Positions 1-44,398 of a DNA stretch of 44,398 nucleotides are shown here, piece after piece. Below the pieces are notes generated by a model. It saw only the letters and a program-made list of their open reading frames with translations. It ran no database searches and was not told the origin of the DNA. The translations under genes and the position numbers were made by a program. The stretch comes from a virus, in the IMG/VR virus record IMGVR_UViG_3300042731_005385, positions 1-44,398 of that record. One strand, 5' to 3'. Every line of letters begins with the position of its first letter. Position 1 is the stretch's first letter.

Positions 1-44
1 CCTCGAGGAGCGCCTCGTTCTCCGTCTTCCCGGCTGCTTCGAGC
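1..44. repeat. Terminal direct repeat, left copy
   Basis: These 44 bases are identical to the last 44 bases of the window (44355-44398). The scaffold-like gene stays open and in frame when the two copies are superimposed. This is what a circular or circularly permuted genome gives when an assembler reports it with an end overlap. A true short terminal repeat cannot be excluded from sequence alone. Confidence 0.9.
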
Positions 45-244
45 TCCTTGGAGACCTTCGCCAGCCCCGCCGCCGCGGACTTGGCTTGCTTCTTGGCCTC
101 GAGCGCTTCGGCTCGGAGCTTGTCGGTCTCGCGCGCGATCCGCGCATCGACGGCAGGGGTCAGCGCTTCACCGAGCGACGTCGCCAGATCCTCGGACCAG
201 GCGTCGCCCAATGCGGTCTTGATCAGCTCGAGTAGCTCGTCCAC
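1..244 (-). CDS. Scaffold-like protein, N-terminal part (continues at 44354-43951)
   Basis: The gene starts at a GTG (244-242), reads MDELLELIKTALGDAW and runs off the left edge. It continues in frame at the right edge to a TAG at 43951; the joined product is 215 aa. It is rich in Ala, Lys, Glu and Leu, and residues 35-80 look like a coiled-coil helix with no cysteine. It lies between the MuF-like gene and a decoration-like and capsid gene pair, the usual place for a scaffolding protein. No Shine-Dalgarno (SD) sequence precedes the GTG, and a stop codon lies in frame just upstream. A promoter is placed so that transcription would begin at the GTG. Scaffold function is inferred from position and composition, not from a recognised domain. 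Confidence 0.75.
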   Translation of the reverse strand, partial: MDELLELIKTALGDAWSEDLATSLGEALTPAVDARIARETDKLRAEALEAKKQAKSAAAGLAKVSKELEAAGKTENEALLE

Positions 245-279
245 AGTGGTAAGCTACTATCCGCATACCTGCGTGTCAA
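245..279 (-). promoter_or_regulatory. Predicted late promoter P2, leaderless start of scaffold gene
   Basis: On the minus strand a perfect -35 TTGACA (279-274) is followed by a 17-base spacer, TAGCTT (256-251) as a TANNNT -10, 6 bases, and then the GTG start at 244. Transcription would start at or next to the GTG, leaving no room for an SD. The TGA stop of the upstream MuF gene (278-276) lies inside the -35 hexamer. The same geometry occurs upstream of the small terminase and the holin. Confidence 0.6.
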
Positions 280-1085
280 GCGGCTGGTACCAGGATCACT
301 GTCTCGCGGTCGTTCGGCCGATTCGGCGGCTGTCGGTAGCGCCTCCCCTTGTTGTCCTCGAACTCTCCATCGAGCGGGCGCTCTTGACCGTCGACGAACT
401 TGGAGTCGTCCCCCGTCCGCGGATCGAACGTTGCGACCAGCTGCTTTCGCCAGTCGTCCGCATCCGGCCCCAGGTCGGCTTGCGCCTCTTCGAGCCATTG
501 CACGTGGTAGGCGTTGCTCTGCTCCGTCCGAACGATGCGCTCGGCCCGCCAGTCCTCGATCGCGATCGTGTCTGCAAGCCTGTTGGCTGCCTGGATCGTC
601 GTCTCGTCGCTGAGATAGCTCAAGGCGAGCGAATCGCGCATTTCCGAGATCGCCGCATCGCCGTAGCGCAAGCGGCTCTGCTCGAAGTGTTCGAGGAGTC
701 CAGGGCGGATCACGCCTTCTGCGGCCTCGAGTCGAATCGCCGCCCGCGCCGCGCTCGGATGGTCTTCGGCCCATGTCGTGAACTGGGCGAGTAGCTCAGA
801 GTCTGCGATCGGTGCGGCCTCCCGACCGATAGCCTCGACGACGCCTCCGAGGTCGTCGCCCAGTTCTCGTCCGAGGTCGTCGACGACCACGTTGACCTGG
901 GCGAGTACAGCGCGGACTCGCTGAGTCGTGAACTGACCAGGCGCGAGCGCGCGCAATCGGTCCTCGAGTTCGCGCTGCGCGGTGCGCGAGATCCGCAAGA
1001 TGCGCTCGACGTGAGCCGGCTGCAGCTCGCGCAGCCGGGTCCGTGTTGCCTGGACCGAGCGCTCGAGATCGGCGACGCCGGCCAC
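276..1085 (-). CDS. MuF-like minor head / head morphogenesis protein
   Basis: The 269-aa product starts at a GTG three bases after the portal stop. Its C-terminal half has the features of the Mu gpF-like family: an arginine- and glutamate-rich segment (RTEQSNAY, near residue 190), then DPRTGDDSKFVDGQ (near 220-233) and a basic, proline-rich tail. Its first 150 residues are mostly helical. Proteins of this family sit next to the portal and are packaged in small numbers, taking part in head assembly or DNA injection. The order terminase, portal, MuF, scaffold, capsid is typical. There is no extra toxin or enzyme domain beyond the MuF core. The family call is strong; the exact role is inferred. 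Confidence 0.85.
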   Translation of the reverse strand: MAGVADLERSVQATRTRLRELQPAHVERILRISRTAQRELEDRLRALAPGQFTTQRVRAVLAQVNVVVDDLGRELGDDLGGVVEAIGREAAPIADSELLAQFTTWAEDHPSAARAAIRLEAAEGVIRPGLLEHFEQSRLRYGDAAISEMRDSLALSYLSDETTIQAANRLADTIAIEDWRAERIVRTEQSNAYHVQWLEEAQADLGPDADDWRKQLVATFDPRTGDDSKFVDGQERPLDGEFEDNKGRRYRQPPNRPNDRETVILVPAA

Positions 1086-1088
1086 GGG

Positions 1089-2741
1089 CTATTCTTCCTC
1101 GGCCGGCTGCTCGATCCTCGGCCCGGAGAACGGAGCCAACCCGCGCTCGATGAGCAGCTGCTCGGCCTCAGCTTCGGCATCCTCGACTTCGAGGATCGAG
1201 GCGAGCAGCTTGATTGCCGTCTCGCGCAAGAGCAACCCGGCGGCGACTCCGCCCGACAGCGCCGTGACCCACACCGTGATATCCTGGGCTGTGAGCCGGA
1301 AGATCCGCGGCCAGCGAAGCGTGATCTCGAACGCCTCTGCATCGACGCCCGGCTCGCCCTCGAAGTCCATCGCCACTGCCAACTTGTTGAGCAAGATCCG
1401 CCACGCCCGGCCCAGGATCGCCCGGTAGCTCTCGGCCTGCGCCATGGATGGCTCGTTGAGCCGCTCGACCGCGAGCCCGGAGAGCGCACCTCCCAGCTTC
1501 TCAGGGTCGTGGCGCACCACGCGGCCGGTCTCGTACGCGTGATCGACAAGCGTCTCTACGTTGCCGCGGAGAGCCTCGATCCCGGCCGCGTTCGGCTCAA
1601 GGAGAAACACCTCGCCGTCTCGATCGCCGACGCTGTTGTACCGAATCACCGACTTGGGTCCGACCACCACGACGTCGGCATCATCGGCCGCGGTCGGGTC
1701 GAGCATTAGTGCGTCTCGCTCCGAGTCCGTCACGTCGCGTTCGATGAGCACGGGCGCGCCCGATGTCCAAGAAGCTTGTGTCTCAAACGACTTGCTTCTG
1801 TCCGCCGCCGCTGTCAGGTCGAGGACTGGCGGCGTCAGGATCGAACGCCCTTCGGTCTCGCTGGCCGCCGCGCCACGCGCCTTGATCCACACCAGCGGAA
1901 CCACGCCCCAGTTGTGCGGCTCGACCGGGCGCGGTACGAACACGGGCGCACGCTGATCGCTTCGGTGTACCGAGACGGGCTCGTAGTCGATGATCGCCGT
2001 CGAGGTGTAGTCTCGACGGTACCACGTGACCCGGTCTCGGGTGGCGGCCGACGTCTCGTGCGCCACCTCCTCGGCTACTGGCCATTGGTGGCACACGAAC
2101 GCGACGTCGTCGGACCGTGCTCCGACCGGCAGAGCGAACACCGGCAGGCCGTCGTCGGGGTCGGCGACCACCCCGGACCCCGGCACCTCGGCGAGCTCCG
2201 CGGCCAGCTGGCGGGCGCGGTCGGAATAGCGGCCGCCGACGAACACAGGCTCGGCCCACTCCGTCCGGATCCGTACCGACTCCCATCGCACGACACCGCC
2301 CTCGGGCTCTTGCCGAGAGAACCCGAGCAGCGCGGAGCCAACGAGCGTGAGATCTTCGAGTTGGTCGGGTGCGTGGTAGGCGAGCTCGAGATCATCGTCA
2401 CCAAGCGCGACCTCCCGCAACCGGCCCGCGTCGTCGCCCTCGACCTCGATGGCCGGAAAGCGCCCTTGTCCGACGGCGAGGTCGACAATCCGGTCGACGA
2501 TGTCGCCTGGCACGCCAAGCTGCACGAGCGGTCGGCGGCGACTGGCCGGGATCCGGGTGCCTTGCTCCGTCGTGTCCTTGTCCCATGGGAGGGCCGGGAT
2601 CTGCTGCCCTTCGACCACTACGTGTGAGTAGCGCGTCCCCGCGTGCGCAGCTCGCAAGTCGAGCATACGGCGTTGTCGCTCGTCCAGGCCACGAAGCGCC
2701 GAGAGTTGCTGAAAGTCGGAATCGGCGCGGTTTGTCGTCAC
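1089..2741 (-). CDS. Portal protein
   Basis: This 550-aa protein would form the dodecameric ring at the packaging vertex through which DNA enters and leaves. Its length, its place directly after the large terminase and the segment PHNWGVVPLVWIKAR before a long helical region fit the SPP1 gp6-like portal class. It starts at a GTG with the SD-like GAGGTGA about 5 bases upstream, inside the end of the terminase gene region. An alternating Glu/Ala-rich helix near the C-terminus (EVEDAEAEAEQLLIERG) fits a portal crown. I assign it from gene order and overall pattern. An HMM search would settle the subfamily. Confidence 0.88.
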   Translation of the reverse strand: MTTNRADSDFQQLSALRGLDERQRRMLDLRAAHAGTRYSHVVVEGQQIPALPWDKDTTEQGTRIPASRRRPLVQLGVPGDIVDRIVDLAVGQGRFPAIEVEGDDAGRLREVALGDDDLELAYHAPDQLEDLTLVGSALLGFSRQEPEGGVVRWESVRIRTEWAEPVFVGGRYSDRARQLAAELAEVPGSGVVADPDDGLPVFALPVGARSDDVAFVCHQWPVAEEVAHETSAATRDRVTWYRRDYTSTAIIDYEPVSVHRSDQRAPVFVPRPVEPHNWGVVPLVWIKARGAAASETEGRSILTPPVLDLTAAADRSKSFETQASWTSGAPVLIERDVTDSERDALMLDPTAADDADVVVVGPKSVIRYNSVGDRDGEVFLLEPNAAGIEALRGNVETLVDHAYETGRVVRHDPEKLGGALSGLAVERLNEPSMAQAESYRAILGRAWRILLNKLAVAMDFEGEPGVDAEAFEITLRWPRIFRLTAQDITVWVTALSGGVAAGLLLRETAIKLLASILEVEDAEAEAEQLLIERGLAPFSGPRIEQPAEEE

Positions 2742-2745
2742 GGGA

Positions 2746-4212
2746 TCACCTCGCGAGCACGTCGTGAATCAAGCGTACATTGCGACGTCCGGGCAGTCTA
2801 GCTCCGCGGATCCAAGGGGTTAGAGCGTAACGGCCGGCGTCGAACTCGTCGTCGTTCTCCTTGACCCACAGCTCGGATCCCGCCCCATAGCCCTCCGGGT
2901 GCTTGAGTGCCGACCACCGGGCGAGCGTCGCGGCGCTGGTGAACACCGCCGAGCCATCGTGTAGGACTTGCTGCCACCATTGCACGCCGGCGACGCGATC
3001 CTGGTAGGCCCGGCGAACCTGCAGACCGGCTTCGCGAAACGCGTTCTCCGCCTCCTTGGCGTCGGCCGGTACAAAGACCGTGATCGGCCCATACGTCCGG
3101 CGAATCCGCTTCCCTTCTGCTCGCCAGTCGTCCCCTTCGCTCGACGTGACTGGGCGCCTGCGGCGGCTCACGGTCTCGAGCTCGACGAAGTGCGGCTTCG
3201 CCGTCCGCGCGCCCCAGACAATCAGCACGCCTGGATGATTCCACCCATGGTCATATCCCGCCACGATCCCGAGGTCGAAGGCGCTCGGTAACCAGCGAGT
3301 GCGACTGAGGTGCGTGTCGCGATGAAGGTCGAACACCTGGCCGATGAACGCATCGAAGTCGGCGAAGAAACTGCGCCGGACGAGCGCCCGGGGCATTTGG
3401 CGGCTGGCCACCTCAACCTCGTCGGCGAGCCCGGGGACCGCCGTGTTGTCCGCCGTATGCCATTGGACGCAAGCGTACTCCGGATCTAGCTCGACGTCCT
3501 CGTCCATCTCGCGAGCGATCTCGGCCTCGACTGGATCGCCCGGAACCCACAGCTCGCGCCAGAACCAGTTGCGGCCGAGTGGGGTCGTTGTGAACGTACC
3601 CCAGGCGCGCCGATCAGCGAGCGCCGGCCTGATGTGCTCTTGCCACACATCGGCCTTCCATCGGGCGACCTCGTCGCCCCAGACTCCGTCGAGACCGCGA
3701 GAGACGAGGAGCGTAGGTCGTTCGGCGCTCCGGAAGTCGATCCGGATCCCTCCTCGCAGCCTCCACACGCCGCGGGTGCGGTCTTGATCCTGGATTAGTC
3801 CGCCCTCGGCCTCCCGGCCGTATGCCGCTTGGAGGTAGCGGGCTGGCTCGCCGAGGAGCTCGTACGTCGGTGCGACCACCCAATAGTGCAGCAGCGGCTC
3901 CGGGTCGCTTCCCTTCCAGCCCCGCCATTCGGCGGGGCCGAAGTGCGCATACCGCCCATGACCTGCTCGGCGGTCGCGATAGTCGAGGAGCGTCGAGCTG
4001 TACGTGTCAGCAGCCGCGGACCGGGTCTTGCCTGCCCGCCGGCCCGACTTGACAGCCCGCATGCGGTAGCCGAGCCGGCTTCGGAGCGCGTGAAAAACGC
4101 GCTGTTGCCGGAAGGGAACATAGTCCGTAAACTCGTACGTCGGTGCGTCCTCGAGGTCGTCGGGCTCGATCTCGGGGTAGGCGTATAGCTCTTCGGCGGT
4201 CGCAGCGCTCAT
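2746..4212 (-). CDS. terL: Terminase large subunit
   Basis: The 488-aa packaging motor has an N-terminal ATPase and a C-terminal nuclease. Walker A is SGRRAGKT (residues 56-63) and the Walker B region is GLDGVWGDE (173-181), followed by FTTTPLGRNW as the coupling region. The nuclease domain begins around FDLGIVAGYDHGWNHPG, with the first metal-binding Asp in GYD, and a later FVPADAKEA supplies a second acidic site. Near the end, ENDDEFDAGRYAL matches the conserved terminal segment of this family. Its ATG overlaps the stop of the preceding zinc-finger gene (ATGA). The packaging mode, headful or cos, cannot be read from this sequence alone. Confidence 0.95.
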   Translation of the reverse strand: MSAATAEELYAYPEIEPDDLEDAPTYEFTDYVPFRQQRVFHALRSRLGYRMRAVKSGRRAGKTRSAAADTYSSTLLDYRDRRAGHGRYAHFGPAEWRGWKGSDPEPLLHYWVVAPTYELLGEPARYLQAAYGREAEGGLIQDQDRTRGVWRLRGGIRIDFRSAERPTLLVSRGLDGVWGDEVARWKADVWQEHIRPALADRRAWGTFTTTPLGRNWFWRELWVPGDPVEAEIAREMDEDVELDPEYACVQWHTADNTAVPGLADEVEVASRQMPRALVRRSFFADFDAFIGQVFDLHRDTHLSRTRWLPSAFDLGIVAGYDHGWNHPGVLIVWGARTAKPHFVELETVSRRRRPVTSSEGDDWRAEGKRIRRTYGPITVFVPADAKEAENAFREAGLQVRRAYQDRVAGVQWWQQVLHDGSAVFTSAATLARWSALKHPEGYGAGSELWVKENDDEFDAGRYALTPWIRGARLPGRRNVRLIHDVLAR

Positions 4213-4397
4213 TCAGGACGCCACTCAATCGCTTCGGCTGTCGCCGGCGCTTCGTCACAGGTCCTATCAGCCAACGGCTTTCTACAAGGGCCGCACAAGT
4301 AGCCAGCGCCGTCGCACCCAAGACACGGATGCTCCCCTATCTCTCCAGTGCCTTTGCAGCCTGGGCAACGTCCAGAACAGGGCCAATGCATGATCAT
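4209..4397 (-). CDS. Small DnaJ-like zinc-finger protein
   Basis: This 62-aa peptide carries CPGCKGTG, CLGCDGAG and CGPC, which are the CxxCxGxG repeats of DnaJ-type zinc fingers in minimal form. It is coupled by ATGA overlaps to the small terminase upstream and the large terminase downstream, so it is translated within the packaging operon. A second in-frame ATG at 4391-4389 would give a product two residues shorter. It might bind DNA or help terminase assembly, but that is inference from position. No J-domain or other domain is present. Confidence 0.75.
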   Translation of the reverse strand: MIMHWPCSGRCPGCKGTGEIGEHPCLGCDGAGYLCGPCRKPLADRTCDEAPATAEAIEWRPE

Positions 4398-5029
4398 GCC
4401 TTCACCGTCGGACTGGCCTCGAAGTCGTCCGGGTCGATGTCGCCCGCCAGGTCGCGGACGATGACAACGAGCGGCGCCACGACGTGATCCTTCTGCGCTG
4501 TAGCCAACTCCGCCTTCGCCTCGGCAAGCCGCGTCCGCGCCGCTCGTTCCTGCTCCTCGAGCTCGGCGAGCCGGGCCTTGTGCGCATCGACCTGCAGCCC
4601 CAGCTGGTTGAGCCTGAAGTTCGAGAGGCTCCCCTCGAGGATTCGGTAGAGTGTCTCGTCAGCACGCTGAGCGGTCCGGAGGTCGTCGGTCTGCTGGGCC
4701 CGGAGTCGGAGTCGGTCGAGCACCTCGCCGCGCTCGGCCTCGAGCACGCCTTCGTTGCGCAGCTGGCGCTGGACCTCTTGCCCGATCTCCCGAAGGTCCT
4801 TCCGGACCGTCACCGCGTTGATCTCCCAGTCTCGCTTGACCCGGGAGTAGATCTCGTTGATTCGCTTCCCGGATGCGATCATGCCCCGGACAGCGGCCCG
4901 GCGAGCGGCCTTGATCTCGCTCCGACTCGCACCACGCAATCGGAGCTCCTCGAGCGTCTCGGGCGGCGCGACGAGCGGGCCGTCGATCGAGGCGGGCGCA
5001 GGCTTCGGCTTTGACTTCCGCTTGGCCAT
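4394..5029 (-). CDS. terS: Terminase small subunit (putative)
   Basis: The 211-aa product starts MAKRKSKPKP at an ATG at 5029. A second ATG six bases upstream would add two residues but lies immediately after the predicted -10. The basic N-terminus is followed by a helix-turn-helix-like segment (ASGKRINEIYSRVKRDWEINAVTVRKDLREIG). A long coiled coil follows (about residues 110-180), as in small terminases, which bind the packaging site and oligomerise. It lies just before the large terminase with only a coupled zinc-finger gene between. No SD is visible; a promoter puts transcription start at the ATG. The assignment rests on position and fold pattern. Confidence 0.72.
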   Translation of the reverse strand: MAKRKSKPKPAPASIDGPLVAPPETLEELRLRGASRSEIKAARRAAVRGMIASGKRINEIYSRVKRDWEINAVTVRKDLREIGQEVQRQLRNEGVLEAERGEVLDRLRLRAQQTDDLRTAQRADETLYRILEGSLSNFRLNQLGLQVDAHKARLAELEEQERAARTRLAEAKAELATAQKDHVVAPLVVIVRDLAGDIDPDDFEASPTVKA

Positions 5030-5064
5030 GGCCATAGTATAGTAGCTTAACGGGCCTCGCTCAA
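5030..5064 (-). promoter_or_regulatory. Predicted late promoter P1, leaderless start of small terminase
   Basis: On the minus strand, TTGAGC (5064-5059), a 17-base spacer, TATACT (5041-5036) and 6 bases lead directly to the ATG at 5029. TATACT matches the sigma-70 -10 consensus at five of six positions. The TGA stop of the upstream methylase gene (5063-5061) is embedded in the -35 hexamer, exactly as at promoter P2. This would start the packaging and head transcript. Confidence 0.65.
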
Positions 5065-6200
5065 TCCTCAAGTCGACGCACTATCGGCCGATGCTCGACC
5101 CGGTATCCGAACGCCGCAGTTCCCATCGACTCTCGAGCGGCCAGGTCCGGAACGAGTGCACGTATCGCCAGCTTGAGTTGCTCGTACGTCGGATTGAGCG
5201 TGCCGGCGACCCACCGATTGACCTGGCTCTGCGTCACGCCGACGGCCGCTGCGAGCTGGGTCTGGTTGGTCCCTGCCTGCTCGATGGCGGCCGCGAGCCG
5301 CTCGTTGCGGTCGGGCTTCGCCTCGGTCCCAAGCGACAACCACATGCGGCACTGGTCTGGCTTCTGCGTGTACCAGTCCCACGTCTCGAGGTCGACCGCC
5401 ATCATGCACGGGACCTTGCCGCGGCGCTTCCCGTCAGCCGCCACGCTCCGGGCCTCGCTCGTCTCGAGCAGCTTCCAGTGCTTCCAGGTCTCGCACTCCT
5501 CCTCGCAGTCGGGCAGGGTGGCGACCACACGCGCGCCACGGTCAACGCACGCCTGGGCGCGTCGCTCGAGGCGCTGCGAGTCCTCGACCGTCCAGCCACC
5601 CGAAGAGTAGCCCGTGAACGTCCCGAGGTACGGCGGGTCGAGGAAGACTCGATCGCCCTCGCCAGCGTTCCATTCGACGAATGGATTGATGTCTCCTATC
5701 ACGTTGGCGGGACCAATCACTGCACCCTGAAGCGCCGTCGACGCAGCTCGCAGGCGTGCCTCGTCGACGAGCGGGCCTTTGAGCTTGGCGTAGGGCACGT
5801 TGTACCGCCCCTTCTGGTTGACGCGCCAGATCCCGTTCACCGCGCAGCGATTGAGGTAGTAGGCCCTGGCCGCCCGGTCGACGTCGCCGAGGTACTCAGG
5901 GTCGACAGCGCGCAGCGCATAGTAGACGGCCTTGTCTCGTGGCCAACCAGCCAGCGCCTCGAGTAGGTCATCGAGCTGGTCGCGGACGACTCGGTAGAGC
6001 ACGACGAGGTCGGTGTTGACGTCCGAGAGCAGCGCCGGACCGTCGTAGCGAGCGGCCCGGAGCGCGAAGAAGACCGCCCCGCCGCCGAGGAAGGGCTCGA
6101 AGAAGCGCCCGCCCGGCTCGGGCTGCCCGAGCAGGTCGAGGACTCGGCCGGCTAGGCGGCGCTTGCCACCGAGCCAGCGAACGAAGGGTTGCGGTTTCAT
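5061..6200 (-). CDS. DNA adenine methyltransferase (D12 class) with C-terminal HTH
   Basis: This 379-aa protein has FEPFLGGGA (around residues 34-42, SAM-binding motif I) and LDPPY (DPPY at about 188-191, catalytic motif IV). This order marks a Dam-like N6-adenine methylase. Past residue 300 it carries an XRE-like helix-turn-helix (NQTQLAAAVGVTQSQVNRWV) not needed for catalysis. The HTH could target the enzyme or let it act as a regulator, for example on its own structured 5' region (6201-6470). Phage Dam enzymes usually protect against host restriction or tune packaging; the target site cannot be read here. It starts at an ATG with no strong SD. It is the last gene before late promoter P1. 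Confidence 0.88.
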   Translation of the reverse strand: MKPQPFVRWLGGKRRLAGRVLDLLGQPEPGGRFFEPFLGGGAVFFALRAARYDGPALLSDVNTDLVVLYRVVRDQLDDLLEALAGWPRDKAVYYALRAVDPEYLGDVDRAARAYYLNRCAVNGIWRVNQKGRYNVPYAKLKGPLVDEARLRAASTALQGAVIGPANVIGDINPFVEWNAGEGDRVFLDPPYLGTFTGYSSGGWTVEDSQRLERRAQACVDRGARVVATLPDCEEECETWKHWKLLETSEARSVAADGKRRGKVPCMMAVDLETWDWYTQKPDQCRMWLSLGTEAKPDRNERLAAAIEQAGTNQTQLAAAVGVTQSQVNRWVAGTLNPTYEQLKLAIRALVPDLAARESMGTAAFGYRVEHRPIVRRLED

Positions 6201-6470
6201 GTGCCTATCCAGCTAGTGTTCCATAATGCACATTGCGTGCCAGCAGCGGCCGCCGGATCGCACTCCGGCGGCCTGGTCTGCGCGGGCGCCACCCGCGCGC
6301 TAGTGCAGTGTGATCGCGGGAGGGCTTTCACCCACAGTTGGTCCCGCTTCTGACTGCATCGCGTTGTCTCAATCTGCGGTGCAGGCCTCAAACGCCGTGC
6401 GATGCGCTCGAAGCGCCGTGGCGAGCGGGATGTCACCAAGGCCTGTATAAGCAGGAGGAGAAAGGACATG
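6201..6470 (-). other. Structured intergenic region / possible leader RNA
   Basis: No protein gene fits this 270-bp stretch upstream of the methylase. It holds several strong stem-loops: a perfect 10-bp stem with a 6-base loop (6248-6273), a 7-bp stem with a 5-base loop (6280-6298) and a GCGGGA/TCCCGC stem (6316-6347). None has a U-tail, so they are not plain terminators. They may be a leader RNA, a binding site for the methylase HTH or terminase, or a small RNA. Confidence 0.5.
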
Positions 6471-6863
6471 CTACGACAAGTACGCGTAGCCGCCGTGAAA
6501 CCGCGTCGCCGAGCGCGCCTTGCGCAACTCCGGGTGGTTCTTGACGGACCCGACGTAAACGCGCACGACGATCTGCTCGGCGCGGCCGTATGAACGCCGG
6601 ATCGCGTAGTCGCGACACACAGTCGCCTTGCCGTCGGCGTACCGCAAGAAGGTCGCTTCGCCGGCGTGTGAGTACGAGTTCGGGACCGCACCACCGTGAT
6701 AGGTGACCTCGATGCCCTTCGGGTCGAGTCCGTGACGGCGGGCGAAACGCCGTGCGCGCCGCACGTCGGCGCAGAAGTTGTCGACGTCGCCTTCGGCCAG
6801 CAGTCGCACGCTCGCCCGCGCTTGTGCTTGTTCCAGGTCCTTCTTGAGCTGCTTCGCGTTCAT
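6471..6863 (-). CDS. Hypothetical protein under operator control
   Basis: I do not recognise this 130-aa protein. It starts at an ATG with GGAGGAGC about 8 bases upstream; the longer in-frame extension lacks a good start. The N-terminus (MNAKQLKKDLEQAQARASVRLLAEGDVDNF) is a charged helix, and the middle has basic stretches (RRARRFARRHGLD). The rest looks like a mixed alpha/beta fold ending YLS. Its upstream region (6864-7073) holds two copies of a 24-bp palindromic element and a candidate promoter, with a third copy at the far edge, so it is probably the most tightly regulated gene of this block. Unlike its neighbours, it is not coupled to the gene before it. Confidence 0.75.
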   Translation of the reverse strand: MNAKQLKKDLEQAQARASVRLLAEGDVDNFCADVRRARRFARRHGLDPKGIEVTYHGGAVPNSYSHAGEATFLRYADGKATVCRDYAIRRSYGRAEQIVVRVYVGSVKNHPELRKARSATRFHGGYAYLS

Positions 6864-6945
6864 CGTCGTTGCTCCTCCGGCGCTTCGTGCGCTACGCACC
6901 CGGCGCTCCATGCGCCGTGCTTGTTCTAGATGCACGTCCCATGCC

Positions 6946-6969
6946 AAGTATTCAACCCGCGTCATACCT
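6946..6969. promoter_or_regulatory. Operator-like element, copy A (degenerate)
   Basis: This copy keeps the outer parts of the 24-bp element, AAGTAT on the left and GTCATACCT on the right, at the same spacing as copy B. The inner left arm has diverged. It lies 39 bases from copy B in the leader of the 130-aa gene. Confidence 0.55.
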
Positions 6970-6984
6970 AGGTCTGAGTCCGTC

Positions 6985-7008
6985 AAGTATGACATTCGTG
7001 TCATACCT
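6985..7008. promoter_or_regulatory. Operator-like palindrome, copy B
   Basis: The core is TATGACA, four bases, TGTCATA: a perfect 7-bp inverted repeat. On the minus strand its TATGAC overlaps the predicted -10 of the promoter at 7000-7028, so a protein bound here would block transcription of the 130-aa gene. Confidence 0.7.
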
Positions 7009-7028
7009 AAACCCCCGTATTACGCCAA
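7000..7028 (-). promoter_or_regulatory. Candidate promoter of the 130-aa gene
   Basis: The minus strand reads TTGGCG (7028-7023), 17 bases, TATGAC (7005-7000). Each hexamer matches consensus at four of six positions. The overlap with operator copy B supports a regulated promoter. The leader would be about 130 bases long. Confidence 0.4.
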
Positions 7029-7051
7029 GTCCGCATCCCGCCTACTTCCTC

Positions 7052-7075
7052 CGGTATGACATCCATGTCATACCT
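7052..7075. promoter_or_regulatory. Operator-like palindrome, copy C
   Basis: This is the most symmetrical copy: GGTATGACAT, two bases, ATGTCATACC, a 10-bp perfect inverted repeat. It overlaps the stop codon of the 113-aa gene (7076-7074) and stands upstream of copies A and B. Confidence 0.72.
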
Positions 7076-7415
7076 ATGTGGAGGATGTTCCCACTTTCTC
7101 GCATCCGGCCTCGGCCCAGTCGAGCACGCCGAGGAGGAGCTCGCCCAGGTCCTCGCAGTGCGACGTCCGGACCACACGCCGCACACTCCGAACAGTGGCC
7201 GTCCAGACAGCCCGGCCGTCGACGACCCCAGGGCGGATCTCGAGCGTCCGGTAGCCAAGTACTCGGAGCAGCTCGAGGACGCTCGGACCCGCATGGTTGC
7301 TGGCTCGTCGCGCGATCGAAAGATGCGTTGAACCGTTCATCCGGCTGGAGCGATGAAGCTCGCCCAGCAGAGCAGGTCTGCCAACCGCGCCCGCTATTCG
7401 CTCTTCTTCGGCCAT
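7074..7415 (-). CDS. Hypothetical protein
   Basis: This 113-aa product is not recognised. It starts at an ATG with GGAGGT about 4 bases upstream and overlaps the end of the MazG-like gene by 22 bases. A second ATG at 7340 has no SD. The C-terminal half (WTATVRSVRRVVRTSHCEDLGELLLGVLDWAEAGCEKVG) is predicted helical, with two isolated cysteines that do not form a zinc motif. Its stop lies in operator copy C, which marks the end of this early gene group. Confidence 0.65.
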   Translation of the reverse strand: MAEEERIAGAVGRPALLGELHRSSRMNGSTHLSIARRASNHAGPSVLELLRVLGYRTLEIRPGVVDGRAVWTATVRSVRRVVRTSHCEDLGELLLGVLDWAEAGCEKVGTSST

Positions 7416-7792
7416 TGGACCTCCGGCACCGCAGCTCCGAGCTGCGTCGGCGAACGCGGCGTGGTCTGCCGCAGCTCCAACACGCGGACTCGAACATGCT
7501 CCGAGACCCCTTCATCATCCGGCGGACCGTACTGTCGCTGCGCGTTCTTGGTGAGCTTGTCGTGGCAGGCTTGCTCCAGGTCTGCCCAAGTATGCCCAGA
7601 CCGCCGCGCAGCATCGAAGACAAGCAACAAGCAATCAACGAGCTCCTCGAGCAAGTCCGGCGAGTCCTCGACCTCGATCGCCTCCTCGACCTCTCGACGA
7701 AGATGCCTCAGCGGTCCCTTGTGACTTCGTTCCTCGTCGCTTCCGAACGTCTGTTGAGACCATCCCGACAGCCGATACCAGATCGTCTTCAT
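7394..7792 (-). CDS. MazG/DUF550-like nucleotide pyrophosphohydrolase
   Basis: The 132-aa protein shows the pattern of the DUF550/MazG superfamily: W...TFG near the start, HLRREVEEAIE, a D..EELVDCLLLVFDAARRSG helix holding the metal-binding EExxD residues, then a Lys/Arg-rich segment (DKLTKNAQRQY). Such phage enzymes are thought to hydrolyse dNTPs or alarmone-type nucleotides, either cleaning the nucleotide pool or blunting the stringent response. The substrate cannot be told from sequence. It is coupled by an ATGA overlap to the VRR-NUC gene. Residues after 100 lie outside the conserved core. Confidence 0.7.
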   Translation of the reverse strand: MKTIWYRLSGWSQQTFGSDEERSHKGPLRHLRREVEEAIEVEDSPDLLEELVDCLLLVFDAARRSGHTWADLEQACHDKLTKNAQRQYGPPDDEGVSEHVRVRVLELRQTTPRSPTQLGAAVPEVQWPKKSE

Positions 7793-8292
7793 ACACCGTA
7801 CCCCAGCGCTTGGAGCGCTCGAAGTGCCTCGTCAGCACCCCAGTCTACCCGGACAAGCCAGCCCCGCTTGGCGAGCTTGGCGAGCCACTCGAGCTGGTCC
7901 TTCGTCGGTCTCGACCCCCTCACAGGGCGCTTGATCTCCAAGGCCAAGCCGACGCAGTCCGAGAAACCCCACTCGAGCAAGACGCGCTGCGGCGGAATGT
8001 CGAAGATCAGGAAGTCAGGGAACCCCTTACTTGCGCCCATCCGCGCCGCGGCCGCCCCACTGCGTCTACCTCGAGCCCCGCCCATGGGGGCGTGTAAGAA
8101 ACAGATCCCTGCTCGCCGCAGCGCCGCCGCAAGCCGTTCGTGCTCCGAGGCCTCGCTCGGCCCCGTCTTGGGCATCGGCTTCGGACGGCGCCCGAGCACA
8201 ACCCCTGTTGGCAGTGTCTGCTCCGGCCGACGCAGAGCCGGATCCGTCCGAAGTCGTCGATCGATGTATGTTTCATCTTGCGACATTTTCAC
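7789..8292 (-). CDS. VRR-NUC domain nuclease
   Basis: The 167-aa protein has the core of the VRR-NUC (PD-(D/E)XK) fold: KGFPDFLIF with the first Asp (about residues 89-97), LALEIKRP with the E-x-K catalytic pair (about 116-123), then the GSRPTKDQLEWLAKLAKRGWLVRV segment typical of the family. Phage members are proposed to cut Holliday junctions or branched DNA. AAGGAG lies 4 bases before GTG 8292 and 10 bases before an ATG at 8286, so either start is possible. It is the first gene on the far side of the putative origin, which fits a role in replication. Confidence 0.82.
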   Translation of the reverse strand: MKMSQDETYIDRRLRTDPALRRPEQTLPTGVVLGRRPKPMPKTGPSEASEHERLAAALRRAGICFLHAPMGGARGRRSGAAAARMGASKGFPDFLIFDIPPQRVLLEWGFSDCVGLALEIKRPVRGSRPTKDQLEWLAKLAKRGWLVRVDWGADEALRALQALGYGV

Positions 8293-8357
8293 TTAACTCC
8301 TTGAAACAACTCGACAAGTGCACAGTTGTGCACAGTTGCAGTTCGGTTATACCGACC

Positions 8358-8366
8358 TTATCCACT
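8358..8366 (+). promoter_or_regulatory. DnaA-box-like site
   Basis: TTATCCACT matches the strong DnaA box TTATCCACA at eight of nine positions. Its place inside the iteron cluster is what makes it credible; a single 8/9 match alone would be weak. Confidence 0.5.
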
Positions 8367-8415
8367 TGAAATCGTTGCCGAAAAACGGCGGTGCACAGTG
8401 TGCACCATCTCACTA

Positions 8416-8467
8416 CGCATGACGCACGCGCGCGTATATATACACGCGCGCGGCCGCGCGTCATGCG
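8416..8467. repeat. Large inverted repeat with CG/TA core
   Basis: Perfect 10-bp arms CGCATGACGC (8416-8425) and GCGTCATGCG (8458-8467) enclose a nearly self-complementary CG-alternating stretch around TATATATA. It could extrude as a cruciform, adopt Z-DNA, or melt at the TA core. It splits the iterons into two groups. Confidence 0.7.
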
Positions 8468-8595
8468 CGACTTAACTATGCACTTCCTACACACTATGCA
8501 CTTCCTCAATGATCCCGCCGGCTAAAATGGTGCACATTTAGGATCCGACTGTGCACACCTAACTTGCCAAAACTCTATGCACATCGTGCACTTCC

Positions 8596-10863
8596 TCAAT
8601 TGTGGCGGGGGTTTCCGCGTTTTTGACGCCGAATTGCGACAAACCACCGTTTTCCGCTCCTTGCTCTTGACGCTCGTTTAATACCTAACCGCCCAAGTCG
8701 CTCTCCAAATTTTCTCGAGCTGATCGCGCGGTGCCCATTTCGGTGGGCCCATAACTTATAGTTATCGTAGACCCGTCCGGCCGGGGTCGTTTCGTCGCCG
8801 GCTGTGTCGAGCTCGTCGTCGACGTACGCAGCCACTTGATCGGCCTGTCTGCGCCACCTCTCGAGCGTCTCGGCGCTCGACTCGGGTACGTCGTACCGAC
8901 CACGGGCGAGCAGCTCAGCGGCGCCGTCGAGTGCCCAACGGGCGACACCTGCCAGCTCCTCGCCGACTATCCGGCGCTCGAGGTCCTCGTCCTGTTCCTC
9001 TTCGGGAACGACATTCGGCCAGCTGATGGCAAGCCAGCGCCGCCAGAAGCCCCAGGAGAAGTCCCGAACACCGGGCAGCGTGTTGCATGCCCAGAGGTGA
9101 CCACAGATGGGGTGGAACTTGAAGGGAGCCTGGTAGAGCCGCCTGGCCATGAGTTCGGAACCGTCAATGAAGGCCTTGTAGGCCTCGCCGGCTACGATGT
9201 CTGACTCGGGGACCTCGGTCACCACGTTGATCAGCGCGTCCGCCAGCTCGGCCCTGTACACCATCTCTCCGAGCAGCTGAGGCGGGACCGCCGCCCGGGC
9301 CCCCTCCGGCACCAGGGCCGAGATCGCACCGAGGAAGGTCGACTTGCCGTTCGCTCCCTCACCGTGTAGCAACAGCGCCCGCTGGTAGCGCGTCGCCCGG
9401 CCGACGAGGCACGCGCCGACATACTGCCCGAGCAGTCGGATGCGTGCCTCGGCGTCCGGACAGCCTGCGAACGAGTCGGCTAGTAGGCGGTCGAACCGCG
9501 GGCACTGGGCGCCCGGATCGTAGTCGACGGGAAGCACGTGCAACAGCCGGTAGTCGGGGGAGTGGGGCACCAGCTCGATGCTTCCGGGCCCGACGACTGC
9601 GACTCCGTTGGCGAAGGCGACGCCAGGTGGCCGGCGATCGAACCACCCTTGCCGGTCCCGCATCGCCTCGACCAGCTGCAGGACACCGTTGCAGGTGGCG
9701 GACTTGACCCGCAGGTATCGGGGTTTCTTTTCGCCGACGAGTGCGCCGTCGAGGTCGGCGACTGCGACCTTGACCTCGGCCGGCCGGACGCCAGACCAGA
9801 TCGGGGCTGCGTAGCGCCACAGCGTCCCGCGGTCGAACACCAGCCCGGACTCGCCGTTCTCCAACTGGGCGAGCACGACGTCGGCGAGCTCGACCTCGCT
9901 ACCCAGTCGCAACCGGTCGCCGGAGTATGGGTCGGGGACGTTGCGAGCCGCCCGGCGCTCGGGCTGCGCCCGCTCGGCGAGGTCCGGATGGTCGTACTTG
10001 GCCGCCTTGCGGGCGATGGTTGCCAGCTCATCGGCCTCGAGCGGGGGGTCGCAGCGCTCATTGACTGCCTGGAGTGCAGCGAGGATCTCACCCTCGGCTA
10101 ACCCGGCGCGTCGCAAGCTCCCAGCTGTCGAGTAGAGCGTTGTGTTGCGCGTGTGGTTTGGGATCGTGTCGGGCAACCTTTGCTTCGGCGCTCGAGCGGA
10201 CCTGAACCCGGCGAACCGACCAGCTCGGCCAGCCTCGAGCAGCTGCTCGACATCGAGAGGCATCCCCTCGAGTTCCTCGAGCGGGTACTCTTGTCGTTCG
10301 CCGTCGCGGACCACACCTGGCAGCCGGTAGCAGCGGCCCCAGTCCTTGAGATCGTCCGGCTCGACGGCTTGTGCTGTCTGCTCCCGAATCCGGGCTCGGA
10401 GCGCCGCTCCAATCCGCTCGAACGCGGCCGGGTCGGTGACGGGCTCGGACAGCTCCCAGGCCAGCCGGTATCCACCGCGGGTGCGGTAGCGCCAGCACGG
10501 GCTCGGGTCGAGCTCGGCGAGCTCCTCGACCTGACCGACGTACCATTCGGCGACTGCCGCCTCCCCAGCCGCCTCGATCCCCTTGGGTGCGTCGACGTCG
10601 ACCAAGGCGCAGCCGAACCGGAGCGATAACCCCAGCTCATCGAGCGACTCGAGCGCTGCCTTGTTGACCCGTGGCGCGGTCGGCAGCGGTTCGCCAGCCA
10701 GACAGAGGACGTAGGGCACGACGTGCGCGTCGGTCTCGTTGTCCAACCGGAGCGCCTCGTCGAGCTCGAGCTGCGGGTTCTCGGTCAGCCCGGCGAGCGA
10801 GCTGGCGTCTCCGCCTTCCCAGCCCGTGACGTATCGGTCAGGCCACGCTTGGACGAGAGTCAT
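8596..10863 (-). CDS. Primase-helicase (AEP-like primase + PriCT + SF3/D5-like helicase)
   Basis: This 755-aa protein combines three parts. The N-terminus has CALVDVDAP (about residues 87-94), like the DxD motif of archaeo-eukaryotic primases, and later GGYRLAWEL and DWGRCYRLPG, although the usual histidine of the second motif is not obvious. A PriCT-like segment follows (RNTTLYSTAGSLRRAGLAEGEIL). The C-terminal half is a D5-like ATPase with Walker A GEGANGKST (about 501-509) and acidic VVTEVPES, ending with a winged-helix-like basic tail. It would prime and unwind DNA at the adjacent origin. The start at 10863 has a poor SD, and an operator half-site overlaps the upstream bases. Confidence 0.88.
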   Translation of the reverse strand: MTLVQAWPDRYVTGWEGGDASSLAGLTENPQLELDEALRLDNETDAHVVPYVLCLAGEPLPTAPRVNKAALESLDELGLSLRFGCALVDVDAPKGIEAAGEAAVAEWYVGQVEELAELDPSPCWRYRTRGGYRLAWELSEPVTDPAAFERIGAALRARIREQTAQAVEPDDLKDWGRCYRLPGVVRDGERQEYPLEELEGMPLDVEQLLEAGRAGRFAGFRSARAPKQRLPDTIPNHTRNTTLYSTAGSLRRAGLAEGEILAALQAVNERCDPPLEADELATIARKAAKYDHPDLAERAQPERRAARNVPDPYSGDRLRLGSEVELADVVLAQLENGESGLVFDRGTLWRYAAPIWSGVRPAEVKVAVADLDGALVGEKKPRYLRVKSATCNGVLQLVEAMRDRQGWFDRRPPGVAFANGVAVVGPGSIELVPHSPDYRLLHVLPVDYDPGAQCPRFDRLLADSFAGCPDAEARIRLLGQYVGACLVGRATRYQRALLLHGEGANGKSTFLGAISALVPEGARAAVPPQLLGEMVYRAELADALINVVTEVPESDIVAGEAYKAFIDGSELMARRLYQAPFKFHPICGHLWACNTLPGVRDFSWGFWRRWLAISWPNVVPEEEQDEDLERRIVGEELAGVARWALDGAAELLARGRYDVPESSAETLERWRRQADQVAAYVDDELDTAGDETTPAGRVYDNYKLWAHRNGHRAISSRKFGERLGRLGIKRASRARSGKRWFVAIRRQKRGNPRHN

Positions 10864-10866
10864 TAC

Positions 10867-10881
10867 TTATTCTCATACCTA
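10867..10881. promoter_or_regulatory. Operator half-site before the primase gene (weak)
   Basis: The gap at 10864-10921 contains TCTCATACCTAG, which keeps the TCATACCT half of the 24-bp palindromic element, a few bases upstream of the primase ATG. The other arm is not conserved. I could not place a convincing promoter in this 58-bp gap. Confidence 0.25.
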
Positions 10882-10921
10882 GTTGGCAAAAGCGACATAA
10901 TCTTTCCTCATGTCTATATAA

Positions 10922-11173
10922 CTATGTCGAATCACGGCCGCGGTAGGCTCGACTTGGCTCCTCGTCGACCCACACGTTGAGCTCCTCGAGTCGCAGTGCG
11001 GAATCGGGCACGAAGGCGCCGGTGAACTCGCCACAGACCGGGCACTCGGTGGCATGTTGGCGGTCAACGTGCGTCACGGCGCCCCAGACCGTTCCGCACG
11101 TCCCGCATACTCCGAGCCCGGCCATCCACACGCGGCGCGCGTCCTCGATGTCGATCACGTCTGCGCCGCTCAT
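10922..11173 (-). CDS. Small zinc-ribbon protein
   Basis: This 83-aa protein has two CxxC pairs, CGTC (with GVCGTCGTVW) and CPVC (TECPVCGEF), spaced about 20 residues apart as in a zinc ribbon. The pair is preceded by a short acidic helix and followed by a charged tail. It overlaps the previous gene by four bases (ATGA). Such small ribbons in early phage operons often bind nucleic acid or host RNA polymerase, but nothing here fixes a target. It is the last gene before the primase. Confidence 0.7.
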   Translation of the reverse strand: MSGADVIDIEDARRVWMAGLGVCGTCGTVWGAVTHVDRQHATECPVCGEFTGAFVPDSALRLEELNVWVDEEPSRAYRGRDST

Positions 11174-11526
11174 CGTCTACTCAGCTCGATCAGCTGGCGA
11201 AGGGTCTGCGGGTCGCACTTGGCCGCCTCGGCGATCGCCTCGAGCTCTTCCCGGCGCAGCCCGTCGAGCACGGCGTCGAGCTGCGCCGCCGCTTCGATGC
11301 TGTACGGATCGTAATCGGCCGACGACCAGGCGATCGCATCGTCGCGCCGCACGATCATGTCGAGACCCTGTTGCAGCGTGACTCCAAGCCAGCCAGGCTT
11401 GGATCGAATCAGAGCACAGGGCGGAGCGCAGTAGTCGGGATTTGGCACAGCCAGGATGACCTCTTGTGCATCCGGGACCATGACCAGCTCCTCTGGATCG
11501 ATCGTCTCGATTCGGACTCGCATCAT
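11170..11526 (-). CDS. Hypothetical protein
   Basis: I do not recognise this 118-aa product. It starts at the first of two adjacent ATGs, overlapping the XRE gene stop (ATGA). The N-terminal half looks like beta strands (MRVRIETIDPEELVMVPDAQEVILAVPNP). The C-terminal half is an amphipathic helix rich in Glu, Leu and Ala, ending LIELSRR. Two cysteines (YCAPPC) are close together but have no partners. It belongs to the first leftward operon and is probably expressed with the regulator. Confidence 0.65.
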   Translation of the reverse strand: MMRVRIETIDPEELVMVPDAQEVILAVPNPDYCAPPCALIRSKPGWLGVTLQQGLDMIVRRDDAIAWSSADYDPYSIEAAAQLDAVLDGLRREELEAIAEAAKCDPQTLRQLIELSRR

Positions 11527-11759
11527 GATGGAGTCTCGCAGCGCTCGACCGCGGCGCGGAACTTGTACCCGAGCGCGGCCGCGTCCCGGACCTCGTACAG
11601 GCGGACGAGCGACGTGAGATCGTCGATGCTGGGGTTGGCCCGACCCATCTCCCAGGCGGACACCAGGACCTGGCTCTTGCCGATCACCTGCGCCACCTCG
11701 GCTTGAGTCAGCCCGGCCCGGGTCCGGGCGTCGCGTAGCTTGTCGTTCCGTCGTCGCAT
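11523..11759 (-). CDS. XRE-family transcriptional regulator (Cro/CI-like)
   Basis: The 78-aa protein is essentially one helix-turn-helix domain: LRDARTRAGLTQAEVAQVIGKSQVLVSAWEMGRANPSIDDLTSLVRLYEV. It starts at an ATG five bases after a perfect AAGGAGGT, and a longer in-frame extension is unlikely. It is the first leftward gene and faces the rightward block across a 235-bp gap, the usual position of a switch regulator. A promoter with an imperfect inverted repeat lies just upstream, so self-repression is plausible. With no integrase present, it may control early timing rather than lysogeny. Confidence 0.88.
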   Translation of the reverse strand: MRRRNDKLRDARTRAGLTQAEVAQVIGKSQVLVSAWEMGRANPSIDDLTSLVRLYEVRDAAALGYKFRAAVERCETPS

Positions 11760-11779
11760 GGGACCTCCTTCTAGGGATG

Positions 11780-11808
11780 GTTGTAGCAGCTGATCAGGCC
11801 GACTGCAA
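11780..11808 (-). promoter_or_regulatory. Candidate promoter/operator of the XRE gene
   Basis: The minus strand reads TTGCAG (11808-11803), 17 bases, TACAAC (11785-11780), about 20 bases before the ATG. The whole element is an imperfect inverted repeat (GTTGTAGCAG facing CTGCAAC), so regulator binding would cover both hexamers. Confidence 0.4.
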
Positions 11809-11899
11809 CAAGCGATGTAGTATTCCATTTGGTTATCAAGCAACTTGTCTAATGATTTCGGTCACTTAGAAGCCATAGAAAAATAGTTAGTACAAGTCC

Positions 11900-11930
11900 T
11901 TGACAGCCGCGGCCGGCTCTGCGCTAGATG
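11900..11930 (+). promoter_or_regulatory. Weak candidate rightward promoter
   Basis: A perfect TTGACA at 11900-11905 is the only good -35 before the rightward block. The best -10, TAGATG at 11925-11930, has a 19-base spacer, longer than ideal. The AT-rich stretch just upstream (11875-11895) could help as an UP element. The rightward operon must start near here because every following gene is coupled or closely spaced. Confidence 0.35.
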
Positions 11931-11936
11931 GGTCTC

Positions 11937-11994
11937 GACGAGGACGACGAGGTCGACGAGGACGACGAGGACGACGAGGACGACGAGGACGACG
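11937..11994 (+). repeat. Tandem GAGGACGAC repeat before the first rightward gene
   Basis: Copies of the 9-bp unit GAGGACGAC, one slightly altered (GAGGTCGAC), run up to the ATG at 11995. Each unit carries GAGG, an SD core, so the leader offers several ribosome contacts. One frame also encodes an acidic stretch (EDD repeats) from an ATG at 11928, but it is out of frame with the downstream gene. Confidence 0.7.
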
Positions 11995-12237
11995 ATGGCT
12001 ACCTGGGAAGAGATCGAGGCGAAGTACCACCGCAAAGCAGCTGCTTTGCAGCGAGAACTCGCCGAGTGGCTCGCCGAGCAGCTGGCAGACGGTACTCCCG
12101 CCACCCCGCGTTTCGAGGCACACCGTGAATGTACGAGCTGCAAGTATCAACACGTAGACAGCTTGCAAGATCCTTGCGCAACGTGCCTTGAAGCGAGCGG
12201 TGAAGGCTTCAGCCATAGCAAATGGCAGGCCAAATGA
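11995..12237 (+). CDS. Small protein with two CxxC pairs
   Basis: The 80-aa product begins MATWEEIEAKYHRKAAALQRELAEWL, a charged helix. It then has CTSCKYQHVDSLQDPCATC, a double CxxC arrangement that probably binds zinc, and ends in FSHSKWQAK. It is the first gene of the rightward block. Its GAGG-containing leader is a tandem repeat. Its function is unknown. It is coupled to the next gene through an ATGA overlap. Confidence 0.7.
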   Translation: MATWEEIEAKYHRKAAALQRELAEWLAEQLADGTPATPRFEAHRECTSCKYQHVDSLQDPCATCLEASGEGFSHSKWQAK

Positions 12238-12449
12238 ACCGCACCTATCCCGAGGATGCACCGAACGCGACGGCGTGGGCGCCCGCTGGCGGACCTCGCG
12301 ACTGCGATTCGCCGCTCAAGTGTGGTCTGTGCACGCTCGAGGACTGTCTCCGATGCTCCCAGGCGCAAGAACACAATCCGCTTGCGGCGAGGCGTGCGGA
12401 TTTTGTGCCAGCCTTGGAAGGCGACGAGGAGGAAGAAGGCAATGAGTGA
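12234..12449 (+). CDS. Small cysteine-rich protein
   Basis: This 71-aa product starts MNRTYPEDAPNATAWAP at the ATG that overlaps the previous stop (ATGA). Another ATG 12 bases upstream is possible. It contains CDSPLKCGLCTLEDCLRC, five cysteines in 18 residues, which suggests a metal site or disulphide cluster. The tail is strongly acidic (GDEEEEGNE). No family is recognised. It runs 8 bases into the next gene. Confidence 0.6.
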   Translation: MNRTYPEDAPNATAWAPAGGPRDCDSPLKCGLCTLEDCLRCSQAQEHNPLAARRADFVPALEGDEEEEGNE

Positions 12450-12765
12450 ACGCAGCGCAAGCATGCTGTCGCGGGCACTCGGGCGTGAGGTGACTGTCGA
12501 AGAACTCAAGTCGCCCGTGCTCCAGAAGGTCGAGACAGCCTTGCTCGGCCACTGGCGAGCTGAGCTTGAGCGGACCGCCGCCATGATGCCGGGCGTCGAG
12601 CAGGCACGTGCTCTCGAGGTCCGAGATGCGGACGACGCTCCGACCTGGGAGTTCGCGTTGCTCATTCGCGGCGGCGAGGCAGGCTTCGTTGAGCAGCGGC
12701 TTAACTGTCCGCCGCCCATCCGGGTGACGATCGTCGAATGGCAGCCAATCGAGGTGCCCGAATGA
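12442..12765 (+). CDS. Hypothetical protein
   Basis: The 107-aa product starts at ATG 12442, behind a purine-rich GAGGAAGAAGG stretch, and overlaps the stop of the previous gene. The first half is helical (MLSRALGREVTVEELKSPVLQKVETALLGHW). The second half looks like beta strands (TWEFALLIRGGEAGFVEQRLNCPPPIRVTIVEWQPIEVPE). I do not recognise it. It ends in an ATGA overlap with the next gene. Confidence 0.6.
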   Translation: MSERSASMLSRALGREVTVEELKSPVLQKVETALLGHWRAELERTAAMMPGVEQARALEVRDADDAPTWEFALLIRGGEAGFVEQRLNCPPPIRVTIVEWQPIEVPE

Positions 12766-13034
12766 AGGCTCTATCTCTCTCCCAACGTGAGCTGCTCCGC
12801 AAGTTGCAGACGGCGCCCGGTGATCTCTGGCCGGTGACCGACCTGCCACACACACAGCTGGCCGCCCTCGAGCGGCGCGGGCTCGTCGAGATCCAAGAAC
12901 CCCTGTACCCGGGAGGTCCTCGGCTCGCCGCACTCACCGACCGCGGCGCGGCGTTCGATCTACCAGCACCCAAGCCGCCGAAGCGGCCGGTCAACAAGCG
13001 CGAACGCGCGCGGCGATTCATGCGGAGGAAGTGA
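12762..13034 (+). CDS. Hypothetical winged-helix-like protein
   Basis: The 90-aa product starts MKALSLSQRELLRKLQTAP at an ATG coupled to the previous stop. The pattern LSQRELLRKLQ..DLWPVTDLPHTQLAALERRGLVEIQ...LAALTDRGAAF resembles the helix-turn-helix plus wing seen in small MarR-like or ArsR-like phage proteins. It ends in a strongly basic tail (NKRERARRFMRRK) that could bind nucleic acid. The DNA-binding idea is inference from the pattern. Confidence 0.62.
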   Translation: MKALSLSQRELLRKLQTAPGDLWPVTDLPHTQLAALERRGLVEIQEPLYPGGPRLAALTDRGAAFDLPAPKPPKRPVNKRERARRFMRRK

Positions 13035-13035
13035 C

Positions 13036-13215
13036 ATGTGGGAGTACTACACGATCAGCCTGCCAATCGATGCAGGGTTGGAAGACGAGCTCAACGAGCT
13101 TGGCAAACAAGGCTGGGAACTCGTTATTGTCAACCAACTCCCAACTGGTGGTCTGTTTGAGAAACGACGAGTCTTCATCTTCAAGCGGCGGTCAACATCA
13201 GGAAACGCATCGTGA
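13036..13215 (+). CDS. DUF4177-like small protein
   Basis: This 59-aa gene starts at ATG 13036, two bases after the previous stop, and reads MWEYYTISLPIDAGLEDELNELGKQGWELVIVNQ, ending VFIFKRRSTSGNAS. The order WEY, a helix, LGKQGWELV, then FIFKR is the signature of the DUF4177 family, whose function is unknown. Its TGA overlaps the GTG of the next gene (GTGA), which supports real translation despite the small size. Confidence 0.75.
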   Translation: MWEYYTISLPIDAGLEDELNELGKQGWELVIVNQLPTGGLFEKRRVFIFKRRSTSGNAS

Positions 13216-13760
13216 AGCGCATCATCATCGAGAGCCCCTACGCGGGCGACGTCGAGGCCAACGAGGCCTACCTGAGGCGCTGTCTGCGCTTCGCTCTCCT
13301 TCAAGGTTGCGCCCCCTTCGCGAGCCACGGTCTCTACACGCTGCCCGGTGTGCTCGACGACCTCGACCCGGCCGAGCGGCGCATGGGTATCGAGGCGGGC
13401 TTCGCCTGGCGACCGGCGGCCGACGAGACGTGGTTCTTCCTCGACCTTGGGGTTTCCGACGGTATGCGGGAGGGGTTTGCGTCGAGCACACCGGGTATGG
13501 CCCGCCGAGTGACACAAGCCAGAGTGGTCTTCGTCTGGCTCGAGCGAGATCCTTTGGTCCTCCACAAGCCGAGCATGGCCGCTGGTATGTTCGATGGTCG
13601 AGGTGCTTGGGCACACACTGTCCGGGCAATCGAAGCGGGCGAAGACCCCGAGCGACCGTCGTGTGAGTCGTGTGCTTCGTACCCAACATCAATGTGGTGC
13701 ATTGATTGCATGTATCACGTTCCGAAAGGCGCAGAGGATCATTGGCGGTGCCGGGTATGA
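13212..13760 (+). CDS. DUF7768/DUF4406-like protein (deoxyribosyltransferase-like fold)
   Basis: The 182-aa product opens IIIESPYAGDVEANEAYLRRCLRFALLQGCAPFASHGLYT, followed by LDDLDPAERRMGIEAG, ETWFFLDLGVSDGMREGF and a C-terminal patch of four cysteines (PSCESCASYPTSMWCIDC). The first 130 residues match the nucleoside 2-deoxyribosyltransferase-like fold of phage DUF7768/DUF4406 proteins. These have the SPY and GM..E motifs, but their substrate is not established. The cysteine tail may bind zinc. It starts at a GTG coupled to the previous gene. Confidence 0.72.
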   Translation: MKRIIIESPYAGDVEANEAYLRRCLRFALLQGCAPFASHGLYTLPGVLDDLDPAERRMGIEAGFAWRPAADETWFFLDLGVSDGMREGFASSTPGMARRVTQARVVFVWLERDPLVLHKPSMAAGMFDGRGAWAHTVRAIEAGEDPERPSCESCASYPTSMWCIDCMYHVPKGAEDHWRCRV

Positions 13761-13813
13761 AACTCGACGAACCACGCCACGTTCACTCGGTCAAGGAGAT
13801 CGCCAATGGGTAG
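13757..13813 (+). CDS. 18-residue mini-ORF, relic copy of the nuclease gene start
   Basis: ATG 13757 overlaps the previous stop (ATGA), and the reading MKLDEPRHVHSV ends at TAG 13813, just inside the next gene. The first seven residues, MKLDEPR, equal those of the nuclease that starts at 14174, and the DNA there is nearly the same. This looks like the original nuclease start left behind when the 123-aa gene was inserted, with the junction now kept as a coupling peptide. A functional peptide is less likely. Confidence 0.45.
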   Translation: MKLDEPRHVHSVKEIANG

Positions 13814-14177
13814 CTGTGGCTGTATGGACTTTGCCCCCGACGCCGCCTTTCCCGGGCCCGACGACGCCGTCTACACGATCCGGATCTACCGTCCCTGCGA
13901 CTACTGCGAGACCCCGCTCGGCGTCGACATTCAGCGCGTAGACCCCGAAGGCCAGGAACTGTGGAGTACCGATGGTCTCCCCATGCTCGATTTCGAGACG
14001 CTGGATCTCGGCCTCAAGGCCGCGCTTATCAACGTTCTTGACATCGACAAGCTCAAGGAGCGGCTCAAGACCACCCTGGTTGACGAAGTCGAAGCTGATC
14101 TGCTCGACGTGATCCTCGACGACTTCATACGTGAAGAGTTCCACAAAGCTGTCGGCACTGTGAAGGTGACAAAGTGA
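13806..14177 (+). CDS. Hypothetical protein, possible insertion before the nuclease
   Basis: This 123-aa product starts MGSCGCMDFAPDAAFPGPDDAVYTIRIYRPCDYCETPLGVDIQ, with four N-terminal cysteines (CGC and CDYC) that could bind metal. The remainder is acidic and helical (ALINVLDIDKLKERLKTTLVDEVEADLLDVILDDF). It ends in a GTGA overlap with the nuclease. It is bracketed by two copies of the nuclease start sequence, so it may be a later insertion. I see no known family. Confidence 0.65.
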   Translation: MGSCGCMDFAPDAAFPGPDDAVYTIRIYRPCDYCETPLGVDIQRVDPEGQELWSTDGLPMLDFETLDLGLKAALINVLDIDKLKERLKTTLVDEVEADLLDVILDDFIREEFHKAVGTVKVTK

Positions 14178-16270
14178 AGCTCGACGAACCCCGTCCCTGG
14201 ACGCACGCCAGCCCGAGCCAAGTCAACTCGTTCCGCCGCTGCCCGCGGCGCTGGTGGTACGAGAAGATCGCCGGGCGGCGACCGCCTCCGAAACCGGCCG
14301 CTGAGCTGGGCAAACGCGTGCACGACATCGCCGAACGCTGGCTCCGTGGCGAACTCGAGATCCCTCGCCGCCGAGGCGAGCTGCTACAAGGTGCCGACGG
14401 TGAGGCGATGCGAGTCTTCGCCCCCGGGCGCAAGCACTTGCCGCAGCCGCCCGTCGACCCGACCAATATCGAGCGTTGGGTCGGGTTGCCGGGTATGTGT
14501 GAACCCTTCGACCGCAACCCGAAAGGTTGGGCAATTCCGACTGAGGTCGTACCACTGGTTGGCCGGGTCGACCTGTACGACCTGACCGGGCCCCTGCCGG
14601 CCGTGGTCGACCACAAGACGACCGGTAGCTCGGACTGGGTGAAGACCCCGGAGCAGTTGCTCGAGGATGCCCAAGCGGCTGTCTATACCCGCGAGCTGCT
14701 TTGCGACTTGACTCATCCTGGAACGGGCATTGTCTGGGTGCTCGATCGTGGGCTGCGCGACGAGGTGGTCTTCCGACACGTCTACTATCTCACCCGCGGC
14801 CGGCCGCGGAGCTGGGTTGTCGAGGCGGTCTGGGATCGGGCCCGGTCCGACCGGGTCTTCGGCGCCGTCGTCGAGACGCTTCGGACGATGGCGCCGCTCG
14901 CCCTCGAGGTCGAGGACGAGGCGGTCGAGAGAAACCCGCGGGCTTGTCGCGACTATGGCGGCTGCCCGCACAAACACTACTGCAACAAGGGGAAACGATT
15001 CATGGGCAACAGCAACAAGGGCGGGCTCTTCGCAGGACTCAAGGAAGGGGGCGACGGCCTCACGCTGGCAGAGCGAATCGCGGCCAAGAACAAGGCCATG
15101 CTGGCAGGAGGTGCAGGAGGTCCGGCCGAGGAGCCGAAGGCCAAGGCACCCGCTGACCCCGGCGTCGCAAAGGCGAAGGCGGCCACGAAGCGGCTGACCA
15201 AGTCGGACGCCGGGGTCGGCGTCGCGAAGGCAGCCAACCTCCCGGACCCCGATTCCGCCGCGGCGCGGGTCGTCGAGGAGGCGAAGCGGCGCACCTCCGA
15301 CCCGGGCCGGGCTGCCACGCCGAGCACGACCGAGCGCGACCCGGACCCGCCCAACCCACCGGACGGCACGCCGCGTGACGTCGTCGGCGACGTCGGCGAA
15401 GGCGCCCGGCGCGGACTCAAGGTCGACGGAAAGTTGATCAGCAAGTTCAAGGTCGCAGAACTCGAGGACTACCTGGGTCTTCCGGCCAAGTGTTCGGTCT
15501 GGGAAGCGATCGCGCGCTACAAACTCGACCCGAAGGAGGCAAGTGAACACGGAACTCGGGCGCAGTGGTTCAAGTGGTTGGCGCTCGAGGTTGCCTGCGG
15601 CCAGGTCAAGCGACCGGGCGATCCGAAGCCCGAGCCGAAGTCCGATCCGAAGCCCGAGCCGAAGCCGGACCCGAAGCCCGAGCCGAAGCCCGAGCCGAAG
15701 CCCGAGCCGAAGCCCGACCCGAAGCCCGAGCCGAAGCCCGACCCGAAGCCCGACCCGAAGCCCGACCCGAAGCCCGACCCGAAGCCCGACCCGAAGCCCG
15801 ACCCGAAGCCCGACCCGAAGCCCGACCCGAAGCCGATACCTCCGAGCGACTGGGAGGACGAACGATTTTCTGCGGACCCAAAGCCCGAGCCTTTCGCGGG
15901 CTTCGGGTCGTCCGAACAGGCATCCGAGCCGATGCTCCGCCGTTTCGTGTTGCTCGTCGACTGTGTGCCCGAACGCATGGTGCCTGGGCTTACGGTCCAC
16001 CTACAAGATCTGGTAGAGCCCTTCGCCCGCGCCGTCGAGGAGCAGGTCGACGCCGACGGAAGCCGGAAGCGGGCATACTACGCCTCCGACCCCTACCGGT
16101 CCGGACAGCGCGAGGTTGCCGAGCGACTCGCCCGGGCGTTCGAGGAGGATGCGGAGTGGCTCAACGGATGCCAGGTGGTCATCGCCCGGTCGGACCACCC
16201 GGCGGCGCTCGAGGTCCTCGACGTGCTCTCGCGCCGGGCGACGACGGTGATCCGCGGAGTCGGACGATGA
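14174..16270 (+). CDS. RecB/Cas4-like PD-(D/E)XK nuclease with Pro-Lys linker and extra C-terminal domain
   Basis: The 698-aa protein starts [20 protein letters not shown], the opening of the Cas4/RecB nuclease family. It then has [23 protein letters not shown], which supplies the Asp and the D-x-K catalytic pair. [13 protein letters not shown] is a cysteine cluster that, with Cys in FRRCP, may hold an iron-sulfur cluster. After residue about 275 comes a low-complexity linker and a stretch of repeated PKPDPKPEP (15622-15837). A conserved-looking domain of about 125 residues then begins near [20 protein letters not shown]. It would process DNA ends for recombination with the helicase and DUF669-like neighbours. 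It starts at a GTG coupled to the previous gene. Confidence 0.85.
15622..15837 (+). repeat. Tandem 12-bp repeats encoding PKPDPKPEP
   Basis: About 18 copies of a 12-bp unit of the form CCCGACCCGAAG or CCCGAGCCGAAG run through the nuclease gene. They encode a stiff, extended Pro-Lys-Asp/Glu linker between the nuclease and its C-terminal domain. Length change by slippage is likely and keeps the reading frame. Confidence 0.85.
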
Positions 16271-16509
16271 CCCGTGCCAGGCAACGGTTCCAGGACTTGC
16301 TAGACCTAGTCGTCGGCGACGACATGCATCCTGCAGAAGCGTTCGCAGAGTATGTCCACGACGAACTGGTACACGGATCCCTCTTGGACTATGACGAGCT
16401 CGTCGAGGCTGCGGAAGCACTCCTCGAGGTAGGTCGCGGACGGCTGTCGACGGACGCAGAAGGGCGCCGCGTTTGGGAGCCGCCTGCGGAGAGGAGGTCG
16501 CGGTCATGA
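16267..16509 (+). CDS. Hypothetical acidic protein
   Basis: This 80-aa product starts [39 protein letters not shown] at an ATG coupled to the nuclease stop (ATGA). It is mostly amphipathic helix with many Asp and Glu, and ends PAERRSRS. I do not recognise a family. Its tight coupling on both sides suggests it works with the nuclease or helicase, but no partner can be named. Confidence 0.62.
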   Translation: MTRARQRFQDLLDLVVGDDMHPAEAFAEYVHDELVHGSLLDYDELVEAAEALLEVGRGRLSTDAEGRRVWEPPAERRSRS

Positions 16510-16736
16510 TCTTGTGCGAATGCGAAGAGCATGAAACGGTGGTTCACGAGGACCATGTTGACTGCCCCGTGTGCACAGCGCTCGACAGGATCGAGGAGCT
16601 AGAGACCGCGTCCGGAGAGTCAGCCTCCGGACGTGTCGAGGAACTCGAAGAGCAAGTCGAGGAACTCGAAGCGCAAGTCGAGGAACTCGAGGCACAGATC
16701 GTAGACTTGGAAGAAGAGCTGCAGCAATCTCGATGA
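16506..16736 (+). CDS. Small zinc-site plus coiled-coil protein
   Basis: The 76-aa product reads MILCECEEHETVVHEDHVDCPVCTALDRIEEL, with CEC and CPVC able to form a zinc site. A heptad coiled coil built of VEELEEQVEELEAQVEELEAQ repeats follows and makes up most of the second half. It overlaps both neighbours by ATGA. This design, a metal head and a dimer tail, suggests an adaptor or single-strand binding accessory. Function is unknown. Confidence 0.65.
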   Translation: MILCECEEHETVVHEDHVDCPVCTALDRIEELETASGESASGRVEELEEQVEELEAQVEELEAQIVDLEEELQQSR

Positions 16737-19198
16737 ACCTCCCGCCGCGAATCGCTGCTCGGGTCGCCGAGCGGCCGCCAACCGAAGGCGAGCGGGCGCT
16801 GGCCGCCCCGTCCGAGCCGCTACCCCCTGGCGCGCTCGACGAGGCCCGCCGGTCGGTCGTCCGTTCACCTTCGGTGTGCAAGGACTTGCGTCCCTTCATT
16901 TCGCTCTATGGCGGCAAGTGGCGCGCCGCGCCGCGGTATCCGGCCCCGGTCCACGCCACAATCATTGAACCATTCGCAGGCGGGGCTGGGTACTCGCTCC
17001 GATACCCTGACCGGAACGTGATCCTCGTCGAGCGCGACCCTGCGATCGCAGGCGTGTGGCGGTACCTTCTGCGCGCGAGCGCCTCCGAGATCCGGTCGCT
17101 TCCGGACATCGAGCCCGGTCAAGATATCAACGACTTGCCATGCTGCGAGGAAGGGCGCCTTCTGATCTCTTGGTGGCTCAACAGCGCGGCATCGGGTCCG
17201 CGTAGAACGCTGTCTGAGCAGGGGTGCCATGGTCCAAGGTCGGACGCTGTGCGGTTCGCGTGCTTCTGGGGCCCAAAGGTTCGCGAGCGCATCGCCACCC
17301 AGGTCGACCGTATCCGGCACTGGCGACTGGTTGAAGGCGACTATACAAGTGCGCCAGCTATCGAAGCGACATGGTTCATCGATCCGCCATATGAGCAGGC
17401 CGGGAAGCACTACCGGTTCGGGTCGAACAGGATCGACTATAACACGCTCGGAGACTGGTGTCTCTCACGATCTGGTCAAGTCATTGTCTGCGAACAAGAG
17501 GGCGCGACCTGGTTGTCGTTTGAACCATTTGCCACGATCAAAGCGGCGAATCATGGAGGCGGCAAACATCGAAGCTGCGAGGTGATTTGGACACAAGGAT
17601 GCATCGAGCTCCGTCCCGTGCAGCTCGAGATCCTCGCCGAGCTCCGTCGCGCCGGCGGGTGCCTGGGCAACGTCGGGGTCGGACGCGGCAAGGAGCTCGC
17701 CTGCCTGCTCGCCGCGACTGCCATCGAGGCCGAGCGGCCGATGCTGCTCTGCCCGAGCGGGCTCGTCGACGTCGCGCTCGAGGAGGCGGGGAGGTTTGGT
17801 GGCGCCTTCCGCATCCGCCCCGACCTGCTCATTGTGCCTTACGAGCTGCTCTCGAGCCCGAAGCGGGCCGGGCTGCTCGAGGAGCTCCGACCCGATCTCA
17901 TCGTCGCCAACGAGGCACACTACCTCCGACACAAGACGTCAGCCCGGACGCGGCGCGTGCTCCGCTACCTCGCCGAGCACGACGAGTGCCGATTCGTGGC
18001 CGTCTCCGGCACGCTGACGGCCGGCAGCCTGCTCGATTACGCGCACCTCGCCGAGGCTGCGCTCTGGGAGCGGTCTCCGATACCCCGAGGTGGCGCGGAG
18101 CTCTCGGCCTGGGCGGCAGTCGTCGACGCCGACGGAGACCCGCTGCCGCGAGACTACTCGATGACACAAGCGCTGGCTGAAGCTTGGGCAAACGATCCAA
18201 TCGACGCCGATGTCGACGTGAGGCACAACCCGTCTGATGCGATCCGTGACATGGTTCGGGACGCACTTCGCCGCCGGCTCGAGGCGACACCTGGGGTCGT
18301 CCTGACCAAGGCGTCGAGCTGCGACTGCTCCCTGGTCATCCGGCGCGTGCGACAGCCCGAGGTACCGGCCGCGGTCCGGGAGGTCATGGCCGAGGTCGAG
18401 CAGTCCGGGGTCACGCCGGACGGAGAGCGCTGGCTCGAGACCCCGGATCAGATCGCGACCTGCCTGCGACAGCTGGCACTCGGGTTCTCCTACTCTTGGG
18501 ACTGGGCCGGCGTCGACGAAGACGTACGGCGCGAGTGGCTCGACGCGCGCAAGGCGTGGTCTGCAGCGCTTCGCTGGGTACTTGAGCAAGGTGATCCGGA
18601 TCTCGACTCGCCGGCCCGGGTCGTGGCAGCAATTGAGACCGGTACGCATACTTCGACGAGGCGGCGCTCTTGGATTATCGAACGCTACCTACGTTGGAAA
18701 GAGATCGAGCCCGACGCGAGCCCGACCAAGACCACCACTTGGCACGATCGCTGGCTCGTCGAGGACGCGGCCCGCTGGCTCGACGGCCTCGGCGAGCCCG
18801 GGATCCTCTGGTACCGGCACCAGGCGTTCGGCGATGCGCTCCGCGAGCTGGGCGTCGACGTTCGAGGCGAAGGTGAGTCACCGCCGGCCGAACCGGGCCC
18901 CGTGGCGCTGTCTGTGGCAGTCCACGGACAAGGCTACAACCTGCAGGCGTGGCGGCTCGGCCGAGTCGTCGGCCTGCCATCGTCCGCTGCGGTCTGGGAG
19001 CAGCTGCTCGGCCGTTTCCACCGCGCAGGACAGCGCGCCGACGTCGTGATCTGCGACGCGTATGCGCACCATCCGGGTGAGCGACGGGCGCTCGCCCGGG
19101 CAATCAAGCGAGCCCAGGCCATCGAGGCACAGACTGGGCAGAGCCAGAAGCTGCTACTCGCCCGCGTCGTCGACGCAGCGAGTGGCCTCAACTACTGA
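16733..19198 (+). CDS. DNA adenine methylase fused to SNF2-like helicase with altered ATPase motifs
   Basis: This 821-aa protein joins two domains. Residues about 45-290 are a D12-type methylase with EPFAGGAGYS (near 80) and FIDPPYEQAGKHY (DPPY near 217-220). From LRPVQLEIL (near 296) it becomes a superfamily 2 helicase. Walker A is GVGRGKE (Lys near 320), with Glu where Ser or Thr is normal. Walker B reads VANEAHYL (near 390-397), with Asn in place of Asp. Motif III is VSGTLTAGS and motif VI is QLLGRFHRAGQRADV, intact. The junction is tight, with no linker. Helicases like this usually accompany phage polymerase and recombination genes; here ATP hydrolysis may be weak. Confidence 0.85.
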   Translation: MNLPPRIAARVAERPPTEGERALAAPSEPLPPGALDEARRSVVRSPSVCKDLRPFISLYGGKWRAAPRYPAPVHATIIEPFAGGAGYSLRYPDRNVILVERDPAIAGVWRYLLRASASEIRSLPDIEPGQDINDLPCCEEGRLLISWWLNSAASGPRRTLSEQGCHGPRSDAVRFACFWGPKVRERIATQVDRIRHWRLVEGDYTSAPAIEATWFIDPPYEQAGKHYRFGSNRIDYNTLGDWCLSRSGQVIVCEQEGATWLSFEPFATIKAANHGGGKHRSCEVIWTQGCIELRPVQLEILAELRRAGGCLGNVGVGRGKELACLLAATAIEAERPMLLCPSGLVDVALEEAGRFGGAFRIRPDLLIVPYELLSSPKRAGLLEELRPDLIVANEAHYLRHKTSARTRRVLRYLAEHDECRFVAVSGTLTAGSLLDYAHLAEAALWERSPIPRGGAELSAWAAVVDADGDPLPRDYSMTQALAEAWANDPIDADVDVRHNPSDAIRDMVRDALRRRLEATPGVVLTKASSCDCSLVIRRVRQPEVPAAVREVMAEVEQSGVTPDGERWLETPDQIATCLRQLALGFSYSWDWAGVDEDVRREWLDARKAWSAALRWVLEQGDPDLDSPARVVAAIETGTHTSTRRRSWIIERYLRWKEIEPDASPTKTTTWHDRWLVEDAARWLDGLGEPGILWYRHQAFGDALRELGVDVRGEGESPPAEPGPVALSVAVHGQGYNLQAWRLGRVVGLPSSAAVWEQLLGRFHRAGQRADVVICDAYAHHPGERRALARAIKRAQAIEAQTGQSQKLLLARVVDAASGLNY

Positions 19199-19207
19199 GA
19201 GGAAAAC

Positions 19208-19753
19208 ATGAGTCGTTTCAAAGGGTTCGGAGCAGCGCAACCGAGCAAGACCGGGGTCTATCTGACCGAAGGCGATTACGATCTGATCGTCAAGACGACG
19301 CGATCGACGGGGCGGAAAGACGAGTTCTTCTGCGTTGAGTTCATCGTGCTGCGCGCAGACCAGCGGGAGCACCACCCCTACCGCACGAAGTCGGACGGAT
19401 CTCCGATCCCACTCCGGCAGTTCCGCCGCGGCGAAGAAGCTTCCTCGGCCTGGAAGTGGAACGACGAGTTCGGCTATACGTTCGGAAAGATCAAGGGCCT
19501 CTATCTGGCTTGCTTGGACTCGATGGGCGAAGGCGACGAGGCCCGCGGCTGGTCAGAGCAGCAATGGGAGGCCTTCCTCGAAGACTCGCTCGGCGAGACC
19601 CAGCCTTTCCGAGGCACCGTGATTCACTGCATCGGCAAGGACAAGCCCAAGGAACGGACACCGACGGAGGACTTCACGCACCTCGCTTTCCGCGGCGCGG
19701 ACCCGGAGACGGTCGAGCGGTACGAGGACGACGTGCGCGAGCTGCTCCGGTGA
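19208..19753 (+). CDS. DUF669-like putative single-strand DNA-binding protein
   Basis: The 181-aa product starts MSRFKGFGAAQPSKTGVYLTEGDYDLIVKTTRSTGRKDEFFCVEFIVL, the opening typical of DUF669-like phage proteins (a GF..A..s..G.YL..G.Y pattern followed by beta strands). Such proteins sit beside phage recombination and replication genes and are thought to bind single-stranded DNA. The C-terminal third (TPTEDFTHLAFRGADPETVERYEDDVRELLR) is acidic, as in many SSBs. It begins after GAGAGG and lies between the helicase and the polymerase. Confidence 0.72.
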   Translation: MSRFKGFGAAQPSKTGVYLTEGDYDLIVKTTRSTGRKDEFFCVEFIVLRADQREHHPYRTKSDGSPIPLRQFRRGEEASSAWKWNDEFGYTFGKIKGLYLACLDSMGEGDEARGWSEQQWEAFLEDSLGETQPFRGTVIHCIGKDKPKERTPTEDFTHLAFRGADPETVERYEDDVRELLR

Positions 19754-19910
19754 CACCAGCACAAGAGCGTGGTACGTCACGGAGCGCGGTGTCTGGGATG
19801 ATGCACCACCAGCAGCAGACGATGTCTGCATCGTGGCTCGAGTCTACGGTCGCGATGTCCTACTAGGGCTCGAACGAACGGTTCGTGTTCGAATGGAGTT
19901 CAAGAAATGA
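19750..19910 (+). pseudogene. Small gene apparently broken by a single-base frameshift
   Basis: A GTG at 19750 overlaps the previous stop (GTGA) and opens MTPAQERGT. The protein-like sequence in this gap lies one frame away: AWYVTERGVWDDAPPAADDV continuing to VRMEFKK, ending in a TGA that overlaps the polymerase ATG (ATGA). That second frame has no start codon before WYV. Coupling at both ends in different frames suggests one gene of about 52 residues with one missing base near 19765, either a real mutation or an assembly error. No slippery sequence is visible. Confidence 0.5.
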
Positions 19911-22099
19911 CCGGAAGCCGAGACCCTTACTCGGAGCGGTTGATCACCGAGGCCGGCTGGTCGCCCAGCGACTCCCGCCTCGTCGGCCGTCCGCTTCGCG
20001 AGCTGCGCGCCGAGTGTGATCGGCTCGACGTCGACGAGGCGGCGCTCGCCCGGGCGCTCGACGGACCCTACGGGGCCCTTCGGGCGTCGCTCGTCGCATG
20101 GGACACCGAGACCTGGCGAATCGCCCCGGGCCGGGTGGCGCCGCCGCTGGTCTGCGTCTCGCTCGCCTGGCGTGCGAGCGGCGGTGTGATGCGTACAGCG
20201 TTGCTCGACCGAGCGACGGGTGTCGAGGTGCTGCGCCGCCTGCTCCGGGCCGAGGACGGGCCGCAGCTGGTGGCGCACAACCAGGCGTTCGACGCTGCAG
20301 TCGCCTGGGCTGCAGCTGCGGACCTCCGGCGCGATGTCTGGCGAGCGCTCGACGATGGGCGACTCCGATGCACCAGGATCCGCGAGAAGCTCTTGCAGGT
20401 CGCCCGCGGCGAGGCCAACCGCGCGAGCCCGCCATCGAGCTTGGCGAGCTGCGTCAAGCGCTACCTCGCTGAGTACGTCGAGGGGAAGGCGGGCGAGGAC
20501 ACCTGGCGGCTGCGCTACCATGAACTCGATGGTATACCGATCGCCGACTGGCCAGTCGAAGCCCGGCGATACGCGTCGCTCGACGCCGTCTACTGCTACC
20601 GGGTCTTCGAAGCACAGCTGCGTGAGATCGAAGAGCTCGAATGCGATTCCCTGGAAGGCGAACCAGGCGGAATCTTGCGACCCGTGCCCGATGAAGCGCC
20701 CCGCACCCGCGCCGCGTTCGGGCTGGCTGTCCAAGCGATGTGGGGCTTGCGTGCCGACCCGGGCCGGGTCGAGACGTACGAGTCCGAACTCGAGGCCCGG
20801 GTCGAGCGAGCCCGGCCGGTGCTTGAGGCGGCTGGGCTGCTCGTCAACGGGACCATGTCGCAGCTGCCACAGAAGCAGGCCGTGGTCGACGCATACGCCC
20901 GGCACGGTCTGGGCGACCCGCCCTTGACCAAGACAGGCCGGAAGCGGGTCAAGGACGGGCTGGAAGCGGGCGTCAAGTACGTGTCGCTCGAGGGGGACGT
21001 GCTCCGAGACGTCCCATGCTCCGACGGCGAGTGCTCCGACGACGGGCCGTGCGGCGAGCTGCTCCACGTGGTCGCCGACCGGCAGGACGCACATCGCGAG
21101 ACACGGTTCGCCAAGATCCTCCGACAGGCGGCCAAGGAGGTCGTCAACCCGCGGGTGAGCGAGCTCCTTGCCACGGGCCGAGCGTCGATCTCCGGGCTGC
21201 CGTACCAGCAGTTTCCGCGGGCGCCCGGCGCGCGCGAGTGCATCGTGCCACGTCGCGGATACGTGCTCGTCGGGGCAGACCTCGACTCGGCCGAATCAGT
21301 CAGCTTCGCCCAAGTCCTACTCGAGGCCGTAGGCTACTCGGTGCTCGCCGACGAGCTCAACGCCGGCCGCGACCCGCACCTCACAACAGCTGCCATGCTG
21401 CTCGGAATCGACTACGCCGAGGCCGAGCAGCGGAAGGCGGCCAAGGACCTTGAGGTCAAGGCCTACCGCCAGCTGGCCAAGCCGCTCGACTTCGGGCTGC
21501 CGGTGAACATGGGTGCGGCGACCTTCGTCGGGTATGCGTGGAAAGGGTGGCGTGTACGCCTCTCAGTCGAGGAGGCGACCCGGTACAAGCGTCAATGGCT
21601 CGATCTCTATCCTGAGGTGCGCGAGTATCACTCGCTCGTTGGATCGAGAGTCGATTCCGGTGGTGGTCGCTTCGACTATGAACAACCCTACTCCGGCCGG
21701 CTGCGAGGTGGGGTTGGCTACCGTGACGGCTGCAACACCTCGTTTCAGGGTCTCGTTGCCGACGCGGTGCTCGCGGCGCTCTACCGCGTCCAGCGCGAAT
21801 GCTGGGTTGATGTGCTGACAGGAGTCGGCCCGGTCGTCGACAGCACCTCGAGTACCCCACTCTTCGGGTGTCGCGGCGGGCTCTTCGTACACGATGAGAT
21901 CGTCGTCGAGGCGCCCGAGCAGACTGCGCCCGAAGCGGCCGAACGGCTGGCGACGATCATGGTCGAGGAGCTCTGCGAGCGCTGTCCGGGAGTCGCGGCC
22001 GCATGCGCCGCCGAGCCGTGGATCGCCCGGCGCTGGAGCAAGTCGGTCGAAACACTCCGAGATGAACAAGGGAGGCTGCTACCATGGGACGACGAGTAA
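19907..22099 (+). CDS. Family A DNA polymerase with 3'-5' exonuclease domain
   Basis: The 730-aa replicative polymerase has a DnaQ-type exonuclease: VAWDTETW (about residues 63-70), VAHNQAFDAAVAW and YASLDAVYCYRVFE. The polymerase part has motif A VGADLDSAES (about 455), motif B region YRQLAKPLDFGLPVNMG and motif C FVHDEIVVEAPE (HDE about 662). The motif B region reads DFGLPVN where most family members have NFG..YG. This resembles a known phage subgroup with NFGFPGG. It starts at an ATG coupled to the broken small gene. With the primase-helicase and the origin it would make up the phage replisome. Confidence 0.93.
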   Translation: MTGSRDPYSERLITEAGWSPSDSRLVGRPLRELRAECDRLDVDEAALARALDGPYGALRASLVAWDTETWRIAPGRVAPPLVCVSLAWRASGGVMRTALLDRATGVEVLRRLLRAEDGPQLVAHNQAFDAAVAWAAAADLRRDVWRALDDGRLRCTRIREKLLQVARGEANRASPPSSLASCVKRYLAEYVEGKAGEDTWRLRYHELDGIPIADWPVEARRYASLDAVYCYRVFEAQLREIEELECDSLEGEPGGILRPVPDEAPRTRAAFGLAVQAMWGLRADPGRVETYESELEARVERARPVLEAAGLLVNGTMSQLPQKQAVVDAYARHGLGDPPLTKTGRKRVKDGLEAGVKYVSLEGDVLRDVPCSDGECSDDGPCGELLHVVADRQDAHRETRFAKILRQAAKEVVNPRVSELLATGRASISGLPYQQFPRAPGARECIVPRRGYVLVGADLDSAESVSFAQVLLEAVGYSVLADELNAGRDPHLTTAAMLLGIDYAEAEQRKAAKDLEVKAYRQLAKPLDFGLPVNMGAATFVGYAWKGWRVRLSVEEATRYKRQWLDLYPEVREYHSLVGSRVDSGGGRFDYEQPYSGRLRGGVGYRDGCNTSFQGLVADAVLAALYRVQRECWVDVLTGVGPVVDSTSSTPLFGCRGGLFVHDEIVVEAPEQTAPEAAERLATIMVEELCERCPGVAAACAAEPWIARRWSKSVETLRDEQGRLLPWDDE

Positions 22100-22335
22100 C
22101 CTGCAACGAGTGCGACTTCTGGGCCGAATACACGTCCTTTCAGGGACAATGCAGACGGCACCCGCCCGTTGTAATCGGTGATTCATACGGTCGAGCCGAG
22201 CACACGTCTTGGCCAGAGACGAGCAACGACGATTGGTGCGGAAAGGCCACGGTGAAGCTGCGGACAGACCAACGCCCGTGGCAAGGCACGGCGACGACGA
22301 TTGCGGAGGAGCGAGACGACACATGCGACGAGTAG
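22084..22335 (+). CDS. Small zinc-binding protein
   Basis: The 83-aa product reads MGRRVTCNECDFWAEYTSFQGQCRRHPP, with CNEC followed by QCRRH and a later WCG, a plausible zinc site common in small phage proteins of this C..C...C...P type. It overlaps the end of the polymerase gene by 16 bases and has GGGAGG upstream of its ATG. Function is unknown. Confidence 0.68.
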   Translation: MGRRVTCNECDFWAEYTSFQGQCRRHPPVVIGDSYGRAEHTSWPETSNDDWCGKATVKLRTDQRPWQGTATTIAEERDDTCDE

Positions 22336-22907
22336 AGGAACAGCTCGCAGATCTCTTCGCCGCCTGCTTGGCATCGGGAAGCCCGCCCTTCGATGCCTAC
22401 GTCGCGCGCGCCATCGAGATCTTCGTCGAGGATATCTGTGCGGGGGCGGTGGTTCAGTGTCTGGCGCACCACATCGGGGATCCACAAGGGCCTATACCTA
22501 GTAGCCCGCGCCAAACCGGAGACATATTTCGGTGGGTTCACGATGGCATCCCCATTGCCCACGTCCCCCGTACGGTGGCGGATGAAGTAGCGCAAAGGCT
22601 CGCCTCCGAGACCCGCTGCGACAAACACAAGCGGCGCGATGAATGCTGCGGCACGTACACACGTTCCGGATACTCCTTCGCCGCCGCGATCGTCCGCCAC
22701 GCAGGCAAAGTCGAGCTGGTGCTGGCGAGTGCGGCATGTGAGGTGTGCGAAGACGATGGCTACACAGCGCCAGGTGAGGACGGGCCACCGGAAGACTGCC
22801 CCGATTGCTCCGGCACTGGTGCCCGCACCGACGTCCTCGCCGTCGCCGAGCGCTACGGCGAGGCAACGGGAACTCCGCGACTGGCGCGGGTGTTGTTGAA
22901 GACGTGA
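22323..22907 (+). CDS. Hypothetical protein with DnaJ-like CxxC motif
   Basis: This 194-aa protein starts at ATG 22323 with GGAGGAGC upstream, overlapping the previous gene by 13 bases. The N-terminus is helical. Near the C-terminus it has CEVCEDDG and CPDCSGTGA, a pair of zinc-knuckle motifs of the DnaJ CxxCxGxG kind, after TRCDKHKRRDECCG. No J-domain is visible. Its role cannot be inferred beyond likely zinc binding. Confidence 0.62.
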   Translation: MRRVEEQLADLFAACLASGSPPFDAYVARAIEIFVEDICAGAVVQCLAHHIGDPQGPIPSSPRQTGDIFRWVHDGIPIAHVPRTVADEVAQRLASETRCDKHKRRDECCGTYTRSGYSFAAAIVRHAGKVELVLASAACEVCEDDGYTAPGEDGPPEDCPDCSGTGARTDVLAVAERYGEATGTPRLARVLLKT

Positions 22908-22912
22908 CATAG

Positions 22913-22930
22913 TTGGCACGCTTCCTGCAA
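22913..22930 (+). promoter_or_regulatory. Sigma-54-like promoter sequence
   Basis: TTGGCACGCTTCCTGCAA has the GG-N10-GC spacing of sigma-54 promoters and matches the TGGCACG-N4-TTGC consensus with one mismatch. It is 32 bases upstream of ATG 22962 in a true intergenic gap. One such match by chance is expected in a genome this size, so this is weak. Confidence 0.25.
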
Positions 22931-22961
22931 CACCAGAAGCAGAGCAGCACAGGAGGTCCCC

Positions 22962-23357
22962 ATGCTCTGGAAAGTAGAAGGCGCGGTCGGAACACCGACG
23001 AGGCGCAAGGAGTCGCTCGGGAAGGGTCTGAGCCTGGACGAGGCGCACGAGATCGAGGCGCAGGCGCGAGACGAGAAGCTCCCGGACGGGCGGCTCCGCT
23101 ATTCATTCGTTGATGTCAAGCCCGACACCAGCGACTGGCACGCCAACCTCGATATTGGCGAGCGTGTCCGCTACACGGTCGACTTCGTTCGCAACGTGTT
23201 TGGCGTGGCGACCAACGAACCGCGAGTGCACTCGATCGCGACGGTGCTCAACGTCCAGGACTCGATCGCGACGGTCGAATGGGACTGTGGCGGAGTCGAC
23301 CGGATCAACGTCGCGAACCTCGGAAGGCTGCGCACGACGCGTACGTGCGCTTGTTGA
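22962..23357 (+). CDS. Hypothetical protein
   Basis: The 131-aa product starts MLWKVEGAVGTPTRRKESLGKGLSLDEAHEIEAQARDEKL after a perfect AGGAGGT. The first third is helical. The second part (IGERVRYTVDFVRNVFGVATNEPRVHSIATVLNVQDSIATVEWDCGGVDRINVANLGRL) looks like a small beta barrel of the KOW/SH3 or Tudor type that can bind RNA or protein. It is preceded by a real intergenic gap, so it may have its own promoter. Function unknown. Confidence 0.65.
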   Translation: MLWKVEGAVGTPTRRKESLGKGLSLDEAHEIEAQARDEKLPDGRLRYSFVDVKPDTSDWHANLDIGERVRYTVDFVRNVFGVATNEPRVHSIATVLNVQDSIATVEWDCGGVDRINVANLGRLRTTRTCAC

Positions 23358-23390
23358 CAAGGGTCTGAGCGCCCAGCCCGGGAGGATGTC

Positions 23391-23663
23391 ATGGATGATA
23401 GTGGTATGCTGCACCCTTTGCGGAAGATGACAGAAGAAGAAGAGAAGCAAGATGCGTTGTTCGACAGCGTGCTTCAGGAGTTCGTCGAACGTGCTCAACT
23501 AGTCCAGCCGGACGGCTCACCAGTTCCTGAAACGTGGACGATCTTCACCGTCGGCGAACTCGTCGAGGTGAAGGGGCGGTCATTCAAGATCGGCTGGATC
23601 GGCGCCGATGGTGTATTGCTCGAGCCAGTCCGGGGCCTCGTACCGGGCGGAGAAGCCCCATGA
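23391..23663 (+). CDS. Hypothetical protein
   Basis: This 90-aa product starts at ATG 23391 behind GGGAGGATGTC. The N-terminal half is acidic and helical (MTEEEEKQDALFDSVLQEFVERAQLV). The C-terminal half, TWTIFTVGELVEVKGRSFKIGWIGADGVLLEPV, is a short beta sheet found in many small phage proteins of unknown role. Its stop is coupled to the HTH gene (ATGA). Confidence 0.62.
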   Translation: MDDSGMLHPLRKMTEEEEKQDALFDSVLQEFVERAQLVQPDGSPVPETWTIFTVGELVEVKGRSFKIGWIGADGVLLEPVRGLVPGGEAP

Positions 23664-23974
23664 ATCACCTGCTCAACGATGCGCTCGCCGACCGCGGTTG
23701 GTCCCGGACCGAGTTCGCCCGCCGGCTCACCGTCTACCTGCAAACCGTCGATGGCGACGGCGCCCAGTCCGTGGCCCGGTCGACGGTCAGCCGCTGGATC
23801 TCTCGCGCCCGGGTACCGACCTTCCGCCAGCTGGTGGCGATGAAGGCCGTGGCCGGCGTGCGCCGCGACGAGGAGATCGGCTACCGCGTGCGCTTCCTGC
23901 CGAAGGTTGTGGATTGGGAAAAGTCTCCACACAACTGTGACACGAATGTCATACCTTCGGAGGCGCATGGTTAG
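23660..23974 (+). CDS. XRE/HTH-type DNA-binding protein
   Basis: The 104-aa protein has an XRE-like domain: LLNDALADRGWSRTEFARRL, a short insert, then ARSTVSRWISRARVPTFRQLVAMKAVAGV. It is the last rightward gene and is coupled to the one before. Its own 3' end carries operator copy D (23933-23956), and copy E lies just beyond it. Because the same palindrome occurs at 6985 and 7052, this protein is a good candidate for the factor that binds them. That link is inference; the Dam-fused HTH and the XRE protein at 11.6 kb are alternatives. Confidence 0.78.
   Translation: MNHLLNDALADRGWSRTEFARRLTVYLQTVDGDGAQSVARSTVSRWISRARVPTFRQLVAMKAVAGVRRDEEIGYRVRFLPKVVDWEKSPHNCDTNVIPSEAHG
23933..23956. promoter_or_regulatory. 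Operator-like palindrome, copy D
   Basis: TGTGACA, four bases, TGTCATA followed by CCT matches the 24-bp element of 6985 with small changes in the left arm. It lies within the last codons of the HTH gene, 69 bases from copy E. Confidence 0.6.
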
Positions 23975-24001
23975 CCGTTCCGACGGTGAAATGCGGGTCT
24001 G

Positions 24002-24025
24002 AGGTATGCCAAGAATGTCACGATT
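24002..24025. promoter_or_regulatory. Operator-like palindrome, copy E
   Basis: AGGTATGCCA, four bases, TGTCACG keeps most of both arms in the opposite orientation to copy D. It sits in the 115-bp gap between converging genes. I see no terminator with a U-tail in that gap. Confidence 0.5.
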
Positions 24026-24089
24026 TTCGACCGAGGTGCCCTCGAGGAGCCAGGCGACCAAACTAGCATGTGCGGAGCTACGGACTGAT

Positions 24090-24449
24090 CTACTCGACAG
24101 CAAGGACCACGACGGCCACCAGCGCGCCGACCGCGACAACGACTAGCCCGATGACAACCTCCGACCGCTGCCACCATTCGACTTCCGGCGCGCAGCCGCG
24201 GGCGAGCGCGGTCACGCACTGGTCAGCCCGATCGCGCTGCGCCGCCTCGCGCTCCTTGGCCGCATCGAGCTCGGCCGCTCGACGCAGCTGCTCGGCCTCG
24301 AGCTCGGCGGCGCAGGCGAGCAGGTGGCGGAACACGCGGTCGGGCAGAAGAGCCCCGCCGCACGGCTCGTCGACGCTGAGCGCCTCAGAGCACTCGGCGG
24401 CCGGCGGCGGAGTGGCGGAGAGCAGTGCAGCAGCGAGGAACGCGATCAT
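24090..24449 (-). CDS. Spanin-like membrane protein with signal peptide and C-terminal TM
   Basis: The 119-aa product starts MIAFLAAALLSATPPPAAEC, a secretion signal without a clear lipobox. It continues with a coiled coil (LLACAAELEAEQLRRAAELDAAKEREAAQRDRADQ) and ends in a transmembrane segment (VIGLVVVAVGALVAVVVLAVE). It overlaps the i-spanin-like gene by ATGA and is the last gene of the lysis cassette. An outer-membrane o-spanin would need a lipobox and no C-terminal TM; a u-spanin would have a lipobox and a TM. This is neither exactly, so spanin function is inferred from position. Confidence 0.6.
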   Translation of the reverse strand: MIAFLAAALLSATPPPAAECSEALSVDEPCGGALLPDRVFRHLLACAAELEAEQLRRAAELDAAKEREAAQRDRADQCVTALARGCAPEVEWWQRSEVVIGLVVVAVGALVAVVVLAVE

Positions 24450-24796
24450 ATAGACCACAGGGGCGCGGAACGCAGCGGAATCCACGGCCATTGGTCGCGA
24501 GGGATCTTGTTGAGCCGGTCCACCAGCCCGGCCCGGTCGAGCGCCTCGATCGTCTTCTTGGTCTGGTCGAGGCTCTTCTCGATCGTCGCGAGCTTCGCAT
24601 CGCGCTCTACGTCAGCTTGGCGCAGCCGCTTCGCGGTCTCGACCTCGCGAGCCAGCTGGTCCGCCACGATCTGCCGCGCGGCCCGCTCGCCGGACAAGCT
24701 GCGTGTGGCTGACACTGCGATGAGGATGGAGACGATCGTGGTGCCCAAGAAGATTGCCCAACCCCAACGACGTAGCCAGCCGATGACCAGGGTCAT
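24446..24796 (-). CDS. Inner-membrane spanin-like protein (Rz-like)
   Basis: The 116-aa product reads MTLVIGWLRRWGWAIFLGTTIVSILIAVSATRSL, one N-terminal transmembrane segment. A long coiled coil follows (EVETAKRLRQADVERDAKLATIEKSLDQTKKTIEALDRAG) and then a proline- and tryptophan-rich end (PRDQWPWIPLRSAPLWSI). That is the form of an inner-membrane spanin, which spans the periplasm and acts after the endolysin. It starts at an ATG overlapping the endolysin stop (ATGA). Confidence 0.72.
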   Translation of the reverse strand: MTLVIGWLRRWGWAIFLGTTIVSILIAVSATRSLSGERAARQIVADQLAREVETAKRLRQADVERDAKLATIEKSLDQTKKTIEALDRAGLVDRLNKIPRDQWPWIPLRSAPLWSI

Positions 24797-25542
24797 GGTA
24801 GCAACAGCTGGCCGATGGTCAGCATCCCGTGGCGCGGCTTGTCGAGGTCGAGCCGTCCTTCGCCGCCCCGGTACCAGGGTGTTCCCTTGCCCGTCCACCA
24901 CTGGTAGAGCACCCAATCGGACAGCCAGCCCGGTCGGTCCTTCGGGTCCCACCCTGCCTCGATGATCTCGACCGTTGGGACGTCGACGGAGAGCTTCGGC
25001 TCGGACTCCCGGCCGGCGTTGGCCAGCCAGAGCGGCGAAGCAGTGAGCTCCTCGTCGTCGAGGTCCAACCGGTAGCGGCCGAAGGAAGCCAGGGTATAGA
25101 TCCCGCCCCGAACGCCGAGGCGCTGCTCGACATAGTAGAGCCACGCGAGCGCCCAGTCGGTCTGGTCGCGTCGACTGAAGTCGCGGTAGTACTCCTCGCG
25201 AGCCTCGCGCGACTCGAACCGGTGCCATTCGAGATCCAGCCAGGGAATCGAGTCGCCGGGCTGGAGGTCGCCGACCTCGAGACAGAAGGTTTCGGCTTGG
25301 AGCTCGGGCTTGAGCCTGTGGCGCCGCTGCTTCGTGTCGGCGTAGTGGTAGTCGCCGCGGCTGGCGGGCGATGCGTCGACAAGTCGCGCGTGCTCGCGCC
25401 CCTTCGTTGATGCCTTGAGCTGCGACCGTTTGATGATGGCTAGGACGCAGCCAGCTTCGTACGCAGCCAGGTAGTCGATCTTGTCCGTCTGCTGCCAGTA
25501 CGAAGCGTCGCAGGCGAAGACCGGCTCGGCGAAGGTCGTCAC
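24793..25542 (-). CDS. GH25-type endolysin (muramidase)
   Basis: The 249-aa product shows a glycoside hydrolase 25 pattern: FACDASYWQ with Asp12, CVLAIIKRSQ, GDYHYADT (65-68 YHYA), and PWLDLEWH with the Asp103/Glu105 pair. WLYYVEQRLGVRGGIYT and VLYQWWT match later family positions. GH25 enzymes cut the MurNAc-GlcNAc bond of peptidoglycan. There is no signal peptide, so it needs the holin to reach its target. It starts at a GTG overlapping the repeat peptide stop (GTGA). Confidence 0.85.
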   Translation of the reverse strand: MTTFAEPVFACDASYWQQTDKIDYLAAYEAGCVLAIIKRSQLKASTKGREHARLVDASPASRGDYHYADTKQRRHRLKPELQAETFCLEVGDLQPGDSIPWLDLEWHRFESREAREEYYRDFSRRDQTDWALAWLYYVEQRLGVRGGIYTLASFGRYRLDLDDEELTASPLWLANAGRESEPKLSVDVPTVEIIEAGWDPKDRPGWLSDWVLYQWWTGKGTPWYRGGEGRLDLDKPRHGMLTIGQLLLP

Positions 25543-25667
25543 GAGTCGAGGTCCACGTCGAGCTGCAGAGAGGGAGCGTCGAGGTCCACGTCGAGCTGCA
25601 GAGAGGGAGCGTCCAGGTCTACGTCGAGCTGCAGAGAGGGAGCGTCGAGGTCCACGTCGAGCTGCAT
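25539..25667 (-). CDS. Repeat peptide QLDVDLDAPSL x3.7, between holin and endolysin
   Basis: This 42-aa gene reads M, then QLDVDLDAPSL three times, then QLDVDLDS. Its ATG overlaps the holin stop (ATGA) and its TGA overlaps the endolysin GTG (GTGA), and GAGGA lies about 8 bases upstream. The 33-bp units differ only at two synonymous positions, so the protein sequence appears to be kept. Alternating hydrophobic and acidic residues suggest an amphipathic beta strand, and DVDLD resembles acidic metal-binding loops. I know no family like it. A role in holin or endolysin control is inference from position. A non-functional translation-coupling spacer is the main alternative. Confidence 0.72.
   Translation of the reverse strand: MQLDVDLDAPSLQLDVDLDAPSLQLDVDLDAPSLQLDVDLDS
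25544..25666 (-). repeat. 33-bp tandem repeat
   Basis: Three full units and one partial unit are arranged head to tail and make up nearly all of the repeat peptide gene. The unit length is a multiple of three, so gain or loss of a unit keeps the frame. Confidence 0.95.
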
Positions 25668-26086
25668 CACGAGTCCTCGACCGCGCGGCGCGTCCGGCGT
25701 TTGATCAAGTGGACCAACCACCAGTTCTGCGCCCCGCCCACGAAGCCAAGCGCCAGTCCCCAGAACGGCGGGACCGGCAACAGCTCGACACCGAGCGCGT
25801 GATCGAAAGTCGCCATGCCCAGGCCGACGCACGCACCGAGGAACGCCGAGACGGTGCCGACGAGCGCCGTCCAGCGCCAGCTGGGTTCGGGCAGTCCGGC
25901 GGCCAGGCGCTCGGCGCGCCACGGCTTAAGCCACTTGGAGCAGACGAGCTCGGTCAACCCGTAGGCGGCTAGGGCCGGGATCGCCACGAGGACGATCCCG
26001 GCCAGCCACAAGGGGATCTCCGGCCCCGCGGCTCCGGGGAGGCTGGCCGCTTCGGAAATCCAGGCATGGGATTCGTGCCCTTCCAT
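25667..26086 (-). CDS. Holin-like membrane protein
   Basis: The 139-aa product starts MEGHESHAWISEAASLPG and has three probable transmembrane segments: PLWLAGIVLVAIPALAAYGLTELV, TALVGTVSAFLGACVGLGMA and FWGLALGFVGGAQNWWLVHLI. It ends in a basic tail (KRRTRRAVEDS). Three spans and a charged C-terminus fit a class I holin. It opens the lysis cassette. A promoter 6 bases from the ATG replaces the SD, suggesting a leaderless transcript. Longer in-frame extensions upstream overlap the promoter and terminator and are unlikely. Confidence 0.75.
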   Translation of the reverse strand: MEGHESHAWISEAASLPGAAGPEIPLWLAGIVLVAIPALAAYGLTELVCSKWLKPWRAERLAAGLPEPSWRWTALVGTVSAFLGACVGLGMATFDHALGVELLPVPPFWGLALGFVGGAQNWWLVHLIKRRTRRAVEDS

Positions 26087-26121
26087 GAATTCAAGGTACA
26101 GCCAGAGGTGGTCGACGTCAA
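26087..26121 (-). promoter_or_regulatory. Predicted lysis promoter P3, leaderless start of holin gene
   Basis: TTGACG (26121-26116), 17 bases, TACCTT (26098-26093), 6 bases (GAATTC), then ATG at 26086. This repeats the exact geometry of P1 and P2. It would allow the lysis genes to be expressed apart from the tail operon. Confidence 0.6.
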
Positions 26122-26190
26122 GCTCGCGGTGAACATCTGTCCGTCGACGGGTGTCGACAGACGGATGCTCACCTGTTGGGTCGGCCGGGA

Positions 26191-26222
26191 TCAAGAAGGG
26201 GCGGCCGACTCTCGACCGCCCC
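26191..26222 (-). terminator. Intrinsic terminator
   Basis: GGGGCGG pairs with CCGCCCC (26222-26216 with 26204-26198) around an inner CGA/TCG pair and a 3-base loop. TTCTTGA follows on the minus strand. It lies between the tail block and the holin promoter. Confidence 0.68.
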
Positions 26223-26256
26223 GGAGCAACACCAGCGAACCGCACGGGTCACCAGT
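26191..26256 (-). ncRNA. Candidate 60-65 nt small RNA ending at the terminator
   Basis: The promoter TTGACC (26291-26286), 17 bases, TACCAT (26268-26263) would start transcription near 26256. The hairpin terminator ends it near 26191. The product would be about 65 bases, mostly one strong hairpin. Alternatives are an attenuated leader of the holin transcript, or a 27-residue ORF from GTG 26253. Confidence 0.4.
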
Positions 26257-26262
26257 GCGCCT

Positions 26263-26291
26263 ATGGTAGCTCGGCAGCTGTAGCGGGTCAA
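26263..26291 (-). promoter_or_regulatory. Predicted promoter P4
   Basis: TTGACC, 17 bases, TACCAT is close to promoter P3 (TTGACG, 17, TACCTT). No gene start stands 6 bases after it; the first transcribed base would be near 26256, just before a terminator hairpin. Confidence 0.5.
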
Positions 26292-26293
26292 CG

Positions 26294-26348
26294 CCACCGC
26301 CGGGCCACCGCCGGGCCACCGCCGGGCCACCGCCGGGCCACCGCCGGG
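26294..26348. repeat. Five tandem copies of an 11-bp unit
   Basis: CCACCGCCGGG is repeated exactly five times, followed by CCAC. Eleven bases are about one helical turn, so the copies face the same side of the DNA. They lie immediately upstream of promoter P4 and after the stop of the 47-aa gene. Confidence 0.95.
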
Positions 26349-26352
26349 CCAC

Positions 26353-26496
26353 TCAGCGACGCTTCCGCCTGCGCTTCTTCGCGGCCTTGACTGCACGCTC
26401 TTGTCGCTCGGCCGCCGCCTTGGTCCGGTGCCGGCCGAGAACCTTCTTCCCGTTCTTGGTCAGCAGTACCCAACCCTTGCCGCGCTTGCGGATCAC
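26353..26496 (-). CDS. Very small basic protein
   Basis: This 47-aa gene starts at a GTG that overlaps the tail appendage stop (GTGA). It reads MIRKRGKGWVLLTKNGKKVL, then GRHRTKAAAERQERAV, ending KKRRRKRR. The pattern GKGW.L..KNGKKVLG.H.TK.AA.RQ...V is common in short phage proteins that are highly basic and probably bind nucleic acid; the role is unknown. Coupling and the recognisable pattern support a true gene. Confidence 0.72.
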   Translation of the reverse strand: MIRKRGKGWVLLTKNGKKVLGRHRTKAAAERQERAVKAAKKRRRKRR

Positions 26497-27806
26497 GGAG
26501 TCACATCGCGGCCTTCGTACACCTGCCCCCATGCTGTCTTTGCCCGGACCTCTGCACCGGAGCTACCAGCCGCGAACGTGCATGCAAGCACGATCGCTAC
26601 GATGTCCCCTTCTCGCGGCGTGAACTCGACGGGGTTGCCGTCGAGCTCCGTCGTATACGACCCGACAGACGCCGACAGCGTCTTCTCGTCCGAGAGCAAA
26701 ATGATGTCGTCGGCCGATGCGTCGTACGCGATCGCCCGCGCGGTGACGCTGGTCAAGTCGGTTGCGTCGACCACCGAGTGCTTGACCTTATAGCGCTTGT
26801 ACGACCGCAGCCGATCGGACGAGGGCAAGATCGCCGTTACGATTGCGTTCCCAGCGTTCGCGGTGACGTGCTCGATCACGGTGCCCTTGTACTGCACGAT
26901 GTCTGGGAACCCCAGGACCTCGATCGTTACGTCACTCGGACCGGTCGTGCTTGAACCGCCATTGAAACTCGCCGTCTCCCAGTACTCACGGCTCGGTGCC
27001 ATGAGTGGATAGAGCGGGTCGGTCGAATCATCCGTCGGTACGTTCTGCCGAGCCCAGATCGGCCAGAAGTCGTTGCCGAAGAACTGGTGCTCGATCGCTC
27101 GCGGGCTTGCGACGCGCGCTTCTTCTACTCGCAGTAGACCAAATCCCGTTGCCCAAGGGTCCGTCAAAAACTCCCGCTTGTCGACCTGTTCTGGGCCGGA
27201 GACGTTGAGCGAGCGACGGTTGCGGTAGTCGGTGATCGTCGCCGAGGCCGTACCGCCGCCGGCCGCCGTGAGCCCGGCCGGGACGAGGACTTGAGCTAGC
27301 AGGATACTTCCGCTCGGCAAACCCGGCGGGCTCGGCGAAGCCGCTGGTGTGCCCTCGGTCACGACGATGGTATAGCTCGGTCCGCGGCGCGTGTACTGCG
27401 GCGAGGAGCTGCCGCCTGGTAGCAGCATCGACTCCTGATCGAGCAACGCGCTCGCAGGCGTGATCGAGACCAGGTCGATCCGTGAATAGGTCCCGTCTCC
27501 GTCGGAGAGCGCTGGGCTGACATCATCCTCCCGCGCGATCGCGAGGTTGTACGGGTGCTGCGGTGGCGGCGTGGCGCCGATCTCGATCGCGCCCGCGCCC
27601 GCCGACACGTCGACCCGCATGTCGCCCGACTTGCCTGTGACCTCGAGGCCAGAGAACACGACCCCGGCTGCGTCGACCGCGGCTGCCGTCCAGAGATAGC
27701 GGAGCAGGTGTGCGATGTCCGCCGCGCCGACCCGCTGCGGTGTATCGAGCTGGTCCGCGGAGGGGATCGTCCCGTCCGTGTAGTTGATACTGCTGATCTC
27801 GCTCAT
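26493..27806 (-). CDS. Tail appendage / fibre-like protein
   Basis: This 437-aa protein starts at an ATG overlapping the previous stop (ATGA). It is rich in Gly, Ser, Thr and Ala, with long beta-strand stretches (GPSYTIVVTEGTPAASPSPPGLPSGSILLAQVLV) and no cysteine until ACTFAAGSSG near the end. This composition and its position last in the tail operon suggest a baseplate-attached fibre or receptor-binding appendage. No enzyme motif is visible. I cannot assign the receptor. Confidence 0.62.
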   Translation of the reverse strand: MSEISSINYTDGTIPSADQLDTPQRVGAADIAHLLRYLWTAAAVDAAGVVFSGLEVTGKSGDMRVDVSAGAGAIEIGATPPPQHPYNLAIAREDDVSPALSDGDGTYSRIDLVSITPASALLDQESMLLPGGSSSPQYTRRGPSYTIVVTEGTPAASPSPPGLPSGSILLAQVLVPAGLTAAGGGTASATITDYRNRRSLNVSGPEQVDKREFLTDPWATGFGLLRVEEARVASPRAIEHQFFGNDFWPIWARQNVPTDDSTDPLYPLMAPSREYWETASFNGGSSTTGPSDVTIEVLGFPDIVQYKGTVIEHVTANAGNAIVTAILPSSDRLRSYKRYKVKHSVVDATDLTSVTARAIAYDASADDIILLSDEKTLSASVGSYTTELDGNPVEFTPREGDIVAIVLACTFAAGSSGAEVRAKTAWGQVYEGRDVTP

Positions 27807-28846
27807 GTCGCTATCACCACCTTGCTGCACACGCCAGCGGCGCGGATTCTCCGGAGTAGGTCTTCGAGGCCTGCAATGATTCCGTCGTGCGCCTGGTCGC
27901 CTACGCCGATGGGTGTCGCGCCGATCTCTCCGTTGGGGTCGATGCCGGGTGCGTACCCGGTTGCCTCATACAGCAGCCCCGACACGACGATCAGAAACGA
28001 AGGCACCTTGGCCGGACCATAGACGCCGATCGTACCGCGCGGGTCGTCCTTGACCGTCCACCCGTACTCCCAGGGTTCGAGAAGCTCGAACGTCGCTCCG
28101 GTGCCTGCGAGGTAGTCGGCCACGGCGCGCCGGATCGCTCCCGGCGTCAAGACGTCTGGAAGGGTCCGGATACGTCGGCGGTAGGCGACGTCGCCCTCGC
28201 CCTCGAGTCTTGGTAGGCCTCGCTCGTTGCCGAGCACGTCCAGAGTCGCGAGCGCGCCGCCGACGAAGGCGGTCGTCGCGTGGACCCAAGCGGCGTCAAG
28301 TGTCGGGTCGAGCTGGCGCCAGTCGAAGCCGAGGTCGACCTCGGCGAGGAACGTATCCTTCGCCGACTCCGTCACACCTGAGAGCCAATCAATCTGCTCC
28401 TTGCGGTCGGCTCCCGTAGGCAGCGCCCAGCGTGCGATATCGCGGGCGTCGACATTCGCGTCGAATCCACTCAGCTCCGCTCGGGCGGGGACGTCGGTCA
28501 ACGTGGCGACGCCAACCCCAAACTCGACATCCTCGACGGCCTCGTACCGGATCCCCCATCGGGTCTGGCAGAACACCTGCCCAGCCTTCCAGCCAACCCG
28601 CTCGGTAGTGTCGTCTCGGTTGAGCTGGACAAGCCCGACCGCCCGTGCCTCACCTGTTGCCTGGAGAATCAGCGCCGACTCGGCGTACTCGGCCACGCGC
28701 TGGGCGAGCCGTTCGAACTGCCTGGAGTAGGCCGCGTACGTAGCCGACCCGCCGCCGGTCCAACCGTCGGTCACGTGCGACGGCAGGATCCGCGCAATGA
28801 ACGCGAGCAGGTCGCTGTAGTCCAGGACTGGGAGCGGATGGATCAA
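27803..28846 (-). CDS. Baseplate protein, gpI/gp48-like
   Basis: The 347-aa product follows the gpJ-like gene, the position of Mu gp48 and P2 gpI. It starts at a TTG (overlapping TTGA) after GGTGGAGG. The second half (PRLEGEGDVAYRRRIRTLPDVLTPGAIRRAVADYLAGTGATFELLEPWEYGWT) has the form of the YmfQ/DUF2313-like tail proteins that link the wedge to fibres. It has no cysteine pair or enzyme motif. Confidence 0.72.
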   Translation of the reverse strand: MIHPLPVLDYSDLLAFIARILPSHVTDGWTGGGSATYAAYSRQFERLAQRVAEYAESALILQATGEARAVGLVQLNRDDTTERVGWKAGQVFCQTRWGIRYEAVEDVEFGVGVATLTDVPARAELSGFDANVDARDIARWALPTGADRKEQIDWLSGVTESAKDTFLAEVDLGFDWRQLDPTLDAAWVHATTAFVGGALATLDVLGNERGLPRLEGEGDVAYRRRIRTLPDVLTPGAIRRAVADYLAGTGATFELLEPWEYGWTVKDDPRGTIGVYGPAKVPSFLIVVSGLLYEATGYAPGIDPNGEIGATPIGVGDQAHDGIIAGLEDLLRRIRAAGVCSKVVIAT

Positions 28847-29964
28847 GACGCCTCCACCGATCCAAGGACAATGCGGAAGACCTCACCGACTTCGGGCACC
28901 TCCGCGGCGGCCGGAAGCTCGACCGTCACGCCGACAACGCGCGGTACGGTCCGGACCGCGTGGTCAATCAAGCCGGGCGTGAGCACCGACCGGCCCGACG
29001 CGAGCGCCGCTTCGACAGTGTCCTCGCTCCGCACCTTGAGCTGGTTGACGAAGGACACGATCGCGCGCCGGACTTGGAGCAGTGCCGCAGAGCTACTCGT
29101 ACCGGCCTCGAATGAAACCCGCACCCGGATCTGTCTGTCGATCGGCGTGCCACCTTGGACGTCGACAGGAACCCCAGCCGGCCGCCACTCGTCGAGTACC
29201 TCCTCGACCTCCGCGATCATGGTCGAGTTCGCGTTGCCGAGCTGGTCCGCGACCCACAGATCGACGTAGCCGTTCGGGCATCCGGCGGAATCCCGGACCT
29301 CGTACGCACTCGCGGTGCGCACCTCGTCGACCGTCAAAGCCCCTTGCTCCAAGGCGCTGACAGTACCGCGCCGGGCGTTGACGAAGACTGAGCGGACGCG
29401 CTCGCGGTATTCGCTCTCTGACTCCCGATCGTTGCCACCAGCCGAGCGCTCCGGGTTCGTGACGGTGAGTCCGGTCTCGATCGTCCCGCCGACGATCCGA
29501 GTCAAAGTGTCCTCGTCCGCCTTCTGGTCACTCCCGAGCGCGACGGACGTCGCCTCGACAGATCCGACTGTCTCCCCGTCCGGGATCTGGAGCTCCGTGT
29601 CGGTGGAGAAGACCACAGTGTTCGCAGGGTCCGATACCTCCGTCCCGATCGGGATCGTCAGCAGGCCAGTGGACGTTGCGCGAGTGAACTCGAGCAGCAC
29701 CCGGCCGGCAGTGGCTTGCTGCCGCTCGACGAAGTAACGATCGGCGCCGAGGCGGTCGAGTCCCGCCCCGGTTGCCGTGTCGAGGTACAGGTTCCGCAAC
29801 CGCTCGTACAGCTGGTAGGCGACTTCCGAGCCGATGGCTGCTCCCGAGTTGAGCTGCCACCAGATTGTTGAGCCCGGCGTCCGGGCCACAGTCTCCGAGA
29901 CCTTCGGGTCGATCGCCAGCGCCTCGCCCAGACCGACCTCGAACAGCTCTTCGTGCGTAGGCAT
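28843..29964 (-). CDS. Baseplate wedge protein, gpJ-like
   Basis: The 373-aa product has the traits of the baseplate J family (Mu gp47, P2 gpJ): RLGADRYFVERQQATAGRVLLEFTRATSTGLLTIPIGTEV near the start, then NPERSAGGNDRESESEYRERVRSVFVNARRGTVSALEQGAL and a C-terminal PRVVGVTVELP. It starts at an ATG overlapping the previous TAA (TAATG). It would polymerise with the gp25-like wedge to form the baseplate ring. Confidence 0.88.
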   Translation of the reverse strand: MPTHEELFEVGLGEALAIDPKVSETVARTPGSTIWWQLNSGAAIGSEVAYQLYERLRNLYLDTATGAGLDRLGADRYFVERQQATAGRVLLEFTRATSTGLLTIPIGTEVSDPANTVVFSTDTELQIPDGETVGSVEATSVALGSDQKADEDTLTRIVGGTIETGLTVTNPERSAGGNDRESESEYRERVRSVFVNARRGTVSALEQGALTVDEVRTASAYEVRDSAGCPNGYVDLWVADQLGNANSTMIAEVEEVLDEWRPAGVPVDVQGGTPIDRQIRVRVSFEAGTSSSAALLQVRRAIVSFVNQLKVRSEDTVEAALASGRSVLTPGLIDHAVRTVPRVVGVTVELPAAAEVPEVGEVFRIVLGSVEAS

Positions 29965-30677
29965 TAGAGTCTGACCTCCTCGCGAAGCGAGCCCGAGTCG
30001 GCCCGAACGTCGACGTCGACCACCAGCTGTCGACCATCCCAGCTCAACGAGACACCGACGGACCGTGTGCCGGGCACCCGGAGGAGCAGGTTGCGGATTC
30101 GCGCTTCCTCGCCCGTCAGGTCGACTGGGCGGAGCTGTTTGTGCGGAGTGTCGGAGCCGTACTCCGGGGCCCAGGGAATCGAACCTCGGATCGTGAGCAG
30201 TGCGTCGAGGATGAGCTTGCGGTAGGTAATGAACCCGGCGGCCAAGCCGTGATCGCCGCCAGGCGTGACTTGAACGGACTCGAAGGGGCTCTGCTCGACG
30301 TCGAGCAGATCGTGATCAGGCTCGGGCGTGATCGAGACCCGTTTGGCGATGAACGACCCGCCAATGATTGGTCCGGGAGTGAAAAGCACAGCCGGCGGTC
30401 CGATCGTGTACTCCACACCCGGATCGAATGCCTGATCAGTCGTGATCACGACACGGTCCGTGGTTGGTCCGTCTTGCTCGACTCGGATGACTTCGGGGAC
30501 CGAACCGCCTCCGGCTACCGACAGCGGCCAAACCTCAGGAGCGAAGATCTCAGAACCCCAGAATGCCGACCAGATCGTCAAGACCTTGTTGCCTTCGGTC
30601 TGCACCGCAGACTGGAGCTCTTGGTTAGCTATCTCGCCCCAAGTGCTTCCAGCGCCCCATGGTCGGCCCCATTCCAA
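29964..30677 (-). CDS. gp25/gpW-like baseplate wedge protein
   Basis: The last 90 residues of this 237-aa protein (YRKLILDALLTIRGSIPWAP, then the LRPVDLTGEEARIRNLLLRVPGTRSVGV segment) match the gp25-like lysozyme-related family of baseplate wedges. The first 140 residues are an extra domain. The start is a TTG with GGAGG 7 bases upstream. In Mu-like tails this is gp46, and its neighbour gp47 follows here too. Confidence 0.8.
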   Translation of the reverse strand: MEWGRPWGAGSTWGEIANQELQSAVQTEGNKVLTIWSAFWGSEIFAPEVWPLSVAGGGSVPEVIRVEQDGPTTDRVVITTDQAFDPGVEYTIGPPAVLFTPGPIIGGSFIAKRVSITPEPDHDLLDVEQSPFESVQVTPGGDHGLAAGFITYRKLILDALLTIRGSIPWAPEYGSDTPHKQLRPVDLTGEEARIRNLLLRVPGTRSVGVSLSWDGRQLVVDVDVRADSGSLREEVRL

Positions 30678-30679
30678 GG

Positions 30680-31240
30680 CTATCCTCCGATGTAGTCCTC
30701 GAGGACTTGCTTGACGGTGTGGATCTTGAGCTTGCGCAAGATCTCCGCGATCGCCTCCTCGGCCTGTCGCTGCTGCGCCAGCACCTCGGAGTCGATCAAG
30801 TCCGCGAGTTCGACGATCTCGGCCGGCTCGGTGAACGTGTGCTCGTCGAGGCCGTCCTTGGTCCGAGCCGTCAAAGGTACGATCGAGTCAGCCTGCGCCC
30901 GGGCTGCTCGCCAGTGTCGGTGTCCGCGGTCACAAACTGGCCAGTACTTGCCAGACCCAGCTGGATACTCGACGGTAACTGTCTCGGCGAGCCGCCGATT
31001 GAGTCCGCGATATACGAACTCGATCGCGCGTCGCTTGGCGATGTCGAGCTCGGTTCGTGGGACGTGTGCCTCGACGACCGCGTCGACAGCAGCCGCGTCG
31101 ACAGCGGCCTCGACAAGTACCGACAGCTTGCCTTGGTGGACAGACAGCCCGCGATGAATGATCCCCGCTGCGTTGAGCTCTTCGCCCAGCTGCTCGAGGT
31201 CCACGCCTGTGGCGTCCGGCAAATCGTAGGTCAAGCTCAT
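30680..31240 (-). CDS. Hypothetical tail protein, possible fibre chaperone
   Basis: This 186-aa product starts MSLTYDLPDATGVDLEQLGEELNAAGIIHRGLSVHQ at an ATG with AGGAGGTG upstream, coupled to the fibre stop (ATGA). The C-terminal part is a charged helix (ADLIDSEVLAQQRQAEEAIAEILRKLKIHTVKQVLEDYIGG). Its position directly after a fibre-like gene fits a fibre assembly helper, which usually follows its fibre. That is inference; no family is recognised with confidence. Confidence 0.55.
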   Translation of the reverse strand: MSLTYDLPDATGVDLEQLGEELNAAGIIHRGLSVHQGKLSVLVEAAVDAAAVDAVVEAHVPRTELDIAKRRAIEFVYRGLNRRLAETVTVEYPAGSGKYWPVCDRGHRHWRAARAQADSIVPLTARTKDGLDEHTFTEPAEIVELADLIDSEVLAQQRQAEEAIAEILRKLKIHTVKQVLEDYIGG

Positions 31241-32082
31241 CCCGTCCACCTCCTGATCGCAACCCGCGCGTTCTCGATGCTCGCTGTTCCAGCTACGCCG
31301 ACCCGCCGGAACTGAATCTTGAACTGCTTCGCTGCGCCTGTGAAGGCGATATCACACCATCCGGACTGCAGCACGAGATCGCTCGTTGAACCCGGGGTGT
31401 AGTAACTGGCGGTATGGACAGCGACCGCGTCCGTGACGTTGTAGAGCCGAGCCTCGACGGCGTTAGATGTCGACGAGATCCCGATCACGGCCATCCATGA
31501 GATCCGGTAGGTCCCGGTCAAGACGTCTGTGTCGAACGTGAGCTTGTCGACCCAGCTGGCGGACGTCGTTGTCGATTGCGTCTCGTCGACGGCCCCGCCC
31601 TCCTCGAGCAAGTCGAGTTGGTCAACCCACGTACCGAGCTTGAGAGGTGTAACGTAGCGCTCGTCATCTGTCTCGGCGTTGACCTCGGCTTGCGTCGCGC
31701 GCTCAACAGAGCCTTTGGCCGATTCGGTGGCAGGTGGCAGCCAGCCGGAAGACAGCGCGCCACCAGCGCCCGCTTTCGGAATCGCGTTGGCCGCCGGAGT
31801 CGACTGCGCCACCTCGTCCGAACCGCCGTGCTTGTGTTGCGCGGCGTGCGTATTGAACGCGTCGATCGCGGTTCGAAGAGCCTGGATCGTCTGCAAAATG
31901 TTCGCGGCGGACTCGGTAGCGGCCGCTGCGCGAAGGTCGTCCTCGATCGCCACGATCTCGGTTGCCAGCTTGTTGTGGTCAAGACCCTGGGCAAGAATGT
32001 CGTTCGGCGAGCCGTCGTTCGTGGTAGACTGTTCATTGCCGTCGAACGTCGCGCCGGGGTAGCTCGGTGTTGGGAGCGCCAC
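31237..32082 (-). CDS. Tail fibre-like protein
   Basis: The 281-aa product starts MALPTPSYPGATFDGNEQ at a GTG overlapping the spike stop (TAGTG) with GAGGAGGTGA upstream. It contains the fibre pattern KGSVERATQAEVNAETDDERYVTPLKL, commonly found in phage fibre N-terminal halves. A predicted beta-rich C-terminal domain (TGTYRISWMAVIGISSTSNAVEARLYNVTDA) could contact the host. An unusual point is its place between the spike and the gp25-like gene. Confidence 0.68.
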   Translation of the reverse strand: MALPTPSYPGATFDGNEQSTTNDGSPNDILAQGLDHNKLATEIVAIEDDLRAAAATESAANILQTIQALRTAIDAFNTHAAQHKHGGSDEVAQSTPAANAIPKAGAGGALSSGWLPPATESAKGSVERATQAEVNAETDDERYVTPLKLGTWVDQLDLLEEGGAVDETQSTTTSASWVDKLTFDTDVLTGTYRISWMAVIGISSTSNAVEARLYNVTDAVAVHTASYYTPGSTSDLVLQSGWCDIAFTGAAKQFKIQFRRVGVAGTASIENARVAIRRWTG

Positions 32083-32720
32083 TATGTCACCTCCTCGGGC
32101 CTCGCGACTACGTCCTCGGTCCCGGCCCCTCCGTTGGCTTTCTCGTGGATCTGTTCGATCGGAACCGGAGTGTAGTCGGGAACTGCGCCCGCAGCGATGA
32201 CCGCCGTCCAAGCACCGACTGGGTTGGCGATGCCTGGATTGACCGGATCCGTGCCAGCTGTCGCAGAGTTGAGCGCCGAGATCAACGAGTCGATCTGTTG
32301 CTGTAGCGAGAGCAGATCCGCCTTGGTCGCGGGCTGCGTCGCGAGCGCAACCTGTTCCTCGTCGGGCCGGGAACCGAGTCGAACGAGGCCGTCGTCGCTC
32401 GGCTCGATCCGGACGTCGCCAGCCGGCGACTTGAGCCGAAGGTCGCCGGAGCTCGGCCGAGAGTGGATCTCGCGGTTACCCTCGTCAAGCACCTCGGGAT
32501 TCTCGCCGTAGAGCCCGCAGACCACGACACCTGCCGCTGGATCTCCTGCAACGACCTGCACACGCACGCGGTCACCTTCGCGGTACGGGTAGTGTTCCCC
32601 AGGTCGGTCGTGGATCCGCGCAGTGTCCGGAGCTCCGTTTCGGCCGAGCTCAACGTCGACCGTCCGGACTCCGTCCTTGGTCTCCGCGTCTCCGGTCAGC
32701 TTGGCGGTCTCGGTGCTCAC
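32082..32720 (-). CDS. Baseplate spike protein, gpV/Mu gp45-like
   Basis: The 212-aa product has an OB-like N-terminus (VRTVDVELGRNGAPDTARIHDRPGEHYPYREGDRVRVQVV) and the GLYGENPEVLDEGNREI segment found in Mu gp45-like spikes. A repeat-like SGDLRLKSPAGDVRIEPSDDGLVRLG, probably beta-helical, follows, then a helical tail (ATKADLLSLQQQIDSLISALNSA). It starts at a GTG overlapping the hub stop (GTGA). Spikes pierce the outer membrane at the tip of the tail tube. Confidence 0.8.
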   Translation of the reverse strand: MSTETAKLTGDAETKDGVRTVDVELGRNGAPDTARIHDRPGEHYPYREGDRVRVQVVAGDPAAGVVVCGLYGENPEVLDEGNREIHSRPSSGDLRLKSPAGDVRIEPSDDGLVRLGSRPDEEQVALATQPATKADLLSLQQQIDSLISALNSATAGTDPVNPGIANPVGAWTAVIAAGAVPDYTPVPIEQIHEKANGGAGTEDVVARPEEVT

Positions 32721-34612
32721 GTGTCGTCGACCTCCAACTCGTCCGGGTTGATCCCGTCGTCGAGGAGCGTTTGCAGGTTCATCGAGCAGCGATAAGACCC
32801 ATCGCCTTCGCCGCTTCCCGAGTGTACCAGCTCGGCGACCTGGAAGACGAGACTCGGCTCGGCGCGCTCACTTGCCCGGGCCAGGACGCGAGCTGGTTGC
32901 GCGGGCATGTAGATGGGTGGGCCTCGAAGGATGTCTTCGAGCGACCGACCGCGAAACCGCGCCGCCGAGGCGAAGGCCACCTCGACGATCGATCCGGCCG
33001 CACACTGCAACAGGTCCGGGTCGTCGACGCCTCCGCCTGTCGTCCAAGGCACGTCGATCTCGATTCCCAGCTGCAACTCGCCCTGATTGAGGCCGAACCA
33101 TGCAGCGCGGGCCAGGCGCTCGAGCGCCTTGCGGTCGGTGAACCCGTGCGCTTGCAGGATCTGTCCCGAGTTGTGCCCGCCACGGCGCCGCTTGCCGTAG
33201 CGGGCGCGCCGCGTCTCGCCCGTGTCAGGGTCAATCGCCTCCACCTCGACCCAGTCGACCCGGTCGCCCGCGGTTAGGTCGCGAGACTCTGCGAGCTCAG
33301 CAATGTCTCGGCCATATGTCACGATCCGGTGGCGACGTCCGGCGCGCTCGAACCAGCGAAAGAAGCGGCCGTCAAGATAGTCCTCGGCGTCGACAAGGAC
33401 GACGGTCGGCTCGCCGTTTTCCGACAACGTCACCTCCGCGATGATCGAGAGCTTGCGACACGTGCGCGTGATTGCATCCCAGACTGTTTGTTTCGCGTGT
33501 CCGAAGACCGCCGTCGGTTTCGGCGGGATCCGTTGGGTCACCATCCGCGTGACGTTTCGGACCTCGTACTCTGTCTCATTGCCGAATGCAGCAGGCGCGT
33601 ACGGTAGGCGCCCTTGCCACGTCTCAAGCTTCCCGCTTTCCGTCTTGCGTACGGTAAGCAGCTCCATGTCCTCGAAAAAATCGCTCTCTCGCAGGCCTTC
33701 GGCAACGGTCCGCTGCTCGTAATTGGGCAGCTCCTTGACCTTGCCGGTTTCGACCTTTGTGTGCGCAACCAGGTCGACCTTCTGTGTGACCTTCCAGACC
33801 TTCTTCTCGTCGGCCAGCAACCGAGCTGGCGTTCGTACAAGTGCCGTACGCAGCTTGCCGCGAGGCTCAACGCGCCAGTTCTCGCCGCCTGGTACCGAAT
33901 CCTCGATGATGACTGCAACGAGGTCCTCGATCGGATCTCGCATGTTGAGTCCGCGGATCGTCTTCGGGTCTAGCTCTTCCGCGGCGAGGATCGCTGTCAA
34001 GTCGCGACATGTCAGGGTTAGCGTCCCCTCGGTCCGGTTGACCTCTACATTGTCGACGATGCCTGCAAAGGCACCAGGGTCTCCTGGCAGACAGCGATCG
34101 AGACGGTCCTCGAACGACTCGTTTGCAGCGTTGCGAACGAAGGGCCAGGCCTGGATCCGAATGTCGTCGAACACGCGTAGGTCGACCGGCAACATCCGAG
34201 ATGGGATCGTGACGGTTAGCTCGTCGGGCTCGGCGGGCGGGTTTCGGGTGAGTTCCCAGTCGAGCGCCACGATCGCCTGGAGCACCGCGCGACTGTCGTC
34301 CTCGATCCGCTCCTGTTCCTCTGCCTCCCGCTGCTGTCGTGCCCGGTCACGCTCCTCCCGCTTCGGGACCAGGTCTTGAAAGGCGGGGATTCCAGCGAGC
34401 ACATCGCCGACTGCGTCCGTCGCCCGCTGTCCGATCTCTGGCAGCTTGCCGCTCGGTGCCTCGGGCACGAAGATCTCGAGGTCGACGCGCATCGCGATCC
34501 GAAGCGCTGCCGGTCGGTCCAAGCCAACAGGTCCGCGGCGCTCGCGCTCGAACAACGTCGTCAAGTTCTCCAGAGCAGGCGGTCGGCCGCCTTCTAGGGC
34601 GAAGTCGGTCAC
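32717..34612 (-). CDS. Baseplate hub protein, gpP/gpD-like
   Basis: This 631-aa protein is placed where Mu gp44 (P) or P2 gpD would be, between the LysM protein and the spike. It has a long N-terminal helical region (RERDRARQQREAEEQERIEDDS) and hub-like beta domains (NRTEGTLTLTCRDLTAILAA). ERAGRRHRIVTYGRDIAELAESRDLTAGDRVDWVEVEAIDP is typical of hub proteins that bind the tube end. It is larger than Mu gp44, with an N-terminal extension. It starts at a GTG overlapping the previous stop. Confidence 0.78.
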   Translation of the reverse strand: MTDFALEGGRPPALENLTTLFERERRGPVGLDRPAALRIAMRVDLEIFVPEAPSGKLPEIGQRATDAVGDVLAGIPAFQDLVPKREERDRARQQREAEEQERIEDDSRAVLQAIVALDWELTRNPPAEPDELTVTIPSRMLPVDLRVFDDIRIQAWPFVRNAANESFEDRLDRCLPGDPGAFAGIVDNVEVNRTEGTLTLTCRDLTAILAAEELDPKTIRGLNMRDPIEDLVAVIIEDSVPGGENWRVEPRGKLRTALVRTPARLLADEKKVWKVTQKVDLVAHTKVETGKVKELPNYEQRTVAEGLRESDFFEDMELLTVRKTESGKLETWQGRLPYAPAAFGNETEYEVRNVTRMVTQRIPPKPTAVFGHAKQTVWDAITRTCRKLSIIAEVTLSENGEPTVVLVDAEDYLDGRFFRWFERAGRRHRIVTYGRDIAELAESRDLTAGDRVDWVEVEAIDPDTGETRRARYGKRRRGGHNSGQILQAHGFTDRKALERLARAAWFGLNQGELQLGIEIDVPWTTGGGVDDPDLLQCAAGSIVEVAFASAARFRGRSLEDILRGPPIYMPAQPARVLARASERAEPSLVFQVAELVHSGSGEGDGSYRCSMNLQTLLDDGINPDELEVDDT

Positions 34613-35664
34613 GATGCGATGTCCGCGAGACGAGACGCTTCAAGACGTGGCATGAGGATGCTTTGGCCAGCTTGCAAGACGGAGCTGGCCAGCTCGTTGA
34701 ACGAGGCGATATCAGCCCAGGCCTCGACTCGACCATAGGTGCGATAAGCAAGGATCCGAAGGTCTTGATCCTGGCTCGCGACGTGTCGGAAAAGCACGTC
34801 GGGCCGGGCCTCGTTGAGCAGCTTGCGACGTCGCCGCGCCGCCTCGTGCCTGGCCAGCACCCCTGCTCTAGCAGCGGACGAGCGATAGTACTCGAGCACG
34901 ATCCGGCTAACCGGTTCGTCTACCGGCATGACTTCGTGCGGCGGTTGGCCGACGTCGTCGCGAATCTGCTCTCCGAGCCTGACGACGCGCCCGAACGATT
35001 CGGCCATCTTCCCGGCTGTCGAGGTCGCGGTCGCAGCCGAGTTGCGAAACCGCCGCCGAGCACGGTCCGCCTCATTGATTGACCGGTTCACCTCGACGAC
35101 CAAGTCCTCGAGGTCGAAGCCTGCCTGCTGGTCGAGCGACAGCGGCCGCCGGACCTTGCGCAGCTGTACAGCCCAAGGATCAGCGACGGAGATGATCTCC
35201 TCGCCGAAGTTCGCCGCGGGCTTGGGCTGGCGTCGCTGCTCCTCGACCGACTCCTTGACCCATTCGACGGTGCAGGTGACTGCGTACTCACGCGGACGCT
35301 CGATAGGTACGCCGACGCGCTGGATCCACCCAACCTGGTTCCACCGATCCCATTCGACCGTTACGAGCACCGAGTCGCGCGCGAAAGACCAAAGCGCTGC
35401 GACGAGGTCCTCGACGGTGTCAACCTGGGCGCCGTCGAGCGTCGCGCCGCCGGCCAACGTCCTCTGTTTCCAACGGAACTCGAAGTCCGTCGGTGGCAGC
35501 TCCGGGCCGGAGAGTAGCGCTTCGCCTTCTGCCGAGCCTACCTGCCAACGCGTCTCTCCACGCTGCTCGATCGAGAACTCGAACCCTTGTAGCGGTACCG
35601 TCCGCCCGCCTAGTACGAGCACTTTGAGCGGGGATTCCAGCTGCCTGATCGTCAGCGACGTCAC
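34609..35664 (-). CDS. LysM-containing baseplate / tail protein
   Basis: The 351-aa product ends in a LysM-like domain: DLRILAYRTYGRVEAWADIASFNELASSVLQAGQSILMP, with the typical W..IA..N and GQ.I.MP pattern. The N-terminal part is beta-rich (LKVLVLGGRTVPLQGFEFSIEQRGETRWQVGS) and the middle is helical. In contractile-tail phages a LysM protein next to the tape measure links the tape measure to the hub. It is coupled to both neighbours by GTGA. Confidence 0.75.
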   Translation of the reverse strand: MTSLTIRQLESPLKVLVLGGRTVPLQGFEFSIEQRGETRWQVGSAEGEALLSGPELPPTDFEFRWKQRTLAGGATLDGAQVDTVEDLVAALWSFARDSVLVTVEWDRWNQVGWIQRVGVPIERPREYAVTCTVEWVKESVEEQRRQPKPAANFGEEIISVADPWAVQLRKVRRPLSLDQQAGFDLEDLVVEVNRSINEADRARRRFRNSAATATSTAGKMAESFGRVVRLGEQIRDDVGQPPHEVMPVDEPVSRIVLEYYRSSAARAGVLARHEAARRRRKLLNEARPDVLFRHVASQDQDLRILAYRTYGRVEAWADIASFNELASSVLQAGQSILMPRLEASRLADIAS

Positions 35665-37151
35665 GGTCGCACCCCAACAGCACCGACGCCGAGACCGAGG
35701 CCGACTACCTGGCGCTGCGCCCGCGACTCACGTCGGATTCCGGCAACAAACCGTGTTGAGAACCGGCGGAAACGCTTGTCCCGGACCTCGAACCGCTCGA
35801 CCGTCATCCGGTTGACTCGCTGCCCTTTGCGTCCTTGGCGCTTCATCTTGGTCGGGTCGAGCTCCATTTCGAGCGTCTTCTGCCGCTCTGCTGCCTCCTG
35901 CTTTCGCGCCGCTCGAACCTCCTCGATGGTCGGCGCCCGCTTGCCGCGCCATTGGATTCCGGCCTGTCGCTCGAGCGCCTTTTTCTGCGCCTCCGAGATG
36001 AACAGCCCGGCGGCCGCCTCGCCGACCGCCTCACCTTCGGTCGCGGCCGCGACTGCAGCTCCAACGTAGCCCGCGCCGCGTCCGAGCTTCCCGAGGATGC
36101 CCTTCTTGCCTATCTTGCCGAGCATGCTCCCGAGTCGGCTTACTACGCGTACGACAGCCGTGATCGCCGAGACCATCTTGCCCAGGATCCACACGCCGAC
36201 CAGCACCTTGACAATCGTGAGAATGGTTTTCCAGTTCTCCGCCAAGAACTTGACGGCCTTGATTACAGCCTTGATCCCCTTGACCAACGCCCGGCCGACG
36301 TTCTTGGCGATCTCTTTGACACGGTCCTTGTTCTTGTCGAGCCACTTACTCCACTCCTTGGTCTTCTTGACCAAAAACTCGAGGAGCGGCTTGGCGGCGG
36401 TCTCACCCAGCTGCTTCACTTGGTCGCCCAAGGTGGCGATCATGCCGGAGGCGCTAGAGCTGTAGGCCTTGAGCAACTCCGGATCGGGTCGAAGCTGATC
36501 CATGATGGCTTTGGCCGCCTCCGCCATGCGGCCTTTCTTCGCGAGGCCGGCAACCTCCTTGGCGATCGGCTTGAGCAATCCCGTTTGGATCATGCGCGGG
36601 TTGCTGATCCCCTGGAACAGCTGTCGCACGTCGGCCGCAGCCGTGCCCTTGACCACGTTCGAGAGGTCCGCGATCGCGATCCCGCGGGCGAACTCGGCTT
36701 GCTTCCGCAAGCTCAAACCGGCCCGCGTGAGCGGGAAAATTCCAACCTCGAATGCTTCGCGCACGTCCTTGGCCGCGATTGGGCTGTCGCGGGCGAGCTT
36801 GATGAACTCCTGCCGAAGATCAGCGGCTGTCGACCGTGCTGCGGCGAAGCCTTGCAACGGGAGATTGCTCGACCGAGAGACTCCCTGCAGCAGACCTGTG
36901 AGCTGTAGCTCAGCGTCTTGCGCCGCGCGTCCGATGTCAACAAGGCCTTTGGTTAGCCCAAGGACACCTGCACCGCCGAGCAACCCGAGCGGCTGCGCGA
37001 TCGCCCGGAACATTCCGCCGAGCTTGCCGGTGATCTTCCGCGACGCCCGGCCGACGAGGTCGAGTTGCTTTCGGAGAGCTTTGGCGCGCGCGACAGCTTG
37101 TTGGTCGTCGATCGTGTACTTGGTCTTGACCTTCTTGACGATATCAACCAC
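35661..37151 (-). CDS. Tail tape measure protein
   Basis: The 496-aa protein has an alpha-helical N-terminus (VKTKYTIDDQQAVARAKALRKQLDLV). It has hydrophobic segments typical of tape measures (IAQPLGLLGGAGVLGLTKGLVDIG; WKTILTIVKVLVGVWILGKMVSAITAVVRVV) and many Lys/Ala helices. Length sets tail length; about 500 residues predicts a short tail, roughly 75 nm by the usual 0.15 nm per residue rule. It starts at a GTG inside the end of the frameshifted chaperone reading. Confidence 0.85.
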   Translation of the reverse strand: MVDIVKKVKTKYTIDDQQAVARAKALRKQLDLVGRASRKITGKLGGMFRAIAQPLGLLGGAGVLGLTKGLVDIGRAAQDAELQLTGLLQGVSRSSNLPLQGFAAARSTAADLRQEFIKLARDSPIAAKDVREAFEVGIFPLTRAGLSLRKQAEFARGIAIADLSNVVKGTAAADVRQLFQGISNPRMIQTGLLKPIAKEVAGLAKKGRMAEAAKAIMDQLRPDPELLKAYSSSASGMIATLGDQVKQLGETAAKPLLEFLVKKTKEWSKWLDKNKDRVKEIAKNVGRALVKGIKAVIKAVKFLAENWKTILTIVKVLVGVWILGKMVSAITAVVRVVSRLGSMLGKIGKKGILGKLGRGAGYVGAAVAAATEGEAVGEAAAGLFISEAQKKALERQAGIQWRGKRAPTIEEVRAARKQEAAERQKTLEMELDPTKMKRQGRKGQRVNRMTVERFEVRDKRFRRFSTRFVAGIRRESRAQRQVVGLGLGVGAVGVRP

Positions 37152-37700
37152 TGCGCGCTTCCTCCGCTGCCTCTTCCTCCTTGTCCGCCCAGTAACAGGC
37201 GGTATATAGGTGCAGCTTGAACTCCCTGATCGTCATCTCTCGCACCGTTGACCACGGCTGGTGAAGGTACCGCTCGACGGTGCCGATCTGCGTCCACAGC
37301 CGGCGGTAGGCCGTGTACCCGGTTGCCTGCTCCTCCTCCTCGGCTACGGCACCTCCTGGCTCTCGAGGCTCTCGAAAAAAGCCGACGTCTCCGCCTCCGT
37401 CGGGTCGTGCACACGGTCCATCGCGGCCTGATACAGTTGGAGAGCCTTGACACTCATGTCCGCGATGAGATCGGCGCCACTGACCTTGCCGCCGTTATCG
37501 TTGACCCGCTTACCGTTGTAGGCCCGGATCGCGAGCAAGCGCTGGCTCGCCTGCGCCTTGTAGTTCACGAGGACGGGGTTCATCCCGTCCTCGCGAGTGG
37601 CCTCGCGCAGCGTGTGCTCGAGTTCGTAGATCGTGAGCTCCTGAAACTCGAGCACGGGCTTGCCCTTCAAGGGCATGACCAGTTTGTGAATCGTAGGCAT
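37144..37700 (-). CDS. Tail assembly chaperone, -1 frameshift product
   Basis: The 118-residue chaperone contains the heptamer T TTT TTC (37380-37374) in the correct phase for -1 slippage. Shifting there opens a second frame that runs to a TGA at 37144, with WTQIGTVERYLHQPWSTVREMTIREFKLHLYTACYWADK. The fused product is about 185 aa. The frame ends just inside the tape measure start. This is the classic gpG/gpGT arrangement, where a fixed ratio of the two products is needed for tail assembly. Confidence 0.82.
37344..37700 (-). CDS. Tail assembly chaperone, unshifted product
   Basis: The 118-aa product starts MPTIHKLVMPLKGKPVLEFQELTIYELEHTLREATREDGM after AGGAGG and ends at TAG 37344. It lies between the tube and tape measure genes, the normal place for the chaperone that folds the tape measure. 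The slippery site is near its C-terminus (SAFFESLESQEVP). Confidence 0.85.
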   Translation of the reverse strand: MPTIHKLVMPLKGKPVLEFQELTIYELEHTLREATREDGMNPVLVNYKAQASQRLLAIRAYNGKRVNDNGGKVSGADLIADMSVKALQLYQAAMDRVHDPTEAETSAFFESLESQEVP

Positions 37701-37708
37701 GCGGCCTC

Positions 37709-38143
37709 CTATCGGTCGGTGAGCTGGCTACTCGTCAGGGTGAAGGGCGATGTCACGCGCTCGGTGCCACCAGTGAGCGGAGTCGTCGCCTCCGAGAGTT
37801 CGCAGTCGGGCATGACCATCCGCCGGATACCCTGCGAGCCGATGCGCGCGAAGTCGAGCGTGAACTCGGCGTCGATGTCGAGCTCGATCTCACCCGCGTT
37901 TTTGCGCCGCTGGAGCAGCATGAGGTCAATGAGCTCCGGAGACGGATTAATATCGAGCGCCAGGCTCACCGGTCCATTGAAGCCGTCGACGGTCGGCGTA
38001 GCCTTGCCTGCCTCGTTGACCTCCTCGACCTGCAAGCCCCAGGTGAGCGTGCCGGAGTTGACCGAGACCGATGGCAGCGGGTCGCCATTGACCCGGACTG
38101 CGAGCGCGATGTCTTGCCCGCGGAGAAACTTGGGAATGCCCAT
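37709..38143 (-). CDS. Tail tube protein
   Basis: The 144-aa product starts MGIPKFLRGQDIALAVRVNGDPLPSVSVNSGTLTWGLQVEE after AAGGAG and continues with beta-strand patterns (PVSLALDINPSPELIDLMLLQRRK). Its position directly after the sheath and its size fit tube proteins of Mu/P2-like tails. It would stack as rings inside the sheath and form the DNA channel. Confidence 0.85.
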   Translation of the reverse strand: MGIPKFLRGQDIALAVRVNGDPLPSVSVNSGTLTWGLQVEEVNEAGKATPTVDGFNGPVSLALDINPSPELIDLMLLQRRKNAGEIELDIDAEFTLDFARIGSQGIRRMVMPDCELSEATTPLTGGTERVTSPFTLTSSQLTDR

Positions 38144-38155
38144 GGGATCTGCTCC

Positions 38156-39766
38156 TTAGAGTCCGGCGTCCTCGATGGCGGACGGTCCGAACGCCACCTT
38201 GAACGTGATCACGTCCATGTTGCCGATCTCGTTCACGGCTGTGGTGACCGTGAACTGTCTTGTTGTGGGCTCCCAGTCACCCTGTGTCGGCGCCGCGGCC
38301 GCGATCCGCTCCTGTGTGATGTAGCGCAGATGGAACGCATCGATCGAGGAGAGTAAGTCGTTGCGGTTCGACAACGTGGCGAGCGCCTTGTGATACGGGA
38401 GCGACAGTGCGATGTACCGTCCATACAAGTGGAAGGCCATTCTCCGCGTCGCGAAGTAGGTAGCCCCTTGCCCCCCACCCGACGCCATGGGCGAGGCGTG
38501 GTAGGTCGCCTCCTGCGTTGCAGACTGGTAGCCCTTCTCGATGATGGGCTGCGTGATTCCCGCCTGCTCGTGTGCCTGCAGGTCCGGCTCGCCCGCGTCG
38601 AGCGACTCGATTCCGATGATTTTGTGCTCGGTCAGCATGGGGTGTGGACGCGCCGGGTTCTCCTCGGGCTTCCGCTGGGCGGCCAAGAAAGCCCAGGCGA
38701 CATGACTTGGCACCGTGACCGCGTAGTTGTCTTCTGGATTGAGCTGGGGATCTTCGAGGAACTGGCGTTGGATGCCCGGGTGACAGTAGGAGACATAGTT
38801 GCGTTGCAGTGTCGTTCGTGTCACTTCATCTGGAGAGGATACGTCCCCGCGCGCTTTGTCTGCCTCTGTGCCGAGCGGCGGAGCGATAGAGCCAAGCCGG
38901 AAGAGCCCCTTCGCGGATGCAGTCAAACAGGCGTTGCCGACGGAGTCGCCGATCACTGCTTCTGTCCGGTCAGTGACGACCAGTTCGACCTGCCGGCCGG
39001 GTGCGTTGTCCGTGAGCTTGGAGAGCGCTTGCGCGTAGCGCAATGCCAGCTCTGCCTCGTCGATCGAGTCCGGCACCGTGACCGCCGTCGTCGCAACCAA
39101 AACCGCCGTGTCGGCGGGAGTGTCGACGAACGTGTCGACCGTATTGATCGCGACCGGAGAGTTCGCGATCGGCGACACCTGCCGCACACGAACCGACTTG
39201 TCGCCGGTCTCCGTCTCGCCCCACGTGACGTCCTCGAGCGTGGCCACGACGTAGGGGGTGACCGCCACGCCGTCGGTGATCCGGGTCCCGGCCGGGAGTG
39301 TGTAGGCGCCATATGTCGCGGCGGCGCGTGTGACGACGACCTCGACGTCGACCGCCGGCCCGGGACTGATCGACGCGTCCTTGATCGCCAAATCGGGAAC
39401 CTGGAGCACGACCACAGGGGCGTCGAGCCCGCGTGTCATTGCATAGAGGTTGCCCAGGTACCCGGAGTTCTTGCCGCGGTCTTCATAGTGGTTGGCGTCG
39501 AGCGTGCCTTCGACTCCGGCTGGTACGGCGTCGCCAAGCCAACCGCGGAAGCCTCCATAGCGCGACTGGAGCTCGCGCATCGACGAGAGCAGGTACGGCA
39601 CGTTCGGCACGCCGCGGTCGTTGACCACGGCCCCGACCATGCCAATGGTCCCCCGCCCCGCCGCGAACCGAACCGCCGCCTGGAGCTGCTCGACAATGTT
39701 GATCGACGTGACGGCAACGAGGATCTCCTCGCCCGGGTTGGTTCCAAAGAATCTGATCAGCGGCAT
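38156..39766 (-). CDS. Tail sheath protein
   Basis: The 536-aa protein has sheath features: FAAGRGTIGMVGAVVNDRGVPNVPYLLSSMRELQSRYGG near the start, an inserted beta domain (residues about 125-250), then the conserved C-terminal core (SAIDAFHLRYITQERIAAAA, variant text: SIDAFHLRYITQERIAAA, and FTVTTAVNEIGNMDVITFKVAFGPSAI). The start is an ATG after GGAGGTGA. A sheath gene is direct evidence that the tail is contractile. Confidence 0.9.
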   Translation of the reverse strand: MPLIRFFGTNPGEEILVAVTSINIVEQLQAAVRFAAGRGTIGMVGAVVNDRGVPNVPYLLSSMRELQSRYGGFRGWLGDAVPAGVEGTLDANHYEDRGKNSGYLGNLYAMTRGLDAPVVVLQVPDLAIKDASISPGPAVDVEVVVTRAAATYGAYTLPAGTRITDGVAVTPYVVATLEDVTWGETETGDKSVRVRQVSPIANSPVAINTVDTFVDTPADTAVLVATTAVTVPDSIDEAELALRYAQALSKLTDNAPGRQVELVVTDRTEAVIGDSVGNACLTASAKGLFRLGSIAPPLGTEADKARGDVSSPDEVTRTTLQRNYVSYCHPGIQRQFLEDPQLNPEDNYAVTVPSHVAWAFLAAQRKPEENPARPHPMLTEHKIIGIESLDAGEPDLQAHEQAGITQPIIEKGYQSATQEATYHASPMASGGGQGATYFATRRMAFHLYGRYIALSLPYHKALATLSNRNDLLSSIDAFHLRYITQERIAAAAPTQGDWEPTTRQFTVTTAVNEIGNMDVITFKVAFGPSAIEDAGL

Positions 39767-39777
39767 GTCTCACCTCC

Positions 39778-40389
39778 CTAGGGGATCGCGCCCTCCACTG
39801 GGAACGGGTCAATGTCAGCTTGTCCGCCGACAATGAGGATGTCCATTTCCCCAGTGCCGGGCTCGTCCTCGAGCACCAGCAACGGCATCGTCACGAGCCC
39901 GGGGTAAGCCAGCACCCAATAGTCGGTGGTCGCGGTGTCGCGTGGTTTCGCGTCGACGAAGTGCCCTTCATTCTGCAGGTAGAGCGTAATTCCGTCGTCG
40001 ACTTCATCGAAGAAGCGCGCGGGTAGATCGACCGACGTCGCCTCCGTTTCCTGGTCCACCGTCGACAGAAGGAAGCGGTTGCGAAAGTGTCGTCGGAAGG
40101 CTTCGGCGTCGTCACGGCTGCCAGCGCGCCAAGCGATATCGACGTTGTACTCGAGTTCGCCCATCGACCAGATTCCGCGGTCGCCAATGGCGCCTACCTG
40201 CTCACGCTGCGCCCGTCGCCACGACTCGACGCCCCAGTTGACCTCGAGCGTTGGCAACGTGCGCTTGGCCGGCCGCGCGGGTTGGTCCGTCTGAATGGTC
40301 GTCGGGGCCGGTACGAGCCCGAGCCCCTCGAAGTAGGTCCGGATTGCCTCCTCGGCCGTCTTCTCCAAGCTGTCGTCGACGGACGCCAC
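39778..40389 (-). CDS. Tail completion / terminator-like protein
   Basis: The 203-aa product starts MASVDDSLEKTAEEAIRTYFEGLGLVPAPTTIQTDQ at GTG 40389. A longer reading in the same frame overlaps other genes and is not credible. It sits just before the sheath gene, the usual place of a tail terminator that caps the tube. The segment YWVLAYPGLVTMPLLVLEDEPGTGEMDILIVGG is beta-rich. No close family is recognised; the name comes from position. Confidence 0.65.
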   Translation of the reverse strand: MASVDDSLEKTAEEAIRTYFEGLGLVPAPTTIQTDQPARPAKRTLPTLEVNWGVESWRRAQREQVGAIGDRGIWSMGELEYNVDIAWRAGSRDDAEAFRRHFRNRFLLSTVDQETEATSVDLPARFFDEVDDGITLYLQNEGHFVDAKPRDTATTDYWVLAYPGLVTMPLLVLEDEPGTGEMDILIVGGQADIDPFPVEGAIP

Positions 40390-40391
40390 CG

Positions 40392-41054
40392 CTACTCCCT
40401 GACCTTGGCCACCTGCGCGTTGACCTGCTTCTGTACATGGTCCGGGAACTGCTCGGACGCCCGTCGATAGAAGCGCTTCGGCTTCACCCCAAAGCGCCGG
40501 ATCTGCTGCCAGACTGCGCCGGCCATCGACTTGGTTGCCCGCGCTGCGGAGCGCCGGCTGCCCTTCGCGACGGCGCGCGAGCCCTTGGTCTGGCGTCGGT
40601 CGCGCCGTACCCTGGAGTCTCCGGCGGCGGACACGTCGCGGCCCCGTCGCCGGGTCTGAGGCTCGCCTTGACCTGCCTTGGTCCTCCGCGAGCTCCCCTT
40701 GCGCTGACGCATTCCGCGCTGCTTTCTGATCGCCCAAGCCTCGATCACCTCGAACGGCGGCGTGTGCGGCGGCTTGCCAGCGTAGGGGCCCGTGCCGTAC
40801 TCCTGATAGACTGCGTGTGGAGCCTCTACGACCAGCTCGGAGCCGTCCGGTAGCCGCACGGTCCGGACGCTGCGCAACAGCTCGGCGGTGTCGACCACCG
40901 GATACGGCTCGTTGCCGGCGATCTCGCGCTTCACCGCGGCCTCGCCCATACGGGCAGCGAGCCGAAGCCCGCGGACGACCGCGGCGCGGATCCGCTTGTC
41001 TGTCTCGATGAGCTCGCGGCCGATCGCGTCGGGAGTGAAGGTCTGCTGGACCAC
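40392..41054 (-). CDS. HK97 gp10-like neck / tail connector protein
   Basis: The 220-aa product has the HK97 gp10-like pattern: VDTAELLRSVRTVRLPDGSELVVEAPHAVYQEYGTGPYAGKPPHTPPFEV. A basic insertion of about 80 residues (QRKGSSRRTKAGQGEPQTRRRGRDVSAAGDSRVRRDRRQ) follows the conserved part. It starts at an ATG or GTG at 41054 overlapping the previous stop by one base. It would join head and tail or cap the tube. Confidence 0.75.
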   Translation of the reverse strand: MVQQTFTPDAIGRELIETDKRIRAAVVRGLRLAARMGEAAVKREIAGNEPYPVVDTAELLRSVRTVRLPDGSELVVEAPHAVYQEYGTGPYAGKPPHTPPFEVIEAWAIRKQRGMRQRKGSSRRTKAGQGEPQTRRRGRDVSAAGDSRVRRDRRQTKGSRAVAKGSRRSAARATKSMAGAVWQQIRRFGVKPKRFYRRASEQFPDHVQKQVNAQVAKVRE

Positions 41055-41395
41055 TACTCGGCCTCCCTGCGGAGGATGGCCCGCGACTGGATCCCGAATG
41101 TCCCGACCGTAGCCGGCTCAACCTCCTCGGCCGTGTAGACGGCCCCGTCCCACAAGTAGGTCAAGCCCTCTGCGAGTGACTCGACCGTGAACAGGACGAG
41201 CTCCTCGTCCGAGTACAGCCCGCCCGGCGTCGCCTCGACGTCGCGTGTGCGTTCCTCCCAGAGCACGTCGATAGGGTCGCCTGTGACGACCTTGGCTTCG
41301 GCGTCCCACTGCTCGATCTGGCGCGGCTCGTCGCCGACCAAGTAGTCAAACCCGGCGAGGTGCTGCGCGGCTGTAGCGGAGGCATCGAGGGGCAC
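41054..41395 (-). CDS. Head-tail connector / head closure-like protein
   Basis: The 113-aa product starts MPLDASATAAQHLAGFDYLVGDEPRQIEQWDAEAKVVTGD at a GTG overlapping the gpW-like stop (TAGTG). Its small size and position between gpW-like and gp10-like genes fit a head closure or stopper protein. A family cannot be fixed by eye. Confidence 0.6.
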   Translation of the reverse strand: MPLDASATAAQHLAGFDYLVGDEPRQIEQWDAEAKVVTGDPIDVLWEERTRDVEATPGGLYSDEELVLFTVESLAEGLTYLWDGAVYTAEEVEPATVGTFGIQSRAILRREAE

Positions 41396-41625
41396 TAGTA
41401 CACCTCTCGGGCAGCTGGCCGAATGAGCCCCAGTGCGCGTTTCTTGGCGCGGATGCAGTTGATCAAGCGCTGCTCTTGGCGATCAAGCGCTGCGATGTTG
41501 TCGCTGTTGTCGTAACTCGACCTGCCCGTCGCATGTTTCAGCGGCGCGCCGAGCAGCTCTAGCCGCTTTGCACGAATTGCTTCGAGCTGCTCCTCGAGGT
41601 CCGACAGCGACAACGACAGCGCCAC
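41395..41625 (-). CDS. gpW-like head-tail joining protein
   Basis: The 76-aa product reads MALSLSLSDLEEQLEAIRAKRLELLGAPLKHATGRSSYDNSDNIAALDRQEQRLINCIRAKK. Two helices around a short beta hairpin with a SSYDN turn match the gpW fold, which plugs the portal after packaging. It has an SD about 6 bases upstream. In lambda, W lies before the portal; here it follows the capsid gene. Confidence 0.72.
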   Translation of the reverse strand: MALSLSLSDLEEQLEAIRAKRLELLGAPLKHATGRSSYDNSDNIAALDRQEQRLINCIRAKKRALGLIRPAAREVY

Positions 41626-41629
41626 ACGA

Positions 41630-41842
41630 TCACCTTCCTACGCGCCGATACGTCTCGCTGATGAACGGCTTCCGCCCCTGCGTGCGGGCTTGCGAGCCGG
41701 CCGGAAAGATCTCTGCCAGCTCCTCGGCGCGCCCGCGATCGGCCGCGTCGAGGCGCGCCTCGATCCGGTCGAGGCGATTCATGATCGCCTGCAAGACGTC
41801 CTCAGTCGACGGCGGCGCTTGTTCTTCTTTCTTCTTCGCCAC
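41630..41842 (-). CDS. Small hypothetical head protein
   Basis: This 70-aa product starts MAKKKEEQAPPSTEDVLQAIMNRLDRIEARLDAADRGRAEEL at a GTG with AGGAGG upstream. It is a charged helix with a heptad-like pattern, followed by a short basic tail. It lies between the capsid and gpW-like genes. No function can be assigned. Confidence 0.65.
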   Translation of the reverse strand: MAKKKEEQAPPSTEDVLQAIMNRLDRIEARLDAADRGRAEELAEIFPAGSQARTQGRKPFISETYRRVGR

Positions 41843-41852
41843 TCAACGCCTC

Positions 41853-42914
41853 CTAGGTCGACTCGACGTCGGCGATCTGCACTCGGCCCGGGACCGTCAC
41901 GATCGCCGCTCCGTTGTCTGCGCCCCTCGTGTAGGTCTGCTTCGGCTCGTTCTCCTTGAAGGTCTCGAAATTCCGGTCGGCCATGGGGTTGTACTCGTCC
42001 TGCACCATGGCGTGGACGAGGAGGTCGACCTCGTCGTCGGTGTCGATGGCCGCGAAGGCGATCTTCTCGACCGGCCAGCGGTCTTCCGAGACGCCGTTCT
42101 TGACGTGCGGGCCGCTGATCGCCGTCCAGATCAGGTTGGCGAAGGGGTCCTTGAACGTCCCTTCGTTGTCCGTGATCACACCGGGTACCGAGCCCTCGAC
42201 GCCGAACTGTCGAGCAAGCTCGTCGTTCGCCAGGATCACGTTCTGGAACTTCGCGTTCGGCAAGAAGTAGTCGGCCCATGCTCTCGAGTTGTAGAACGCA
42301 TGGGTCATGGGCTGCCCATCTGATTGGTCGAGGAACTGCTGTTTCCACGTGCCGAGGTCGACTGGGATGTTCGCGTTGTTGAGGTCGGTCCAGACCACGG
42401 CAGGCGGATCGAGCGTCGGGTGGTTGTAGTTGACCGTCACCTCGACCGGGCCGATCTGGTACGTGAACTCGCCGAGCAGCGCTCCGGCGTACATGTCGTG
42501 CATGGTCGGACGCATTTCGGCAAGGAGTTCGGCGAGCCCCATGGCGAGCTTCTTGGCGATCTTCGCCTCGAGTGTCTCGGACGGAGCACCGCTTGTCTCC
42601 GTGACCTCGTCCCACATGGCGAAAAGCGACAAGTCGCCGCTCTTCCAGTGCTTCATGGGCCGGCTGTAAACCGGGGTCACCTCGACATACTCGAGGGTCC
42701 CCTCGCGGATGAGATGCGCCGGGCCGTCGGCGCTGGTCATTTCGCCGACGGTGTGCGGCAGCTTGCGGACCGGTACACGGATGGTGTCGCCGTCGACCAT
42801 CTCTCGCATGAAATAGCGCTCTAGCGGGTAGCGGTTCCCCTGTTGGTTGACGATCAGCTGGGTCGCCATCGCCATGAGGTTCTCGCGCCTCAGCGCGGAG
42901 ATCGCGAATGTCAT
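41853..42914 (-). CDS. Major capsid protein, gpE-like
   Basis: The 353-aa product shows the pattern of the lambda gpE-like capsid family: GNRYPLERYFMREMVDGDTIRVPVRKLPHTVGEMTSADG, MYAGALLGEFTYQIGPVEVTVNYNHP, and the C-terminal RNFETFKENEPKQTYTRGADNGAAIVTVPGRVQIADVE. The ATG at 42914 follows a perfect AGGAGGAAA. It has the HK97 fold by family. No head protease gene is seen nearby, so maturation may not involve cleavage. Confidence 0.88.
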   Translation of the reverse strand: MTFAISALRRENLMAMATQLIVNQQGNRYPLERYFMREMVDGDTIRVPVRKLPHTVGEMTSADGPAHLIREGTLEYVEVTPVYSRPMKHWKSGDLSLFAMWDEVTETSGAPSETLEAKIAKKLAMGLAELLAEMRPTMHDMYAGALLGEFTYQIGPVEVTVNYNHPTLDPPAVVWTDLNNANIPVDLGTWKQQFLDQSDGQPMTHAFYNSRAWADYFLPNAKFQNVILANDELARQFGVEGSVPGVITDNEGTFKDPFANLIWTAISGPHVKNGVSEDRWPVEKIAFAAIDTDDEVDLLVHAMVQDEYNPMADRNFETFKENEPKQTYTRGADNGAAIVTVPGRVQIADVEST

Positions 42915-42935
42915 TGGCTTTCCTCCTAGGGATGG

Positions 42936-43946
42936 CTAGGGATGGAACACGAACCCGGCGAGGGACACACAGGTTCCCTGGCCGAGCACTCCGGAGGATA
43001 CCTCGCCGCCCGCGAGGTACGGCACGAGAGAATCGTCCCATCCCACGATCAGTGAGGTCCTGATGTGGCCCGCGATGGCAAGGGTCACGCGCGCGTCACG
43101 CGCCACGTTCTCCCCTGCGCGCCGTCGAATCGTGTCGATCTGGTCCTCGAGAATTCCAGCGATCGCGACTGGATCCACGTTCACGCCGCGAATCACAGCG
43201 CCGGCCGGCACGTCGACGGCGGCGCCGTCGAACGTGACCACGTTCGGGTCGCTCGTCTTGTCGACGTCGGTCACGTTGCGGTTGGAGACCAACTCGTCGC
43301 CGGCCAACGCGCCACCGACGAGCGCATGCGGGCCGGTGTCGATCGCCGTCTCGGTGCCAGTACCCGCAGAAAGCTCGGCGAACAACCAGGCTGCCGCATC
43401 GCCAGTGTTGAGCGCGGCGATCACTTCCGCCACGGTTGACACGATGGCGCTGCCACCGTCGGTCTCGAGCGAGACCGTCACGTCGATCGTCGTCCCGTCG
43501 TCGACGACCTCGACGGAGAGCGGCTGGCTTGCTCCGCCCGGGTCCTTGAGATCTACCCGCAACCGCGAATCCCCCGGGGCCTTCGCGGTCGCCGTGATCT
43601 CATCGGCCGAGCTGCCAGCGATGAACGCGATCTCATCGTACGTGTCCGCGCCGGCCACGATGTCGATCCGGTCGGCGGGGTAGAAGCAGCGCGCGTCGGC
43701 GACGTTGCCCGCGTTCCCGCTGACGATCGCATCCTCGAGCGTCTGTAGTGCCAGCGGACGCACGCCGATATCGCCGCCGTTCTCGTATGTCACGATCGTG
43801 CCAGAGAGCACAAGGCCGAACGGCTCGGCACCCGTCTCACCGGAATCGGCCTTGTGCCGCGCCGGGACCAGATCCCCTGCATTGGCTGCGTACTTGCGCC
43901 ATGCGGACCGCTTCGCCACCTCGTACGTATCGTAGGATCCCGCCAT
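42936..43946 (-). CDS. Decoration-like head protein with inserted beta domain
   Basis: The 336-aa protein lies between scaffold and capsid genes, where lambda has gpD. Its first and last segments (PARHKADSGETGAEPFGLVLSG and GHIRTSLIVGWDDSLVPYLAGGEVSSGVL) resemble small head decoration proteins. A central insert of about 150 residues, with DPGGASQPLSVEVVDDGTTIDVTVSLETDGGSAIVSTVAEVIAALN, is a beta-rich module seen in several phage structural proteins. It starts at an ATG with GGAGGG upstream. Confidence 0.62.
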   Translation of the reverse strand: MAGSYDTYEVAKRSAWRKYAANAGDLVPARHKADSGETGAEPFGLVLSGTIVTYENGGDIGVRPLALQTLEDAIVSGNAGNVADARCFYPADRIDIVAGADTYDEIAFIAGSSADEITATAKAPGDSRLRVDLKDPGGASQPLSVEVVDDGTTIDVTVSLETDGGSAIVSTVAEVIAALNTGDAAAWLFAELSAGTGTETAIDTGPHALVGGALAGDELVSNRNVTDVDKTSDPNVVTFDGAAVDVPAGAVIRGVNVDPVAIAGILEDQIDTIRRRAGENVARDARVTLAIAGHIRTSLIVGWDDSLVPYLAGGEVSSGVLGQGTCVSLAGFVFHP

Positions 43947-43950
43947 CGTG

Positions 43951-44398
43951 CTAACCCTCCAACGCGGGCAGGCCTCGCTGGGCCCGCCGTCGGTTGATAT
44001 GGCGTCGAGCCAATCTCGCGCCCAGATCCCCTGGCTGCTCGGCCTTCGGCTGGGGCGGCTTTGCGGCCGGGTCTGCGCCCGCGGGTGGCCCGCCGTTACC
44101 CGGTGTGCGCTTCGCGGGCTCCCAGAGCCAGGCGTTTGACGTCTTGAGCGCCTCTACTTGAGCCTGGAGCCCTACCACCGTGCCCGCCTCATCGACGTCG
44201 ACGCCGTCGAGTGACAGTGCCTTGAGCGCCACCGCGCGACGTTCCTCAGGGACGTCTGAGAGCGCCTTGAACGCTGCGTCGCGCACGTCTCGCGCCTTGA
44301 TTTCGCTCCGCAGCCGCTGCGCCTCCGCGGCCCCCTCCTCTGCCAGCCGCCTGGCCTCGAGGAGCGCCTCGTTCTCCGTCTTCCCGGCTGCTTCGAGC
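43951..44398 (-). CDS. Scaffold-like protein, C-terminal part
   Basis: This is the continuation of the gene that begins at 244 and crosses the window join. The segment covers about the last 149 residues (the 44-base end repeat is counted once): a helix-rich part (RDAAFKALSDVPEERRAVALKALSLDGVDVDEAGTVVGLQAQ) and a proline-rich, basic tail (ARLARRHINRRRAQRGLPALEG), which could bind the capsid protein. The stop TAG is at 43951, five bases from the next gene's ATG. Confidence 0.75.
   Translation of the reverse strand, partial: LEAAGKTENEALLEARRLAEEGAAEAQRLRSEIKARDVRDAAFKALSDVPEERRAVALKALSLDGVDVDEAGTVVGLQAQVEALKTSNAWLWEPAKRTPGNGGPPAGADPAAKPPQPKAEQPGDLGARLARRHINRRRAQRGLPALEG
44355..44398. repeat. 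Terminal direct repeat, right copy
   Basis: Identical to 1-44. It is the second copy of the end overlap and supports a circular map. Confidence 0.9.

Follow-up and report, generated by a model that had tools for sequence, protein, structure and literature searches.

A 33-nt minisatellite between the holin-like and endolysin genes of an uncultured phage may persist as a relay ORF for coupled translation

In overlapping gene pairs joined by ATGA or TGATG, strict translational coupling was found for 13 of the 14 pairs tested (PMC6728339), and a gap of approximately 20 nt nearly abolishes coupling (PMC10666635). In mycobacteriophage Ms6, the GTG of lysA overlaps the TGA of gp1 (GTGA), and the loss of gp1 lowers the amount of full-length LysA, which was attributed to either chaperone action or coupling (PMC3111421). 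In bacterial genomes, minisatellites and short variable segments have been explained by replication slippage between short repeats (PMC2884548). Here, we describe a tandem-repeat ORF that is overlapped at both ends by the genes of a phage lysis cassette.

The window, which is the whole stretch of DNA analysed, comprised one IMG/VR virus record of 44,398 bp from an uncultured phage with 65% GC. The window showed matches to baseplate, tape-measure and, weakly, tail-sheath proteins, so that a phage with a contractile tail is probable. On the minus strand, a holin-like ORF was followed by the repeat ORF, an endolysin of glycoside hydrolase family 25 (GH25), a protein with one helix and a coiled coil, and a 133-aa ORF (Table 1). 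The initial annotation had placed a 42-residue gene of QLDVDLDAPSL repeats in a lysis cassette between holin and endolysin. Translation and Tandem Repeats Finder (TRF) confirmed the existence, strand and sequence of this gene, and its setting was borne out by Pfam family PF01183 for the GH25 endolysin and by position and topology for the holin. The identity of the endolysin is secure by family matches (PF01183, E = 5e-11; PHROG endolysin, 3e-9). The holin-like ORF matched no PHROG or Pfam family, and Foldseek with its low-confidence model (helices at residues 26–62, 70–97 and 107–138) gave no match below E 0.7; we infer the holin label from the position and the three predicted helices. The protein encoded downstream of the endolysin gave just weak coiled-coil matches (PHROG, Pfam) and may be i-spanin-like or accessory holin-like. 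The 133-aa ORF, for which no PHROG or Pfam family was matched, is the probable last lysis gene.

Table 1. Coordinates of the lysis cassette, its repeat features and the other tandem arrays in the window.
Feature	Position	Strand	Description
9-nt array	11936-11995		CGACGAGGA x 6.7; open in all six frames, encodes e.g. a DED/DDE run
12-nt array	15619-15834		x 18; inside a 698-aa PD-(D/E)XK exonuclease ORF; encodes a DPKP/EPKP tail
21-nt array	at 16635		x 2.7
133-aa ORF	24090..24491	-	hydrophobic segments at N- and C-terminus
One-helix and coiled-coil protein	24446..24796	-	116 aa counted from ATG; ATGA overlap with endolysin
Endolysin, GH25	24793..25542	-	249 aa; GTG start; weak Shine-Dalgarno
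Repeat ORF	25539..25667	-	42 aa; ATG 25667-25665, TGA 25541-25539
9-mer GACTCGTGA, downstream copy	25539..25547	-	repeat ORF end; overlaps endolysin GTG as GTGA
33-nt tandem array	25545..25666	.	3.7 copies; minus-strand unit CAGCTCGACGTGGACCTCGACGCTCCCTCTCTG
9-mer GACTCGTGA, upstream copy	25667..25675	-	holin-like ORF end; overlaps peptide ATG as TGATG
Holin-like ORF	25667..26086	-	139 aa; three predicted helices; C-terminus positively charged
11-nt array	26293..26352	.	GCCACCGCCGG x 5.5; non-coding, between a 59-aa ORF and the holin-like ATG

Neither viral contigs nor phage records contained relatives with the same lysis cassette, and a distant blastn search with the 3-kb cassette among phages gave no match. 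Relatives of the endolysin were absent from 50,697 phages, and viral contigs yielded a single distant, partial match (35%). Terminase and baseplate queries retrieved distant relatives only. The replication genes were related to those of phage ctsHD2 (MW202816) and of 29 viral contigs, which shared the DNA polymerase at 24–46% identity. Since neither the endolysin nor the neighbouring baseplate protein was matched in these 29 contigs, the late genes seem to belong to another lineage. Judged by these matches, the window is mosaic, and the collections searched contained nothing closely related to it. Elsewhere in the window, one minus-strand ORF (5061-6200) matched a DNA methyltransferase (residues 1–262) and helix-turn-helix repressors (residues 298–342) and is a possible methyltransferase-repressor fusion. 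An 875-aa ORF on the plus strand (16571-19198) matched a family of phage DNA helicases, and a section close to its N-terminus matched part of a DNA methyltransferase family.

The product of the repeat ORF reads MQLDVDLDAPSLQLDVDLDAPSLQLDVDLDAPSLQLDVDLDS*, that is, M followed by three units of QLDVDLDAPSL and QLDVDLDS. It is acidic, with 12 Asp in 42 residues, and contains neither Lys nor Arg, so that trypsin would leave it uncut. TRF reported a period of 33 with 95% matches over 122 bp (score 230). The highest TRF score among 20 order-3 Markov surrogates of the window was 78, which places the array far above chance. The array has the make-up of a minisatellite, in which two or more units of at least 10 bp follow each other head to tail with high identity and above chance. 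Variation in copy number was sought, with one genome known and no second isolate found. TRF also detected four further strong arrays in the window, whose units are unrelated (Table 1); one of them is non-coding, lies approximately 600 bp from the repeat ORF and has a unit length that is no multiple of three. Given these four arrays, this genome is prone to expanding tandem units, and such expansion requires no selection on peptides. In a related phage (G016, L043:4447-6107), large tandem arrays of 60-nt and 180-nt units with up to 18.6 copies follow the DNA polymerase a few kb downstream.

Both ends of the repeat ORF showed a stop/start overlap of the −1 or −4 nt type that defines overlapping genes: the junction with the holin-like ORF is TGATG with a 1-nt overlap (25669-25665), and that with the endolysin is GTGA with a 4-nt overlap (25542-25539). 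The GTGA overlap had been recognized in the initial annotation; the ATGA named there for the upstream end is actually TGATG, and ATGA joins the endolysin to the next gene. The ATG of the repeat ORF has GAGG 7 nt upstream, with an estimated Shine-Dalgarno energy of −5.9 kcal/mol, in contrast to −3.0 kcal/mol for the endolysin GTG, which is like random positions (median −2.8). From these estimates, a usable start for the peptide and an endolysin dependent on coupling are likely. A hairpin regulator was not indicated, as the RNA of the region folded less well than its shuffles (z = +2.45). The 9-mer GACTCGTGA and its 8-mer ACTCGTGA occurred only twice in the window, with both strands searched. 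The probability that random TGA contexts have six upstream bases in common is 0.0018. When the 128 nt between the 9-mer copies were removed in silico, the holin stop overlapped the endolysin GTG as GTGA, with GAGG 4 nt upstream. The pair is as expected after a short-homology duplication, and its location at the two ends of the array speaks for such an event more than for an established lysis protein.

These observations led us to hypothesize that a holin/endolysin overlap was once the site of a short-homology duplication, from which a minisatellite formed and survived as an in-frame relay ORF, a scenario that we consider probable on balance. The array, the overlaps, the duplicated 9-mer and the weak endolysin Shine-Dalgarno sequence are present in the window, and the order of events, the translation and the relay function are postulated as follows. 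The holin-like and endolysin genes probably once met in a direct GTGA overlap (..GAGGACTCGTGACG..), a junction that is a reconstruction since no relative without the insert was found. A short-homology duplication would have copied the 9-mer, split the boundary and introduced a 33-nt unit, which would then have expanded to 3.7 copies. A ribosome terminating on the holin gene would restart at TGATG, aided by the GAGG, translate the repeat, and then restart at GTGA on the endolysin without a clear Shine-Dalgarno sequence. The sequence of the peptide would be mostly incidental, and what is kept would be the open frame and the two overlaps. The insert can be read as a relay ORF because its unit is a multiple of three and stop/start overlaps are present at both ends. 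Going by the published coupling data (PMC6728339, PMC10666635), a 128-nt insert that is not an ORF should uncouple the endolysin. Such an insert would cut the endolysin supply unless it held an ORF overlapped at both ends, and a relay is therefore the simplest function for it. The earlier suggestion of a spacer that sets the ratio of holin to endolysin comes close to the relay, the best-supported reading.

Support for the relay ORF includes the array score above the surrogates, the four other arrays, the 9-mer pair, the Shine-Dalgarno contrast, the codon score of the peptide frame (see below) and a holin tail that differs between G007 and G008, two phages with a weak relationship to that of the window. 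In G007, the closest partner of G008, the holin was 74% identical to that of G008 over 100 residues. The G007 holin ends ..RLRGAGGRKDEPR and the G008 holin ends ..RLRRAGEGAGGGAGAGEGASAGAGESAEEGGRDEQPR, so that one holin has an extra low-complexity tail of approximately 20 residues directly before the overlapping next lysis gene. By analogy, a lysis gene tolerates such an insert at its 3' end if frame and overlap are kept, although the holin of G007 and G008 just weakly matches that of the window (G008: 34%, E = 4e-4, a match that local tblastn missed). Searches of phages and viral contigs found no relatives of the holin-like protein. A match to G010 was spurious, as no holin-like ORF was present there. 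Against the relay ORF, the 9-mer might be a coincidence or a convergence on a useful stop context.

Codon usage and the differences among the units bear on whether the peptide itself is selected. The units were identical save one, which carried GTG>GTA and CTC>CTG. Both substitutions were silent in the peptide frame, the sole frame of six in which this is so, and the same two generate TAG in another minus-strand frame. The claim that the units differ only by synonymous changes is thus literally correct, but overstated for two substitutions in one unit. A single random change in the unit is silent in 26% of cases, which gives a probability of approximately 0.07 that both of two changes are silent by chance. 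The direction of these changes is suggestive, but n = 2 is too small to claim selection, and the proposal that the amino acid sequence is selected is left unsupported. The open frame is uninformative in a genome of 65% GC: 84% of random 33-nt pieces of the genome were stop-free in a given frame, and just one of the six frames contained a stop over the length of the array. The codon score of the peptide frame was the best of six, at 4.8 bits per 11 codons, compared with a median of 3.5 for in-frame windows and a 95th percentile of 2.4 for off-frame windows; it draws on just these 11 informative codons, the remainder being copies. Gene-like codon usage with fully silent differences, as in a selected protein, counts against the relay ORF, and so does the antisense frame, which scored almost equally (4.2 bits). 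A genuine lysis accessory peptide, acidic and possibly beta-rich, could be made together with the endolysin, bind endolysin or holin and, like Ms6 Gp1 with LysA, influence stability, export or timing. We regard such a peptide as rather unlikely. Its position and GTGA overlap equal those of gp1/lysA (PMC3111421), the codon score and the silent differences single out its frame, and AlphaFold predicted four strands. Yet the model has low confidence (pLDDT 62, pTM 0.25) and no confident fold, the silent changes number only two, and no homologue was found in any search (PHROG, Pfam, viral contigs, PDB sequences). The repeat also lacked a Pfam match up to E 0.1 to described calcium-binding repeat families. 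Homology to Gp1 (Pham1480) was addressed by family-level search, not by direct alignment to Gp1, and no PHROG or Pfam family matched the peptide. Neither cation binding through the DVDLD runs nor regulation of holin timing, both raised in the initial annotation, found support in these results. The search it had proposed, for the 11-residue repeat in metagenomic phages, came back empty: a degenerate pattern for QLDVDLDAP gave 0 matches in viral contigs, and the tandem form was found nowhere else in the viral contigs or genomes searched. In genomes, the pattern gave five matches, of which the four true QLDVDLDAP were single and unrelated (three histidine kinases and one IF2-like protein). An accessory protein born de novo from the tandem repeat, made in a fixed ratio with the endolysin, binding endolysin or holin and with its copy number as an adjustable timing knob, is improbable. 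No result here favours a functional acidic lysis peptide.

The array might also be a neutral minisatellite that is open by chance and has no role, the endolysin being translated independently or by leftover ribosomes. The frequency of open frames among random units and across the array fits this, as does the non-coding array close by, but the same frame is overlapped at both ends and the endolysin Shine-Dalgarno estimate is no better than at random positions, and we consider a neutral array unlikely. It is very improbable that the copy number, or the whole array, is an artefact of metagenome assembly. Arrays are difficult for short-read assembly and the locus comes from a single record; against this, common reads are longer than the 122-bp array, one of its units deviates from the rest, and its two edges are consistent with the flanking genes. 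It is more economical to view the repeat as a minisatellite that is kept open and bridges two coupled lysis genes than as a selected peptide.

If the relay ORF is real, new small genes can arise in compact phage operons: a repeat at a coupled boundary would be tolerated only when it is open and both overlaps are kept, and the requirement of the ribosome would itself make the ORF. The repeat ORF also offers a simple test case for whether small ORFs annotated in lysis cassettes are proteins or bridges. The nearest described arrangement is gp1-lysA of Ms6, in which a small ORF likewise lies directly upstream of the endolysin and overlaps its GTG. Ms6 Gp1 is a described chaperone-like protein, whereas here an acidic tandem repeat follows a holin-like gene and endolysin binding is hypothetical. 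With the coupled ATGA/TGATG pairs (PMC6728339, PMC10666635), the locus shares 1-nt and 4-nt overlaps, the TGATG and GTGA motifs and co-directed genes; it differs in that the middle gene is a tandem-repeat ORF without a known product and that coupling is predicted from the sequence. The array resembles bacterial minisatellites and short variable segments (PMC2884548) in its units of more than 20 bp, over 90% alike, and in the short homology at its edges, but it sits inside a phage lysis operon known from one genome.
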